Shown here: in pieces, positions 1 through 58,678 of the stretch
Layout: each line of letters begins with the position of its first letter
Numbering within the stretch: the stretch's first letter is position 1
Assembly (NCBI GenBank): GCA_903847095.1
Contig: CAINCQ010000039.1
Coordinates: 1 to 58,678 of the forward strand
Length of the DNA: 58,678 bases
Direction: 5' to 3'
Origin: an uncultured bacterium
Lineage (GTDB): Bacteria; Patescibacteriota; Minisyncoccia; Minisyncoccales; UBA5738
Program-made: the position numbers and the translations under genes
Notes under the pieces: generated by a model
What the model was told of the DNA's origin: nothing
The model's input: the letters and a program-made list of their open reading frames with translations, nothing else
Database searches by the model: none

Positions 1-54
1 CAGCATATATCATTCAATAAAGGTGGTGATTTACAAGCCTCTGGGTCTAATGAG

Positions 55-1809
55 GTGATGAGGATTGTGTTAGATAGCGGCAACGTCGGCATCGGGACGA
101 CGAGCCCCTCTTACAAATTGGATGTGAACGGCACATTGAACGCCAGTGCCACATCTACCTTTGCGGGAAGGGTGGGTATTGGGACAACCGCGCCGAACTA
201 TGCTCTTGAGGTAAATGGGGACGCATCTCTTTCAAGTGCAATATTCAGCGTATCAAATTCGCATACCGGAAGTAATGTATCTACGTTTCAAATGTTGGCT
301 CCCAATCTTGAGACAAACAAAAATACCTTTTTTACAATAGGTAAAGCAGCGAGTGTTAACAATTCATTCACACCATTTTTTCAGTATGTTGGGGACGGGA
401 GTGCAAGTAATTACTTTGGTTTTACCCCATACGGAAGTGGATCATTGGGACTGTTTGTACAAGCGAGCGGCAACGTCGGCATCGGGACGCCCAGTGCCGA
501 TGTTGCGAACCGGCCTTCTGGCTTAGTCCCGTTGGTACCCTCTGTTTCAACCGATGAGGGGTCGCGGGAACCAAAGGTACAAAAGGGACATGCCGCAATA
601 GCGGGCAACGTCGGCAGCGGGACGTGTCCCTACTGCCAATCCAAAGATTTTGTAAAGCGGGGGACGCGCCAAAAGGCGAAGGAACGGGTACAGTTGTATC
701 TTTGCCGAAATTGCCGCCGGACCTTCACGCCGTTCGCGATAAAGGGGAAAAGCTATTCTTTGCCGGTGATCATTGACGCGATCAGCTATTACAATATCGG
801 GTTTTCTTTTGAGCAAACAGCCAAGGTTTTAAAAGAAAAACAAGCGGTGGATATCCAGCCGACCACCGTTGCCAACTGGTATGAAGAATACAGGGGAATG
901 TGCGCGTACGCCCGCATGCGGCCGTTCGCGGTTAAGGAATATTCTCCTTATAACGTTGTGGAAACCGCGACTTTGGCGCACCGCCAGCTGTACCGTTTTC
1001 GCTTTCATAAAGCCAAAGCGAAGCTGATTATCAAAGAATCCTACCGGCACTATCATTTAAAACCGATGGCGGAATTTTTGGCCTTGGTTCCCAGCGAATG
1101 CCCGCACCAGTATTTTCAGGAGGGCTTGCGCGCGTCCGAAGCACCGCTGTTTTTTTCAAAAAAAGAAATGATCGTAAGAAGCAAGCAAAACTACGCCACC
1201 AAAATGGCGGGATTCGCGGTTCCGGCGGCCAGCGACAACAAGCAGCGCCACGAAACCTTGCAGAAATTCATGCTGTTCAACGATTCGGTCACGGTAGCCA
1301 CCGAAGTCCCGGTTTATTTGACACGCGAGGATTTGGCGCACATGCGGACGCAATTGGGATTCGAGGTATATCGTCCCGCTGCCGATATTGAAGCCGCCCT
1401 TCTGGGGCAGTCCCAAAGTGACGCGGGACCAAAGAGACATGCTCCTAAAAGCTATCAACTTCTGCAGCGGGACGACGAGTTGCCAAAACTCATCACCGGT
1501 CACGTTGACTTTATCCAAATCCGCAACGGCTCCATTCATATTTTGGACTACAAGCCCAACGCCGCGAAAGAAAAGCCTATTGAACAGCTTACTTTATACG
1601 CGCTGGCGTTATCGCGCCTCACCGGCTTGCGGCTGTTTGAATTCAAATGCGCGTGGTTCGACGAAAAAAACTATTTTGAGTTTTTCCCCTTGCACGTCGT
1701 GTATAAACGCAAAAAAGGCAACCGGAAGAAGATACGCACGAAAGAGGGAATATACAGCATAAACGAGAGAATGGATAAGGTGGAGAATATGTGTACGATT
1801 GAAGTCTAA
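55..1809 (+). CDS. Chimeric ORF: GNVGIGT-type tail-fibre-like repeats (aa ~1-145) joined through an in-frame repeat to a zinc-ribbon/HTH plus PD-(D/E)XK nuclease protein
   Basis: N-term GNVGIGTTSPSYKLDVNG / RVGIGTTAPNYALEVNG repeats; middle CPYCQSKDFVKRGTRQK..LYLCRNCRRTF zinc ribbon; C-term GHVDFIQIRNGSIHILDYKPNA..EQLTLYALAL resembles a PD-(D/E)XK core. Confidence 0.7.
   Translation: MMRIVLDSGNVGIGTTSPSYKLDVNGTLNASATSTFAGRVGIGTTAPNYALEVNGDASLSSAIFSVSNSHTGSNVSTFQMLAPNLETNKNTFFTIGKAASVNNSFTPFFQYVGDGSASNYFGFTPYGSGSLGLFVQASGNVGIGTPSADVANRPSGLVPLVPSVSTDEGSREPKVQKGHAAIAGNVGSGTCPYCQSKDFVKRGTRQKAKERVQLYLCRNCRRTFTPFAIKGKSYSLPVIIDAISYYNIGFSFEQTAKVLKEKQAVDIQPTTVANWYEEYRGMCAYARMRPFAVKEYSPYNVVETATLAHRQLYRFRFHKAKAKLIIKESYRHYHLKPMAEFLALVPSECPHQYFQEGLRASEAPLFFSKKEMIVRSKQNYATKMAGFAVPAASDNKQRHETLQKFMLFNDSVTVATEVPVYLTREDLAHMRTQLGFEVYRPAADIEAALLGQSQSDAGPKRHAPKSYQLLQRDDELPKLITGHVDFIQIRNGSIHILDYKPNAAKEKPIEQLTLYALALSRLTGLRLFEFKCAWFDEKNYFEFFPLHVVYKRKKGNRKKIRTKEGIYSINERMDKVENMCTIEV
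465..626 (+). repeat. In-frame GGGAC/GTCCC repeat, copy A
   Basis: ggcaacgtcggcatcgggacgcccagtgccgatgttg..ccggccttctggcttagtcccg..ccaaaggtacaaaagggacatgccgcaa..gggcaacgtcggcagcgggacg; closely matches 2490-2640. Confidence 0.8.
1400..1482 (+). repeat. In-frame GGGAC/GTCCC repeat, short degenerate copy C inside the nuclease ORF
   Basis: cttctggggcagtcccaaagtgacgcgggaccaaagagacatgctcctaaaagctatcaacttctgcagcgggacg; same frame as the other copies (cat gct = HA). Confidence 0.65.
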
Positions 1810-1826
1810 TAAATCAGAATAATTTC

Positions 1827-1856
1827 TAATTTTCAATTTCTAATTTCTATTAAATT
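1827..1856 (+). repeat. Left arm of 30-nt inverted repeat flanking the four-helix-bundle gene
   Basis: taattttcaatttctaatttctattaaatt; reverse complement matches 2251-2280 at 29/30. Confidence 0.9.
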
Positions 1857-1860
1857 ACCA

Positions 1861-2241
1861 ATGAGTGAATTTTCAAACAAAAATCAAGCGTATAATTTGG
1901 AGGAACGGACTGCGAAATTCAGCGAGAATATGTTAGCGCTTGTCCGCACGATAAAAAAAGATGATATCAATCGGAACATTATTGTCCAGCTCGTGAGAGC
2001 GGCGACTTCAATTGGCGCTAATTATTGCGAGGCGAACGCATCAAGCTCAAAAAGAGATTTTAGGAACAAAATATATATTAGAAAAAAAGAAGCGAATGAA
2101 ACGAAATATTGGTTGCGGATTTTGCTGGCGTATCATCCCGAGTTAAAAGAAACAATTTTGATTCTTTGGAAGGAAGCGCATGAATTTTATCTTATTTTCC
2201 AAAAAATTACCACTACGATCGACAAGGGGTCTAAAAATTGA
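1861..2241 (+). CDS. Four helix bundle protein (23S rRNA intervening-sequence protein family)
   Basis: LVRAATSIGANYCEANASSSKRDFRNKIYIRKKEANETKYWLRIL motif typical of the family. Confidence 0.88.
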   Translation: MSEFSNKNQAYNLEERTAKFSENMLALVRTIKKDDINRNIIVQLVRAATSIGANYCEANASSSKRDFRNKIYIRKKEANETKYWLRILLAYHPELKETILILWKEAHEFYLIFQKITTTIDKGSKN

Positions 2242-2250
2242 ATAAATAGA

Positions 2251-2280
2251 AATTTAATAGAAATTAAAAATTGAAAATTA
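2251..2280 (+). repeat. Right arm of 30-nt inverted repeat flanking the four-helix-bundle gene
   Basis: aatttaatagaaattaaaaattgaaaatta. Confidence 0.9.
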
Positions 2281-2284
2281 TTTT

Positions 2285-2932
2285 ATGAGCACAGCTTTTG
2301 TTCCCAAAAAGCCGGTTAAGAGTTTTCTCGATTTGGAAGTGTACCAGAAGGCATTGGAATGCGCGGTTTTCGTGGCGAAGTATATTGCCGTCCCGCCGCC
2401 GGCGTTGTCCGCCGTCAGGAGCGAGTCCCAAGGGGACGCGGTACCGTCGGGATCAACGGGACATGCCGCAACATCGGGCAATTTCGGCAGCGGGACGTCC
2501 AGTGCCGACGTTGAAAGCCGGCCTTCTGGCCTGGTCCCGCGGCCGCCTTTTGTCTCGAAGGATGATGGTTCGCCGGAGCCAAAGGTACAAACGGGACATG
2601 CTCCTAACGGCGGGCAACGTTGGCAGGGTGACGCCGGGATGGCCAAGGAATTGATTTTCCACCAAATGCTTCCCTGCGCCCTTGGCCTCCCGCACCTTAT
2701 CGCCGCGGCGCATTCGGTGCGTTTTGGCAGCCAAAAAGATTGTTTGATTTTGCTGGAGCGGGCGATGTTGCATTGCAACAAGATGGTTGTTTATCTGGAA
2801 GAAACGCGCGATATCGCCGATACCGGCGTTCCTTTTGAAAAATTCAGCGAACTTACCAAAAAATATTTATATCTGCGCCAAAAAATGCTCAATCTCCAGC
2901 GCTCTTGGAAAAAATACATGAGCGAAAAGTAA
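2285..2932 (+). CDS. Second four-helix-bundle-like protein interrupted in-frame by repeat copies B
   Basis: SFLDLEVYQKALECAVFVAKYI ... ELTKKYLYLRQKMLNLQRSWKKYM; about 85 aa of Gly/Pro/Ser-rich repeat-encoded sequence in between. Confidence 0.65.
   Translation: MSTAFVPKKPVKSFLDLEVYQKALECAVFVAKYIAVPPPALSAVRSESQGDAVPSGSTGHAATSGNFGSGTSSADVESRPSGLVPRPPFVSKDDGSPEPKVQTGHAPNGGQRWQGDAGMAKELIFHQMLPCALGLPHLIAAAHSVRFGSQKDCLILLERAMLHCNKMVVYLEETRDIADTGVPFEKFSELTKKYLYLRQKMLNLQRSWKKYMSEK
2390..2640 (+). repeat. In-frame GGGAC/GTCCC repeat, two adjacent copies B1/B2
   Basis: ..gcgagtcccaaggggacgcgg..acgggacatgccgcaac..gggcaatttcggcagcgggacgtccagtgccgacgttg..ggccttctggcctggtcccg..ccaaaggtacaaacgggacatgctcct. 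Confidence 0.8.
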
Positions 2933-2933
2933 T

Positions 2934-4613
2934 ATGCCGTATATTACCGCTTCACGGCTTTATGATTTTCTCCAATGCCCTCATCGGGTTTGGAGGGACA
3001 TTTACGGGCCGCTTGAGGAGAAATCCGAAGAAACCAATCCATTCGTCCGGCTTTTGTGGGATCGGGGCGTAAACCACGAAGACGCTATTCTGGCGAAACT
3101 GGGAGATTTCTTGAATTTGGAAGAAGGGTCGATCGACGAACGGTTCGGAGAAACAATGGAAGCGATGAAAAGCAAAGAACCTTTGATTTATCAAGGGGTT
3201 TTGAAATACGATAATTTGCTGGGAATACCCGATATTCTAAAAAGATCGCCCGATGGCGTTTATATACCCATTGATATCAAATCCGGCGCCGGGTTTGACG
3301 GTATCGACGAAAAGGAAGGCGGCGCGGGGAAACCGAAAAAACATTACGCGGTTCAGCTTTGTTTGTATGGCGATATTTTGAAAAAGCTTGGTTTTGCCGA
3401 TTCCATTCGCGGGGGAATAATAGATATTCGCGGCAGTGAAATCGAGTACGACCTATTGTCGCCGATGGGCGGACGAACTACGGAAACCTGGCTTGATTAT
3501 TATGAAAAGACAAAAGAACAAGTTGAATCTTTGGTAAACGATCGCGAAAAAACGTTGCCCGCCGTTTGCGGCGTTTGCAAATTATGTCCCTGGCACGATT
3601 CTTGCGAAAAGTGGTGTAAAGAATCAAAAGACCTAACCACTGTTTTTTGTCTTGGGAGAAGCTTTCGCGATAAAATAAATCAGGATTTGCTTATTGGCGG
3701 CATCGATGATTTTTTGAACATTGATGTTGGCGAAACAATGAAGCTAAAGGAAGCAACGAAATTATCAGGCGACCCTTTTTTTCTTCGCGGAATCGGCGAA
3801 AGCAGTCTTCAAAAATCGATCAATCGGGCGAAAATATTATATCAAACGAAAAAACCGGTAATTTACCGGCCAATTTATTTTCCGAAAACCCGATACGAAC
3901 TGTTTTTTGACATCGAAGATGACCCGACGCGGGAATTCGTTTATTTGCACGGGGTTTACGAAAGAAACGGCGCCAAAGAAAGATTCCGGGATTTTTGCGC
4001 GAAAGAATTTTCCGCAGCGGCGGAAAAAAACGCGTGGCGCGATTTTTGGGAATATGTTAAATCGTTGCCCCAAAATGATTTTTCGGTTTACTATTATTCC
4101 GCCCACGAAGAAACAACTTACAAAAGATTGCAAAAGCGCTATTCCGACGTAATCACAGCCGAGGAACTGGAAAATTTTTTTAACAATCCAAACGTAATCG
4201 ATCTTTACGGAATTATCCAAAAACAGACCGATTGGCCGTCCGGAAGTTATTCTTTGAAGGCATTGGCGTCATATTCGGGTTTTCATTGGAGAGACGAAAC
4301 GCCGTCGGGATCTTTGTCGATCCAATGGTTCAATGATTATTTGGAAACAAAGAATGAATCAACATTAAAGAGGATTTTGGAATACAACGAAGATGATTGC
4401 AAGGCGACAATGGCGCTAAAGGACAAGCTAGAAAAAATGAGTGGTAAGATGTTCCCAAAGTCATCCCTTTGGCGAGGATGTTATCCGGCGACTCGCAGTG
4501 ACCGCGGGAAACCAAGCTCCGCAGTGGCAAGACCACTGCTAAGCCAGCAGTGGTCTTGCCACTGCTGGCTTTTTTTGGTTCTTATGCTATTATTTTTTCA
4601 AAATTATAATTAG
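2934..4613 (+). CDS. RecB-like nuclease of the TM0106 family; C-terminus runs into REP sequence
   Basis: MPYITASRLYDFLQCPHRVWRDIYG; PIDIKSGAGFD; CGVCKLCPWHDSCEKWC; YNEDDCKATMALKDKLE; terminal ~50 aa look like read-through of repeat DNA. Confidence 0.8.
   Translation: MPYITASRLYDFLQCPHRVWRDIYGPLEEKSEETNPFVRLLWDRGVNHEDAILAKLGDFLNLEEGSIDERFGETMEAMKSKEPLIYQGVLKYDNLLGIPDILKRSPDGVYIPIDIKSGAGFDGIDEKEGGAGKPKKHYAVQLCLYGDILKKLGFADSIRGGIIDIRGSEIEYDLLSPMGGRTTETWLDYYEKTKEQVESLVNDREKTLPAVCGVCKLCPWHDSCEKWCKESKDLTTVFCLGRSFRDKINQDLLIGGIDDFLNIDVGETMKLKEATKLSGDPFFLRGIGESSLQKSINRAKILYQTKKPVIYRPIYFPKTRYELFFDIEDDPTREFVYLHGVYERNGAKERFRDFCAKEFSAAAEKNAWRDFWEYVKSLPQNDFSVYYYSAHEETTYKRLQKRYSDVITAEELENFFNNPNVIDLYGIIQKQTDWPSGSYSLKALASYSGFHWRDETPSGSLSIQWFNDYLETKNESTLKRILEYNEDDCKATMALKDKLEKMSGKMFPKSSLWRGCYPATRSDRGKPSSAVARPLLSQQWSCHCWLFLVLMLLFFQNYN
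4521..4565 (+). repeat. REP/BIME pair upstream of RAYT
   Basis: gcagtggcaagaccactgctaagccagcagtggtcttgccactgc, two opposed hairpins. Confidence 0.9.
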
Positions 4614-4630
4614 CAGTGGCCTTGCCACTG
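4613..4630 (+). repeat. Single REP hairpin just upstream of the RAYT start
   Basis: gcagtggccttgccactg. Confidence 0.85.
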
Positions 4631-4643
4631 TTTGACTATTCTT

Positions 4644-5381
4644 ATGTCTCAAAGAAAAGAAGAATTTATAATTGGGGAAATCTATCATATAACCGTTCGC
4701 GGGGTCGATGGGCGGCCGATTTTCATGGACGGAGAGGATGATTGGCGAATGGTTTTTTCGCTCTATGAATTTAACACAACGGAATTGGTAATAATTCGCA
4801 AACAAAGAGAAAAGAGGTTGAAATACAAAGAAATGATCCGCAGTGGTCTTGCCACTGCGGAGCTTGAAAGGCGGATGAAGGAAGACAATAGGGATAAGCT
4901 GGTGGAAATTTTGGCGTTTGTTTTTATGCCCAATCATGTCCATCTGTTGTTGCGGCAAATAAAGCCAGGAGGAATCAGCCTTTTTATGCAAAAATTAGGC
5001 TCGGGTTATCCGCGGTATTTTAACAGCCGGTATGAGCGAAAAGGACATTTGTTCCAAGATAAATTCGCCTCCAGCCATATTTCCGGAAATGATTATTTAA
5101 AGACGGTATTTGTGTATATTCACACCAATCCCATCTCGCTTGTTGAACCGCGATGGAAAGAAAAAGGCGTAGAAAATCCGGAAAATGCCATCACGTTTCT
5201 TGAGGGATATCGGTGGTCTAGTTATCTTGATTATCTGGGAAAAAATAATTTTCCCGCGCTGACAGAACGAAGTTTTTTAAACGGAGTATTTAGAGATCAA
5301 AAAACAATAAAAGAATTCGTTGATTCATGGATCAGATGTAAGTCTATAACTTGCATAAATAACAGATTCAAACAGGGATAA
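4644..5381 (+). CDS. REP-associated tyrosine transposase (RAYT / Y1_Tnp, IS200-like fold)
   Basis: YHITVRGVDGRPIFMD; VFMPNHVHLLLRQ; GHLFQDKFASSHI; YIHTNPISLV. Confidence 0.92.
   Translation: MSQRKEEFIIGEIYHITVRGVDGRPIFMDGEDDWRMVFSLYEFNTTELVIIRKQREKRLKYKEMIRSGLATAELERRMKEDNRDKLVEILAFVFMPNHVHLLLRQIKPGGISLFMQKLGSGYPRYFNSRYERKGHLFQDKFASSHISGNDYLKTVFVYIHTNPISLVEPRWKEKGVENPENAITFLEGYRWSSYLDYLGKNNFPALTERSFLNGVFRDQKTIKEFVDSWIRCKSITCINNRFKQG
4838..4860 (+). repeat. REP hairpin inside the RAYT coding sequence
   Basis: ccgcagtggtcttgccactgcgg, encodes RSGLATA in frame. Confidence 0.85.
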
Positions 5382-5393
5382 GTTGTTAATCCA

Positions 5394-5438
5394 GCAGTGG
5401 CAAGACCACTGCTAAGCCAGCAGTAGTCTTGCCACTGC
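5394..5438 (+). repeat. REP/BIME pair downstream of RAYT
   Basis: gcagtggcaagaccactgctaagccagcagtagtcttgccactgc, same architecture as 4521-4565. Confidence 0.9.
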
Positions 5439-5551
5439 TGGAGTGGGGCTAAGCGCGCGGTTTTGGCTATTGAAAAAGGGGCGGGGGGCAGCTATATTAT
5501 TCATATGGCGTGTTGTGTGTTTTATTCCGGCCTCTGTCCGGGTGGTTTGGT

Positions 5552-6658
5552 ATGAATTTTATTTTAAATCATTTTAAAAAACTGGATTGGGTTTTGATTT
5601 TTTCGGCTCTTGGTTTGGTTTTGATGGGATTTTTGTCGGTTTACAGCAGTTCCCTTCATTCCGGGAATTTCACCAATTTGGAAAAGAACATCGCCTTTTT
5701 CGCGGTTGGTTTTTTTCTGATGTTTCTTTTCAGCTTTTTCGACTGGCGGATATTCCGGGAGAATCCTTACTTGATTTTGATCCTCTATTTTTTTTCCATA
5801 GCGTTGTTGTTTGGCTTGTATTTTTTCGCGCCCGCGACCCGCGGCGTCAGGACCTGGTATAAACTTGGTCCGTTTTCCATCGATCCGATCGAAATAACGA
5901 AAATTTCACTCCTTATTCTGCTGGCAAAGTATTTTTCGTCCCGCCATGTCGAAATGTACCGGATCAAACATGTTTTTCTTTCAGGGGTATACGTTCTCAT
6001 TCCGGTTGCTTTGATCTTTTTCCAGCCCAATCTTGGTTCCTGTCTGGTGATCCTTTCTCTCTGGCTCGGGATATTGGTGATCTCGGGTATTAAATTGCGG
6101 CATTTTTTGTTTTTGATGCTGGCTTTTATGATGGTTTTCGCTTCCGGATGGATTTTCTTTTTGAAGGATTACCAGAAAGCCCGGATAATGAGCTTTTTTA
6201 TTCCCTATGACCCTTTGGGCATTTCCTGGAGCCAGAACCAGTCCAAGATCGCGGCTGGCATCGGCGGACTTTTCGGCAAGGGGATAGGCAACGGTTCCCA
6301 GACCCAGTACGGTTTTTTATCCGAACCTCAGACCGATTTTATTTTCGCGGCGGTCGCCGAGGAAATGGGGATCGCCGGCATAGCGGTATTGTTGATGCTT
6401 TTTTTGCTGGTAATTTGGAGGATAACCAAGATAGCCCAAGGCGCTCACGATAATTTTTCCAAACTATTCGTTCTTGGATTCGCTGTTTTGCTGGTTGCCC
6501 AGATAATAATCCATATCGGGATGAATATCGGGTTTTTACCGATCATCGGGCTGCCTCTGCCTTTCTTGAGCTATGGCGGATCGAACATGATAGCGACTTT
6601 CATGATCATCGGGATCCTGCAAAGCATCATGGTCAATCCCCATTCCGAATTGTTTTAA
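5552..6658 (+). CDS. rodA: Rod-shape-determining protein RodA (SEDS family)
   Basis: ATRGVRTWYKLGPFSIDPIEITKISLLILLAKYFS; PEPQTDFIFAAVAEEMG-like motif SEPQTDFIFAAVAEEMG; GLPLPFLSYGGSNM. Confidence 0.95.
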   Translation: MNFILNHFKKLDWVLIFSALGLVLMGFLSVYSSSLHSGNFTNLEKNIAFFAVGFFLMFLFSFFDWRIFRENPYLILILYFFSIALLFGLYFFAPATRGVRTWYKLGPFSIDPIEITKISLLILLAKYFSSRHVEMYRIKHVFLSGVYVLIPVALIFFQPNLGSCLVILSLWLGILVISGIKLRHFLFLMLAFMMVFASGWIFFLKDYQKARIMSFFIPYDPLGISWSQNQSKIAAGIGGLFGKGIGNGSQTQYGFLSEPQTDFIFAAVAEEMGIAGIAVLLMLFLLVIWRITKIAQGAHDNFSKLFVLGFAVLLVAQIIIHIGMNIGFLPIIGLPLPFLSYGGSNMIATFMIIGILQSIMVNPHSELF

Positions 6659-6726
6659 GAGGGGAGTAAAATCCCCTGGTTTTTCCACAGTTTTTAGGTT
6701 TGCATTCGAAATTTTTATTGTCTATA

Positions 6727-6898
6727 ATTATTAGACCTACTGCTTAAATATTTCCTACTGCAATTTTCATATTCCGGCTACGCCAAATTCATCACTCGTC
6801 GACATACTTAGTTTAAGTATGTCTCCTCGTTCTTCATTCGGCTCGCTCGAAATATGAAACTTTCGCTACGGAAATATTTAAGCAGTAGGTCTAATAAT
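6727..6898 (+). mobile_element. MITE-like inverted-repeat element, copy 1
   Basis: 29-nt perfect terminal inverted repeats attattagacctactgcttaaatatttcc / ggaaatatttaagcagtaggtctaataat; central catacttagtttaagtatg; about 172 bp, no ORF. Confidence 0.85.
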
Positions 6899-6917
6899 AA
6901 AAGTCAAAAAAAGAAAT

Positions 6918-9089
6918 ATGTCCATATTAAAAGCGATCTCCAGGGGAAGTATTTATTTGCTGGTTTTTTTAACTCCATTGTTTTTTTCCCCGCTTACCCA
7001 AAATGTCCTTGATTTTCAGAAGCAGACGTTGTTCTTGGTAATCGCTTTATTGGGCCTGATGGGTTGGGCAAGCGACGCGCTGATCTCCAAAAAACTGGTT
7101 TTTAATTTTAACCTTGCCAGCGTGGCAGTGGTGGCGGTAATGCTGGCTACGCTTATTTCCAGCCTTTTCTCGCTTTACAGCTATGGCAGTCTATGGGGTT
7201 TGCCGCTGGATATCTCATCCAGTTTTCTGACCGTAACGGGGTTTGTGCTGTTTTATTTTCTGGTCATAAATCTTTTTTCCAAAGATGAGCTTGGTAAGTT
7301 GCTATTTACGCTCGTCGCGTCGTCTTTTGTAGCCGCGCTTTACGGGATTTTACAACTTTGCGGCCTGTTTTTGATCCCCTTTGACTTTGCCAAAGTGAAT
7401 TCTTTCAATACGGTGGGGTCGGTCAACGGGTTGGGTCTGTTCCTGTCCGTTGTCTTGGTCGCGGTTTTTTCCCTGGTTTTTTCGGAAAAAGACAAGAAAA
7501 AAATGGGTCTTTTCGCCCTTTTTGGCGCCGTATTGTTCCTTTACCTGATCTTGATAAACTTTTTGGCGGCGTGGATCGTGTTGGTTATCGGATCGCTGGT
7601 CATTTTTATCCAAAGTTTTGTCGACCGGGATTCGTTTTTCCGCGGAAAGACTGTCGCGATCGCTTCGTTTTGCTTGCTGTTTTTGTCGCTGATCTTCGTC
7701 GCCGTTGACATTTTCGCGGGTGATTTCGTCGGCGATATCTATAAAAGTCTTCCCCAGACACCGGTGGAGATCTCGCTGACCAACAAGACTTCCTGGGACG
7801 TTACTGTCTCGACATTAAAATCTTCGGCAAAGAATTTGATCCTTGGCTCCGGTCCCGGAACCTTTGTTTACGACTATTCCAGATACAAGCCCGAGGTGAT
7901 CAACCAGACGAATTTCTGGAGCGTTAGGTTTGGAACAGCTTCGGACGAGATATTGGGAAGATTGGCTACGGTCGGGATTCTGGGTATCCTTTTTTTGGCC
8001 GCGCTCATCGGTTTTATAGCCGTTAAAGGCTTTAAAATGCTGAACGAGGATCGGGAGGACAAGGAATTGGTTATCACTTGCTATGCTTCATGGCTGGCCA
8101 TTGTGGCGGCATTGTTTTTCTATCCGTTCAATTTTGCCCTTACCTTCCTTTTCTGGCTGCTTTCCGCTTTAATCATCGGATTTGATGAAGAAAAAAAGAG
8201 GGTGATCGAATTTTCGCTTGGTTCCAAGGCCGCTTACGCCGCGCCGTTATTGCTGGTCGTTGTGCTGGCCTTACAACTTGGGATTATTGTCTGGGTGGGA
8301 AAACGTTATTTCGCCGAAGTAAAATATTTGCAGGCCATGCAAGCTTTGCGAAAGCCGGATTACCAAGGTGCCGTAAATGATCTTAGCCTGGCGATTAATA
8401 GCACGGGATCCGCTCAAGATAATTATTTGAGGGATCTTTCCCAGGTTTATCTTGCTTGGGTGAGCGATGAAATAGCTAAGAGCACCGATCAGAAGAAAAC
8501 ATTGGAAACGATTGCCCCGCTTATGGGCCAAGCGGTTGAAATAGCCAAGGTCAATACGGATTCGGTGAATGGGAATGACGCCAACAATTGGGCGGTAAGG
8601 GGTTATATTTACCGCGAGCTTATCGGAGCGGTGAAAGATGCCGATTCCTGGGCGGTAACGAGTTACAAGAGGGCTATCGATCTGGAGCCGGCCAGTTCGT
8701 ATTTTTACGTGGAACTGGCCCAGGTTTACATATTAAAAGAAGATTTAGGCGCGGCAACAGAGAGTCTTTTGAAAGCGATAGAGCTGAATCCTAATTATTC
8801 CAATGCCCGTTATTACCTTGGCTTGATATACGACAAACAAAACAAAAAAGACGAGGCGATCGCGCAATTCGAAACTTTGACCCGGCTCAATCCCGATAAC
8901 AAAGATATCGCAACCATTCTGGAAAATCTGAAAGCGGGAAAACCGGCATTCGGGGAACAGGCTCAAGCTCCGGCGCCGGATTTGAACGCTCCAACCGGTT
9001 CAAATGTCAGTACTTCTGTTCCCGCGGAGAACCCGGCTATATTGCTACCTAAAAATGGAGAGCCGGCGAACAATGTACCGGTCAAATAA
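6918..9089 (+). CDS. O-antigen ligase-like multi-TM protein with C-terminal TPR repeats
   Basis: Multiple TM helices, ILGSGPGTFVYDYSRYKP; TPR repeats DLEPASSYFYVELAQVYILKEDLGAATESLLKAIELNPNYSNARYYLGLIYD. Confidence 0.8.
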   Translation: MSILKAISRGSIYLLVFLTPLFFSPLTQNVLDFQKQTLFLVIALLGLMGWASDALISKKLVFNFNLASVAVVAVMLATLISSLFSLYSYGSLWGLPLDISSSFLTVTGFVLFYFLVINLFSKDELGKLLFTLVASSFVAALYGILQLCGLFLIPFDFAKVNSFNTVGSVNGLGLFLSVVLVAVFSLVFSEKDKKKMGLFALFGAVLFLYLILINFLAAWIVLVIGSLVIFIQSFVDRDSFFRGKTVAIASFCLLFLSLIFVAVDIFAGDFVGDIYKSLPQTPVEISLTNKTSWDVTVSTLKSSAKNLILGSGPGTFVYDYSRYKPEVINQTNFWSVRFGTASDEILGRLATVGILGILFLAALIGFIAVKGFKMLNEDREDKELVITCYASWLAIVAALFFYPFNFALTFLFWLLSALIIGFDEEKKRVIEFSLGSKAAYAAPLLLVVVLALQLGIIVWVGKRYFAEVKYLQAMQALRKPDYQGAVNDLSLAINSTGSAQDNYLRDLSQVYLAWVSDEIAKSTDQKKTLETIAPLMGQAVEIAKVNTDSVNGNDANNWAVRGYIYRELIGAVKDADSWAVTSYKRAIDLEPASSYFYVELAQVYILKEDLGAATESLLKAIELNPNYSNARYYLGLIYDKQNKKDEAIAQFETLTRLNPDNKDIATILENLKAGKPAFGEQAQAPAPDLNAPTGSNVSTSVPAENPAILLPKNGEPANNVPVK

Positions 9090-9105
9090 CCTAGCGTTAT
9101 CCTTG

Positions 9106-9139
9106 GCTGAAACCCTGCCCGAAAAGGCGGGGTTTCAGC
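9106..9139 (+). terminator. Long perfect-stem hairpin after the O-antigen ligase-like gene
   Basis: gctgaaaccctgcccgaaaaggcggggtttcagc, then ttta. Confidence 0.55.
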
Positions 9140-9225
9140 TTTAGCGGGCGAAGGGCGCGCGCGGTTTAAGGAATAAGGCAAGGACGCCTTTTTTGGCCGG
9201 ATACGCGGCAAAAACAAATCCGATA

Positions 9226-9254
9226 TTGACAAATTATAAAAGTTTTGATAAAAT
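9226..9254 (+). promoter_or_regulatory. Sigma70-like promoter upstream of rpoB
   Basis: TTGACA-N17-TAAAAT. Confidence 0.7.
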
Positions 9255-9321
9255 TAATATTTGTTAAGGTAATAACCATTAATCCTTGATTTCCTTCCTG
9301 TTTTCATAACAAAATACCAAT

Positions 9322-9353
9322 AAAAAAACCCAAATATAAAAAAGGGTTTTTTT
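9322..9353 (+). terminator. Terminator-like hairpin within the rpoB leader
   Basis: aaaaaaaccc-aaatataaaaaa-gggttttttt, between promoter and rpoB start. Confidence 0.6.
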
Positions 9354-9601
9354 GGGTTTTATTCCGGATTTTGGTTATCGAGAGGCGGTATTCGCCAAAA
9401 GAAACAAACTTTTTTTAAAACTTCCTTCGCCGAAGGAAGCCAAGGGCTTGCTCCTAATGCTATCCATCGGCCGATGGACGGCGGGCCTTCAAGGCCGGGA
9501 ATTTTCAATTATATTATCAAGAGGCAGTCTTAAAATACGGGTTTTCCGGCAAGGTTGGACTATTGCCAGAAAATGCGTTTTTGGAAGGCCTTTATAAATC
9601 C

Positions 9602-12600
9602 ATGGCGCTTAAAATAAAGAATTTTACGAAAGCCAAAGTCTCCCTTTCCCTGCCTTATTTGCTGGTTTTGCAGAAGGAAAGCTGGGATGTTTTCTGGAAA
9701 AACGATCTAAAGGAGCTTTTTACGGAGATCTCTCCGATCCGCGACTATACGAGCAAGGAGTTGGAGCTTTGGATTTTAGATTATAAAGTTGATAAGCCCA
9801 AATACAAAAACGATCTTGAGGCGAGGATCAATAACGATTCTTACGAAGTGCCGATCAGGATCAAAACCAAACTAGTTAATCTGAAAACCAAAGACGCCAA
9901 AATCCAAGAGATCTTTTTGTGCGATTTTCCCTTAATGACCGAACGGGGAACTTTTATCGTTAACGGTGTTGAAAGGGTTTGTATTTCGCAGCTCATCCGC
10001 TCCGCCGGCGTGTTCTTCTCATCCGACGTTATCGGCGGCAAGAACCACTTCGGGACCAAGATCATCCCGAACCGGGGATCCTGGCTGGAATTCGAAACCA
10101 CCCATACCGGTTTTATCGGCGTAAAAATCGACCGCAAGCGGCGCGTGCCTGCCACGACTTTGTTGCGGGCTTTTGGCATAGATAACGACCAGGCGATCAA
10201 AGAAATTTTTCAGGATGTGAATAACGGACCCGTTGATTTTATCGAAGAAACCTTGAAAAAGGATCCGACGCATAACCAGGCGGAGGCGCTGGTCGAAATT
10301 TACCAAAGACTCAGACCCGGCGATCTGGCTTCCGCCGATACGGCCAAGGAACTGATCGAGAATATGTTTTTTAACTTCGAACGCTACGATCTGTCCAAGG
10401 TGGGAAGATGGAAGATGTGGAAGAGGCTGCCGGATCTGAAGACAAAGAAAAAAGGAAAAGAGGAGGGTGATATCGTGGGGTTGCCCGATCGCGTTTTGAG
10501 CATCGATGATATTGTTTCGGTGATCAGGGAGATCATCCGGCTGAACAATGATCCGAATGGCCGGCCCGACGAGATCGATCATCTTGGCAACCGCCGCGTG
10601 AGGACTTTAAACGAGTTGCTCGTAAACCGCCTGAGAATAGGTTTTATGCGCATGGAAAGGATCGTTAAAGACCGGATGTCGACACTGGATGTTTTCAATC
10701 TGTCTCCGATGCAATTGGTCAATCCAAGGCCGGTGATGGCGGTAGTAAAAGAGTTCTTCTCTTCTTCCCAGCTTTCGCAATTCATGGACAACGAGAATCC
10801 GCTCTCGGAGCTCGAACATAAAAGAAGGCTGGCGGCTACCGGTCCGGGAGGTTTGACCCGCGAGAGGGCTGGCTTTGAAGTCCGCGACGTACAGCCTTCC
10901 CATTATGGCCGCATTTGCCCGATCCAAACACCTGAAGGTCCCAACGTCGGCTTGGTCGGATATCTGGCGTCTTTTACCAAGATCAATTCCTTTGGTTTCC
11001 TAGAAACCCCATATTTCAAAGTGGATAAAGGGGGACATGTTTCCGACGATCTGCAATATTTGACCGCCGACGAAGAAGAAAAACACAATATCGCGACCGC
11101 GGTCGTTCCTATCGACGAAAATAACAACATCATACCCAAAAAATTGGAAGCCAGGATTAAAGGAGAGCCTGGTATTTGTCCCAAAGAAGATATTGATTAT
11201 ATCGATGTTTCCCCCCAGCAAATTCTTTCGGTCGGTACTTCATTAATACCGTTTTTGCAGAATGATGACGCTAATCGCGCTCTGATGGGTTCCAATATGC
11301 AACGTCAGTCGACGCCGGTCATCAAACCCCAGGTTCCGCTGGTCATGACCGGTTCCGAAGAAAAAATAGCCCATGATTCCGGCCATATTCTTTTGGCCGA
11401 GGAAAATGGCGTTATTTCGTCCGTTGACGGTACCCGGATAGGATTGAAGTACGATGGCGAAAAAGAGGAAAAAAGTTACGACCTAAGAACCTTTATCCGG
11501 ACCAACCAATATACTTGTTTCCACCAATGCCCGATCGTAAAACTGGGCCAGAAGGTGAAGAAAGGCCAGGCGCTGTGTGATGGCGGATCGATCGTTGACG
11601 GTCATTTGGCCCTGGGACAAAACATTCTTTGCGCTTTTGTTTCCTGGCGGGGCGGTAATTTTGAGGACGCGATCCTGATCTCGGAACGCTTGGTCGGGGA
11701 TGACCGGTTTTCCTCGATCCATATGGAGAATTTCGTCTGCGACGTCCGGGAAACCAAACTCGGACCCGAAGTCACTACTTTCGATATTCCGAATGTTTCC
11801 GAAGAAAAACTTAAGGACCTTGATGAGGAAGGCGTGATCCGGATCGGTGCCGAAGTTAAACCTAACGATATCCTGGTGGGAAAGATCTCACCCAAGGGCG
11901 AGCAGGAACTTACGGCCGAAGAGCGTCTTTTACGCTCGATTTTCGGAGAGAAGGCCAAGGATGTCAAAGATACTTCGCTTTTGATGGAACATGGCAAACG
12001 CGGACGCGTGGTCGGCGTTAAGGTATTTTCGCGCGAACAGGGCCATAAGCTTGATCCGGGCGTGATCAAACGCATCGAGATCGAGATCGCGGAACTGCGG
12101 AAAGTCCAGGCTGGGGATAAGCTGGCCGGGCGCCACGGAAACAAAGGCGTGATCTCCAAAGTTCTGGCCGTTGAAGAAATGCCGTTTTTGGCCGATGGAA
12201 CGCCGGTTGATATCGTTTTGAACCCGATGAGCGTGGCTTCCCGTATGAACCTGGGACAGATCCTGGAAACCCATCTTGGCTATGCGGCCCATGAACTTGG
12301 TTATCACGCTCAAACGCCTTCTCTTTCGGGCGCAACCGAAAAAGACATCAAGGAAGAGCTGAAAAAAGCTGGCCTTCCCGAAGATGGAAAAGTGGTGCTT
12401 TATGACGGAAGGACGGGTCTTGCTTTTCCCGATAAGATCACGGTGGGCTATATTTATATGATGAAGCTGATCCATATGGTGGAAGACAAGATTCATACCC
12501 GGAGCATCGGGCCCTATTCTTTGATCACCCAGCAGCCGTTGGGAGGAAAAGCCCAATTTGGCGGCCAGCGGTTTGGAGAAATGGAAGTTTGGGCTTTGGA

Positions 12601-12802
12601 AGGATATGGAGCGGCTTATACTTTGCAGGAAATGCTTACGATCAAATCGGATGACATCGTCGGAAGAGCTACCACTTATGAAACGATCCTCCGGGGAGAA
12701 CAGATTAAAAACCCGAACATTCCCGCATCATTCAATCTCTTGGTGAGCGAGTTAAAGTCGTTGGGATTGAACGTCGAGGTAAGAGAAAAACCGGCCGAAT
12801 AA
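9602..12802 (+). CDS. rpoB: DNA-directed RNA polymerase subunit beta
   Basis: [86 protein letters not shown]. Confidence 0.99.
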   Translation: [1066 protein letters not shown]

Positions 12803-12808
12803 ATTAAA

Positions 12809-12902
12809 CAAACTTAGTCCACTAAGTGAATCAAGTTTACTAAGTTAAAAAGCATTTTTGCTTGATTAACTTAATTAGCTTACTAGCTTGATTAACTTTT
12901 TA
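12809..12902 (+). repeat. Intergenic AT-rich repeat between rpoB and rpoC
   Basis: cactaagtgaatcaag..ttgcttgattaacttaattagcttactagcttgattaac; reverse-complement counterpart at 24519-24615. Confidence 0.75.
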
Positions 12903-12909
12903 AAAAACT

Positions 12910-15900
12910 ATGCGAGTAGAAGATTTACAATCAATAAGGATCAAACTGGCGTCGCCCGACGACGTTTTGGCTTGGTCCCACGGCGAAGTAACCAAGCCCG
13001 AAACCATCAATTACCGCACGCAAAGGGCGGAAAAGGACGGTCTTTTCTGCGAGCGTATTTTCGGACCGGAGAAGGATTATGAGTGCTACTGCGGAAAATA
13101 CAAACGGGTTCGCTATAAGGGGATTATTTGCGACCGTTGCGGGGTTGAGGTCACGAAGAGTTCGGTCCGTCGCGATCGGATGGGTCATATCAAGCTTGCT
13201 TGTCCGGTTTCGCATATCTGGTTTTTAAGGGGCGTCCCATCCCGCATGGGACAGGTAGTGGACCTTCCGATGCAGCAACTCGAAAAAGTCATTTATTTCG
13301 CGTCATACGTCATAACGACCGTTGACGATGAGGAAAAAAAGAGGATAGCCGAAGAGATCGAGGCGGAATTCCAGGAAAAGACCAGAACCCAGAAAAAATT
13401 CTTCGATAAAGACGATAAGGCCGGCCAAAAGGAACTGGGCAAAGATTTGGAAGAGTTGAAAGGCGCCCGCGACCGGGCCAAGCAGGAGCTTAACAGTATC
13501 CAGTTATTAAAGATAATTTCGGAAGCCGAATATCGGAATTTAGCCCTGAAATACGGCCAATGTTTTTCGGCCGGCACCGGAGCGGAGACGGTTCGCAAGA
13601 TCTTTGAAAAGATCGACATTAAAACTCAAATCGAAACCTTGAACGGTAAACTCCAGGATGCTACTCCCGAAGAGAAGAGAAAGATTTTCATCCGTTTGAA
13701 ACTTTACCAGGGGATGCAACAAGCCGGGATCAGGCCCGAATGGATGTTATTGACGGCGTTGCCGGTTTTGCCGTCCGATTTGCGGCCTATCGTCCAACTG
13801 GACGGAGGACGTTACGCGTCGAGCGATTTGAACGATCTTTACCGCCGGGTGATCAACCGGAACAACCGTTTGAAGTATTTGATCGAGATCGGCGCTCCCG
13901 AAGTGATCGTTCGCAACGAGAAAAGGATGTTGCAGGAAGCAGTCGATTCTCTTATTGACAATGGCATGAGAAAGGGCACGACCACCCAGGCGACCACCGG
14001 GGGCCGCCGCCTGCTTAAATCCCTGGCTGATATGCTGAAGGGAAAACAAGGGCGTTTCAGGCAGAATTTACTGGGCAAGCGTGTTGATTATTCGGGACGT
14101 TCCGTGATTGTGGTCGGGCCGGAGCTTAAACTTGACGAGGTTGGCATTCCCAAGAAAATGGCGCTTGAGCTTTTTAAACCTTTTGTGATCAGGCGGATTC
14201 TTGAAAAAGAAATGGCTTTCAATGTGAGGGGCGCTTCGCGCTTGATCGAGACCGAGACCGATGAGATTTGGGCGATTCTCGAAGAAGTGGTGAAGAACAA
14301 ACTGGTTCTGATCAATCGCGCCCCGACGCTTCATCGCTTGAGCATCCAGGCTTTCCACCCGATCTTGATCGAAGGCGAGGCCATCCAAGTCCACCCCATG
14401 GTTTGTAAGGCCTTTAACGCCGATTTTGACGGCGACCAGATGGCAGTGCATTTGCCTTTGTCGGATCTTGCCCAGAAAGAGGCTAGGGAGCGCATGCTTT
14501 CCACTTTAAATCTTTTGAAACCGGCCAAGGGAACCCCGGTAGTCACCGTTTACCAAGATATGGTGCTTGGCTGTTATTGGATGACCAAAATGATGGAAGG
14601 AACCAAGGGAGAGGGAAGTATCTTTGCCAATGCTAATGAAGCGATTTTGGTTCACGGCTTTGGGGAAGTTGACTTGCGCGCGAAAATAAAAGTCATGAAT
14701 CCCAAGCCTTCAACCCAGGGTATGATCGAAACGACCGTTGGCCGGATTATATTCAACCAGGTTTTACCCGATGATTTTGCGTTCCAGAACCAATTGATCA
14801 AGGTACGCGACCTTGAACGTATCGCCGAAGACATCATCAGAAACTACGACGTCAAAACAACGCAAGAAACGCTCGACCGCATTAAAGAACTTGGTTTTGA
14901 GTATTCAACGCTTTCGGGCATTTCCTGGGGAATGGACGATTTACATGTCCCGGTCGAGAAGCCTGGCATCATCAAAGAAGCCGAAAAGGAAGTCGAAAAA
15001 ACAGAAGACTATTTCCGTAAAGGGCTTTTGTCGAAAGAAGAGAAGAAGAACAAGATTATCGAGATCTGGTCGCGAGCCAAAACGACCATCGAAAATCTTG
15101 TGCCCAAGACCTTATCGGCCGACGGTTCGGTTTTTCAAATGATCGATGCGGGCGCGCGCGGTTCCTGGTCCCAGCCGGTCCAGATGGCGGGTATGAAAGG
15201 CTTGGTGGTGGATCCGTCCGGAGATATTATCGAATTACCCGTAAAAAATTCTTATAAAGAAGGCTTGGACGTTTTGGAATACTTTAATTCGACTCATGGC
15301 GCGCGAAAAGGCACGGTGGATACGGCTTTAAGGACTTCGACCGCCGGTTATTTGACGCGGAGACTTGTTGATGTCGCCCATGAAGTGATTGTTTCGGAAG
15401 TCGATTGCGGGGATGACGAAGGGATCGAAGCTTTTTTCAGAGAGAGCGAAGAGATCGGTCAGAATTTCCTGTATAAGATCGCGGGACGCGTTTCGCTTGA
15501 TACCATAAAAAGCGAGAAGACCAAAGAAACCATTATTAAAAAAGGTGAATTGATCGACTGGGTCATCGGAAGAAGACTGATTGAGGAAGGTGTTGTGAGC
15601 GTAAAGATCAGGTCGCCCTTAAACTGCCGATGTATAAAAGGGGTTTGCCAGAAATGTTATGGTTGGGACCTTGGTAACAACAAACTGGTTCGCATGGGAG
15701 AAGCAGTGGGTATTATTGCCGCCCAGTCCATCGGGGAGCCGGGAACCCAGCTTACGATGAGAACTTTCCATACGGGCGGCGTAGCGGGTGGCGGCGATAT
15801 CACTTCGGGTTTGCCGCGGGTGGAAGAGATTTTCGAGGCGAGAATGCCGGCGGGCAGGGCCGAGATGGCTCCAGCCGATGGTACGATCGAAGAGATCACG

Positions 15901-16599
15901 CCTGAACGCGTGATCAAGGTCAAGATAAAAACCAAGGACGCGGATAAGAACAAAACGGCTCAGATCGTCGAATTCGAGGTCCCATTGAACTCCGCGATCT
16001 TGGTGAAGAAGAATGATCAGGTAAAGAAAGGCCAATCGTTATGGGAAGGCAGTTTGGAATTGAAGGAATTATACAAATTGGCTGGAAAGGATGCGGCACA
16101 GTGTTATATACTAAAGGAGGTGCAGAGAATCTATAATTCCCAAGGTGCTACGATTCATGATAAGCACGTGGAAGTGATCATCCGCCAGATGTTTTCGCGC
16201 GTCAAAGTCAATGATCCGGGAGACAGCCTTTTTATACCCAAGGAAGTGGTGGAGAAAAAGAAAGCCATGATCGAAAACGAGAAATTGGCGAAAGAAAAGA
16301 AAAAATTAGTTGATTTTTCGCCCGTTTTGCTCGGCGTTTCGAAAGTTGCGCTTACCACGAGCTCTTGGTTGTCGTCGGCTTCTTTCCAGGAAACATCGAG
16401 GGTTTTGATCAAAGCCAGCTTGGAGCGGCAGGAGGACACGCTTGAAGGATTGAAGGAAAATGTGATCATCGGTAAATTGGTGCCGGCGGGAACCGGGTTC
16501 AAAATCGATTCCAAGGAAACTTTCGCGGAAGATTCCAAAAAAGGGTCAACACCCAAAGATCTAAAGGCATCCGATGAAAAAGAACAAAAAGAACAATAA
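12910..16599 (+). CDS. rpoC: DNA-directed RNA polymerase subunit beta'
   Basis: [63 protein letters not shown]. Confidence 0.99.
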
Positions 16600-18772
16600 A
16601 AATCAATCGTCAAAAAAATCAGATCCTAATTTCTCAAGCCTTGAGGAAAACGTTAAAAAATGGGGCGCGGGCATTATCATGCTGGTTTTGGCCTTTGTAC
16701 TGACTCTCGGATTTTTTGACATGGCGGGCGTTGCGGGGAGGGCGCTTGTCGCTTTGATCGCCTATTTAGCAGGCAGCGCGGCTTTCGCGTTGCCTGTTAT
16801 TTTATTGCTTGGGGGGGTCATCTTTTTTACCGCTCACCAAGAGAGAATCTCCGGTCAGCTTACGCTAGCCATGTTCATTTTGGTGCTCGGGATCTGCGGC
16901 ATCCTCGCTGCTCTGAATCTTGAGAGTCTTGGCGGGGGGAAGCTTGGATATTTTATGGCCTTACCGCTTTTCAAGCTGTTCGGCTTTTGGGTGACGTTCA
17001 TTATCTTTTCCGGTTTTATCGCGCTTTCATCTTTGATGTTTTGGTGGCTTCTTGGCAAGCCGATGCCGGATTTCAAGGCTTTAGACCTTGGGAAAGAAAA
17101 GGCATCGGCGTTGGTTCAAAAGAAGCCTTCGCTGATCAGAACCTTGATCACTGCTCCGGAAATGAAGATGAAGAGTATTTCCATTCAAAACGGACAGGGA
17201 AGCAAGGATGTCAAAAAATCTCAAAAAGAGATCTTGGGAGCGAAAAAAACAAGTCCCGGTCTTCGGCAGGAAATAAAATACGTGGCTCCGTCCATCGATC
17301 TTTTGGATACGATAAAGGGCGTGCCTTTGGCTGGTGATTTACGGCAGAATGCCCAAATCATTAAAAAAATGCTTGGTGATTTTGGTATTCCGGTGAATAT
17401 GTACGATGCTAATGTCGGTCCGGCGGTCACTCAATACACTTTAAAGCCCGACGACGGGATCAAGCTGTCGAAAATCACCGCCCTTTCCAATGACCTGGCT
17501 CTGGCTCTGGCCAGCCAATCGATCAGGATCGAAGCTCCTATTCCCGGGAAGGCCTTGGTTGGCGTGGAAGTCCCGAATAAGGAACGGGCAGGAATCGGTC
17601 TGCGGGAGCTGTTATCTTCGCAAGAGTTTATCCAGTCGCAAGCTAATTTGCCAGTTTGCCTGGGCAAGGATGTTATCGGCAATCCGATCCTGGCGGATCT
17701 GGCCAGGATGCCTCATTTGATGGTTGCGGGCGCCACGGGTACCGGCAAAACGATTTTTCTTAACAGCTTGCTTACAACTTTACTTTTTAAGAATCCTCCG
17801 GAGCTTTTGAGGCTTATTCTTGTCGATCCAAAAAGGGTTGAAATGAGGGATTACAATGATTTGCCCCATTTGCTTTGTCCGGTTATCTTTGACGTTCATA
17901 AAACAGTCGCCGCGCTCAAATGGGCTATCTCGGAAATGGAGCGGCGCTTCGATCTCATCGGTTCCAAGGGGTCGCGGAACATCGGGAGTTATAACGAAAA
18001 GGCCTTAAAGGATGGTTTCGAGCCAATGCCTTTCATCGTGTTTGTTATCGATGAGCTGGCTGATCTGATGGCTTCGAAAGGTAAAGAGGTGGAAGCCGGT
18101 ATCATCAGGCTGGCCCAGATGGCCAGGGCAGTGGGAATTCATTTGGTGGTGGCGACCCAGCGTCCTTCAGTGGAAGTTATCACCGGCCTGATCAAAGCCA
18201 ATATAACTTGCCGCGTAGCTTTCCAGGTTGCTTCACAAATCGATTCCAGGACCATCCTTGACGTGTCCGGCGCGGAAAAACTGCTGGGTGCCGGCGATAT
18301 GTTGTTTACTTCCTCGGAATATCCCAGGCCGAAACGCGTCCAGGGTCCTTATATCTCCGAAAAAGAAATGAAACGTGTGTTGGAATGGATCAAGGAAAAG
18401 AACGTAATGCCGGAATTCAGGATCGAAGAAGGCGTATTGGAAAGCATGGCGATCGGTAATGGTAATGGAAACAGCGATTATGTCGGTACTCCGGGGATGT
18501 TTGGCGCCAATGACGGATCCGAAGATATGGGCGACGACCCGCTTTATGAACAGGCAAAAAAAATAGTATTGGAATCCCGCCAGGCATCGGCTTCTTTTTT
18601 GCAGAGGCGTTTGCGGATTGGCTATGCCCGCGCCGCGCGGATCATTGACATTATGGAAGACAAGGGCATGGTTGGGCCAAAAGATGGCGCTCGGCCCCGG
18701 GAGATTCTTATTTCCGCGATCGGTGAAGGGAATAGCGATAGCGGAACCGATGACGGCTGGCAGAAAGTTTAA
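16574..18772 (+). CDS. ftsK: DNA translocase FtsK/SpoIIIE
   Basis: [55 protein letters not shown]-terminal gamma-like winged helix. Overlaps the end of rpoC. Confidence 0.96.
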
Positions 18773-18888
18773 ATATTTTTTGCTTGTATTCTGGCGGGGA
18801 ATAAAATATATTGCATTTACACAAGGCGGTCTTTTTTGCTACATTTAATCTGCGGGGCACCATAGGTGCTGGCACGCCTACAAAAAAT

Positions 18889-19923
18889 ATGGCTAAAAAA
18901 ACAAAAAACGCCCCAGAAGTCAAAGAAAAAAAGAATCTTCTGGCGGCTATTGAAGAGATCAAGCAAAAATTCGGAGAAGGGGCGATCATGAGGCTTAACG
19001 AAGTGAAGGCTGTTGACGTGGATGTGATACCGACGGGGTGTATTTCCCTCGACATAGCTTTGGGTGTGGGCGGGGTTCCGCGGGGCCGCGTTATTGAGAT
19101 CTATGGGGGCGAATCGACCGGGAAGACCACTTTATCCCTTCATATCCTGGCGGAAGCCCAGCGGAAAGGAGGGGTAGGCGCGTTTGTCGACGCCGAGCAT
19201 GCCTTGGATCCCGAATACGCGAAAAGGATCGGGGTCAATGTCGACGAGCTTTTGATATCCCAGCCGGATTCCGGGGAACAGGCTTTGCAGATCGTCGAAA
19301 CCTTGATGAAATCGGAGCAGGTTGATGTGATTGTTGTCGATTCGGTGGCGGCTTTGACTCCCCAGGCCGAGATCAACGGCGAAGTGGGGGATCCGCATAT
19401 CGCTCTTCAAGCCCGCCTGATGTCTTCGGCCTTAAGAAAATTTTCGGCTATCGCTGCCAAGACCAATACGATCATTATTTTTTTGAATCAGACAAGAATG
19501 AAGATTGGCGTGATGTGGGGAAATCCGGAAACCACGCCCGGGGGCATGGCGCTGAAGTTCTATTCTTCGGTGAGGATCGAGTTGAGAAGAGTGGGGCAGC
19601 TAAAACATGGCGAAGAGATCATCGGCAACCGGGTTAAAGCCAAGATCGTAAAGAACAAGGTTGCTGCGCCTTTCAAGGTTGTGGAGTACGATATTTATTA
19701 CAATGAAGGAATTTCAAGGTTTTCCGATATTATCAATACGGGCATCAGTTTGGAAGTGATCAAAAAATCCGGAAGCTGGCTGGAATTCAACGGTGAAAAA
19801 CTTGGCCAAGGCATGGAAGCCAGCAAAAAACTTTTGAAAGAGAATTCGGAACTTTTGGAAAGGATCAAGGTTGCTTTGAAGGAAAAGATGGATTCGACGT
19901 TTGTCGACGTCAACGCAGCTTAA
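18889..19923 (+). CDS. recA: Recombinase RecA
   Basis: [79 protein letters not shown]. Confidence 0.99.
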
Positions 19924-19947
19924 GAAATCATTTTTCTTAAAAAAACG

Positions 19948-19975
19948 ACCCCGCATTCAGCGGGGTGTTTTTTTC
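19948..19975 (+). terminator. Intrinsic terminator after recA
   Basis: ccccgc-attca-gcgggg followed by T-rich tract. Confidence 0.8.
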
Positions 19976-19988
19976 GAGAAAATATTTC

Positions 19989-20174
19989 TTAAGGAAGCAA
20001 GGAAAGCTGGCGGGCGCGCTTTATCGCTTCAGACAACCTTCGTTGATGGCTGGAGCAGACACCGGTCTTTTTTTTGGGCTTGATCTTTCCCATGCCCGAC
20101 ATGAACCGGTGCAAAAGGTCGGTTTCTTTGAAATTGATCTCTTTTAAGTTTCTTTGACAAAAATAACAAGCCAT
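19989..20174 (-). CDS. rpsR: 30S ribosomal protein bS18
   Basis: CYFCQRN..GKIKPKKKTGVCSSHQRRLSEAIKRARQLSLLP. Confidence 0.92.
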   Translation of the reverse strand: MACYFCQRNLKEINFKETDLLHRFMSGMGKIKPKKKTGVCSSHQRRLSEAIKRARQLSLLP

Positions 20175-20227
20175 AATGATTAGTAGGTTAGTAAATGAGT
20201 TGATAGGTCGATGGAAATTCGGTGTTT

Positions 20228-20683
20228 CTAGAACGGTATATTTTTTATGTCGATCTCGTCGTTTTCTTCAATAATCGGGATTTCCGGTTCCGCTTGGTTT
20301 TGTCCGGCCGGGAGTTGTTCTTTGCGGCTGGGTTCCCCCATCTGCGTCGTGGCGGATTTGGGGCCGAGCTGAAGCATTTCGGCAATGATCTCGGTGCGAT
20401 AGCGCTTGGTTTGCGTCGTAGCGTCCTGCCAGTTCCTGGTTTGAAGCCTCCCTTCAATCATGGCCAGAGATCCGGTCTTTAGGTACTGCGAAGCGATTTC
20501 CGCTATTTTTGCGAACGCCACGATGTTGTGGAATTCTGTTTTTTGTTGTTTTTGTCCGGACTTATCCGTATAAAAACGGTCGGTTGCCAGTCCAAACGAC
20601 GCCACTTGTTGCCCGGACGGGAGTACTTTTACTTCCGGGTTCCGGGTTAGTCTTCCGACTAAAATTACTTTATTGAAATTCAT
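20228..20683 (-). CDS. ssb: Single-stranded DNA-binding protein
   Basis: MNFNKVILVGRLTRNPEVKVLPSGQQVASFGLATDR..QKTEFHNIVAF; acidic tail ..DEIDIKNIPF. Confidence 0.97.
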   Translation of the reverse strand: MNFNKVILVGRLTRNPEVKVLPSGQQVASFGLATDRFYTDKSGQKQQKTEFHNIVAFAKIAEIASQYLKTGSLAMIEGRLQTRNWQDATTQTKRYRTEIIAEMLQLGPKSATTQMGEPSRKEQLPAGQNQAEPEIPIIEENDEIDIKNIPF

Positions 20684-20728
20684 TTTAGTTAGGAATTAAT
20701 ATTTACGATTAAGGGATGCTTCCGTTGG

Positions 20729-21175
20729 CTACTGAAGGATCTCATCAAGCTTTTCCGCGATTTCGTTCAGTTCGGCCTTCGGCCTTTCTTTCTTAACGGT
20801 TGTTTTTTTTGTCTCTTCCGCGATTTCTGAAGCGGGCGCGGGAGCCGTTTCGACGACGCGTTTTCGGCGCAAAGGCGTTCTGGGAGTGAAAGGAGCGTAA
20901 ACAATCGTAAGGGAGCGCAATATGCGAGCCTCTTCTTTAAGCCCATTCGTGAAGTTTTCCAGGTCCTTTGGTTCCAAGCCGAAAATTACCGTATTAACGT
21001 AAGCTATCTCCCTTTTTTTAATGGGATAAGCCAACCTTTTTTTATAAGGTTTTTGAAATTCGGTCACTGTTCCGTTCGTGGCTTTGATCGCGGCTGCGAG
21101 CTTGTCTTGCAGGCTTTTGACCTCTTCTTCGGCCAAGTCCTGCGCGGTCAAATAGGTTAGTTCGTATTGTTTCAT
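20729..21175 (-). CDS. rpsF: 30S ribosomal protein bS6
   Basis: MKQYELTYLTAQDL..FQKPYKKRLAYPIKKREIAYVNTVIF; rpsF-ssb-rpsR order. Confidence 0.93.
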   Translation of the reverse strand: MKQYELTYLTAQDLAEEEVKSLQDKLAAAIKATNGTVTEFQKPYKKRLAYPIKKREIAYVNTVIFGLEPKDLENFTNGLKEEARILRSLTIVYAPFTPRTPLRRKRVVETAPAPASEIAEETKKTTVKKERPKAELNEIAEKLDEILQ

Positions 21176-21530
21176 ATTTTTTTCTTCGACATCTTTTTAC
21201 GGGCCCCGTTTACGAGGGATGACAAAGTAGCATTATTGTATCAAAAATTGATTAAAAGTCAATCGAAAGCCCAAAAAGAAAACCTCTGGTTAAGAGGCTA
21301 TTTGTGCTTTCGGGAATGCTTTTCCATCCGGCAGCACAGACAAAACATGTCATAATGTCCGCCGCGGCGGTGATAGATGATGATGCGTTCGTCGGCCGCA
21401 TCCTTTTTAGGGACATACTGTTGGCTGTCCGGGCTTGTAGATAACGACTTGGCCGAGGCAAATATTGAATACCGGTTTTCCATGCTCTTAATAATAAAAG
21501 CATGAAGGGTTGTTCAGGGATATCATTTCC

Positions 21531-21896
21531 TTAATGAATTATCCTGAACATGTTTTCCCCCAGTAATCCAACTTTATCGAATTTGACTCGATCGCCTACA
21601 CTTAAGGCCATGTTTTCAGGTATAGAGATCTTGCAGTTGCCCATACCTTGTTTGCTATCGGGAACAATCCATGCATAGCTTTTGTCTTTACATATCGCCT
21701 CAACAACGCCTGATCGCCTGATCGGCAGTTGTAGTTTCCAGTAAATGACTACTGGGACCAATATGACGACCATAGCTAATATAACTATGCAAATCGATCT
21801 AACAAGGATTATCCCTACGATAACGGCAAGAAACGGCCCGCCTATAATGAACGCAAATGCGGAAGATATAAGCAGGCACGCTAACAACGCAATCAA
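21531..21896 (-). CDS. Small hypothetical membrane protein
   Basis: Two N-terminal TM segments plus a short beta-rich domain; ggaggag RBS-like motif upstream; exact start uncertain. Confidence 0.5.
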   Translation of the reverse strand: MIALLACLLISSAFAFIIGGPFLAVIVGIILVRSICIVILAMVVILVPVVIYWKLQLPIRRSGVVEAICKDKSYAWIVPDSKQGMGNCKISIPENMALSVGDRVKFDKVGLLGENMFRIIH

Positions 21897-22063
21897 CGGG
21901 GATATTACAATTTCAATCTTTATCTAAACTCCTCCAAGTTGTCGATCTTGGGTTGCTACTGTAGCCGACTATATTGTGGAACATAAATGAGTAAATGTCA
22001 ATAAATTGTTCAATAATGTTGTTCGTTGTGATATAATTTACCTAAATTTAAAAATAAAAGAGT

Positions 22064-23473
22064 ATGATCAAAGATAATATCTACCGCGCTTACGACATAA
22101 GGGGTATTTATCCCGTCGATCTCAATGAAATTGCCGTTTATTACACAACAAAGGCTTTCTGCGAGTTGCATCCCCATATGAACAAAGTGGTGCTGGCACG
22201 CGATCCAAGGCCGAGTTCGCCCGCCCTGGCCGAGGCGGCCACCAAGGCTTTTTTGGAGGCCGGCAAGGAGGTGATTGACCTTGGTATCGCACCCGACCCT
22301 TTATGGTATTTTTCCATATTCCATTATAACTACGACGGGGGATTGATGATCTCGGGGTCCCATAATCCCTCCCACCATAACGGACTCACTTACCACGCGC
22401 GAAAGGCCGCGGGCGTTCCCAGTGAAGAATTAATGGGCGAAGCTTTGCAGGATTTAAGAAAGCTTGCGCAGAAACTCGACGCCGAAAAAGCGACAGGGAC
22501 TCCTTCGGGAAAGGTAATAGAAAACGACCCGTCGGAGGAGTATATCGATTATATAGTGTCGCGCGTAAAAATCTCCCGACCGTTAAAGATCGTTTTGGAT
22601 ACCGGGAACGGCGCTTGCGGTTATTTGCCGGAGCGTTTGTTCAAAAGGCTGGGCTGTGAAGTTTTGACCTTATACGGGGAGTTTGACGGCACCTTCCCAA
22701 ACCATTTGCCCGATCCTTATAACGAAGCTAATCGCGTGGATCTCGAAAAGAAAGTTCTGGAAATAGGAGCCGATATGGGTTTTATTTACGATACCGATGG
22801 AGACCGGGTGGCGATCATCGATAACCGCGGAAGGTCGGTAAACGGCGACGATTCCTTGCTTATTTTGGCCCGCCAGGCGGTGGCGAAAAAGGTGGGAAGC
22901 GTTGTCCATTGTATGCGTACTTCCAAGGCTTTCATCGATGATATGGCCAAACGGGGGGCGACGACGCATTTTTCCGTTTCCCACCATAACGCGGTGAGAG
23001 ATAAGGTAAAAAAGCTGGGAGCCGTTTTCGGCGGAGAGATCACTTTCCATTACGCTTTTCCGCTTGATTACTATTTGGTCGACGACGCGGTGTTCGCGTC
23101 GGTGGAATTGGCGATCGTGGCGGCGGAACAGCCGGATTTTGCCGCGTATGTCGATACTTTGCCTCATTATTTTGCCAGCCCGGAATTGTTCATAAATGCC
23201 GGAGATGACGTTAAATTCGGCATAATCGAGAAGCTGCAAAAGTATTTGCGGGAAAATAATTACAATTTCATCGATGTTGACGGTGCCAGGATCAATTTTG
23301 AGAATGGCTGGGCTTTGGCGCGCGTTTCCAATACCACGCCGATCATCAAGTGCCGTTTTGAAGGCAATACACCCGAGGCTTTGCGCGAGATAGAATTGAA
23401 AGCATTGGATATTTTTAAAAACGCAGGGATACCGATTACGGACAATGACTTGGAAAAGCTGGGATTAAAATAG
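22064..23473 (+). CDS. Phosphomannomutase/phosphoglucomutase
   Basis: IYRAYDIRGIYP; MISGSHNPSHHNGLTY; YDTDGDRVAIID; GGEITFHYAF. Confidence 0.95.
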   Translation: MIKDNIYRAYDIRGIYPVDLNEIAVYYTTKAFCELHPHMNKVVLARDPRPSSPALAEAATKAFLEAGKEVIDLGIAPDPLWYFSIFHYNYDGGLMISGSHNPSHHNGLTYHARKAAGVPSEELMGEALQDLRKLAQKLDAEKATGTPSGKVIENDPSEEYIDYIVSRVKISRPLKIVLDTGNGACGYLPERLFKRLGCEVLTLYGEFDGTFPNHLPDPYNEANRVDLEKKVLEIGADMGFIYDTDGDRVAIIDNRGRSVNGDDSLLILARQAVAKKVGSVVHCMRTSKAFIDDMAKRGATTHFSVSHHNAVRDKVKKLGAVFGGEITFHYAFPLDYYLVDDAVFASVELAIVAAEQPDFAAYVDTLPHYFASPELFINAGDDVKFGIIEKLQKYLRENNYNFIDVDGARINFENGWALARVSNTTPIIKCRFEGNTPEALREIELKALDIFKNAGIPITDNDLEKLGLK

Positions 23474-23483
23474 GGGTTAAAAC

Positions 23484-23516
23484 AAAAAAAGCGCTTAAAA
23501 AGGCGCTTTTTTTGCG
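23484..23516 (+). terminator. Intrinsic terminator between phosphomannomutase and trpS
   Basis: aaaaaaagcgcttaaaaaggcgcttttttt. Confidence 0.8.
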
Positions 23517-23528
23517 GAATCGTTGTTT

Positions 23529-24509
23529 TTAAATTTCCAATCCCATAGCCGTTTTAACTTCCTGCATCGTTGATTGGGCGACCGTCAAAGCTTTTTGGGA
23601 GCCGCGTTTCAATATGTCGTTGACGTATACTTCGCGGGTCAAAAGTTCCGTTCTTTTTCTTCTGAAGGGTTCCAGGTATCCGGCAAGATATTCGGCCAGC
23701 GATTTTTTAAAATCGGAATATCGTTTTTTATCGAATTCTTTTTCAAGCTGGTCGATCGGTTTGCCCGAAGCAAGCGAGTAGATCGTCAGCAGATTGGAGA
23801 TCCCCGGTTTTTTTGAAGGATTGTATCTGATCTCTTTGCCGGTGTCGGTAACGGCCGCCATGATTTTTAATTTTATGGATTCCGGTTCTTCGAATAATCC
23901 GATGCAACCTTTTTGATTGCCGGTTTTCGACATTTTCTTTTCCGGCTCGGCCAGGGACATGATCTTGTCTCCGATCTGGGGAAGAAGGGCGCGCGGTTCC
24001 TTAAAAACCTGTCCGAAACGGTTGTTGAAATCGCGGACGATCTCGCGCGTAAGCTCGACATGCTGTTGTTGGTCTTTGCCTATCGGCACGAGGTCGGTCT
24101 GATATAACAGAATATCGGCAGCCATCAATATCGGATAATTAAGCAGGCCGGCGTTTACGTATTCCGGATGTTGCTTTGATTTGTCTTTGAACTGCGTCAT
24201 CCTTTTCAGTTCACCCAAAGGCGTCACGGTTCCCAAAAGCCAGGCCAGCTCCGTGTGTTCTTTTACGGTAGATTGGATGAATAAGATGCATTTTTCGGGA
24301 TTAAGGCCGGCAGCCAGATAATCCACGGCCAACTCGAAGATGTTAGCCTTGAGCTGTTTTTGGTCATAGGGCGTGGTAATGGCGTGCAGGTCGACCACGC
24401 AAAAAACACAATCTTCTTTCTCTTGGATGGCGATCCATTGGCGCATCGCTCCAAGATAATTACCAAGATGCAGGCTGCCTGTCGGTCTAATACCGGAAAA
24501 TACGCGCAT
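23529..24509 (-). CDS. trpS: Tryptophanyl-tRNA synthetase
   Basis: MRVFSGIRPTGSLHLGNYLGAMRQW; KMSKTGNQKGCIGLFE. Confidence 0.97.
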   Translation of the reverse strand: MRVFSGIRPTGSLHLGNYLGAMRQWIAIQEKEDCVFCVVDLHAITTPYDQKQLKANIFELAVDYLAAGLNPEKCILFIQSTVKEHTELAWLLGTVTPLGELKRMTQFKDKSKQHPEYVNAGLLNYPILMAADILLYQTDLVPIGKDQQQHVELTREIVRDFNNRFGQVFKEPRALLPQIGDKIMSLAEPEKKMSKTGNQKGCIGLFEEPESIKLKIMAAVTDTGKEIRYNPSKKPGISNLLTIYSLASGKPIDQLEKEFDKKRYSDFKKSLAEYLAGYLEPFRRKRTELLTREVYVNDILKRGSQKALTVAQSTMQEVKTAMGLEI

Positions 24510-24518
24510 AAGAATTTT

Positions 24519-24615
24519 AGTTAATCAAGCGAGTAAGCAAGTAAGTTAATCAAGCAAAATGCATTTTAACCCAGTAAGCTTAGTTAGCTTAATTCACTTG
24601 GTGAACTTATTAAAT
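24519..24615 (-). repeat. Inverted copy of the rpoB-rpoC intergenic repeat
   Basis: Reverse complement ..caccaagtgaattaag..gttaaaatgcattttgcttgattaacttacttgcttactcgcttgattaact matches 12809-12902. Confidence 0.75.
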
Positions 24616-26598
24616 TTAAACTTCTATAACTACCGGCAAAACCATGGGTCGGCGTTCCGTTTTGGTAAATAAGAAATCGCCGATCTTGTTCCGGATATCA
24701 TCTTTAACGTAGCTCCAGTTAACGGCGCCGCCCGAACTGGTGGCATGGTTGATTATATCGATCGTTTTTTTGCGGGTGTCTTGCAACAGTTCCTTGGATT
24801 CCCTCAAATAAACGAAGCCGCGGGAAATGATATCGGGAGATCCTTTTACTTTTCCCGTGGCCCGGTCAACCACCGTGACTATCACGAACATTCCGTCTTC
24901 GGCCAATACTTGGCGGTCCCGCAACACTACTTCCCCGATGTCTCCGACGCCAAGCCCGTCAACCATCACGTAAAATGCCGGGACCTTGTCTTTTTCGACG
25001 GTCATCGATTTTTGGTTGAGTGTTACGATTTGGCCGTTTTCCACGACAGCGATGTTTTCCTTTTTGATCCCGACCAATTCGGCCAATTCGGCGTTGGCGG
25101 CTTGCATCGAATACTGGCCGTGGATCGGCATGAAGAATTTGGGGTGCATCAGGCGCATCATTTCCATCAGTTCTTCCTGCTTGGCGTGCCCTCCGGCATG
25201 GATATCCATCATTTTATAATGGAAAACTTTCACGCCTTGCCGCAGGATATCGTCTTTCAAAAACTGGACCGTCCGTTCGTTTCCCGGGATTACCGAGGAC
25301 GAAAAGATCACGGAATCACCCCTTTTAAAGCGGAGGAATTTATGAGTGCGGCTGGCGATTTTCATCAAGGCCGCATCGGATTCTCCCTGGGCGCCGGTAC
25401 AGATCACCGTAACTTGGTTATCCGGATAGTTGTCCACCTCCTTTATCTGGATGAAGGTATTTTTTTCCGATTGAATGTATTTGAGCTGCCGGCAAACCTC
25501 GATGTTTATCTTCATGCTGTATCCCTCGACGGCGACCTTGCGGCCGTATTTTTCCGCCAGCATTATCAGCTGTTGGATACGGTTCAAAAGCGATCCGAAA
25601 GTAGCGGCAATGATCCGGCCCTTCGATTGCACGAATATTTTTTCCAGGTTCTCAAAGATCTCTTTTTCCGACAAGGAATGCCCGGGTTCTTCGGCGCCGG
25701 TGGAATCCGACATCAAAAGAAGAATGTTTCTGTTTCCGATTTCTTTCAGGCGCGCGAAATCGGCGGGCGGTTCGTTTACGGGGTTGTTATCGAATTTGAA
25801 ATCGGAAGTATCGATAAGGTTGCCGACCGGCGTTTCGACAAATAGGCCGAAGTTGTCGGGAATATTGTGGTTAAGCCGGAAGAATTCGACGGTGAAAGGC
25901 CCGAGTTTAAAGCGAGATCCATCGTGGGCGTCTTCAATGTCGAGTTTTGGGAGGTTGGGAAAATCGTCCTGCCGGCGCAAAATTATTGCTTTGGTGAGAT
26001 TGGCCGCAATCATTCTTAATCCGGGATGCCAGATCTTTTCGATGAGGTAAGGGACGGCTCCGATATGATCGTAGTGTCCATGAGTGAACACGACTCCCAG
26101 AATGTTCTTTTTTTTGTTTTTAAGATAATCGATATTGGGAATGATATAGTCGATTCCGGGCATGCTCTCTTCGGGCATGCGGAAACCCATATCCAATATC
26201 AGGATCGAATCCTGATATTCCACCAGGGTCATATTCCTTCCGACCTCTCCTAAGCCGCCAAGGGGGATAATGCGCAAATTTTTTCCCTGTCCGTGGTGTG
26301 GCTGGTCCCCGGATCTATTTGTCTCGATTTGAGGATTATTGCCCGGGCGCGGATTTGGCGCGCCGGGGGTATGGCCGCCGGGGGTATGGCTGCCGGGTGC
26401 GTTGACATTCGCGCGGTTAGGCGCGCCGGCATTTGAGCGGCGGGGCGGGTTTGCGCGAAAAGCCCTCGGATCGCGCGCCGGTTGCCGGAATTTTTTCACG
26501 TCTCGGAATTTCGGTTTTTCGGGTCCGAAAATATCCTTGATCACGTCATCGATCCTGTCTGATTTTCCTTTAGGATCAAAAGGATTCGTATTTTCCAT
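24616..26598 (-). CDS. rnj: Ribonuclease J
   Basis: LRIIPLGGLGEVGRNMTLVEY; GVVFTHGHYDHIGAVPYL; HAGGHAKQEELMEMMRLMHPKFFMPIHG; low-complexity N-terminal extension. Confidence 0.95.
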   Translation of the reverse strand: MENTNPFDPKGKSDRIDDVIKDIFGPEKPKFRDVKKFRQPARDPRAFRANPPRRSNAGAPNRANVNAPGSHTPGGHTPGAPNPRPGNNPQIETNRSGDQPHHGQGKNLRIIPLGGLGEVGRNMTLVEYQDSILILDMGFRMPEESMPGIDYIIPNIDYLKNKKKNILGVVFTHGHYDHIGAVPYLIEKIWHPGLRMIAANLTKAIILRRQDDFPNLPKLDIEDAHDGSRFKLGPFTVEFFRLNHNIPDNFGLFVETPVGNLIDTSDFKFDNNPVNEPPADFARLKEIGNRNILLLMSDSTGAEEPGHSLSEKEIFENLEKIFVQSKGRIIAATFGSLLNRIQQLIMLAEKYGRKVAVEGYSMKINIEVCRQLKYIQSEKNTFIQIKEVDNYPDNQVTVICTGAQGESDAALMKIASRTHKFLRFKRGDSVIFSSSVIPGNERTVQFLKDDILRQGVKVFHYKMMDIHAGGHAKQEELMEMMRLMHPKFFMPIHGQYSMQAANAELAELVGIKKENIAVVENGQIVTLNQKSMTVEKDKVPAFYVMVDGLGVGDIGEVVLRDRQVLAEDGMFVIVTVVDRATGKVKGSPDIISRGFVYLRESKELLQDTRKKTIDIINHATSSGGAVNWSYVKDDIRNKIGDFLFTKTERRPMVLPVVIEV

Positions 26599-26719
26599 AA
26601 TCTTTCCAAGTAGTTTAAAATAAACAGAGTTCAAATAAACCAAAAAGTCGAAACCCGTCGGTTATTCGTACCTCTCTTTTTTTTCTACGTTTTTTAATAA
26701 TCTCAAATGAGAATTTTAC

Positions 26720-26804
26720 TGGTGCGGGCAAGAGGGGTTGAACCTCTATGGATCTCTCCACACGGCCCTGAACCGTGCGCGTCTGCCAATTCCGCCATGC
26801 CCGC
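26720..26804 (-). tRNA. tRNA-Leu(CAG), CCA encoded
   Basis: GCGGGCATGGCGGAATTGGCAGACGCGCACGG-TTCAGGG-CCGTG..GAGGTTCAACCCCTCTTGCCCGCACCA. Confidence 0.95.
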
Positions 26805-26957
26805 AAAAATTTTGGCCCAAAATTTTTCCCTGACTACCGATTACTCTCCCAAACTACAATGGTTTTTTGTATTACCGATTTCCAAACGGTTTTGCCCTTG
26901 ACAACGAATGTGTTTGCTGTTAAATTTTCGGCAGTTCCTTTTTAAGAGGTGAATCGA

Positions 26958-27371
26958 ATGGATGTGCTGGATGAAATAATCAGTGAGATGGCCAAGAAAT
27001 TTGACTGGGAATACCAAACTCGGAAATTAGCGCAAGTTTCGGCTAGGACTTTGGAAGGGAAGGCATTGCTGGAATTTTTGAATAAGTTCCACGAAGTCGC
27101 GTTCAACGTTTCCAAAAAGCTTGCTTTGACCCGGCGTTTTTCCTGCAAATCACGGCCCGTTTGGGAAAGATGCAATCGCATAACCACCGCTATCCTTCGC
27201 AATCTGCTGGTCAATCCGATGGTGATGGAATTGCTCGACCTTTACGCGGTTGAAACCGAGTTGCGTTGCAGTAATAACATACCTGAATCCGATAAAATTC
27301 CCTGGTTTTTATTTAACGGCCGGCAGTTCGAGCGCTGCTTAGACTACAAATTAGAATTTTTAGACGACTAG
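26958..27371 (+). CDS. Orphan hypothetical protein with own promoter and terminator
   Basis: TTGACA(26898)-N17-TAAATT; aagaggtg RBS; ttccaagtacaacttggaattttttt after stop. Confidence 0.7.
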   Translation: MDVLDEIISEMAKKFDWEYQTRKLAQVSARTLEGKALLEFLNKFHEVAFNVSKKLALTRRFSCKSRPVWERCNRITTAILRNLLVNPMVMELLDLYAVETELRCSNNIPESDKIPWFLFNGRQFERCLDYKLEFLDD

Positions 27372-27372
27372 C

Positions 27373-27400
27373 TTCCAAGTACAACTTGGAATTTTTTTTA
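27373..27400 (+). terminator. Intrinsic terminator after the orphan ORF, converging on galU
   Basis: ttccaagtacaacttggaa + T tract. Confidence 0.75.
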
Positions 27401-28273
27401 ATCCAGTTTCAAATTTTTCAAGTAATCCTTGATCTCTTTGGAGAAATCAGGATGATTGAGGGCGAACTCGATCACGGTTTTTAAATATTCGGTTTTATTG
27501 CCCGTATCGTAATATTTTCCGTTCTGGATCTCGCAGCCGTAGACCGGATAGCCGGTTTTGATTAATTCGTTGATCGCGTCAACCAGCCAGACCTCGCCGT
27601 TGCGCGGTTTCAGATTCTCGATTATGCCGAAAATATCGGGCGGTAAAATGTAGGCGCCGTGCGTGGCCAGATTTGAAGGTGCTTCTTCGGGAAGCGGTTT
27701 TTCCACGATTTTTTTGATCCGGAAAATTCCTTTTTCGACTTGTTCCATGTCGGCGATGCCGTAGCGCGACACGTCATCCTTGGATTCGATCCTGACCGCC
27801 GAAATCACCGCGCCGCGATATTTTTTATAAACCTCCATGATCTGCGCCAACCGCGGCGGTTTGGCCATAATGAACTCATCTCCCCACATTACCGCGAAAT
27901 CTTCATTTCCGATCGCCGGTTTGGCGGCTAAGACGGGCATGGCATTACCGTAGTGTTCGCTTTTTTGCCTGATGTAAATGAAATTGGCCAACTGGGCTAT
28001 TTTTTTGATCAGCAGGAGCTCTTTTTCTTTTCCTTGGCTTTCAAGGTGTTTTTCCAGCTCGAACTGACGGTCGAAATGGTCTTCAATGGCGCGTTTCTGC
28101 CATCCGGTGATCATGACGACGTCCTGGATTCCCGAGGCCACCGCTTCTTCCACGACGTATTGGATTATCGGCTTATCGATGATCGGAAGCATTTCCTTGG
28201 GCATCGCTTTGGTCGCCGGAAGGAATCTGGTTCCCCAGCCAGCTGCCGGGATCACTACTTTTCGTATATCCAT
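27398..28273 (-). CDS. galU: UTP--glucose-1-phosphate uridylyltransferase
   Basis: VVIPAAGWGTRFLPATKAMPKEMLPIIDKPIIQYVVEEAVASGI. Confidence 0.97.
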   Translation of the reverse strand: MDIRKVVIPAAGWGTRFLPATKAMPKEMLPIIDKPIIQYVVEEAVASGIQDVVMITGWQKRAIEDHFDRQFELEKHLESQGKEKELLLIKKIAQLANFIYIRQKSEHYGNAMPVLAAKPAIGNEDFAVMWGDEFIMAKPPRLAQIMEVYKKYRGAVISAVRIESKDDVSRYGIADMEQVEKGIFRIKKIVEKPLPEEAPSNLATHGAYILPPDIFGIIENLKPRNGEVWLVDAINELIKTGYPVYGCEIQNGKYYDTGNKTEYLKTVIEFALNHPDFSKEIKDYLKNLKLD

Positions 28274-28286
28274 AATTTGTATTTAA

Positions 28287-28408
28287 TAGACCTGCCGTTT
28301 AAATATCTTCTACCGCAACTTTCATAACTTACGCGGCAACGTTGCTAGAAAAAAAGCTACGTTAGTCGCGGGGAATCCCGCTACGCAAATATTTAAGTGG
28401 CATGTCCA
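28287..28408 (+). mobile_element. MITE-like element, copy 2 (degenerate)
   Basis: tagacctgccgtttaaatatcttctaccgcaactttcat .. cgctacgcaaatatttaagtggcatgtcca; imperfect TIRs of the same family. Confidence 0.7.
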
Positions 28409-28669
28409 ATGTTTGTTTAAAACAGAAACGACAATTTCCGTTTTAAGGACGATTTTAATTAAATCGTCTGACGCAATTTGAGGAATTGTAGCGGGCGGTC
28501 GAACCTCGCCGATGTCGTTAAGCTTTGGCGATCAGGTTCTTGGCTGCAAAAGATTGCCTTGATACTAACATAATACTTGATTTTTGCAAGCGGCGTGATA
28601 ATCGTTTTTACAATCGTATTCCAGGCTGGCACGTTTTTTGGGTCCGGTGCAAGGCTTGGCCGCGGAACA

Positions 28670-29533
28670 TTACCAGACTTTGTTGAATTCCCAGCCCTGT
28701 TTTTTGGCATTTTCGAAATAATTTTGCAATATATTTTCCGAATCGCGGTCGGTTTGGTTTTTGCCGATGATATAGTGAAGGCAAAGCAATAATCCCAAAT
28801 AAGAATCAATGTTCAGTTCGTAAGAATCACCCGGTCCGTCATATTTGCAATTCAGGCAGAATATTAAGCGGTCAGGGTTAGGCTGGATCAGCATGCCGTG
28901 CACCGCGTTGGAATAGCCGCAACCGTTGGCGCCTATACCAGCCAGTGTTTCGGCGACTTTTCTGGTTGCCATGCGGCCGAGGGGTTCGTATTTATCCTGG
29001 ACCATGAAGAAAATAAACTTATATTTTCTTAGGTCGGGTATCTCTAAATTCTTGATTTTCTCTTGTATCTGACCCAGATCTTCCCTTAAGAGCCAATAGA
29101 TCATCGCCGCGTAAGTACTGATGTTGTAGGTTGGCGGTTCGAGGTTGGCGCCAAAGACAAAAATGTCCGACGCCTTTAGAAATTTTCCCGCCGGCGGTTC
29201 CGGATTATTCGTCAACAGCTTAGGCTGCCAATTTTTTTTGGTTAACCATTCGGCCATTTTAAGCCCGTCTTTTCCGCCGGAAGCGTTTACGATATAAATA
29301 TCGGAATCGCGCGCCGGCTCGTTTTCGAAAAAAATTTGATAATTGGAAACATTCAAGGCGCATCCGGAAAGATATTGCGCGAAAATCTTGCCGGTATTGG
29401 CGGCGTCGCCGCTTCCCAAAAAGATATTGCGGCCGCTTTTCGGGATTATTAGATCCGGAAATTTCCAGCCGGGTAAATTTTCCAGCGTCTTGAGCGCGTA
29501 ATAATCCAATTTTTCGATTTTATCCGTTGCCAT
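28670..29533 (-). CDS. Hypothetical SIS (sugar isomerase)-like protein
   Basis: IFLGSGDAANTGKIFAQYLSG..DSDIYIVNASGGKDGLKMAEWL..YEPLGRMATRKVAETLAGIGA resembles the SIS fold. Confidence 0.55.
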   Translation of the reverse strand: MATDKIEKLDYYALKTLENLPGWKFPDLIIPKSGRNIFLGSGDAANTGKIFAQYLSGCALNVSNYQIFFENEPARDSDIYIVNASGGKDGLKMAEWLTKKNWQPKLLTNNPEPPAGKFLKASDIFVFGANLEPPTYNISTYAAMIYWLLREDLGQIQEKIKNLEIPDLRKYKFIFFMVQDKYEPLGRMATRKVAETLAGIGANGCGYSNAVHGMLIQPNPDRLIFCLNCKYDGPGDSYELNIDSYLGLLLCLHYIIGKNQTDRDSENILQNYFENAKKQGWEFNKVW

Positions 29534-29588
29534 GAAAATCAAAAGTAATTTTTTATTGTTCTACGGGTAAGCCCCGGGAGCATAAAAT

Positions 29589-29700
29589 GTAGCCAGAGGC
29601 TACCTTCCCGCATCCTGCGGGAAGAAATGAGGAGGACTTCCGCCCCGCAGGATGCGGGGGAGGATACTTCCTCTGGCCGACAGGCGTGGTTTAAGGCTAC
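29589..29700 (+). repeat. Hairpin-rich intergenic palindromic element
   Basis: gtagcc-aga-ggctac; cccgcatcctgcggg (29607-29621); ccccgcaggatgcgggg (29643-29659); outer gtagcc/ggctac. Confidence 0.7.
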
Positions 29701-29732
29701 GTCGTTCGAAAAGCTTTTGGAAAATCAATATT

Positions 29733-31700
29733 TTATTTCCAGACCCGTTTTTCTTTTAAATACCAATTTTGGATGCTGGTAAAACGCTTCGAGGGATCAA
29801 CGAGGATCCCGGTGCCGATTCCTTTTACTCCCGATGTCATATAGTTGTAATTTTGGTTATACAAGAATACCGCGGGAGAATCTTTGATGAGCAGGTCCTG
29901 GAAAGCTTCGAGCTTTTTGGCCCGTTCCGTTCCGTCGGTCGTTTCGCGAATCTCTTTTAAAAGTTTATCACAATCGCTGTTTTCGTACAAAGACAGGTTC
30001 AATCCCGGATCGACGACTTGGGTCGAATGCCAGAAGGGGTAGGGATCGGGGATCGAACCCAAAACTTCCCCGAACAAAAGGATCTGGTAGTTCCGGGGCT
30101 TGATTACATCCCGCTCCAAAGTGGAAATGTCATAACTTTGGACCTCGATTTTGACGCCAATCTTTTCCCATTGCGCTTTCAGGGAATTCGCGACACTCAT
30201 CAGAACAGGTTGATTTACCGTGGCGATCGTGAATTGGAGCGGGGTATTTTCTTCGCCGGAGGGGAAACAGACGGCGTTAAGTTTGATCCGCGTCGTTTTG
30301 AGCGCTTCCCCGGTCGGTAGGGTCAGGTTGGCCGGGTCCAGGATCTCGGATCGGTATTTTTCTTGGAATTTGGAAACGGCTTCTTTGGTCTGCGGTCCGT
30401 AGGTTCCGCTTGCTTCAAGGTCGGGTGCCACTTCTTTCTGTAGGCATTTTTGCAACTCCTTGATATCGGCAGTGGCCGTACTTCCCGCTTTCAGGTCCTT
30501 ATTGAATTGGAATGCCGGTTGTTTTTCCACGACTTTGACCCGCATACCGTCGTTTCCGGTTTTGTAGCCGGCATTGTCGAGTAATTCTTGGGCCTTGGCC
30601 GGGTCATAATTATAAACCGATTGAGGGTTTTGGTAATTAAACAGGAAGGGCAGGATTGGCGAATCCACGATCGTTCCCTTGCCATTCAAGTTTTTTTGCA
30701 GGATCTCGTTCTTGTCGGTGGCGTAATTCAGGGCCTGCCTGACAGCCGCTTCGCCCAAAGTTTTGGCGGTTTGGCTGTTGAGGAAAGCGGCGAAATAGCG
30801 CGGAAACAAGAAAACATTGGCCACGGATCCCTTGTAGCGGACGTCAGCGGTTGTTTCGTCCGCTAAATTCGGGGAGAATCCCTGGATAACGCCTCTCTTG
30901 AACGCGGCGACCAAGCTGTCGTAATCGTTAAAAAACATGAACGTGAATTGTTGCAAGTAAGGCTTTTTCGAATAATATCCGGGGTTCTTTACCAAGTCTA
31001 TGGAGGTTATTTCTCCGTCCTTGGTTTTGTTAACGCTTTTCATCATGAACGGACCCGATCCCACCGGGTCGAGATTGAAAGGCGAGAGCGCGAAATTGTC
31101 GGCCGAAACATTCTCCCAGAGATGCCGGGGAATGATTTTTAAAGTGCAGTTTTCCAGAAAAGAAGAGTAAGGATTTTTCAATGTCAGGCGCAAGCTCGTA
31201 TCGGATATTTTTTCCGCCGATACGCCCAGCCATCTTGCGCGCAGCGGGCTTTTGTAAGCCGGATCGGAAATCGTCTTGATGGTATAGATCACGTCGTCGG
31301 CCGTGATTTTTTGGCCATCGGACCAATAAATATTGTCTTTTAAAATAAATTCGTAGTTTTTTCCGTCATCGGTGATCTTATAATCCGAAGCGAGGTCGGA
31401 CACTATCCGTCCTTTTTCGTCGTATTTCATGAGGCCGGAATATAAAAGTTCAACAATATCGCGGTCGATATCGTATGATTCGGAAAATACCGGATTCAAA
31501 AACCGCGGAGAGCCGATCTCCCCTTCGGTAAAAATGCCTTTTTCGTCCGGCATGGCAACAGTATTGTTAAGGTATAAATGGGTCGTAAGAACCGAAAAAG
31601 AGCCGATGGCGCCGATAGCGAGAGCAAGCAGGACCGCTTTTTCCTTTCGGGTGAGAATTTTAAAAAGTTGCTTCCACTGCGGGAAAGTTGGAAATGTCAT
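29733..31700 (-). CDS. Extracellular solute-binding protein family 5 (peptide ABC type), membrane-anchored, with internal PG-binding-like insertion
   Basis: FTEGEIGSPRFLNPVFSESYDIDRDIVELLYSGLMKYDEKGRIVSDLASDYKITDDGKNYEFILKDNIYWSDGQKITADDVIYTIKTISDP; insertion DIKELQKCLQKEVAPDLEASGTYGPQTKEAVSKFQEKYRSEIL. Confidence 0.88.
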   Translation of the reverse strand: MTFPTFPQWKQLFKILTRKEKAVLLALAIGAIGSFSVLTTHLYLNNTVAMPDEKGIFTEGEIGSPRFLNPVFSESYDIDRDIVELLYSGLMKYDEKGRIVSDLASDYKITDDGKNYEFILKDNIYWSDGQKITADDVIYTIKTISDPAYKSPLRARWLGVSAEKISDTSLRLTLKNPYSSFLENCTLKIIPRHLWENVSADNFALSPFNLDPVGSGPFMMKSVNKTKDGEITSIDLVKNPGYYSKKPYLQQFTFMFFNDYDSLVAAFKRGVIQGFSPNLADETTADVRYKGSVANVFLFPRYFAAFLNSQTAKTLGEAAVRQALNYATDKNEILQKNLNGKGTIVDSPILPFLFNYQNPQSVYNYDPAKAQELLDNAGYKTGNDGMRVKVVEKQPAFQFNKDLKAGSTATADIKELQKCLQKEVAPDLEASGTYGPQTKEAVSKFQEKYRSEILDPANLTLPTGEALKTTRIKLNAVCFPSGEENTPLQFTIATVNQPVLMSVANSLKAQWEKIGVKIEVQSYDISTLERDVIKPRNYQILLFGEVLGSIPDPYPFWHSTQVVDPGLNLSLYENSDCDKLLKEIRETTDGTERAKKLEAFQDLLIKDSPAVFLYNQNYNYMTSGVKGIGTGILVDPSKRFTSIQNWYLKEKRVWK

Positions 31701-31749
31701 TAGTTGGTTGGCGATATACCCCGTACGCCGTGCGTCGGGGTTTTAAGTC

Positions 31750-31785
31750 AAGAGGATACTTTCTTTGGCCCCGCAGGATGCGGGG
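31750..31785 (+). repeat. Copy of the dispersed ccccgcaggatgcgggg hairpin with gaggatact flank
   Basis: agaggatactttctttggccccgcaggatgcgggg; compare gaggatacttcctctggcc at ~29660. Confidence 0.7.
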
Positions 31786-31812
31786 AACAACATTCGGAAA
31801 ATATATAATTGA

Positions 31813-32034
31813 TTACTGCCAAACCAGATTCATCACGGCCAAGGCCAAGAATAATCCGGCTACCGCGATCGTTGCCCAAAATATTTTCTTTTGGATACCG
31901 CGCTGGGAGGTATAAGAACTGCTTTGGTCCTGTCCGAAGGCCGAGCCTAAAGCGGTGCCTCTTTGTTGGAGGAGAATGAGGATCATTAGAATCACAGAGA
32001 CTACGATTTGAGCAATGGCGATATTATTATCCAT
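31813..32034 (-). CDS. secG: Preprotein translocase subunit SecG
   Basis: AQIVVSVILMILILLQQRGTALGSAFGQDQSSSYTSQRGIQKKIFWATIAVAGLFLALA. Confidence 0.92.
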   Translation of the reverse strand: MDNNIAIAQIVVSVILMILILLQQRGTALGSAFGQDQSSSYTSQRGIQKKIFWATIAVAGLFLALAVMNLVWQ

Positions 32035-32360
32035 AAAATTGCGTTTGTGATGTAAACAATGATCGTTGCCAGGAATAAGGCCATCAGGCCTTGAATATGG
32101 AATCCGGGCGTGGCCGCTTGGGTGATCCACACCATGGCCATATCTATTACTAGACCAAACAAATTTAAAGTCAAGAGACGGAGGGGGAAGGTGATGATTT
32201 TCAATAACGGGTCCAGAAAAGAGATGAGGGCTGCCAAGAATAAGCCAGCGAGAAAAAGGGAGTTTACGCTGCCTTCGATCTGGACGTCATTGATGTACCG
32301 CGCCGCCAAAGCGATACCCAGCGCGCAGCCTAGGATCCTGACTATGAATCTTTTTAACAT
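32001..32360 (-). CDS. Phage holin family (4-TM) membrane protein
   Basis: IVRILGCALGIALAARYINDVQIEG..LKIITFPLRLLTLNLFGLVIDMAMVWI. Confidence 0.8.
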   Translation of the reverse strand: MLKRFIVRILGCALGIALAARYINDVQIEGSVNSLFLAGLFLAALISFLDPLLKIITFPLRLLTLNLFGLVIDMAMVWITQAATPGFHIQGLMALFLATIIVYITNAILWIIISPLLKS

Positions 32361-32567
32361 GGGTTTTTGGCCTGTTAAAAAACCGGATTAGATTTTTCCT
32401 TTTGACGAAACTAAAATCCATTTTACCAGAAAAGACGATTTTGGCAACTTTTGAACTCCGTCAAAAAAGCGCGATGACCATATAAGTTGCCGGAAAGCCG
32501 CTATTTACAAATCAAGGATTTTGGTTGAACATAGGTTATCTGCACTTTAACAAGCAGGAGGATGGCA

Positions 32568-33353
32568 ATGAAATTGAACATAAATCCGGTTAGAAAGCGG
32601 GGAATCCCGTTGACGAAAGCCGAATTCATAAGCGGGGATTTTCTGGTTTGCGGAAAAATACCCGAAAAAATCAAAGCCTTGATCATTGATGTCGACGGCA
32701 CCCTTTTTGAGCTGGATGCCCCGTTCTTTAAAGCCAGGCGGACCGCGCAATTACGCTGGTTGAGCCAAAGGCTGGATCTTTCTTTGCCTGACCTGGAAAG
32801 AGCGGTCACGGCGAAAAGATCTTCGATGTCGGTGAAAGGAAAGCGCGTCGGTTTCAGCGAGATCGTTTATAGCCTTGACCCGACCATTGAGTGCGCGGAA
32901 TGGCAAAAAGTAATGACGCAGTCGGCCTTGATTCACAATTTTAGCTGCCGGCTCCGGCAAAATCCGGATTTGGAAGACGCGATCTCCGACCTTACCGCTG
33001 ACCGTATCGAAGGCGCAAAGATTATCTTCGCCACCAATGCCTCGGCCGGGACCGCGGAGCTTGTCCTTAAAATGCTTTTTGGCGCCCGGCTTTTTAATCA
33101 CGGGATGTTCGGTGTAGTGGGACATGATAAAAAGATCTCCAAGCCCGATCCGGCGTTTTTTACCGAGTTGGTCGCTCCTTGCTTGCGCGCCAAGGGTGTC
33201 GCGTTGAAGCACGCGATTTCCATCGGCGACCGGCTGGGCGATGATTGTCTCGCCGCGGTTTCGGGCGGAGTAGGGGCGGCGATCAATGTGAGCGGGCCAA
33301 AAGAATTGGCCGTGGTTTTGCGCGCGGTGCGCGAATTGAGAAATGGAGCCTGA
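32568..33353 (+). CDS. HAD-family hydrolase
   Basis: ALIIDVDGTLFEL; IFATNAS; KPDPAFF; SIGDRLGDDCLAA. Confidence 0.85.
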   Translation: MKLNINPVRKRGIPLTKAEFISGDFLVCGKIPEKIKALIIDVDGTLFELDAPFFKARRTAQLRWLSQRLDLSLPDLERAVTAKRSSMSVKGKRVGFSEIVYSLDPTIECAEWQKVMTQSALIHNFSCRLRQNPDLEDAISDLTADRIEGAKIIFATNASAGTAELVLKMLFGARLFNHGMFGVVGHDKKISKPDPAFFTELVAPCLRAKGVALKHAISIGDRLGDDCLAAVSGGVGAAINVSGPKELAVVLRAVRELRNGA

Positions 33354-33452
33354 CCCGGCTCCTTTTTGTTCGTCGTTTGCTTGACCGGATGGATAAAAAG
33401 ATGAATGATCATCACGGTAATCGATCTTTAATAATATAAGCCAAGGGAGGTA

Positions 33453-34352
33453 ATGGGAATGAGCTTCAGGCTGAAGATCGGAGACGAGATCCGCGAATAC
33501 GGGACGATGAAAGGAAGTAACGAAAGCGATGGAGAAGGAGGTTATAGAGGGCCGGTTCCTTTGTACTGGGAAACGCCTTGCGGTCATTGGGATTACGAAG
33601 ATGGCAATAAATACGAATACGGATGCGAACATCTCGAGTGCGCGCGCGAATGTTCGCGGTACGGTATTCAGCCCTACACTCGGGATCGGCTTTTGGTCTG
33701 GATCCCGGTAACTAAGCCGTTGGCGTTCATCATCCTTTTGTTCGTTCATCCGGCGTTGCCGTTCTTGTTGCTCATCAGCGACTTCATTGCTTGCTTTACG
33801 CTTGGATCTTTGGGAGAAAATCGGATCGAGAAGGAGCTGGACGAATTCAAGAAGAAACATACGGTAGGAGGGGTAAAAGCTGAACAGATAGTCCATCACA
33901 CGGGAAGTAAAAACGACCATTTTATTCCAAAATGCGCGCTCTGGGTTCGTTTGTTGCCCGAGATGATCCGGACGGCCGATATGTTGTTCGTTTTTTACTT
34001 GCTTTTGGCTGTTATTTGTCTCGCGGGCCAGCAATATCCTCAAAATATAAGTTGGGACAAGGTATTTACCAATCTTTTTTTCCCGATGGTTTTCTTTGGT
34101 GTTCTGGCCTTGGCGTTGCGCCGGAGCATCCCTTTTAAATGGTTTTTCGATCCTTATTTGGAAACGGTCGTCGAGCCGGAAAAAAGACCCGGAAAAAGAG
34201 TCGTTCCGGCCTGCGCGCCCGCCGGAAAAAAGTACGGAGAGGAATATTTTACCCTCCATTATCCGCCGCCCGCGGTAAAGAATGGCGGGCAAGGGAAAAC
34301 GAAAAGCGCGTCTAAAGTCGCGGAAACCCCCGATTCGCGGTTTATAAAGTAA
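33453..34352 (+). CDS. Orphan membrane protein with Cys/His-rich N-terminal region
   Basis: CGHWDYEDGNKYEYGCEHLECARECSRYG followed by TM segments; agggagg RBS. Confidence 0.7.
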   Translation: MGMSFRLKIGDEIREYGTMKGSNESDGEGGYRGPVPLYWETPCGHWDYEDGNKYEYGCEHLECARECSRYGIQPYTRDRLLVWIPVTKPLAFIILLFVHPALPFLLLISDFIACFTLGSLGENRIEKELDEFKKKHTVGGVKAEQIVHHTGSKNDHFIPKCALWVRLLPEMIRTADMLFVFYLLLAVICLAGQQYPQNISWDKVFTNLFFPMVFFGVLALALRRSIPFKWFFDPYLETVVEPEKRPGKRVVPACAPAGKKYGEEYFTLHYPPPAVKNGGQGKTKSASKVAETPDSRFIK

Positions 34353-34398
34353 TTATGAAGCCGGCTTAAGCTGGCTTTTTTTGCGGATCGGGTGGCGC

Positions 34399-34427
34399 TT
34401 GACAACGGGTTGGTAAAAAGATAAATA
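34399..34427 (+). promoter_or_regulatory. Sigma70-like promoter of groESL
   Basis: TTGACA-N17-TAAATA. Confidence 0.75.
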
Positions 34428-34437
34428 AATAGTGTGA

Positions 34438-34464
34438 TTAGCACTCAAGCGTCGAGATTGCTAA
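34438..34464 (+). promoter_or_regulatory. CIRCE operator (HrcA site) upstream of groESL
   Basis: TTAGCACTC-N9-GATTGCTAA, one mismatch from TTAGCACTC-N9-GAGTGCTAA. Confidence 0.9.
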
Positions 34465-34481
34465 ACTGACAAATAACCCAA

Positions 34482-34670
34482 TAGACCTACTACTTAAATA
34501 TTTTCTACTGCAAGCTTCAGATTATCCCCGCATTAGCGGTGCCCATAAAAACGGCTGCGCCAAATTCATCACTCGTCGACATACTTAGCTTAAGTATGCC
34601 TCCTCGTTCTTCGTTCGGCTCGCTCAAAATCTGAAACTTTCGCTACGGAAATATTTAAGTAGTAGGTCTA
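34482..34670 (+). mobile_element. MITE-like element, copy 3, inside the groES 5' leader
   Basis: tagacctactacttaaatatttt / ggaaatatttaagtagtaggtcta; internal cgccaaattcatcactcgtcgacatacttag(c/t)ttaagtatg shared with 6727-6898. Confidence 0.9.
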
Positions 34671-34752
34671 ATTTAACAAATCGCGCGGCGTTTTTGTTTT
34701 TGCGAATAAACCTGTTCCCGAAAGCAGGGCGGCACGCGGTATTTAAATAAGC

Positions 34753-35046
34753 ATGAAGATAAAACCATTGGCAGATTACGTGCTTATCGAGTCGATCAAG
34801 GGGGAGGAGAAGACCAAGTCGGGCATCCTTCTTCCCGATAGCGTCGAAAAGGAAAAACCCGAACAGGGAAAGATCGTCGCGGTAGGCCCGGGCCGGAAAA
34901 ACAAGAAAGGGGAACTGATACCCATATCGGTGGAGCCGGGCCAAAAGGTCCTGTTTTCCAAATACGGACCCAACGAGATCAAGATCGACGGTAAGGAGTA
35001 TCTTATCGCCAAGGAAGACGATTTGCTGGCAGTGATCGAAGACTAA
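34753..35046 (+). CDS. groES: Co-chaperonin GroES
   Basis: MKIKPLADYVLIESIKGEEKTKSGILLPDS..GKIVAVGPG..VLFSKYGPNEIKIDGKEYLI. Confidence 0.97.
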   Translation: MKIKPLADYVLIESIKGEEKTKSGILLPDSVEKEKPEQGKIVAVGPGRKNKKGELIPISVEPGQKVLFSKYGPNEIKIDGKEYLIAKEDDLLAVIED

Positions 35047-35177
35047 ATAAAAACGTAAAAATCAAAAGTCAAAATGACGGAGTAAGATGTGAAAATAACT
35101 GATTCGGTCGTTTTAAATTTTACATTATCATTATCGGTTCATCGGAACCGCCCGCCAAACTCATTTTGATCTTTTAA

Positions 35178-36845
<1,668 letters not shown>

Positions 36846-36864
36846 CCTTGGACAGAAGCGACGC

Positions 36865-36893
36865 AAAACCCCTTGAATCCAAGGGGTTTTGTT
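36865..36893 (+). terminator. Intrinsic terminator after groEL
   Basis: aaaaccccttgaatccaaggggtttt. Confidence 0.85.
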
Positions 36894-36905
36894 TTGTGTT
36901 GCTCC

Positions 36906-36934
36906 TTGACACAAAGAAAGTTATAAGGTATAAT
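36906..36934 (+). promoter_or_regulatory. Perfect consensus sigma70 promoter
   Basis: TTGACA-N17-TATAAT. Confidence 0.9.
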
Positions 36935-36961
36935 AAGGAATTAACAAAAAAGAGGGAAAAA

Positions 36962-37057
36962 ATGCCAAAACAAGCAGTAAATGGCCCTGAGATGGGTTGC
37001 CCCGAGCCAGGAAGAAAGTGTGAAGGTTGTAAGTTTCCTTGTGAGGGGGATTCCTGA
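36962..37057 (+). CDS. Tiny Cys-rich protein 1 (31 aa)
   Basis: MPKQAVNGPEMGCPEPGRKCEGCKFPCEGDS; agaggg RBS; directly downstream of consensus promoter. Confidence 0.65.
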   Translation: MPKQAVNGPEMGCPEPGRKCEGCKFPCEGDS

Positions 37058-37179
37058 TGTGCGGATGCGACGGTAAGAAAGAGAAATCATGTGAATGCGA
37101 AGCCGGAAACGGCGGATGCAAGGATGGGAACTGCCAAGGCAAAAAGGAGGATCAAAAAAGGGTTCTAGAAAAAGAATAG
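37057..37179 (+). CDS. Tiny Cys-rich, metallothionein-like protein 2 (40 aa), TGATG-overlapping with protein 1
   Basis: MCGCDGKKEKSCECEAGNGGCKDGNCQGKKEDQKRVLEKE. Confidence 0.65.
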   Translation: MCGCDGKKEKSCECEAGNGGCKDGNCQGKKEDQKRVLEKE

Positions 37180-37310
37180 ATTATTTTTTATTATAGCGGG
37201 GACTTGATCCTCGTTTTGTTTTGTACTATCAAACGCCGACTTGGACGTTAAAACTTGGCGGAGCCGGCAGTTTAAAACCATCCTATTCTAATCATTCCTT
37301 TTTATTGCAA

Positions 37311-37335
37311 CTTGCAGAGGTTAAACCTATGCAAG
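37311..37335 (+). other. Strong intergenic stem-loop upstream of lemA
   Basis: cttgca-g-aggt-taa-acct-a-tgcaag. Confidence 0.5.
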
Positions 37336-37494
37336 TCAGCTTCACGGTGAAACGGAGGCGCGGCGCTATATGTGAATGGCAGAACGAGGCGAATCCTTGA
37401 ATTTTTCCCTGTTTGTTATACAATAATACTGTAATAGAGGCATAAACTATAACGGCCAGCCGCGTAAGAAGCGGTTTTGCCAAAATATTATCAT

Positions 37495-38058
37495 ATGGAT
37501 TTTTTCTTAATTGTTATCATTGTGATTGTGGCGTTGGCCATTTGGGCGGTTCTTGATTATAACGGCTTCGTCGCTTTAAAAAACCGGGCCAAAGAAGCTT
37601 GGTCCGATATTGACGTTCAATTGAAACGCCGGTACGATTTGATTCCTAATTTGATCGAAACGGTTAAAGGCTACGCTTCCCACGAGAAAGAAGTTTTTGA
37701 GAAAGTGACGCTCGCCCGGACCGCGGCCATGGGAGCGCAAACGGCGACCGATCGCGCGCAGAAAGAAGACGCTTTGTCGGGTACGCTAAAAAGCCTTTTC
37801 GCGGTAGCCGAGAGTTACCCCGATTTGAAAGCATCGACGAACTTCTTGGAACTTCAACGCGACCTTACCGATACCGAAGACAAGATCCAGGCCGCTCGCC
37901 GGTTTTACAACACCAATGTCCGCGATTTAAACATCAAGATCGAAAGTTTTCCTTCCAGTATCATTGCCAATGCCTTCGGCTTTGCCAAGATGGATCTTTT
38001 TGAGATCGCGAACGCCGCCGAAAGGGAAGTGCCGAAAGTGAGTTTTGAGAAGAAGTAA
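37495..38058 (+). CDS. lemA: LemA family protein
   Basis: YNGFVALKNRAKEAWSDIDVQLKRRYDLIPNLIETVKGYASHEKEVFEKVT. Confidence 0.96.
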   Translation: MDFFLIVIIVIVALAIWAVLDYNGFVALKNRAKEAWSDIDVQLKRRYDLIPNLIETVKGYASHEKEVFEKVTLARTAAMGAQTATDRAQKEDALSGTLKSLFAVAESYPDLKASTNFLELQRDLTDTEDKIQAARRFYNTNVRDLNIKIESFPSSIIANAFGFAKMDLFEIANAAEREVPKVSFEKK

Positions 38059-38166
38059 ATAATTTTTCTCGGTTTTTTGAAACACTTGCACCGGATAAAT
38101 ACGGTGCAAGTTTTCTCAAAAAGCAGAAAAGTTTACAATCTCTGCTTAAAATCCTAAGCTGAATAT

Positions 38167-39066
38167 ATGGCTTCTTTATATACTCAAGCCGCCAGCAATA
38201 CTCAAAAAACCTGGATTTACCTTACCGGATTTTTTGGAGTGGTTATTTTTATCGGCTGGCTTGCTTCCTATCTATTGAACGACCCGGCGATAATATATTT
38301 CGCCGTGATCTTTGCCGTTGTCCAAAGTTTTGTCGCTTACTGGTTTTCCGACTCGATAGTGCTTTCGATGGCCAACGCGACGCCCATAGAGCAAAAAGAT
38401 AATCCCCAGCTTTACCGGCTGGTCGAGAATCTTTGCATTACCGCGGGGTTGCCCTTGCCCAAAATCTATATTATTAATGAGCGCCAGCCCAATGCTTTTG
38501 CCACCGGCCGCGATAAAAACCATGCCGTTATAGCGGTGACTACCGGTCTATTGGAGCGGTTGGAAAAAACGGAATTGGAGGGCGTGATCGCGCATGAGCT
38601 TTCCCATATCGGGAATCGGGATATGCTTTTAGGTACGGTTGTGGTCGTGTTGGTCGGCGTTATCGCCATTCTCTCGAATATGTTTTTAAGGGTAAGTTTT
38701 TTTGGCGGCGGAAAGCGCGATAACGACCGGGGAAATTCGGGACTTTTGTTTTTTCTCGGGTTGGTGGCTATGGTTTTAGCGCCGGTAATCGCCCAATTGA
38801 TCCAGCTGGCCATTTCGCGCAAACGCGAGTTTTTGGCTGATGCCGACGGGGCGCTTTTGACCAGATATCCCGAGGGTTTGGTCCGGGCCTTGGAAAAGAT
38901 TTCCAGCGATCCGAATCCCATGGATTCGGCTCACAATACGACTGCCCATCTATATATTGCCAATCCTTTGCGCGGCCAACAACTCAACAATTGGATGACC
39001 AAGCTGTTTTCAACACATCCCCCGATCGAAGAGCGCATAAAGGCTTTAATGGATCTATCGGTATAA
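38167..39066 (+). CDS. htpX: Zinc metalloprotease HtpX (M48)
   Basis: NAFATGRDKNHAVIAVTTGLLERLEKTELEGVIAHELSHIGNRDML. Confidence 0.95.
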   Translation: MASLYTQAASNTQKTWIYLTGFFGVVIFIGWLASYLLNDPAIIYFAVIFAVVQSFVAYWFSDSIVLSMANATPIEQKDNPQLYRLVENLCITAGLPLPKIYIINERQPNAFATGRDKNHAVIAVTTGLLERLEKTELEGVIAHELSHIGNRDMLLGTVVVVLVGVIAILSNMFLRVSFFGGGKRDNDRGNSGLLFFLGLVAMVLAPVIAQLIQLAISRKREFLADADGALLTRYPEGLVRALEKISSDPNPMDSAHNTTAHLYIANPLRGQQLNNWMTKLFSTHPPIEERIKALMDLSV

Positions 39067-39067
39067 T

Positions 39068-39859
39068 ATGAGCGATTTCGTTGCTATCGGAAAAAATTGC
39101 GTTGCGTCGGCCATGAAGGAGTTGCAAAAACTGGAAACAGTGAAGGCTTTGAACAACGAGCGCAACATTAAAACCAATGCCGATATGGCTTCCCACAATG
39201 CGGTTGTAAGAGAGCTGGAAAGATCCGGCTTATCCTGTGTTTTGTATTCCGAAGAGTCCAAAGACGCGATCAAGATCAACGGAGGAGATGAAAAGATCCA
39301 GATCCTGCTCGATCCCATCGACGGGACCGTTTTTTATCTGCGCGGTGAGATTTACTTTTGCGGGGTTGGTATGCTTTTCTTGGTTAGCGGAAATCCGAGT
39401 TATTCGTTTGTTGGTGATATCGCGAGCGGCGATCTTTATCATTGCGATGAATTTAAGTCTTATAAAAACGACAAACCGCTGAAAATGCTCCGGCACATCG
39501 AAGGCAAACCGATCATCGCCGGATGGGCGCCCTATAGGCTTCGCGCCCGGCGTTTATTCGAGGGATTGGCGGATCCGATCGAAAAGGATTATTTAATGTT
39601 CAATTTTGGTGGTTTGCTCCAAGCCGCCAAGATTGCCGACGGCCGGTACGATGCTTGGCTGGAGGTTAAATCAACTTCATTGTATGAAATGGCGGGAGCT
39701 CTTATCGCCGTGAGGGCGGGCGCTATTTGTTCCAATCTCCAGGGTCAGCCCTTGGAATGGGATCCGGGAAAAAAACAAACGGCGCTGGTTTCCCGGAACG
39801 AAAAAATCCACAACGATATTTTAACTGGTTTTAAGGGAAAGAACTACGAAACCGATTAG
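39068..39859 (+). CDS. Inositol monophosphatase family protein
   Basis: LLDPIDGTVFYLRGEIYFCGVGMLFL; SEESKDAIKI. Confidence 0.82.
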   Translation: MSDFVAIGKNCVASAMKELQKLETVKALNNERNIKTNADMASHNAVVRELERSGLSCVLYSEESKDAIKINGGDEKIQILLDPIDGTVFYLRGEIYFCGVGMLFLVSGNPSYSFVGDIASGDLYHCDEFKSYKNDKPLKMLRHIEGKPIIAGWAPYRLRARRLFEGLADPIEKDYLMFNFGGLLQAAKIADGRYDAWLEVKSTSLYEMAGALIAVRAGAICSNLQGQPLEWDPGKKQTALVSRNEKIHNDILTGFKGKNYETD

Positions 39860-39875
39860 CTTTATTCGATAAAAA

Positions 39876-39906
39876 AATACCGGGGTTTCCCCCGGTATTT
39901 TTTGAT
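39876..39906 (+). terminator. Bidirectional intrinsic terminator
   Basis: aaaaataccggggtttcccccggtattttttg. Confidence 0.85.
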
Positions 39907-39913
39907 TTACGGG

Positions 39914-40192
39914 TTATTCGGAAACTTCGGTTTCCGCCTGCATAAAAATATCGTTGATCGTAAGGGTTCCGTCGTTTCGCAGAACGATCGCTTCTTCCAA
40001 TTCGTCGCCGGGTTTCCAATTCTTGTTTAAGAGGGCATCCGGGCTTTTTACCGTTTCGTCCAGCGCCAGGTCGAACGTTCCGGCGCTGATCGTATTGTTT
40101 TGGGAGATTTCCCGGTCGGCAAAATAAGCATTCGTGGCCGTTATCATAGTGGCCAAGGCTAAAACAATAGTAAGGATAGATTTTTTGTTCAT
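39914..40192 (-). CDS. Short TasA/SipW-substrate-like secreted protein
   Basis: MNKKSILTIVLALATMITATNAYFADREISQNNTISAGTFDLAL. Confidence 0.65.
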   Translation of the reverse strand: MNKKSILTIVLALATMITATNAYFADREISQNNTISAGTFDLALDETVKSPDALLNKNWKPGDELEEAIVLRNDGTLTINDIFMQAETEVSE

Positions 40193-40283
40193 ATGTTTTA
40201 TGGGACATCATAATCATTTTTCTGAATTTATCAAGGGTTGATCCGGTTCCAACCAACAGTTGCTCCAAAATTTCCCTAAAACC

Positions 40284-40311
40284 TTGACTAAATATTATTA
40301 TCGGGTATTTT
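40284..40311 (+). promoter_or_regulatory. Promoter of array unit 1
   Basis: TTGACT-N16-TATTTT. Confidence 0.65.
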
Positions 40312-40341
40312 ATGATCAGCTCGTTTAATGGGAGTGTGTAT

Positions 40342-40848
40342 ATGTCGCTAAATTATCAGATCGACTATATCGTGAGCTGGGACGAACAGATGAAGGAAGA
40401 TTTGGAAAAATTTTGCGCAAAGGTTCAGAAATTAGGTGATGCCAGGAAAGATCAGATTGAATTACCCCCGGCTATGAGTTGGTGGGAGATCAATGTTTCC
40501 TGGTTGCCCGGCGTAAGAAAAGACCGCGTCGAAAGATACCGCAAAGCGCTGGTTTTGGACGTCGAACTTCAAAAATCCATATTCGAACTTCGAATAAGAA
40601 TTACTGAAAAACTTGATTTATTCGAGCAGGAATTTCAGGCAGCGGTAAAAAGTGCCGGTTGGGAAAGCGAGCCCGTTGAAGAAAAAGCGGCTATTCAGTC
40701 CGTATGGGACGCTTTCCGGGAATTCACGGACAAATTTAAGGATTACAATTGGTTTTTAAGGCTGGGCAGCGATCGGAAAAAAAGATCATTCCGCGAGCGG
40801 TATCCGGACGCGCATTATATTTATATCAACGCTTTATCCAATAGTTGA
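40342..40848 (+). CDS. Orphan alpha-helical protein, array unit 1 (paralog of unit 2)
   Basis: SWWEINVSWLPGVRKDRVERYRKA; DYNWFLRLGSDRKKRSFRERYPDAHYIYINAL; tgggag RBS. Confidence 0.75.
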   Translation: MSLNYQIDYIVSWDEQMKEDLEKFCAKVQKLGDARKDQIELPPAMSWWEINVSWLPGVRKDRVERYRKALVLDVELQKSIFELRIRITEKLDLFEQEFQAAVKSAGWESEPVEEKAAIQSVWDAFREFTDKFKDYNWFLRLGSDRKKRSFRERYPDAHYIYINALSNS

Positions 40849-40903
40849 CTTAGGAAGCAAGACGGAAAACCGTCTTTTTTTTGTTCCGGATTGCGTTAAA
40901 ACT

Positions 40904-40931
40904 TTGACAATTTTTGATTAATAGGTATTAT
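40904..40931 (+). promoter_or_regulatory. Promoter of array unit 2
   Basis: TTGACA-N16-TATTAT. Confidence 0.7.
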
Positions 40932-40959
40932 AACGGCAGTACATTTTAACGGAGGATAG

Positions 40960-41472
40960 ATGTCTCAAGAGCATATTATTGACTTGGTTGCGAGCTATGA
41001 CGACGAACTAAAAGATAATCTCGTGGAATATTGCCGCCAGGTCATAAGATTTTGGCAGGTAAAAGACCGGGGATTCGATCTTTTTATCACTATGGGATGG
41101 TGGGAGAGAAATATTACCTGGGTTCCTTTTGTCCGGAAGGACCGCTCCGAAGAATTTCGGGAATGCCGGAAGGAAGAAGCGAAATTATGCGCATCCATAA
41201 CGATACTCGAGAATCGGATCAAGGGAAAACTGGACGATTTTAAAGGAATACTCCACAGCGCGCTTGAACGTCTGAACGTTCAACAAAAGGACGGAAAAGA
41301 ATTTCAGGCCGTTGGCGCCGTTTTACAGGCGTTCCAGGAATTTTCGAAAAAATTCTCGGGTTATAACTGGTTTTTGCGCTTTGAAAAAAATGAAACGAGC
41401 CTGTCTTTCAGCCAACGGTATCCGGATGCTCGGGCTATCTACCGGAGCGTCTTAGCCAAGCCGGACAGCTGA
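40960..41472 (+). CDS. Orphan alpha-helical protein, array unit 2 (paralog of unit 1)
   Basis: GWWERNITWVPFVRKDRSEEFRECR; GYNWFLRFEKNETSLSFSQRYPDARAIYRSVL; ggagga RBS. Confidence 0.78.
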   Translation: MSQEHIIDLVASYDDELKDNLVEYCRQVIRFWQVKDRGFDLFITMGWWERNITWVPFVRKDRSEEFRECRKEEAKLCASITILENRIKGKLDDFKGILHSALERLNVQQKDGKEFQAVGAVLQAFQEFSKKFSGYNWFLRFEKNETSLSFSQRYPDARAIYRSVLAKPDS

Positions 41473-41530
41473 AATTTTTATGTTAGATCGAGACGGTAAA
41501 AACCGTCTTTTTTTGTTGCGTAATTTAGCC

Positions 41531-41558
41531 TTGACATTTTATAAATTTATGCTAGAAT
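41531..41558 (+). promoter_or_regulatory. Promoter of array unit 3
   Basis: TTGACA-N16-TAGAAT. Confidence 0.7.
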
Positions 41559-41589
41559 AAGGATAGTATTTTGTCAGAATGGAGGATTA

Positions 41590-42099
41590 ATGCCAGACAC
41601 ATTGGAAGTGGTAACGCGAGTTAACGAGGACAACAAACGCATCGTAAAAAAGATAAGGCAATATTTTGTCGCGTTCTTTGACGCCCATAAGCTGCAAACA
41701 GAGATCCAGGCCATGGAGGATTCCATGAAAATACTGGAGCTGAAAGTCGGCGGTATTGAGTTTTTCGCCATGTATGTAGTTGGGAGAAACCAGCCGGGAT
41801 TTATCAACGATATGAAAGAGCAGTTAAGAGACAATCACGATTCTCTGGCCCATGAGCGCGACAGTATCGTGGCAGATCTTGACTTCAATATCCGGCAGCT
41901 CGATTTTGCGCGCACAGGGCTGGAGTCTGATACTCCGGAATTGATTGCACTGAATGTAGCGATCGAGAAGCTGGGCGCGTTTGCTTGGGCCTTCAAAGAT
42001 TCGCGGGCCGATATGATGGACCTTTTCGCGGTCCCCGACGTGCTAAAGATCTTTAACGAGAAAGCGGCAGAGGTTTCCACAAAAGGAGGAAAAGCTTAA
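41590..42099 (+). CDS. Orphan alpha-helical protein, array unit 3
   Basis: tggagga RBS + ATG; agaggcgattcaaacgcctctttt terminator after stop. Confidence 0.75.
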   Translation: MPDTLEVVTRVNEDNKRIVKKIRQYFVAFFDAHKLQTEIQAMEDSMKILELKVGGIEFFAMYVVGRNQPGFINDMKEQLRDNHDSLAHERDSIVADLDFNIRQLDFARTGLESDTPELIALNVAIEKLGAFAWAFKDSRADMMDLFAVPDVLKIFNEKAAEVSTKGGKA

Positions 42100-42141
42100 A
42101 GAGGCGATTCAAACGCCTCTTTTGTTTTTGGGCCGGGGGAA

Positions 42142-42169
42142 TTGACAAAAAGGCCGGGTTGTATAATAT
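42142..42169 (+). promoter_or_regulatory. Promoter of array unit 4 (putative ncRNA)
   Basis: TTGACA-N16-TAATAT (or N14-TATAAT). Confidence 0.65.
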
Positions 42170-42175
42170 GGAAAT

Positions 42176-42408
42176 AGCTCTTTGCCGCTCTTAGCCGGCG
42201 GAATGAAGCGCATAGTCCGATTATCCGATTCATTCCACCGGCCAGGAGTCAGGAACATTAGCGTCACTCAAACCAACTTCCCTCCAAGGAAAGGTTTCCA
42301 AGAATGTTCTTGGAGAAAGGCCGGGAGTCAATTCATGACGAGCCGCGTTTACGCGGCGGAAACCTTTCCCCACTATCCATAGGAGGAGCTTAACGCTCCT
42401 TTTTTGCT
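42176..42408 (+). ncRNA. Candidate structured ncRNA, array unit 4
   Basis: Promoter at 42142, terminator aggagc-ttaac-gctcctttttt, no convincing ORF; paired segments ccggcggaatgaa/ttcattccaccgg, ggaaaggtttcc/ggaaacctttcc, ccaagaatgttcttgg, gccgcgtttacgcggc. Confidence 0.5.
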
Positions 42409-42412
42409 TCTA

Positions 42413-42440
42413 TTGACAGGTTTCAAGCAATATTTTATTA
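42413..42440 (+). promoter_or_regulatory. Promoter of array unit 5
   Basis: TTGACA-N16-TTATTA. Confidence 0.6.
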
Positions 42441-42475
42441 TCCAGCCAGTATCTTTAAAAACAAAAGGTGTTAAA

Positions 42476-43231
42476 TTGACTGATGAAATCGAATGGGATG
42501 AGATTTTTGTGGAAGAAATCGTTTCCAAGATCGTGGAGCTGGATAAGGGCATTAAACAACAATTTACGGAAATAGGTACGGCAATGCGCCAGATCATGGT
42601 AAGCGACCGGCGAATGAACGATGCCTTGAGCCAATCTAACGTTCTGGAGCGTTTTATCTGGGATCTTAATCATGAACTTGCCGGTCTTGTAGGCAGGTCT
42701 ATTCCGGGGAATTTGGCCTTGCAACGGTCGTACGCTCTTTACCGGAAAAGGATTCAGGCGGAGAAGGATATCGAGAACGGTATCGACAGTATTGGTTCTT
42801 TTATCCGGCACCTGATCGAAGCGCTGAACGATACGGTTTTAAGAGAATATCTGCCCCCCGAATATCTTCACCACGTTGATTCGTTATCCGGGGATTTTGA
42901 TATTTTTCGGCTGCAGGTCGCGCAATTGGAACAGTATACTTCAAGGGGTTCAAAAATAGTGCCGAGCGAAGCGGATATGGCTGTGTTTATGAATCTAAGG
43001 AAAGAAAATCCTTCCAATAGCCCGGCTTTTCTCGATTTGGCCGCCTACCTTAAGATGGAAGGCCGGCACATCGATTCCAGTGTTAAAGAAAATGCGGAAC
43101 AAAAAAGGCGGCGTTTTAAAGAAGAGCAGAACTCCATCAGTCAGCGATTCGCGAAAGGAGTTAGCGATGCGGCTTTAAGCGCGGCGTTCAACAATGTCGG
43201 TATCGATCCGTTTAAAGCGATTGATTTCTAA
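42476..43231 (+). CDS. Orphan alpha-helical protein, array unit 5 (TTG start likely)
   Basis: aaaggtg RBS before ttgactgatgaaatc; aaggcgcataaaacgcctttttc terminator. Confidence 0.7.
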   Translation: MTDEIEWDEIFVEEIVSKIVELDKGIKQQFTEIGTAMRQIMVSDRRMNDALSQSNVLERFIWDLNHELAGLVGRSIPGNLALQRSYALYRKRIQAEKDIENGIDSIGSFIRHLIEALNDTVLREYLPPEYLHHVDSLSGDFDIFRLQVAQLEQYTSRGSKIVPSEADMAVFMNLRKENPSNSPAFLDLAAYLKMEGRHIDSSVKENAEQKRRRFKEEQNSISQRFAKGVSDAALSAAFNNVGIDPFKAIDF

Positions 43232-43329
43232 GGCGCATAAAACGCCTTTTTCTTTTACCGATTAGTTGACAAATTTACTAAATAGTGTATTGTATATGAC
43301 AGTTCTTAAAAGGCGAGGTTTGATATGAG

Positions 43330-43920
43330 ATGAGGCTGAAAAACGCAGATGATCCGGATTTCGATTCGGAACTGGAAAAGGCAAAGCTCGAAGCGGTAAA
43401 GATCGAGCACCTGGTTTACCGGCTGCTTCGTTCGATCAAGGACTTGAATACCGAGGCCCGCCATGCGTATCTGGTCTATCGCATTAGACATATCGAGCAT
43501 TTATTTTCGGATACGGAAGGTAAAAAGTGGGGGGAATTATCCGAAAAAGGAACGAGCGAGGCAGTGAAGGCATACAAATTAATGGCTGGCCTTATGCCGG
43601 AACTCGACGGGATTCTCAAGGTTTTCGGGGAAAGATTCGAATCTCAGGACCGCGATGATTATGCCAGCATGTCTCTGGTGGTTGCCGAGGTGATTAAGAA
43701 TTTCGGCCAATGGAAATGGTGGCGTATTTTTTCCAAAGTTCTCCGCGATGAAGAATTGGCCGAACTGGGGACCTACTTGCTCCTGAAAGCCGTTGAGAGC
43801 GGCTATGTCTACGGCGACAAGATTCCGATGGAAAAACGCCAAAATCATATCCGTTTATTTCTTGGATTGAAAACCGCCAACCTACCGGCTTCATGCCCCA
43901 TATCTTCGGCAGGAACCTGA
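43330..43920 (+). CDS. Orphan alpha-helical protein, array unit 6
   Basis: TTGACA at 43266; aggcgagg RBS; terminator aacacgcataaattgcgtgtttttt. Confidence 0.7.
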   Translation: MRLKNADDPDFDSELEKAKLEAVKIEHLVYRLLRSIKDLNTEARHAYLVYRIRHIEHLFSDTEGKKWGELSEKGTSEAVKAYKLMAGLMPELDGILKVFGERFESQDRDDYASMSLVVAEVIKNFGQWKWWRIFSKVLRDEELAELGTYLLLKAVESGYVYGDKIPMEKRQNHIRLFLGLKTANLPASCPISSAGT

Positions 43921-43980
43921 TCAAAAAAACAACACGCATAAATTGCGTGTTTTTTCTTTGGCGGAAATTACCAATAAAGT

Positions 43981-44610
43981 TCATTTGGACCTCAAATTCA
44001 TTTCTATGGCCTTCAACTGGTTTTCAAACCCATTATCCATGTTAAAAATTTCCAACCCGTATTTTTTTGCTTCCTTTTCGAAATAATGAGAATATTCGGC
44101 TATCATCGTTGCGATTAGTCCGAAAGTGGCCTCATTCTTTGTTTTCCGTATTATCCAATCAGCCGGTGTTGTTGATTTGTGAATGTCTCGGATAAACTTT
44201 TGTTCGTCAGATTTTATCAGGAAAACCGCTTTGACGTATTCCTTGCCTAATTTTTTTAAGATGCGATCCGCTATCTCAGGAGTGACCTGATACCCTTCGA
44301 CAATAAAATCATCTTTGTCGGCCAGGTACGTTTCGGCTATCATGCTAATGGCGTCATAAGAGGTTTTTCCCTGAGCGATATAATTTTTAATAATTTGTCG
44401 CGGAGAGTGTTTTGAATAAAATTCGTCATTGCTCTCTCCTCGCGAATAGCTATGGGGAAAAAGCGAAGCGTGGTCGTTCTTCGGCGAATATGCCCAGACT
44501 ATATTTTGAAGCGTATCAGCCGAAATCCAAGAGATCCGATACTCTTGGGCTAATTTTTTGGCTAGAGTTGTTTTGCCGCATTTGGGCGGGCCACCTATCA
44601 AATAGATCAA
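43981..44610 (-). CDS. P-loop kinase-like NTPase (zeta toxin / 2-phosphoglycerate kinase-like)
   Basis: MIYLIGGPPKCGKTTLAKKLAQEYRISWISADTLQNIV Walker A. Confidence 0.7.
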   Translation of the reverse strand: MIYLIGGPPKCGKTTLAKKLAQEYRISWISADTLQNIVWAYSPKNDHASLFPHSYSRGESNDEFYSKHSPRQIIKNYIAQGKTSYDAISMIAETYLADKDDFIVEGYQVTPEIADRILKKLGKEYVKAVFLIKSDEQKFIRDIHKSTTPADWIIRKTKNEATFGLIATMIAEYSHYFEKEAKKYGLEIFNMDNGFENQLKAIEMNLRSK

Positions 44611-44644
44611 ATTATTTAAATGGATCTTTTATAGAAACTGTTCT

Positions 44645-44732
44645 TGGCGGAGGGGGCGAGATTTGAACTCGCGATACCTTTCGGCATACCCCGCATCCTG
44701 CGGGGCGCACTCGGCCGCTATGCGACCCCATT
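44645..44732 (-). pseudogene. Degenerate duplicate of tRNA-Ser(GGA)
   Basis: Identical to the intact copy in D/variable/T regions and CCA, but 5' acceptor aatgggg cannot fully pair with ccccctcc, and anticodon arm replaced by ccccgcaggatgcgggg. Confidence 0.7.
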
Positions 44733-44758
44733 CAAGGGTATTGTATGGCAACTGTTCT

Positions 44759-44846
44759 TGGCGGAGGGGGCGAGATTTGAACTCGCGATACCTTTCGGCA
44801 TACACGCTTTCCAAGCGTGCGCACTCGGCCGCTATGCGACCCCTCC
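44759..44846 (-). tRNA. tRNA-Ser(GGA), CCA encoded
   Basis: GGAGGGGTCGCATAGCGGCCGAGTGCGCACGC-TTGGAAA-GCGTGTATGCCGAAAGGTATCGCGAGTTCAAATCTCGCCCCCTCCGCCA. Confidence 0.95.
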
Positions 44847-44857
44847 GCAGAGAACAG

Positions 44858-45103
44858 TTAGCGTTTTGAAATTAGATTTTTAAAAGCGATGCCGCCCTTA
44901 TACGATTTAATTTCTTTTTCTCTCTTCATTGACGCCTTTTTATTATTGAATTCTTCGCTGTAAATCAATTTCCAGGGTCTTCCTAATTTCGTTGAGCGAC
45001 TGGAACCGCGACTATGAGCTTCCAGCCTGTTGGCGATGTTGGATGTGTAGCCGATATAGTATCTATTGCTTTTTTGGCTTTGTAAAATGTATATATAATA
45101 CAT
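44858..45103 (-). CDS. GIY-YIG nuclease family protein
   Basis: MYYIYILQSQKSNRYYIGYTSNIANRLEAH..RPWKLIYSEEF. Confidence 0.92.
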   Translation of the reverse strand: MYYIYILQSQKSNRYYIGYTSNIANRLEAHSRGSSRSTKLGRPWKLIYSEEFNNKKASMKREKEIKSYKGGIAFKNLISKR

Positions 45104-45237
45104 TATCGCGATTCTCTCCAATAATGTACGTATCATAGTAAAATATGGGTAATTTTTCAAGGTTTTTGAGGAATTTAGCGGATTTTGTTTTTGTTTGAAA
45201 TCTTGTCATCCGGCTCAATTTGATTTAAAACTAAGGA

Positions 45238-46149
45238 ATGATGGCAATAATATCCGAGGCGTTCAACGATACGGCGAAAATTGTGCCGCTTCTTTTGGCG
45301 ATATACGTCGGTATCGAGCTTTTCGAATATAAGTTCGGGAGCGCTATTATTGGCAAGGTAAAGAAAGCGGGAGCGTATGGTCCGTTGATCGGAGCGTTGG
45401 CGGGTATTTTTCCCCAGTGCGGGTTTTCGGTGATCGCTACCGCCCTTTATACCCAAAGGCTGGCCACGATCGGGACTTTGCTGGCGATATATTTGTCCAC
45501 TTCCGATGAAGCGTTGCCGATACTTCTTTCGCGCCCGGATAAGGTTGCTATCGTTTTGCCGCTGATCGCGACCAAATTGCTTATCGCTTTGATCGCCGGA
45601 TACGCGATCGATCTTGCTTTTCGGAAATACAATAAAAAAACCCTGGCGCATATCTATGATTACGCTCAAGGCGCCGATGATTTGACCCACCACCACGAAG
45701 CGGCGCTTGAAACCCAGGCTTGTTGCGGCCATAGCGCCAATGCCGCGTCAAAAAAATTCAACACGACCGAAATCCTGCTTCATCCGGTATTGCATACCCT
45801 AAAAATCTTTGTTTTCATCTTCGCGATAACTTTGGCCATAAATTTTTCCGTCCAGCGGATCGGAGAAGACACGATAGGCGGATTTTTATCCGCGAACGCG
45901 TTTTTGGGACCGTTTTTGGCCGCGTTGATCGGCCTGATACCGAATTGCGCGGCATCGGTTGCCATAACCGAGTTTTATCTCAAGGGATTGATTACTTATG
46001 GTACGGCAGTAGCCGGATTGAGTGCCAGCGCCGGCTTGGGGATTTTGGTACTGATCAAGGAAGAAAAAGACAAGAGAAATGTTATGGTGGTTATAGGATT
46101 GCTTTTTGGCGTCAGCGTGATCGCGGGACTATTGATCCAATATTTGTAG
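45238..46149 (+). CDS. Putative 10-TM heavy-metal/manganese exporter (ArsP_2-like)
   Basis: GPLIGALAGIFPQCGFSVIATALY..LSTSDEALPI..GPFLAALIGLIPNCAASVAITEFYL; His-rich loop. Confidence 0.72.
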   Translation: MMAIISEAFNDTAKIVPLLLAIYVGIELFEYKFGSAIIGKVKKAGAYGPLIGALAGIFPQCGFSVIATALYTQRLATIGTLLAIYLSTSDEALPILLSRPDKVAIVLPLIATKLLIALIAGYAIDLAFRKYNKKTLAHIYDYAQGADDLTHHHEAALETQACCGHSANAASKKFNTTEILLHPVLHTLKIFVFIFAITLAINFSVQRIGEDTIGGFLSANAFLGPFLAALIGLIPNCAASVAITEFYLKGLITYGTAVAGLSASAGLGILVLIKEEKDKRNVMVVIGLLFGVSVIAGLLIQYL

Positions 46150-46333
46150 GGTAAGCAGAGGGGGAAATTCTTATGCCGCGAGGGTTTTTGTTCCAAAAAG
46201 GCTTTCTGGGAACATCAGCGACCAAAGGATTTCTGACCTGGTGGCGCTTTTTGTTTGGGCTTCGTCTATGTTTGGCAAACCAAATTTCAGCAACTGTCGC
46301 GGCCAACGATCGAAGCTTTGCTTCGGTCTTTTT

Positions 46334-46361
46334 TTGACATTTTATCTATTAGGATTAAGAT
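46334..46361 (+). promoter_or_regulatory. Promoter of orphan secreted protein unit
   Basis: TTGACA-N16-TAAGAT. Confidence 0.65.
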
Positions 46362-46390
46362 ACAAATGCGGTTTTCCGCGAGGGATAGTC

Positions 46391-46720
46391 GTGAAAATAA
46401 GATTACTGGTGTGTTTGGTTCTGATCGTTTTGATGATCGGGTCCGGGGCGGCTTTGGAATTGGAATATAAACAAGCGCCGGTCCGCTCGGAAAAGATTCA
46501 GATTTGGGATGAAGGAAACGGCTATTATCTGTTCGATTTGGGCGGTGTTCAATACTTAAGGATGACAGGCTTTGACGCCAGCTCGATTTTTCTACAGGCG
46601 TTGGTGAAGTTTGAAAATGACCACCCCGAATGGGACGTTGTTTCGAGCGAGCCGTTTATTTACGATGGCGAAGGGGGTTGTTATTACTACTACATAAAAT
46701 GCGTGCCTAAAGCCGTTTAA
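46391..46720 (+). CDS. Orphan secreted protein (GTG start likely)
   Basis: VKIRLLVCLVLIVLMIGSGAALELEYKQ signal peptide; gagg RBS; terminator aaccgatcgaaaagcgttcggttttttt. Confidence 0.65.
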   Translation: MKIRLLVCLVLIVLMIGSGAALELEYKQAPVRSEKIQIWDEGNGYYLFDLGGVQYLRMTGFDASSIFLQALVKFENDHPEWDVVSSEPFIYDGEGGCYYYYIKCVPKAV

Positions 46721-46825
46721 AACCGATCGAAAAGCGTTCGGTTTTTTTGTAAAAAGCCCAGTTTTTGCTATCGTGAAAAGTGAGATTAAAAAATGATCTT
46801 ATACAGGTCAAATTTATATATAAAA

Positions 46826-47464
46826 ATGAATGCAATCGAACAAATAAAGAAAAAAGCGGAAGGATATTTCGATAAAGCCAAAGGAAGTCATGGCTGGGAC
46901 CATACTTTAAGGGTTTATAAGCTTTGTCTTCATATCGGAAAGAAGGAAAAGGCGGATTTGGAAATTTTAGAAATTGCCTCTTTGCTGCACGATATCGGAC
47001 GGCCTTTGGAGGACGAAGGCAAGGGGCAGGTTTGCCACGCCAAAATAGGCGCGCTAATGGCGCGTGAATTGCTTGATTCGTTGGGTATCGAAAAAGAAAA
47101 GATAAGCAGGGTCGTTCATTGTATCGAGACTCACCGTTTTCGCGACCAGAAAATCCCGGAAACTCTGGAGGCCAGGATCCTTTTTGATGCCGATAAACTT
47201 GATTCGATCGGAGCCGTCGGGATCGGCCGCGCCTTTTTATTCGCCGGAGAGATTGGTGCCAAATTATATAACAAGGGAGTGGATATCGAAAAAACAAAAC
47301 CTTACACCGAAGAGGACACGGCTTACCGCGAATATATGGTCAAGCTGCAAAAGATCAAAGACCGGATGTTGACGTCGGAAGGCCAAAGGATTGCCGTCGG
47401 CCGCCACGAGTATATGGCCGGATTTTTTGATAGAATAGATAAAGAAGCGGACGGTATTTTATAA
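46826..47464 (+). CDS. HD-domain phosphohydrolase
   Basis: GSHGWDHTLRVYKLCLHIG..ASLLHDIGRP. Confidence 0.88.
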   Translation: MNAIEQIKKKAEGYFDKAKGSHGWDHTLRVYKLCLHIGKKEKADLEILEIASLLHDIGRPLEDEGKGQVCHAKIGALMARELLDSLGIEKEKISRVVHCIETHRFRDQKIPETLEARILFDADKLDSIGAVGIGRAFLFAGEIGAKLYNKGVDIEKTKPYTEEDTAYREYMVKLQKIKDRMLTSEGQRIAVGRHEYMAGFFDRIDKEADGIL

Positions 47465-47480
47465 AAAAAAGATCGCTAAG

Positions 47481-48074
47481 ATGGAAGATGTTTACGATAA
47501 AATTTGGGAAAAAGCTTTTTCGTATCAGGACAAGCGGGGTGACCGCGGCCACGCCCGGGTTACTTTGGAATACGCAAAAACTCTTTTGGCGTCGGAAAAA
47601 GGAGATGAAAAAATAATTATTCCCTCGATCATTCTTCACGATATCGGTTGGAGCCGGGTGGCGTCGGATAAAGCGATGATCATCTTTGACCAAAAAGCTT
47701 CTCCGGAAGAAAAAAGGGCGGCGCGATTGGAACATCAAAATAAAGGCGTGGAATTGGCAACGAGAATTCTTGATGAGTTAGGTTATCCCGAAGATTTGTC
47801 TAAAGAAATTTTGGACATTATCTTCCAACATGATACCCGCCAGGGTTTTATTTCCAAGAATGAAGGATTGACGCGCGACGCGGATAAACTTTGGCGATTC
47901 TCGGCTATTGGTTTTGACTTGGATATTGAGCGCTTCAAAATTACGCCTCAACAAAATTACGTGCGGATGGATAAAAGAATCGCGGAACCCGGTTTTTTCT
48001 TTTCCGCATCGGCGAAACAGATCGCAAGAACCGAACTGGAAAAAAGAAAACAGGAATATAGCTTAAATAATTAA
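47481..48074 (+). CDS. HD-domain protein
   Basis: DRGHARVTLEYAKTLL..IIPSIILHDIGW. Confidence 0.8.
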   Translation: MEDVYDKIWEKAFSYQDKRGDRGHARVTLEYAKTLLASEKGDEKIIIPSIILHDIGWSRVASDKAMIIFDQKASPEEKRAARLEHQNKGVELATRILDELGYPEDLSKEILDIIFQHDTRQGFISKNEGLTRDADKLWRFSAIGFDLDIERFKITPQQNYVRMDKRIAEPGFFFSASAKQIARTELEKRKQEYSLNN

Positions 48075-48084
48075 CTTGTTATTT

Positions 48085-48681
48085 ATGGCCAAGAAAAAAT
48101 ACTACGCTTATAGTTTCGGTAAAGAGCAGGGTGTGACCGATAACTGGCCCGAGTGCCAGGATATAGTGAGTCGCGCGCCCAATGCCAAATATAAGGGTTT
48201 TGAGACCCGGGACGCGGCCGAGCGCTGGCTGGCCGCGGGAGCTGACTACAAGATCAAACACATCGCAGGCGAGGCCGGCGTATATTTCGATGCCGGAACC
48301 GGCGCGGGTAATGGCGTTGAGATCAATGTATCCGACGCGCGCGGGAGCGGTTTGCTTTGGAAGGTTTTACCCGAAAAGGAGTTGAATGAATCAGGCCATT
48401 ATCCGATTCCCGGAACGACCAATAATTTCGGTGAGCTTTCGGCCTGCAAATACGCTTTGATGATCGCCATGCGCGCGGGTATCCAAAAAGTTTTCGGCGA
48501 CAGCTCCTTGATCCTTGATTATTGGTCCAAAGGGTTTATTAAGAAAGAGATGAACGAGGAAACGCAGGAGCTGGCCCGGGAAGTAAAAAAACTGCGTTTT
48601 CTCTTCGAGCAAAACGGAGGCCAGTTGGTAAAAATCTCGGGTGGTTCCAATCCCGCGGATTTGGGGTTCCATAAAGGCTGA
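48085..48681 (+). CDS. Ribonuclease H-like protein with viroplasmin/RNase HI N-terminal domain
   Basis: KKKYYAYSFGKEQGVTDNWPECQDIV..KYKGFETRDAAERWL; catalytic D..E..D..D in YFDAGTG, NFGELSA, FGDSSL, NPADLG. Confidence 0.85.
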   Translation: MAKKKYYAYSFGKEQGVTDNWPECQDIVSRAPNAKYKGFETRDAAERWLAAGADYKIKHIAGEAGVYFDAGTGAGNGVEINVSDARGSGLLWKVLPEKELNESGHYPIPGTTNNFGELSACKYALMIAMRAGIQKVFGDSSLILDYWSKGFIKKEMNEETQELAREVKKLRFLFEQNGGQLVKISGGSNPADLGFHKG

Positions 48682-48689
48682 TTAAAAAA

Positions 48690-49814
48690 ATGATCTTTCC
48701 CGATTATAAAAACAGCATCGTTAATGTCTCAAGCTCGATCATCGCGGCTTTGGGCGGCCGCGCCCAGTATCCACCGCTTAAGAAGCTGGCTTTTTTGAAG
48801 CAAAATAAAAAGATCGTGCTTCTGGTGGTGGATGGTTTGGGTTACGAATTTCTGAAAAAATACGGGCAAGATTCTTTTTTGGAAAAAAATTGCGTCGATA
48901 AAATCACTTCCGTTTTTCCGACGACCACGGCGAGCGCGGAGACATCATTGGAAACCGGCGTGGCGCCAAAGCAGCATGCCATAACGGGATTTACGATGTG
49001 GCTGAAAGAGCTTGGCGTAGTTTCCAAAATTCTGTTGTTTAACGTGAGGGGAGGCGGATCATTAATGGAAATGGGCGTCAGCCGGGACGATATTTATACC
49101 GAAAAGGTGATCATGGAAAAAGTTTCTGTCCCTTCGGTAATGGTGATGCCGCGAATCACGGCCGCCCGGTTTGGCTCGAGCCGCTGGGCCGCGGCTTTTG
49201 ACGATCTGCCCGGGATGATCGACCAGATTAAAAAAGCGGTTTCCCGGTCCGATAACCGGTTTGTTTATTCTTATTGGATAGACTTGGATAAGACTTGCCA
49301 TAAATACGGATGCGCGAGCAATCAGGCCAAAAATCATCTTATCGAGATCGACCGGGCTATTGAAGATTTGGCCGGATTTTTAAAAAAAAGAGAAGCGATT
49401 TTGGTGGTTACCGCCGATCATGGTTTATGCGATGTGCTTGATAAAAACCGGATTATTCTTCAGGATTATCCCGATATCTACGATTGCCTGGCTTTGCCGC
49501 TTTGCGGCGATAGCCGCGCTTCGTTCTGTTATGTCAGGCCGGAGCGCGATCGGGAATTCAGGCGATTGGTCAAAAAAAAGCTCGATTTCTGTTGTACCTT
49601 GCATAAGGGATCCGATTTTATCAAAAAGGGGGTGTTTGGTTTGGGAGTCGCCAATCCCAGACTTTATGAGCGGGTCGGCGATTATATCCTGGTGGCCAAA
49701 GATGGTTATACGATCCGCGATTTTCTTTTTCGCGAAGCAAAACCGGAAAGGAAAGGTCATCATGGGGGTTTAAGCGAAGAAGAGATATATGTTCCTTTGA
49801 TAGTTTCACGCTAA
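48690..49814 (+). CDS. Alkaline phosphatase/phosphodiesterase superfamily protein
   Basis: IVLLVVDGLGYEFL; FPTTTASAETSLETGVAPKQHAITGFTMW; VVTADHG; GHHGGLSEEEIYVPLI. Confidence 0.88.
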   Translation: MIFPDYKNSIVNVSSSIIAALGGRAQYPPLKKLAFLKQNKKIVLLVVDGLGYEFLKKYGQDSFLEKNCVDKITSVFPTTTASAETSLETGVAPKQHAITGFTMWLKELGVVSKILLFNVRGGGSLMEMGVSRDDIYTEKVIMEKVSVPSVMVMPRITAARFGSSRWAAAFDDLPGMIDQIKKAVSRSDNRFVYSYWIDLDKTCHKYGCASNQAKNHLIEIDRAIEDLAGFLKKREAILVVTADHGLCDVLDKNRIILQDYPDIYDCLALPLCGDSRASFCYVRPERDREFRRLVKKKLDFCCTLHKGSDFIKKGVFGLGVANPRLYERVGDYILVAKDGYTIRDFLFREAKPERKGHHGGLSEEEIYVPLIVSR

Positions 49815-49846
49815 ACGCAAAACGTCCCGGTTTCCGGGATAAAAAA

Positions 49847-50335
49847 ATGGAAAACCAAAAAAAGATTCTTGTAGTTTATTATTCCAAAACCGGCAACACC
49901 GAACGCGCAGCCAAAGATATCGCGTCCGGACTTGGGGCCGATTTGGAAAAGATCATTGACCAAAAAGACCGTTCGGGTATTTTTGGTTTTATTTTGGGCG
50001 GACGGGACGCGATGAAAAAAAGAGGCACAAAGATCGGCATCTTGAATTACGATCCGGCCGGCTATGACCTGATTGTCGTGGGTACTCCCGTCTGGGGCTC
50101 AAATATAGCTCCGGCAGTGAGGACCTATCTTGACGCGAACAGAGGCAAAATCAAAAGTCTTGCTTGCTTTGAAACCTCGGGCGGAACGCCCATAGAAAAG
50201 ATCGGAGCGTTTGTCGAAGAGGCGGCGGGAAAGAAAATCGTTGCCAAGGCCGGATTTGAGCAAAAGGATTTGCGTGAAGAGAAAACATACAAAGAGAAAG
50301 TGTCTTTTTTCGTTGAAGCGATAAAAAAATTATAA
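49847..50335 (+). CDS. Flavodoxin
   Basis: KKILVVYYSKTGNTERAAKDIA; VVGTPVWGSNIAPAVRTYL. Confidence 0.9.
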   Translation: MENQKKILVVYYSKTGNTERAAKDIASGLGADLEKIIDQKDRSGIFGFILGGRDAMKKRGTKIGILNYDPAGYDLIVVGTPVWGSNIAPAVRTYLDANRGKIKSLACFETSGGTPIEKIGAFVEEAAGKKIVAKAGFEQKDLREEKTYKEKVSFFVEAIKKL

Positions 50336-50339
50336 GATT

Positions 50340-51122
50340 ATGAAAAAGATTTTAATCGTTATTGCCGTTTTGATTGTTTTGGTTCTGGGCCTGCTGGCGT
50401 ATTTAGGCTATGTTCCGGGACTGTCGTCTGTTTTCGGAGCGGATAAGCCTCGGGATCTTGGCATAAAATATACCCAAGCCGATTTTGATTCGGCGTTTGC
50501 CAAAAGCCAGGTTGTTTACGAGGCTTTGCCGGCCGGAACACCCGACGAGTTAAGCCTTCAACGGCGCGGATCGCGGCCGGTTAATATTTCTTTTACTGCC
50601 GCCGAGGCTACTTCGTTAATGAATGACCGGCCTTTTAAATATTGGCCATATAAGCAAGTCCAGTTGAAATTCAACGCCGACGGTTCGGCGGAGATTTCGG
50701 GCGTCCTGGTCAAAGAGCGGGTGTCCGGGTATTGCGCGGCTATCGGAATTCCGAAAGCGGTAGCGGAAGCGGTCGTAAAGTTTTTGCCCAATAACCCGGT
50801 TTTTTACGTAAAGGGAAAGGGGGAGTTGGTTGACAATATGGTTACTGGTTTTGAGCCTCAGGCGCTGGAAGTGGGAAGAATGCCGTTGCCGCTGGGGATG
50901 ATTTTAGCCTTTAACGGTTTTGATAATCAGGCGGTTTACGCGGCTGACGCGAATATTACGGAATTGCTTTCAAAGGCGACTAACAAACGCCAGATCATTA
51001 TCGATTACATCAACCGACGGCTCGCGTCGATTACCGGTTTCTACGCGAAAAACGCGAAATTCGAAGAAAACAAACTGATCTTTGAAGGAAGTTTGCCGGA
51101 AGTGGAAGCGACGGCAAGATAA
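50340..51122 (+). CDS. Hypothetical membrane-anchored extracellular protein
   Basis: MKKILIVIAVLIVLVLGLLAYLGYVPG N-terminal TM; immediately downstream of flavodoxin. Confidence 0.75.
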   Translation: MKKILIVIAVLIVLVLGLLAYLGYVPGLSSVFGADKPRDLGIKYTQADFDSAFAKSQVVYEALPAGTPDELSLQRRGSRPVNISFTAAEATSLMNDRPFKYWPYKQVQLKFNADGSAEISGVLVKERVSGYCAAIGIPKAVAEAVVKFLPNNPVFYVKGKGELVDNMVTGFEPQALEVGRMPLPLGMILAFNGFDNQAVYAADANITELLSKATNKRQIIIDYINRRLASITGFYAKNAKFEENKLIFEGSLPEVEATAR

Positions 51123-51220
51123 TACGAAACATTGGAAACGAAAAAGAAGTTTTGTTTTTTGACCGGAAATCGTTATTTGTGATAAAATACGGAACAGATT
51201 AAAAAGCTTTTTTTTGAGCT

Positions 51221-51511
51221 ATGATTTCAAGCGGGGATACTCCGGACACCGGATATTACTCAAACAAGAAGAAGCAAAAATACCTTGATCTTTCCATCGG
51301 TTTTTTCGGCACCGCTTTTATTTGGTATTGTACGTTCCAGCCTTTTTGGTATTTTGCTCCGCTCGTCATTTGCTCATTGTCGGGAATGGCGTTGAAACGA
51401 AAAACCAAAAGGAAGTATATTCCAATCGGCGCCTTGAGCCTTTTTGCCTTGCCGTTCATCGTGTGGTGGTCAAGTATTTTGTTTTCCATGGGTATCACTG
51501 CCGAAGATTGA
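51221..51511 (+). CDS. Small hypothetical membrane protein
   Basis: Three hydrophobic segments; upstream AT-rich promoter-like region. Confidence 0.5.
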   Translation: MISSGDTPDTGYYSNKKKQKYLDLSIGFFGTAFIWYCTFQPFWYFAPLVICSLSGMALKRKTKRKYIPIGALSLFALPFIVWWSSILFSMGITAED

Positions 51512-51652
51512 TTCGTTTAACGATTATAGTTAAATGACCGGTATGCTTATGCATCGGGGTATTTATCCGGTATGCAGGTTAATAATTAATTGTCTAGCGG
51601 CGCTCCTTTTAGCCTCAGGATCGGGGTTTAATACCCCGATCGCGGACTCAAC

Positions 51653-52222
51653 ATGAAAAGGACAATCGTTCTAATTTTTGTTCTGTTGGCGATCGGACTT
51701 TTTTTGATTTTAGCCCGAACAATAAACGATAATATCGACAAAGGTTTAATGATGTCAAATGGCAATAACAAAGGACCATCGATTATGAAAATATCAAGTG
51801 ATGCTTTTTCGACTGGCAGCTATATACCCTCAAAATTCACGGCCGATGGCGAAAAGATCAACCCAAAGCTGGTGATCGAAGGCATACCTCAAAACGCCAA
51901 GACCTTGGCGTTGATTGTTGACGATCCGGACGCGCCTTCAGGTACGTTCATTCATTGGACGGTTTGGAACATCGATCCGGCGATTTCCGTGATTGGCGAA
52001 AATTCCGTTCCGAATGGCGCGGTCCAAGGGATTACAAGTGCGGGGGTTTCCGGTTATGTACCGCCCGCGCCGCCGAGCGGGGTCCATCGTTATTATTTCA
52101 AGGTTTACGCCTTGGACGCAAAACTTAATTTGACGAGCAGCGCGAAAATATCCGATTTGGTTTTGGCCATGGAGGGACATATTCTTGATAAGGCCGAGTT
52201 GATGGGCTTATACACGAGGTAG
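51653..52222 (+). CDS. YbhB/YbcL family Raf kinase inhibitor-like protein (PEBP)
   Basis: LALIVDDPDAPSGTFIHWTVWNIDP; GYVPPAPPSGVHRYYFKVYALD. Confidence 0.95.
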   Translation: MKRTIVLIFVLLAIGLFLILARTINDNIDKGLMMSNGNNKGPSIMKISSDAFSTGSYIPSKFTADGEKINPKLVIEGIPQNAKTLALIVDDPDAPSGTFIHWTVWNIDPAISVIGENSVPNGAVQGITSAGVSGYVPPAPPSGVHRYYFKVYALDAKLNLTSSAKISDLVLAMEGHILDKAELMGLYTR

Positions 52223-52281
52223 GTATTCGATGTATAGAACGTTCTATGGTAATTCGAACGGCAAGATCGGCGATTAAAACC

Positions 52282-52899
52282 ATGCTAAAAAAAGTAAAAC
52301 AATCGTTGGCCGTGGAAAAAGTTTTTTTCCGGGAATCATTGTCCCGGATTTTTTCCATTTTGGCGTTTCTTTTTTTTCTGTTTGCTGTGGCCGGATTTGT
52401 CGTTTCGATCCAGAATCCGGAACTGGCAGGACGGGCTTTTGACAGCCTTAGGCAAAGTTATGAGAGCAAGGGATTTTTTAACACCACTTCGAATTTTGAT
52501 CTTTTTATCCTCATTTTGCTCAACAATATTGTGGCCGCTTTTTTCAGCTTGGCCGCGGGCGTCATTCCTTTCTTTTTTCTTTCCGCCCTGGCGGTCATTG
52601 CCAACGGTTTTTTTCTTGGGGTGATCGGGGCAGTGGTTCTTGCCCAGGGGAAAGGAGTATCGACGGTCATTTTGTCGCTTCTGCCACACGGTATCGTAGA
52701 GTTGCCGGCTTTTTTCTATGCCTCGTCGCTGGGCATTTATTTAATGCAAAATATCTCAAGGAAAATAATGGGCCGGCCGGTTAAGCTCTGGACCGTTTTT
52801 AAAAATTCGCTTCGGTCATTTATCGTCATAGTGCTTCCGTTATTGTTTCTGGCCGCCTTTTTGGAGGTCTATGTTACGTATGCTATCGTAAAAAATTAA
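52282..52899 (+). CDS. Stage II sporulation protein M-like membrane protein
   Basis: LILLNNIVAAFFSLAAGVIPF..NGFFLGVIGAVVL..LLPHGIVELPAFFYASSLG. Confidence 0.85.
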   Translation: MLKKVKQSLAVEKVFFRESLSRIFSILAFLFFLFAVAGFVVSIQNPELAGRAFDSLRQSYESKGFFNTTSNFDLFILILLNNIVAAFFSLAAGVIPFFFLSALAVIANGFFLGVIGAVVLAQGKGVSTVILSLLPHGIVELPAFFYASSLGIYLMQNISRKIMGRPVKLWTVFKNSLRSFIVIVLPLLFLAAFLEVYVTYAIVKN

Positions 52900-52910
52900 A
52901 TACCAATTCC

Positions 52911-53240
52911 ATGGAATTCAACAATTATCAAAAAGAAGCGAGAAAAACCGCGATGTATCCGGACCTGGGGAACAATTTCGTTTATCCAACACTTGGCCTG
53001 GCCGGGGAGGCTGGCGAGGTTGCTGAAAAGATAAAAAAAGTAATCCGCGACGGCAATGGCATAGTGACCGATGAAAAAAAAGAAGAGCTTTCCAAGGAAC
53101 TCGGCGATGTTTTATGGTATGTAGCCAATTTGGCGGAGGAATTGGGTTTAGGGCTTGATCTTATCGCCCAAAAAAATCTCGAGAAATTGCGGTCGCGCCA
53201 AGACCGGGGAAAGTTGAAAGGCGACGGCGATAACCGCTGA
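52911..53240 (+). CDS. MazG-like nucleotide pyrophosphohydrolase
   Basis: LGLAGEAGEVAEKIKKVIRDG..ELSKELGDVLWYVANLAEELGL. Confidence 0.9.
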   Translation: MEFNNYQKEARKTAMYPDLGNNFVYPTLGLAGEAGEVAEKIKKVIRDGNGIVTDEKKEELSKELGDVLWYVANLAEELGLGLDLIAQKNLEKLRSRQDRGKLKGDGDNR

Positions 53241-53243
53241 AAA

Positions 53244-54314
53244 ATGGTTTCAATACCGAAAAATCTGCTTGTTTACGGGGGGGCGCACGCGGTGGTTGAT
53301 TTGGCTTCGGCCATAACCATGTACAGTATTTTCAGGACGGGTGTCGTATCGGCCGAGACATTTTTTTTCTTTCTTCTGGCTTATGATTTCCTTGCTTTTG
53401 CGGGGCAAGCGGTTTTGGGTTGGTTTGTCGACAAAGTGCGCGCGCCGCGCGCGGCAGCGATGGTTGGATGCTTGCTGGTTGCCATCAGCTTGTTTACTTG
53501 GCAAATTTTTCCCATGCTTTCCGTAATTCTGGCTGGGCTGGGCAACGCGCTGTTTCACTTGGGAGGTGGGGCGATCAGCTTGAATTTGATGCCAGGCCGC
53601 GCCGCCGCTCCTGGCCTTTTTGTGGCTCCCGGCGCGGTTGGTTTGGCCACAGGCATTTTGGCCGGGCAGAAAGGCGACTGGAGTCTTTTTTGGGTAGCCG
53701 CCTTACTGGTTTTAAGCACCGGGTTAATTTTTTTAACCAAGTCTCCGACTATCGATTACGAGAAAAAACCGGCGGTTGCCAGCCGAAAAATGTTTACGGT
53801 AATTTTTATCCTTCTTTTTTCTTCGATCATCATAAGGTCTTTTGTCGGTTCAATTGTCGCTTATCCTTGGAAAAAGGATGCCGCGTTGTTCTGGACGCTG
53901 ATCTTGGCTGTTTTTTTGGGGAAAGCTTTGGGGGGCGTTCTGGCCGACAAGTTTGGTTGGATCAGGGTATCGGTCGGCGCTTTGATGATTTCGGCCGTTC
54001 TGATTCCTTTCGGTTTTAAGATTCCGATCCTGGGAATAGCCGGAATGTTTTTTTTCCAGTTCGTAATGGCGGTTATTTTGGCAGCACTGGCCTTTTTGAT
54101 CCCGGGCCGTTCGGCGCTGATATTCGGCCTGAATTGTTTGGCTCTTTTCTTCGGTCTTTTTCCGTTTTTCTTTCCGGAGTCCTCGGTAATTTTTCTGCCT
54201 CATTGGCAAGGGCTGGCTTTCGGGGCGACGCTATGTTCTTCGGTTGCAATCTATTTCAGCCTTGTTTATTTAGAGGCAAGGCGGCCTCGTGATATAATTA
54301 AAAATACTTTTTGA
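53244..54314 (+). CDS. MFS-like multi-TM transporter
   Basis: AVLGWFVDKVRAPRAAAMVGCLLVAIS; 10+ hydrophobic segments. Confidence 0.7.
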   Translation: MVSIPKNLLVYGGAHAVVDLASAITMYSIFRTGVVSAETFFFFLLAYDFLAFAGQAVLGWFVDKVRAPRAAAMVGCLLVAISLFTWQIFPMLSVILAGLGNALFHLGGGAISLNLMPGRAAAPGLFVAPGAVGLATGILAGQKGDWSLFWVAALLVLSTGLIFLTKSPTIDYEKKPAVASRKMFTVIFILLFSSIIIRSFVGSIVAYPWKKDAALFWTLILAVFLGKALGGVLADKFGWIRVSVGALMISAVLIPFGFKIPILGIAGMFFFQFVMAVILAALAFLIPGRSALIFGLNCLALFFGLFPFFFPESSVIFLPHWQGLAFGATLCSSVAIYFSLVYLEARRPRDIIKNTF

Positions 54315-54328
54315 TAAATAATAAAAAA

Positions 54329-55165
54329 ATGAAGAAAACCATTTTTATGTTTGTCGGTTTGTTTCTTTTTAGCGCCGGATCTGTTTTTGCCGATGTCTTG
54401 CCTCCCAACGGCCATGGTATCACCGTTTGCGACAAAATAGTGAACACCGGTGCTTTTCCGGACACCGTATTTATAGGCTCTTTATATGATTATAGGGGAG
54501 AGGGGGCGGTTGGAGAGGAAAATTACGTTATTTCAACGGATGAATGCCTGAAGACCGGTGGAAAACAAGGAAGATTTTATTTGAATTTCGTGGTGTTCGC
54601 GATCGAAAAAAACTATTATAACAGCCTTGTCCGGAACGGAACGCTCGATCAGGAGATAGTCTTGATGAACCGGAGCGACGGCGGGAAGAACTATGTCGCG
54701 CGTTTTACCTGGTTATGGGATACCGACAATATCAGCTATACTTCCAACGAAAAAAGTAAAACCAGGGAGATCATGGTTGCCGGTTTCAACGGCCAGCGGC
54801 TGGAGCTTTTCGAGTCGGCCGAAATTCATGAGTATGTCGACGGAAGCAAGCAAACCAGCGAATTCCAAAAACCGGATTACAAAAATCTGAAATCGTCCTG
54901 GATTATCGATCCTGCCCAGCCGAAAATCGACGGCGGTTGGTCCGAATGGTCTGTTTGTTCAAAATCCTGCGGTGGCGGTAGCCAGACAAGGACGTGTTCC
55001 AATCCCGCTTCGGCCAATGGCGGCGCGGTTTGTATAGGCGATTCTACTCAGGCTTGCAATGTACAGGTTTGCGATGTTGGGTTAGGTGGGTTGACCAGAC
55101 CTGTTGGTTTTTGGGATAAGGTTAAATGTTTTTTTGCCAAACTATTCGGGATGGCATGCCTCTAA
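54329..55165 (+). CDS. Secreted protein with thrombospondin type 1 repeat and C-terminal CFFAKLFGMAC motif
   Basis: Signal peptide; GGWSEWSVCSKSCGGGSQTRTCSNPASANGGAVCIGDSTQACNVQVC. Confidence 0.85.
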   Translation: MKKTIFMFVGLFLFSAGSVFADVLPPNGHGITVCDKIVNTGAFPDTVFIGSLYDYRGEGAVGEENYVISTDECLKTGGKQGRFYLNFVVFAIEKNYYNSLVRNGTLDQEIVLMNRSDGGKNYVARFTWLWDTDNISYTSNEKSKTREIMVAGFNGQRLELFESAEIHEYVDGSKQTSEFQKPDYKNLKSSWIIDPAQPKIDGGWSEWSVCSKSCGGGSQTRTCSNPASANGGAVCIGDSTQACNVQVCDVGLGGLTRPVGFWDKVKCFFAKLFGMACL

Positions 55166-55167
55166 CC

Positions 55168-55539
55168 ATGATTTCTTACGGAGTTTTATTCATTGAGGCT
55201 CTGGTTTTTACGATATTGCTCGAAATGGCCGCGTTCTTTATTTTTAAGGAGTTATTGTTGGGGCGGAGCAGTGACATTCCGGTAAAAGATATCGTTTTTT
55301 CGGTTATTTTTTGTTCGTTTACAACCTTGCCTTATGTCTGGTTTTTGTTTCCCGAAATATTAGGCGCTACCGTTGTTTGCCCGGTTGTAAGCGAATTTTT
55401 TGCCGTGACCGTCGAAGCGTTCATTTATTTTTTCGTTTTAAAGATAGGCTTAGGAAGATCATTGGCGGTTTCATTGATTTGTAATGCCTTTTCGCTACTG
55501 GCCGGCTTATTGGCAGCCCGTTATATCTGGAGTGGATAA
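55168..55539 (+). CDS. Small multi-TM protein
   Basis: MISYGVLFIEALVFTILLEMAAFFIFKELL; hydrophobic, 4 probable TM segments. Confidence 0.65.
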   Translation: MISYGVLFIEALVFTILLEMAAFFIFKELLLGRSSDIPVKDIVFSVIFCSFTTLPYVWFLFPEILGATVVCPVVSEFFAVTVEAFIYFFVLKIGLGRSLAVSLICNAFSLLAGLLAARYIWSG

Positions 55540-55545
55540 ATCATA

Positions 55546-55650
55546 AAGAAGAAAGAAAACAGAACAATCGATTTGAAGGGGTGGGAAATCGCTTACTTAC
55601 CGATAACCAGTCAAGATCCTTGCCGGTATCGGGAACGCCTTGGCGGAGCC
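55546..55650 (+). pseudogene. Truncated remnant of a YgjP-like metallopeptidase gene
   Basis: KKKENRTIDLKGWEIAYLPITSQDPCRYRERLGGA versus KKKEKRTINFQGREVAYLLITSPVANKVRIAIRRGGA of the intact gene at 56526. Confidence 0.8.
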
Positions 55651-55739
55651 ATACTCTCTTCTAAAATACCGCTTTAAAACAGGCCTGATTGTCCCGGATT
55701 CTTGTGCTATAATTATCCTACTATAGCGATCAACAAGTT

Positions 55740-56459
55740 ATGAAAAAAAACTTATTTCTTAGCGGGTGCTTGCTGGTCCTTTTATCCGGTCCGGCAGTGA
55801 ATGCCGATATTTTACCGCCGGATTCCCATGGCATCACGAGCTGCAGCAAGATTGTTAATGTTGGCGGATTCCCCGATACGGTGTTTGTCGGAGCAGTTTA
55901 TGGTCCGAGCGGACAGGACGAAGGAGCTTTGGGAAAAAATTACGTAATTTCTTCCAATGAATGTTTGAACACGGGAGGAAAATCCGGAAGTTTTTTTTAC
56001 GGTTTCGCGGTTTTCGGCATCGAGAAAAACTATTACGACGATTTGATCAAAAATGGAACGCTCGATTCGGAAATCGACAAAATGGTCCATAACAACGGAA
56101 CCAACAGCCACATTGCGCGGGCTGATTGGGAAAACGGCTGGATCGCTTCGGATACCGGCTTTGACCAGGGACAGACCGGCCGTACCGTGGAAACATCGAT
56201 AATCGGATTTTTGGGCCCAAAATTGCTCATTTACGAGTCAAAGACGATCGATGAATTTACCGACGCGGCTCCACGGGTGAAAACGTTTCCTAAACCCGGA
56301 TCCGATAACGTGAAACTGTCGTGGAATGAAGGGATTTCAAATAACAGCTTGGATAAAAAAACAGTGGATGACCAAGTTGTTCCCGATATGAGTCCGAGGA
56401 CGATTTTAACTTCTATCGTTTGCTTCTTCGCTAAAATATTCGGGAAGGCTTGCCGATAA
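55740..56459 (+). CDS. Secreted paralog of the 54329 protein lacking the TSP1 domain
   Basis: ADILPPDSHGITSCSKIVNVGGFPDTVFVGAVYG..NYVISSNECLNTGGKSG..; C-term VCFFAKIFGKACR. Confidence 0.82.
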   Translation: MKKNLFLSGCLLVLLSGPAVNADILPPDSHGITSCSKIVNVGGFPDTVFVGAVYGPSGQDEGALGKNYVISSNECLNTGGKSGSFFYGFAVFGIEKNYYDDLIKNGTLDSEIDKMVHNNGTNSHIARADWENGWIASDTGFDQGQTGRTVETSIIGFLGPKLLIYESKTIDEFTDAAPRVKTFPKPGSDNVKLSWNEGISNNSLDKKTVDDQVVPDMSPRTILTSIVCFFAKIFGKACR

Positions 56460-56525
56460 TTTCATTCACTGATAATGCCGCTTCTGTTCCGGCTGGACCA
56501 TTGCTTACCCGCTTCATAGCGGTTC

Positions 56526-57101
56526 ATGAAAATGAGAAAAAAAGAAAAAAGAACGATCAATTTCCAGGGACGGGAAGTCGCTTATTTATTGATAACCAGT
56601 CCGGTTGCCAATAAGGTGAGGATAGCGATCAGGCGCGGGGGAGCAATGACGGTCACAAAACCCGGGCGCGTGGCCGAATCGGTTGTGAACGGATTTTTAC
56701 AGGATAAATCGGAATGGATTATAAAAAAAATCGCTTATTTAAAAACCATCGAAGAAACCCCGGCTTTAAAATCGGGAAGGAAAGAATATTTGAAATATAA
56801 AACGGCCGCGAAGGGTTTGGTTTGCGAGAAAGTGAAACATTTCAACGTTTTTTATCAATACGGCGTGAAAAAGATCACGGTGAGGAACCAGAAAAGCCGG
56901 TGGGGAAGCTGCTCCCGAAGCGGGAACCTGAATTTTAATTTCCGGATTGTTTATCTGCCCGATTACCTGGTCGATTACATTGTGGTCCATGAGTTGTGCC
57001 ATTTGGGCGAGTTGAATCATTCCAAAAAATTCTGGGATCTGGTCGCGCTGGTTGTTCCCAAACACCGTGAGTTAAGAAAAGAATTAAGGAAATATTTTTA
57101 A
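56526..57101 (+). CDS. YgjP-like (M48-related) metallopeptidase
   Basis: NQKSRWGSCSRSGNLNFNFRIVYLPDYLVDYIVVHELCHLGELNHSKKFW. Confidence 0.93.
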   Translation: MKMRKKEKRTINFQGREVAYLLITSPVANKVRIAIRRGGAMTVTKPGRVAESVVNGFLQDKSEWIIKKIAYLKTIEETPALKSGRKEYLKYKTAAKGLVCEKVKHFNVFYQYGVKKITVRNQKSRWGSCSRSGNLNFNFRIVYLPDYLVDYIVVHELCHLGELNHSKKFWDLVALVVPKHRELRKELRKYF

Positions 57102-57107
57102 TAAAAA

Positions 57108-57311
57108 ATGGAAAAAGAAATTATTTCAAAAGAGATATTCGACCAGGAAACCAAGATTTGTCGGGAAATGTTTAAAGAAAAAAGCGGTTGCGCCTGGGGG
57201 AAATGCGATTCTTGCGGCGTTATTCCGATGTTGCATAAATTGCATAAAGGCGAGTTGCTGGAGCGCAAGGCCGAGATCGAAGCAGTTAAGAGCCGCGTTT
57301 TTGGCCAGTAA
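57108..57311 (+). CDS. Small conserved-looking protein with CxxxxCxxC motif
   Basis: CAWGKCDSCGVIPMLHKLHKGELLE. Confidence 0.65.
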   Translation: MEKEIISKEIFDQETKICREMFKEKSGCAWGKCDSCGVIPMLHKLHKGELLERKAEIEAVKSRVFGQ

Positions 57312-57327
57312 TTTTTTGTCTGGTTTC

Positions 57328-57355
57328 TTGACAAAAGATCCGGTTTCGGTTAAAA
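57328..57355 (+). promoter_or_regulatory. Promoter of orphan unit at 57402
   Basis: TTGACA-N16-TTAAAA. Confidence 0.5.
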
Positions 57356-57401
57356 AAAGTTAGGCTTGAAAACGAGCTAGTTATTACACAAGGAGGCAGG
57401 A

Positions 57402-57764
57402 ATGGCCGATAAATTGGAATACCCTTTGATCATTGAGGCGTATGGACCCGAAAGTCTAAAAGAAAATGTCGAAGCTGGACCTAAAAGATTGGGCTGGCCG
57501 CGTAACTTGTTTGGTATCGAATTGCATTGTATTGGCGAAGCCGATTGCAAATTGGAAATTATCATTACGGATCAAACCAATGATGAAAACAGTATGCGGT
57601 TCTACGCCGATTTCGAATCGTTTGGCCGCGGCGAGTTTATTCGACAGGCGCGCAAATGGCAAGCCAAGGACGCGCGGCTATCGATCAGGATCCATAATGC
57701 GTTCTTTTTCACCGGGCCCAAGGAAGGGTATTCGAAAAAATACAAATTTCTGATAAAGCATTGA
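57402..57764 (+). CDS. Orphan hypothetical protein
   Basis: aaggaggc RBS; aagcggaaagatccgctttttttg terminator after stop. Confidence 0.7.
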   Translation: MADKLEYPLIIEAYGPESLKENVEAGPKRLGWPRNLFGIELHCIGEADCKLEIIITDQTNDENSMRFYADFESFGRGEFIRQARKWQAKDARLSIRIHNAFFFTGPKEGYSKKYKFLIKH

Positions 57765-57945
57765 TAAGCGGAAAGATCCGCTTTTTTTGTTGCCTGATCT
57801 TTGATCAGACCATGGAGAAGGATAAACCGGATGTGCTTTGTCGGAATCAATTTTACGTTTTCCAAAAGTACTTTGGTTCGGTATAAAAGGTATTTCGCCA
57901 AAGAAAAACCCTGAAATAGTTCAGGGTAATGATCTGCGGATTAAT

Positions 57946-58677
57946 TTATTCGGGGATATTGAAGGGGCTGATTGGAGGATTGCCGACCGGTACTCTTTTT
58001 TTGGCGAGCCATCCTTGGTCGGATCCTTGGATCCTGGTTGGCCAGATCGCTTCGAATTCCGATCGGGAAACCCAGTAGGCGTAAAGAATGCCCCGGGGTT
58101 TCTTTTCCCAGTAGGTAATGGGATTGTTATCCCGTTCGACCCTTTGGGCGATTTTGGCTCCGGCGGCGATTTCAAAGCTCGGTTCTTCGTCTCGGCCCAG
58201 CAATATTCCTTTTTCTCCTCCTCCGCGCATTACGGGTTCTAGCGAGCGTCCATAGCTTTTAGCTCTGCTGAATCCAAGGACATCGTCACCGCCGGACCAG
58301 GAAGACTCAGGGACAAATTCACGTCTGACCGGTTCCGGTCTGGGTCTCGGCTGGCTGGAGATATAAAAGGCCATCCCTGCGGCAAAGACTCTTTTTTGGC
58401 CGATGATGTTGGCGGCGACACCTCGCGCGGTGTCTTGGGTGAATACCCATTGCCGGACATCTTTTCCATCCCTGAATCCATCGATCCAGAAACGTCCACC
58501 TTGGACGCTTCCGGCCAAATAGTTTTGGGGCGGCCATTCGTAGCCACAGACCTTGCAGAAGCCGCTCGAGGTGAGCGGAGTGCTGTCGAGGGGGCATTTT
58601 TGGCGGTATTGTTCCAGATGGAAATGGCTGGTTGGCTGTCCGGTGAGGGGATTAATGCCCTGGACCGACATAACCAC
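57946..58677 (-). CDS. Hypothetical protein with zinc-ribbon-like motif, runs to or past the window edge
   Basis: CPLDSTPLTSSGFCKVCGYEWPPQNYLAGSVQGGRFWIDGFRDG; start may lie outside the window. Confidence 0.65.
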   Translation of the reverse strand: MVMSVQGINPLTGQPTSHFHLEQYRQKCPLDSTPLTSSGFCKVCGYEWPPQNYLAGSVQGGRFWIDGFRDGKDVRQWVFTQDTARGVAANIIGQKRVFAAGMAFYISSQPRPRPEPVRREFVPESSWSGGDDVLGFSRAKSYGRSLEPVMRGGGEKGILLGRDEEPSFEIAAGAKIAQRVERDNNPITYWEKKPRGILYAYWVSRSEFEAIWPTRIQGSDQGWLAKKRVPVGNPPISPFNIPE

Positions 58678-58678
58678 G

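Follow-up and report, generated by a model that had tools for sequence, protein, structure and literature searches.

A family of short palindromic elements in Patescibacteria, with copies in frame in conserved proteins, in rRNA genes and between genes

The window analysed here, a stretch of 58,678 nucleotides whose first letter is base 1 of contig C39 in a genome of 1.35 Mb (96% complete), carries four copies (A to D) of a palindromic element within its first 2.7 kb. Sequence comparison indicates that these copies very probably belong to a family of short, palindromic mobile elements, non-autonomous and specific to Patescibacteria, that resembles the Rickettsia palindromic elements (RPEs) and is tolerated in loops. 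The same element was found at unrelated sites: in frame within proteins, in 16S and 23S rRNA genes, and between genes. The inserts sit in variable loops, and uninterrupted orthologs do not have them. For 25 years, protein-coding palindromes, known mostly from Rickettsia, have posed the puzzle of how DNA can invade essential genes and leave them intact, and of which machinery moves it. The present family would be an independent case in another phylum. An earlier note on this DNA had counted at least four copies or partial copies, all inside open reading frames (ORFs) that stay open, and our analysis bears out four such copies. Its analogy to RPEs is likewise supported, by inserts that are missing from uninterrupted orthologs and present in unrelated conserved genes, and so is its placement of the host in the CPR, as the host order includes the Patescibacteria MAG JAHIOR01 (G124) and Wildermuthbacteria GWA2_46_15 (G077).

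Copies and host genes in the window

All four copies lie on the forward strand; the earlier note had located each of them, but their coordinates are better given as follows. Copy A (488–624), a full-length match to sequence models R2 and R3, lies between an adhesin-like reading frame and a zinc-ribbon/PD-(D/E)XK gene, all within a single fused ORF, and is 78% identical to copy D over 157 nt. Copy B (1372–1474; 103 nt with terminal inverted repeats [TIRs] at both ends; R3, 77 bits) lies in a loop of the zinc-ribbon/PD-(D/E)XK protein, between EVPVYL and LITGHVD. Copies C (2389–2497; R3, 64 bits; also a match to the TIR-pair pattern) and D (2496–2633; R3, 65 bits) form a tandem pair that overlaps by 2 nt inside a four-helix-bundle ORF. 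The part of the first match that had been placed at 465–489 does not belong to the element: positions 469–489 (GGCAACGTCGGCATCGGGACG) are GNVGIGT codons, a motif of the adhesin-like repeat upstream; the 5' edge of copy A adjoins this motif, which occurs a second time at 79–99. Within it, positions 471–489 on the forward strand resemble the 3' TIR at 18 of 19 nt. This motif is common across the order, and those TIR-like matches that were checked there proved to be GNVGIGT-type codons in frame. As a separate observation, the 3' TIR nearly or exactly equals these adhesin codons, both at the two window sites and in the 3' TIR of loci L087 and L141.

The consensus of the element (CGTCCCNNTGCCGANNTTG...CAANNTCGGCANNGGGACG) has 19-bp TIRs, opens with CGTCCC and closes with GGGACG. 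Copies range from 79 to 152 bp and are without a conserved ORF of their own. Against dinucleotide shuffles, the fold z was −3.6 for 471–624 (copy A), −5.3 for copy B and −6.1 for copies C and D together, and the TIR-pair pattern that matches copy C had no match in 100 shuffles of the window. Pairing and covariation in the TIRs of 35 copies exceeded those of 499 of 500 shuffles, a modest signal; RNA covariation in the first 10 copies only was not beyond that of shuffles. No Rfam family matched the element, and a poorly chosen gapped pattern (GGGAYATGCN{2,10}GCAACNTCGGC) had no matches in the genome. Like RPEs, which are palindromic units of 100 to 150 bp, the element is a palindrome with TIRs and a stable stem-loop; it also falls within the description of a miniature inverted-repeat element (MITE) as 70 to 300 bp long with TIRs of 15 to 30 bp and no coding capacity.

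The comparison of the host proteins with their orthologs, which had been proposed as a check, came out in favor of insertion for both. The gene at 625–1809 (forward strand) encodes a zinc ribbon (InsA-like) and a PD-(D/E)XK nuclease (Pfam PDDEXK_1, 6.9e-5; weak Zn_ribbon_InsA) and is fused upstream, via copy A, to the adhesin-like frame 1–489. Its neighbors are the same in G120, namely an adhesin upstream and ligase-like and rpoB-like genes downstream; the loop that holds copy B is short in the G120 ortholog and missing in that of G020. The four-helix-bundle ORF (2285–2932, forward strand) carries copies C and D as an insert of about 85 residues, and its orthologs in G124 (L080) and G349 (L185) are uninterrupted and align on both sides of that insert. 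At L185 (positions 3–3112), in an adhesin region, an intein-like N part (CVTGDTMLP...) and a C part (HNFVGNGILAHNT) flank the zinc-ribbon/PD-(D/E)XK gene and the four-helix gene, an arrangement that could be an intein-borne cassette.

Copies inside conserved proteins and rRNA genes

With host protein on both sides, and with host families confirmed by Pfam or NCBIfam, in-frame copies occur in DnaG (four copies in three genomes: G124, GWA2_49_9 twice, and a Sungbacteria genome), GyrB (two: Zambryskibacteria and Nomurabacteria), NusA (two: GWA2_40_14 and Sungbacteria), IF-2 (GWA2_49_9), MetG, CysS and TpiA (Yanofskybacteria), and AtpD, peptide deformylase (Def) and PolA (Sungbacteria), as well as in GalT, UDG and the zinc-ribbon/PD-(D/E)XK protein. 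No element that was checked disrupts a recognized gene out of frame. Insertion in frame into conserved, unrelated protein genes, with orthologs that are free of the insert, is thus a trait shared with RPEs. In DnaG, the insertions follow GGRV in G124 and VGLIK in GWA2_49_9, and neither insertion site is present in the orthologs of about 28 genomes, among them the same-genus genome G049. About 7 residues of the flanking loop are apparently lost, so that part of the loop seems exchanged and not simply extended; the way the element inserts, or trimming at a later time, may account for this. Profile alignments to PDB structures break at the element in IF-2 (70|96 versus 52|56), NusA (78|123 versus 71|71), GyrB (592|632 versus 592|605) and MetG (at 452). 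The AlphaFold model of the G124 DnaG is confident except mainly at 221–258, the insert, where low pLDDT is expected given that the orthologs are without it.

Might these segments instead be ordinary conserved domains or linkers of the host proteins? Recurrence would fit, since the zinc-ribbon/PDDEXK loop that holds copy B is occupied in G000 (the window's genome), G124, G349 and G627, and the GyrB and NusA loops are occupied twice each. This is nevertheless extremely improbable: there are orthologs without the segments, unrelated proteins, rRNA genes and spacers share this DNA, it is read in two phases, and for DnaG the insert-free protein of the same genus refutes the idea outright. With an inserted element, some of the inserts may be old and inherited, since several sites (the DnaG, NusA, GyrB and zinc-ribbon/PDDEXK loops) recur across lineages.

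The reading frame had been described in the earlier note as always the same, which proved false. Copies A to D have their first base at codon phase 1, 0, 2 and 1 and their 3' end at phase 0, 1, 0 and 1, respectively, and two of the three phases are used for the 5' TIR of 17 copies in conserved genes elsewhere: 12 in phase 0 (RPxADxE), 5 in phase 2 (VPVPxLP) and none in phase 1, a phase presumably avoided because TTGA would give a stop. Open frames numbered 82 against 64.7 expected, a comparison that is partly circular, as many of the copies are coding. The regularity of frame is best read as selection against stops rather than as a fixed coding unit. Because the element is stop-free in two of three phases and encodes a polar, flexible peptide, it could persist even in essential genes.

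Like RPEs, the element also occurs in RNA genes. A 16S rRNA copy lies between E. coli positions 1115 and 1174, and 23S rRNA sites are bracketed by E. coli positions 130–189, 274–419, 529–668, 1109–1187, 1704–1773, 1854–1889 and 2401–2414. One Sungbacteria 23S gene has six copies within and four more flanking it; a Yanofskybacteria 23S gene likewise has six within, two of which are identical over 115 nt, suggesting recent copying. Searches of the rRNA loci with Rfam matched only rRNA and separate group I introns. The strong hairpin, the abundance of copies at 23S rRNA sites in variable helices, and the insertions for which CPR rRNA genes are known (PMC11270868) could all suit an insert that acts at the RNA level, i.e., an intron or an RNase III-excised intervening sequence native to rRNA and spliced or excised from mRNA. 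We regard this as very unlikely: all protein-gene copies analysed are in frame and stop-free, which would be unneeded if they were excised; RNase III excision would cut the mRNA; and no group I or II intron model matches the element, the introns that were found being separate.

Distribution among genomes and lineages

A search of the window's genome with sequence model R1 (58 nt) returned six strong copies, the four in the window plus two between genes. One of the latter (C24:196274) lies upstream of the rpsL promoter region and the other (C22:13535) just upstream of a −10-like TATAAT and the start of a glycosidase-like gene. Equivalent places in the same-genus genome G001 (L067 and L070) are occupied as well, so both have been kept in two species. 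Among 147 relatives, element matches were confined to the same genus, the same family and family f46. Mostly intergenic copies had been named beforehand as a finding that would speak against the RPE-like reading; this is the situation in G000 to G003 (the window's genus and family), where most other copies are intergenic and often touch the 3' end of the upstream gene, but not in other lineages, where many copies are intragenic or in rRNA.

Across the genomes of 84,980 species, the strict TIR-pair pattern matched 24 stretches, of which named Patescibacteria account for 21; the remaining three came from one unnamed MAG and, in two cases, from one Nitrosovibrio MAG. The Nitrosovibrio matches (L134 and L148) were excluded as an apparently different repeat (CACCGTCATTGCCGGGC), though R2 gives them 35 to 41 bits; that palindrome has CGTCCCC ends and also satisfies the pattern. 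Lineages matched include Yanofsky-, Doudna-, Nomura-, Zambryski-, Sung-, Wildermuth-, Kuenen- and Azambacteria, among others, and although most of the sequences are metagenome assembled, they derive from many independent projects. The same pattern found no match in IMG/VR viral contigs. With both strands merged, copies per genome vary from one or two to about 16 (Yanofskybacteria, G628) and about 30 (Sungbacteria, G627). Because only two of 380 sampled genomes of the phylum were positive (the window's own included, and a lower bound given the strict filter), the family is patchy.

Known repeats, mobilization and candidate enzymes

RPEs (Ogata et al. 2000/2002) are described as about 105 to 146 bp long with TIRs and a long stem-loop, and lie in frame in conserved, unrelated protein genes, in RNA genes and in spacers, with no mobilizing enzyme known (PMC10969869, PMC2229807); they also end in CGTC (PMC3733652). 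The Patescibacteria element is alike in size, TIRs, stem-loop, in-frame protein insertions, copies in RNA genes and spacers, and the CGTC end. It differs in belonging to another phylum, across many lineages of ultra-small Parcubacteria; in its TIR, judged from literature descriptions rather than from RPE sequences; and in its RNA targets, which are 16S and 23S rRNA (up to six copies inside one 23S gene) rather than tmRNA and RNase P RNA. Occurrence in Rickettsia is not among the shared traits, the strict-pattern matches being nearly all from Patescibacteria, and we do not claim membership in the Rickettsia RPE family itself.

Three other classes of repeats invite comparison. CGTC-tagged REPs (Di Nocera et al. 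2013) have a stem of 8 to 9 bp that starts with A-T pairs after CGTC and a loop of 4 to 5 nt, are frequently intragenic in replication and repair genes, have no dedicated transposase known, and are reported from five phyla, Patescibacteria not among them (PMC3733652). CGTC ends, head-to-head palindromes and intragenic copies are common to both, whereas in the present element CGTCCC opens one long TIR stem and CGTCCCNNTGCCGANNTTG is without the defining short stem; L146 does have repeats of the CGTCATTCC kind. MITEs (ERIC, NEMIS, RUP and YPAL) are similarly small, TIR-bounded, noncoding and sometimes fused in frame, but for the element no target-site duplication was seen and no parent insertion sequence was found at the loci read, and its copies in core genes and rRNA are far more numerous. 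Finally, insertion sequences of CPR rRNA and 23S intervening sequences resemble the element in occupying 16S and 23S variable sites of CPR bacteria, yet the same DNA as the element's also occurs in proteins and spacers; the rRNA survey reports homing-endonuclease and intron insertions and, by a search for the terms, makes no mention of palindromes or inverted repeats (PMC11270868). A literature search, with most subscription journals and preprints outside its reach, returned no earlier description of the element in Patescibacteria.

Over 45 sites, neither a target-site duplication nor a consistent target was seen, which leaves the lack of the element in relatives as the basis for inferring insertion, and the loci that were read contained no parent autonomous transposon with the same TIRs. 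For an RPE-like mobile family, we propose that insertion itself has no preference for targets by frame and that selection would retain only those events that leave the host working: stop-free ones that keep the frame and fall in surface loops, or ones in variable rRNA helices. In proteins the insert would then be translated into a floppy loop, and in rRNA it would add a hairpin to the transcript. The mobilizing enzyme probably acts in trans on the hairpin or the TIR, without target-site duplication; a hairpin-acting tyrosine (Y1) transposase and the zinc-ribbon/PD-(D/E)XK protein are candidates.

The first of these would make the element the REP of the Y1 transposase gene at 4632–5381 in the window. 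The gene is 2 kb away, and insertion without target-site duplication fits IS200/RAYT chemistry. Since the palindrome around the gene is a different one of its own (GCAGTGGTCTTGCCACTGC), we consider this quite unlikely. The segment 4513–5442, with this transposase gene (of the REP-associated type) and several GCAGTGGTCTTGCCACTGC palindromes in both orientations, looks in its own right like a REPtron-like unit in Patescibacteria.

The zinc-ribbon/PD-(D/E)XK protein might be a dedicated mobilizing nuclease of the element, which would explain the copies in its own gene; this is a sub-hypothesis on the enzyme and compatible with the preferred reading. This uncommon gene contains or adjoins copies in G000, G124, G349, G627, G630 (L144) and L146, another copy lies near such a gene in G621, and in one genome an intein-like domain, split in two within an adhesin region, has the gene between its parts. 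Against this, elements occur in G001 to G003 and G077 with no convincing ortholog (G077 has only a weak match to the nuclease domain, E 1e-3), the reverse holds for G120 and G020, where the gene is present and elements are not, and the loop may simply be tolerant, as in L146 it holds different, in-frame palindromic repeats of the CGTCATTCC type where other lineages carry the element. We therefore regard the nuclease as a doubtful candidate; if it were the enzyme, this would be the first protein-coding palindrome family with identified machinery.

Because DnaG, GyrB, NusA and 23S rRNA have been hit repeatedly and near relatives are free of inserts, loop tolerance, target choice and recent mobility are testable in this family. 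For annotation, extra peptides in core phylogenetic-marker proteins, and extra hairpins in rRNA used for detection, would be mobile DNA rather than ancestral features.

Diversity-generating retroelements (DGRs) were considered as a mechanism and rejected, a PF00078 search having found no reverse transcriptase (RT) in the window's genome. In two relatives, G002 (L064, 3127–5724) and G003 (L065), copies lie directly downstream of an RT-like gene and beside a C-type-lectin-like (DGR-like) target gene; the TIR supplies the stop codon of the RT-like gene.
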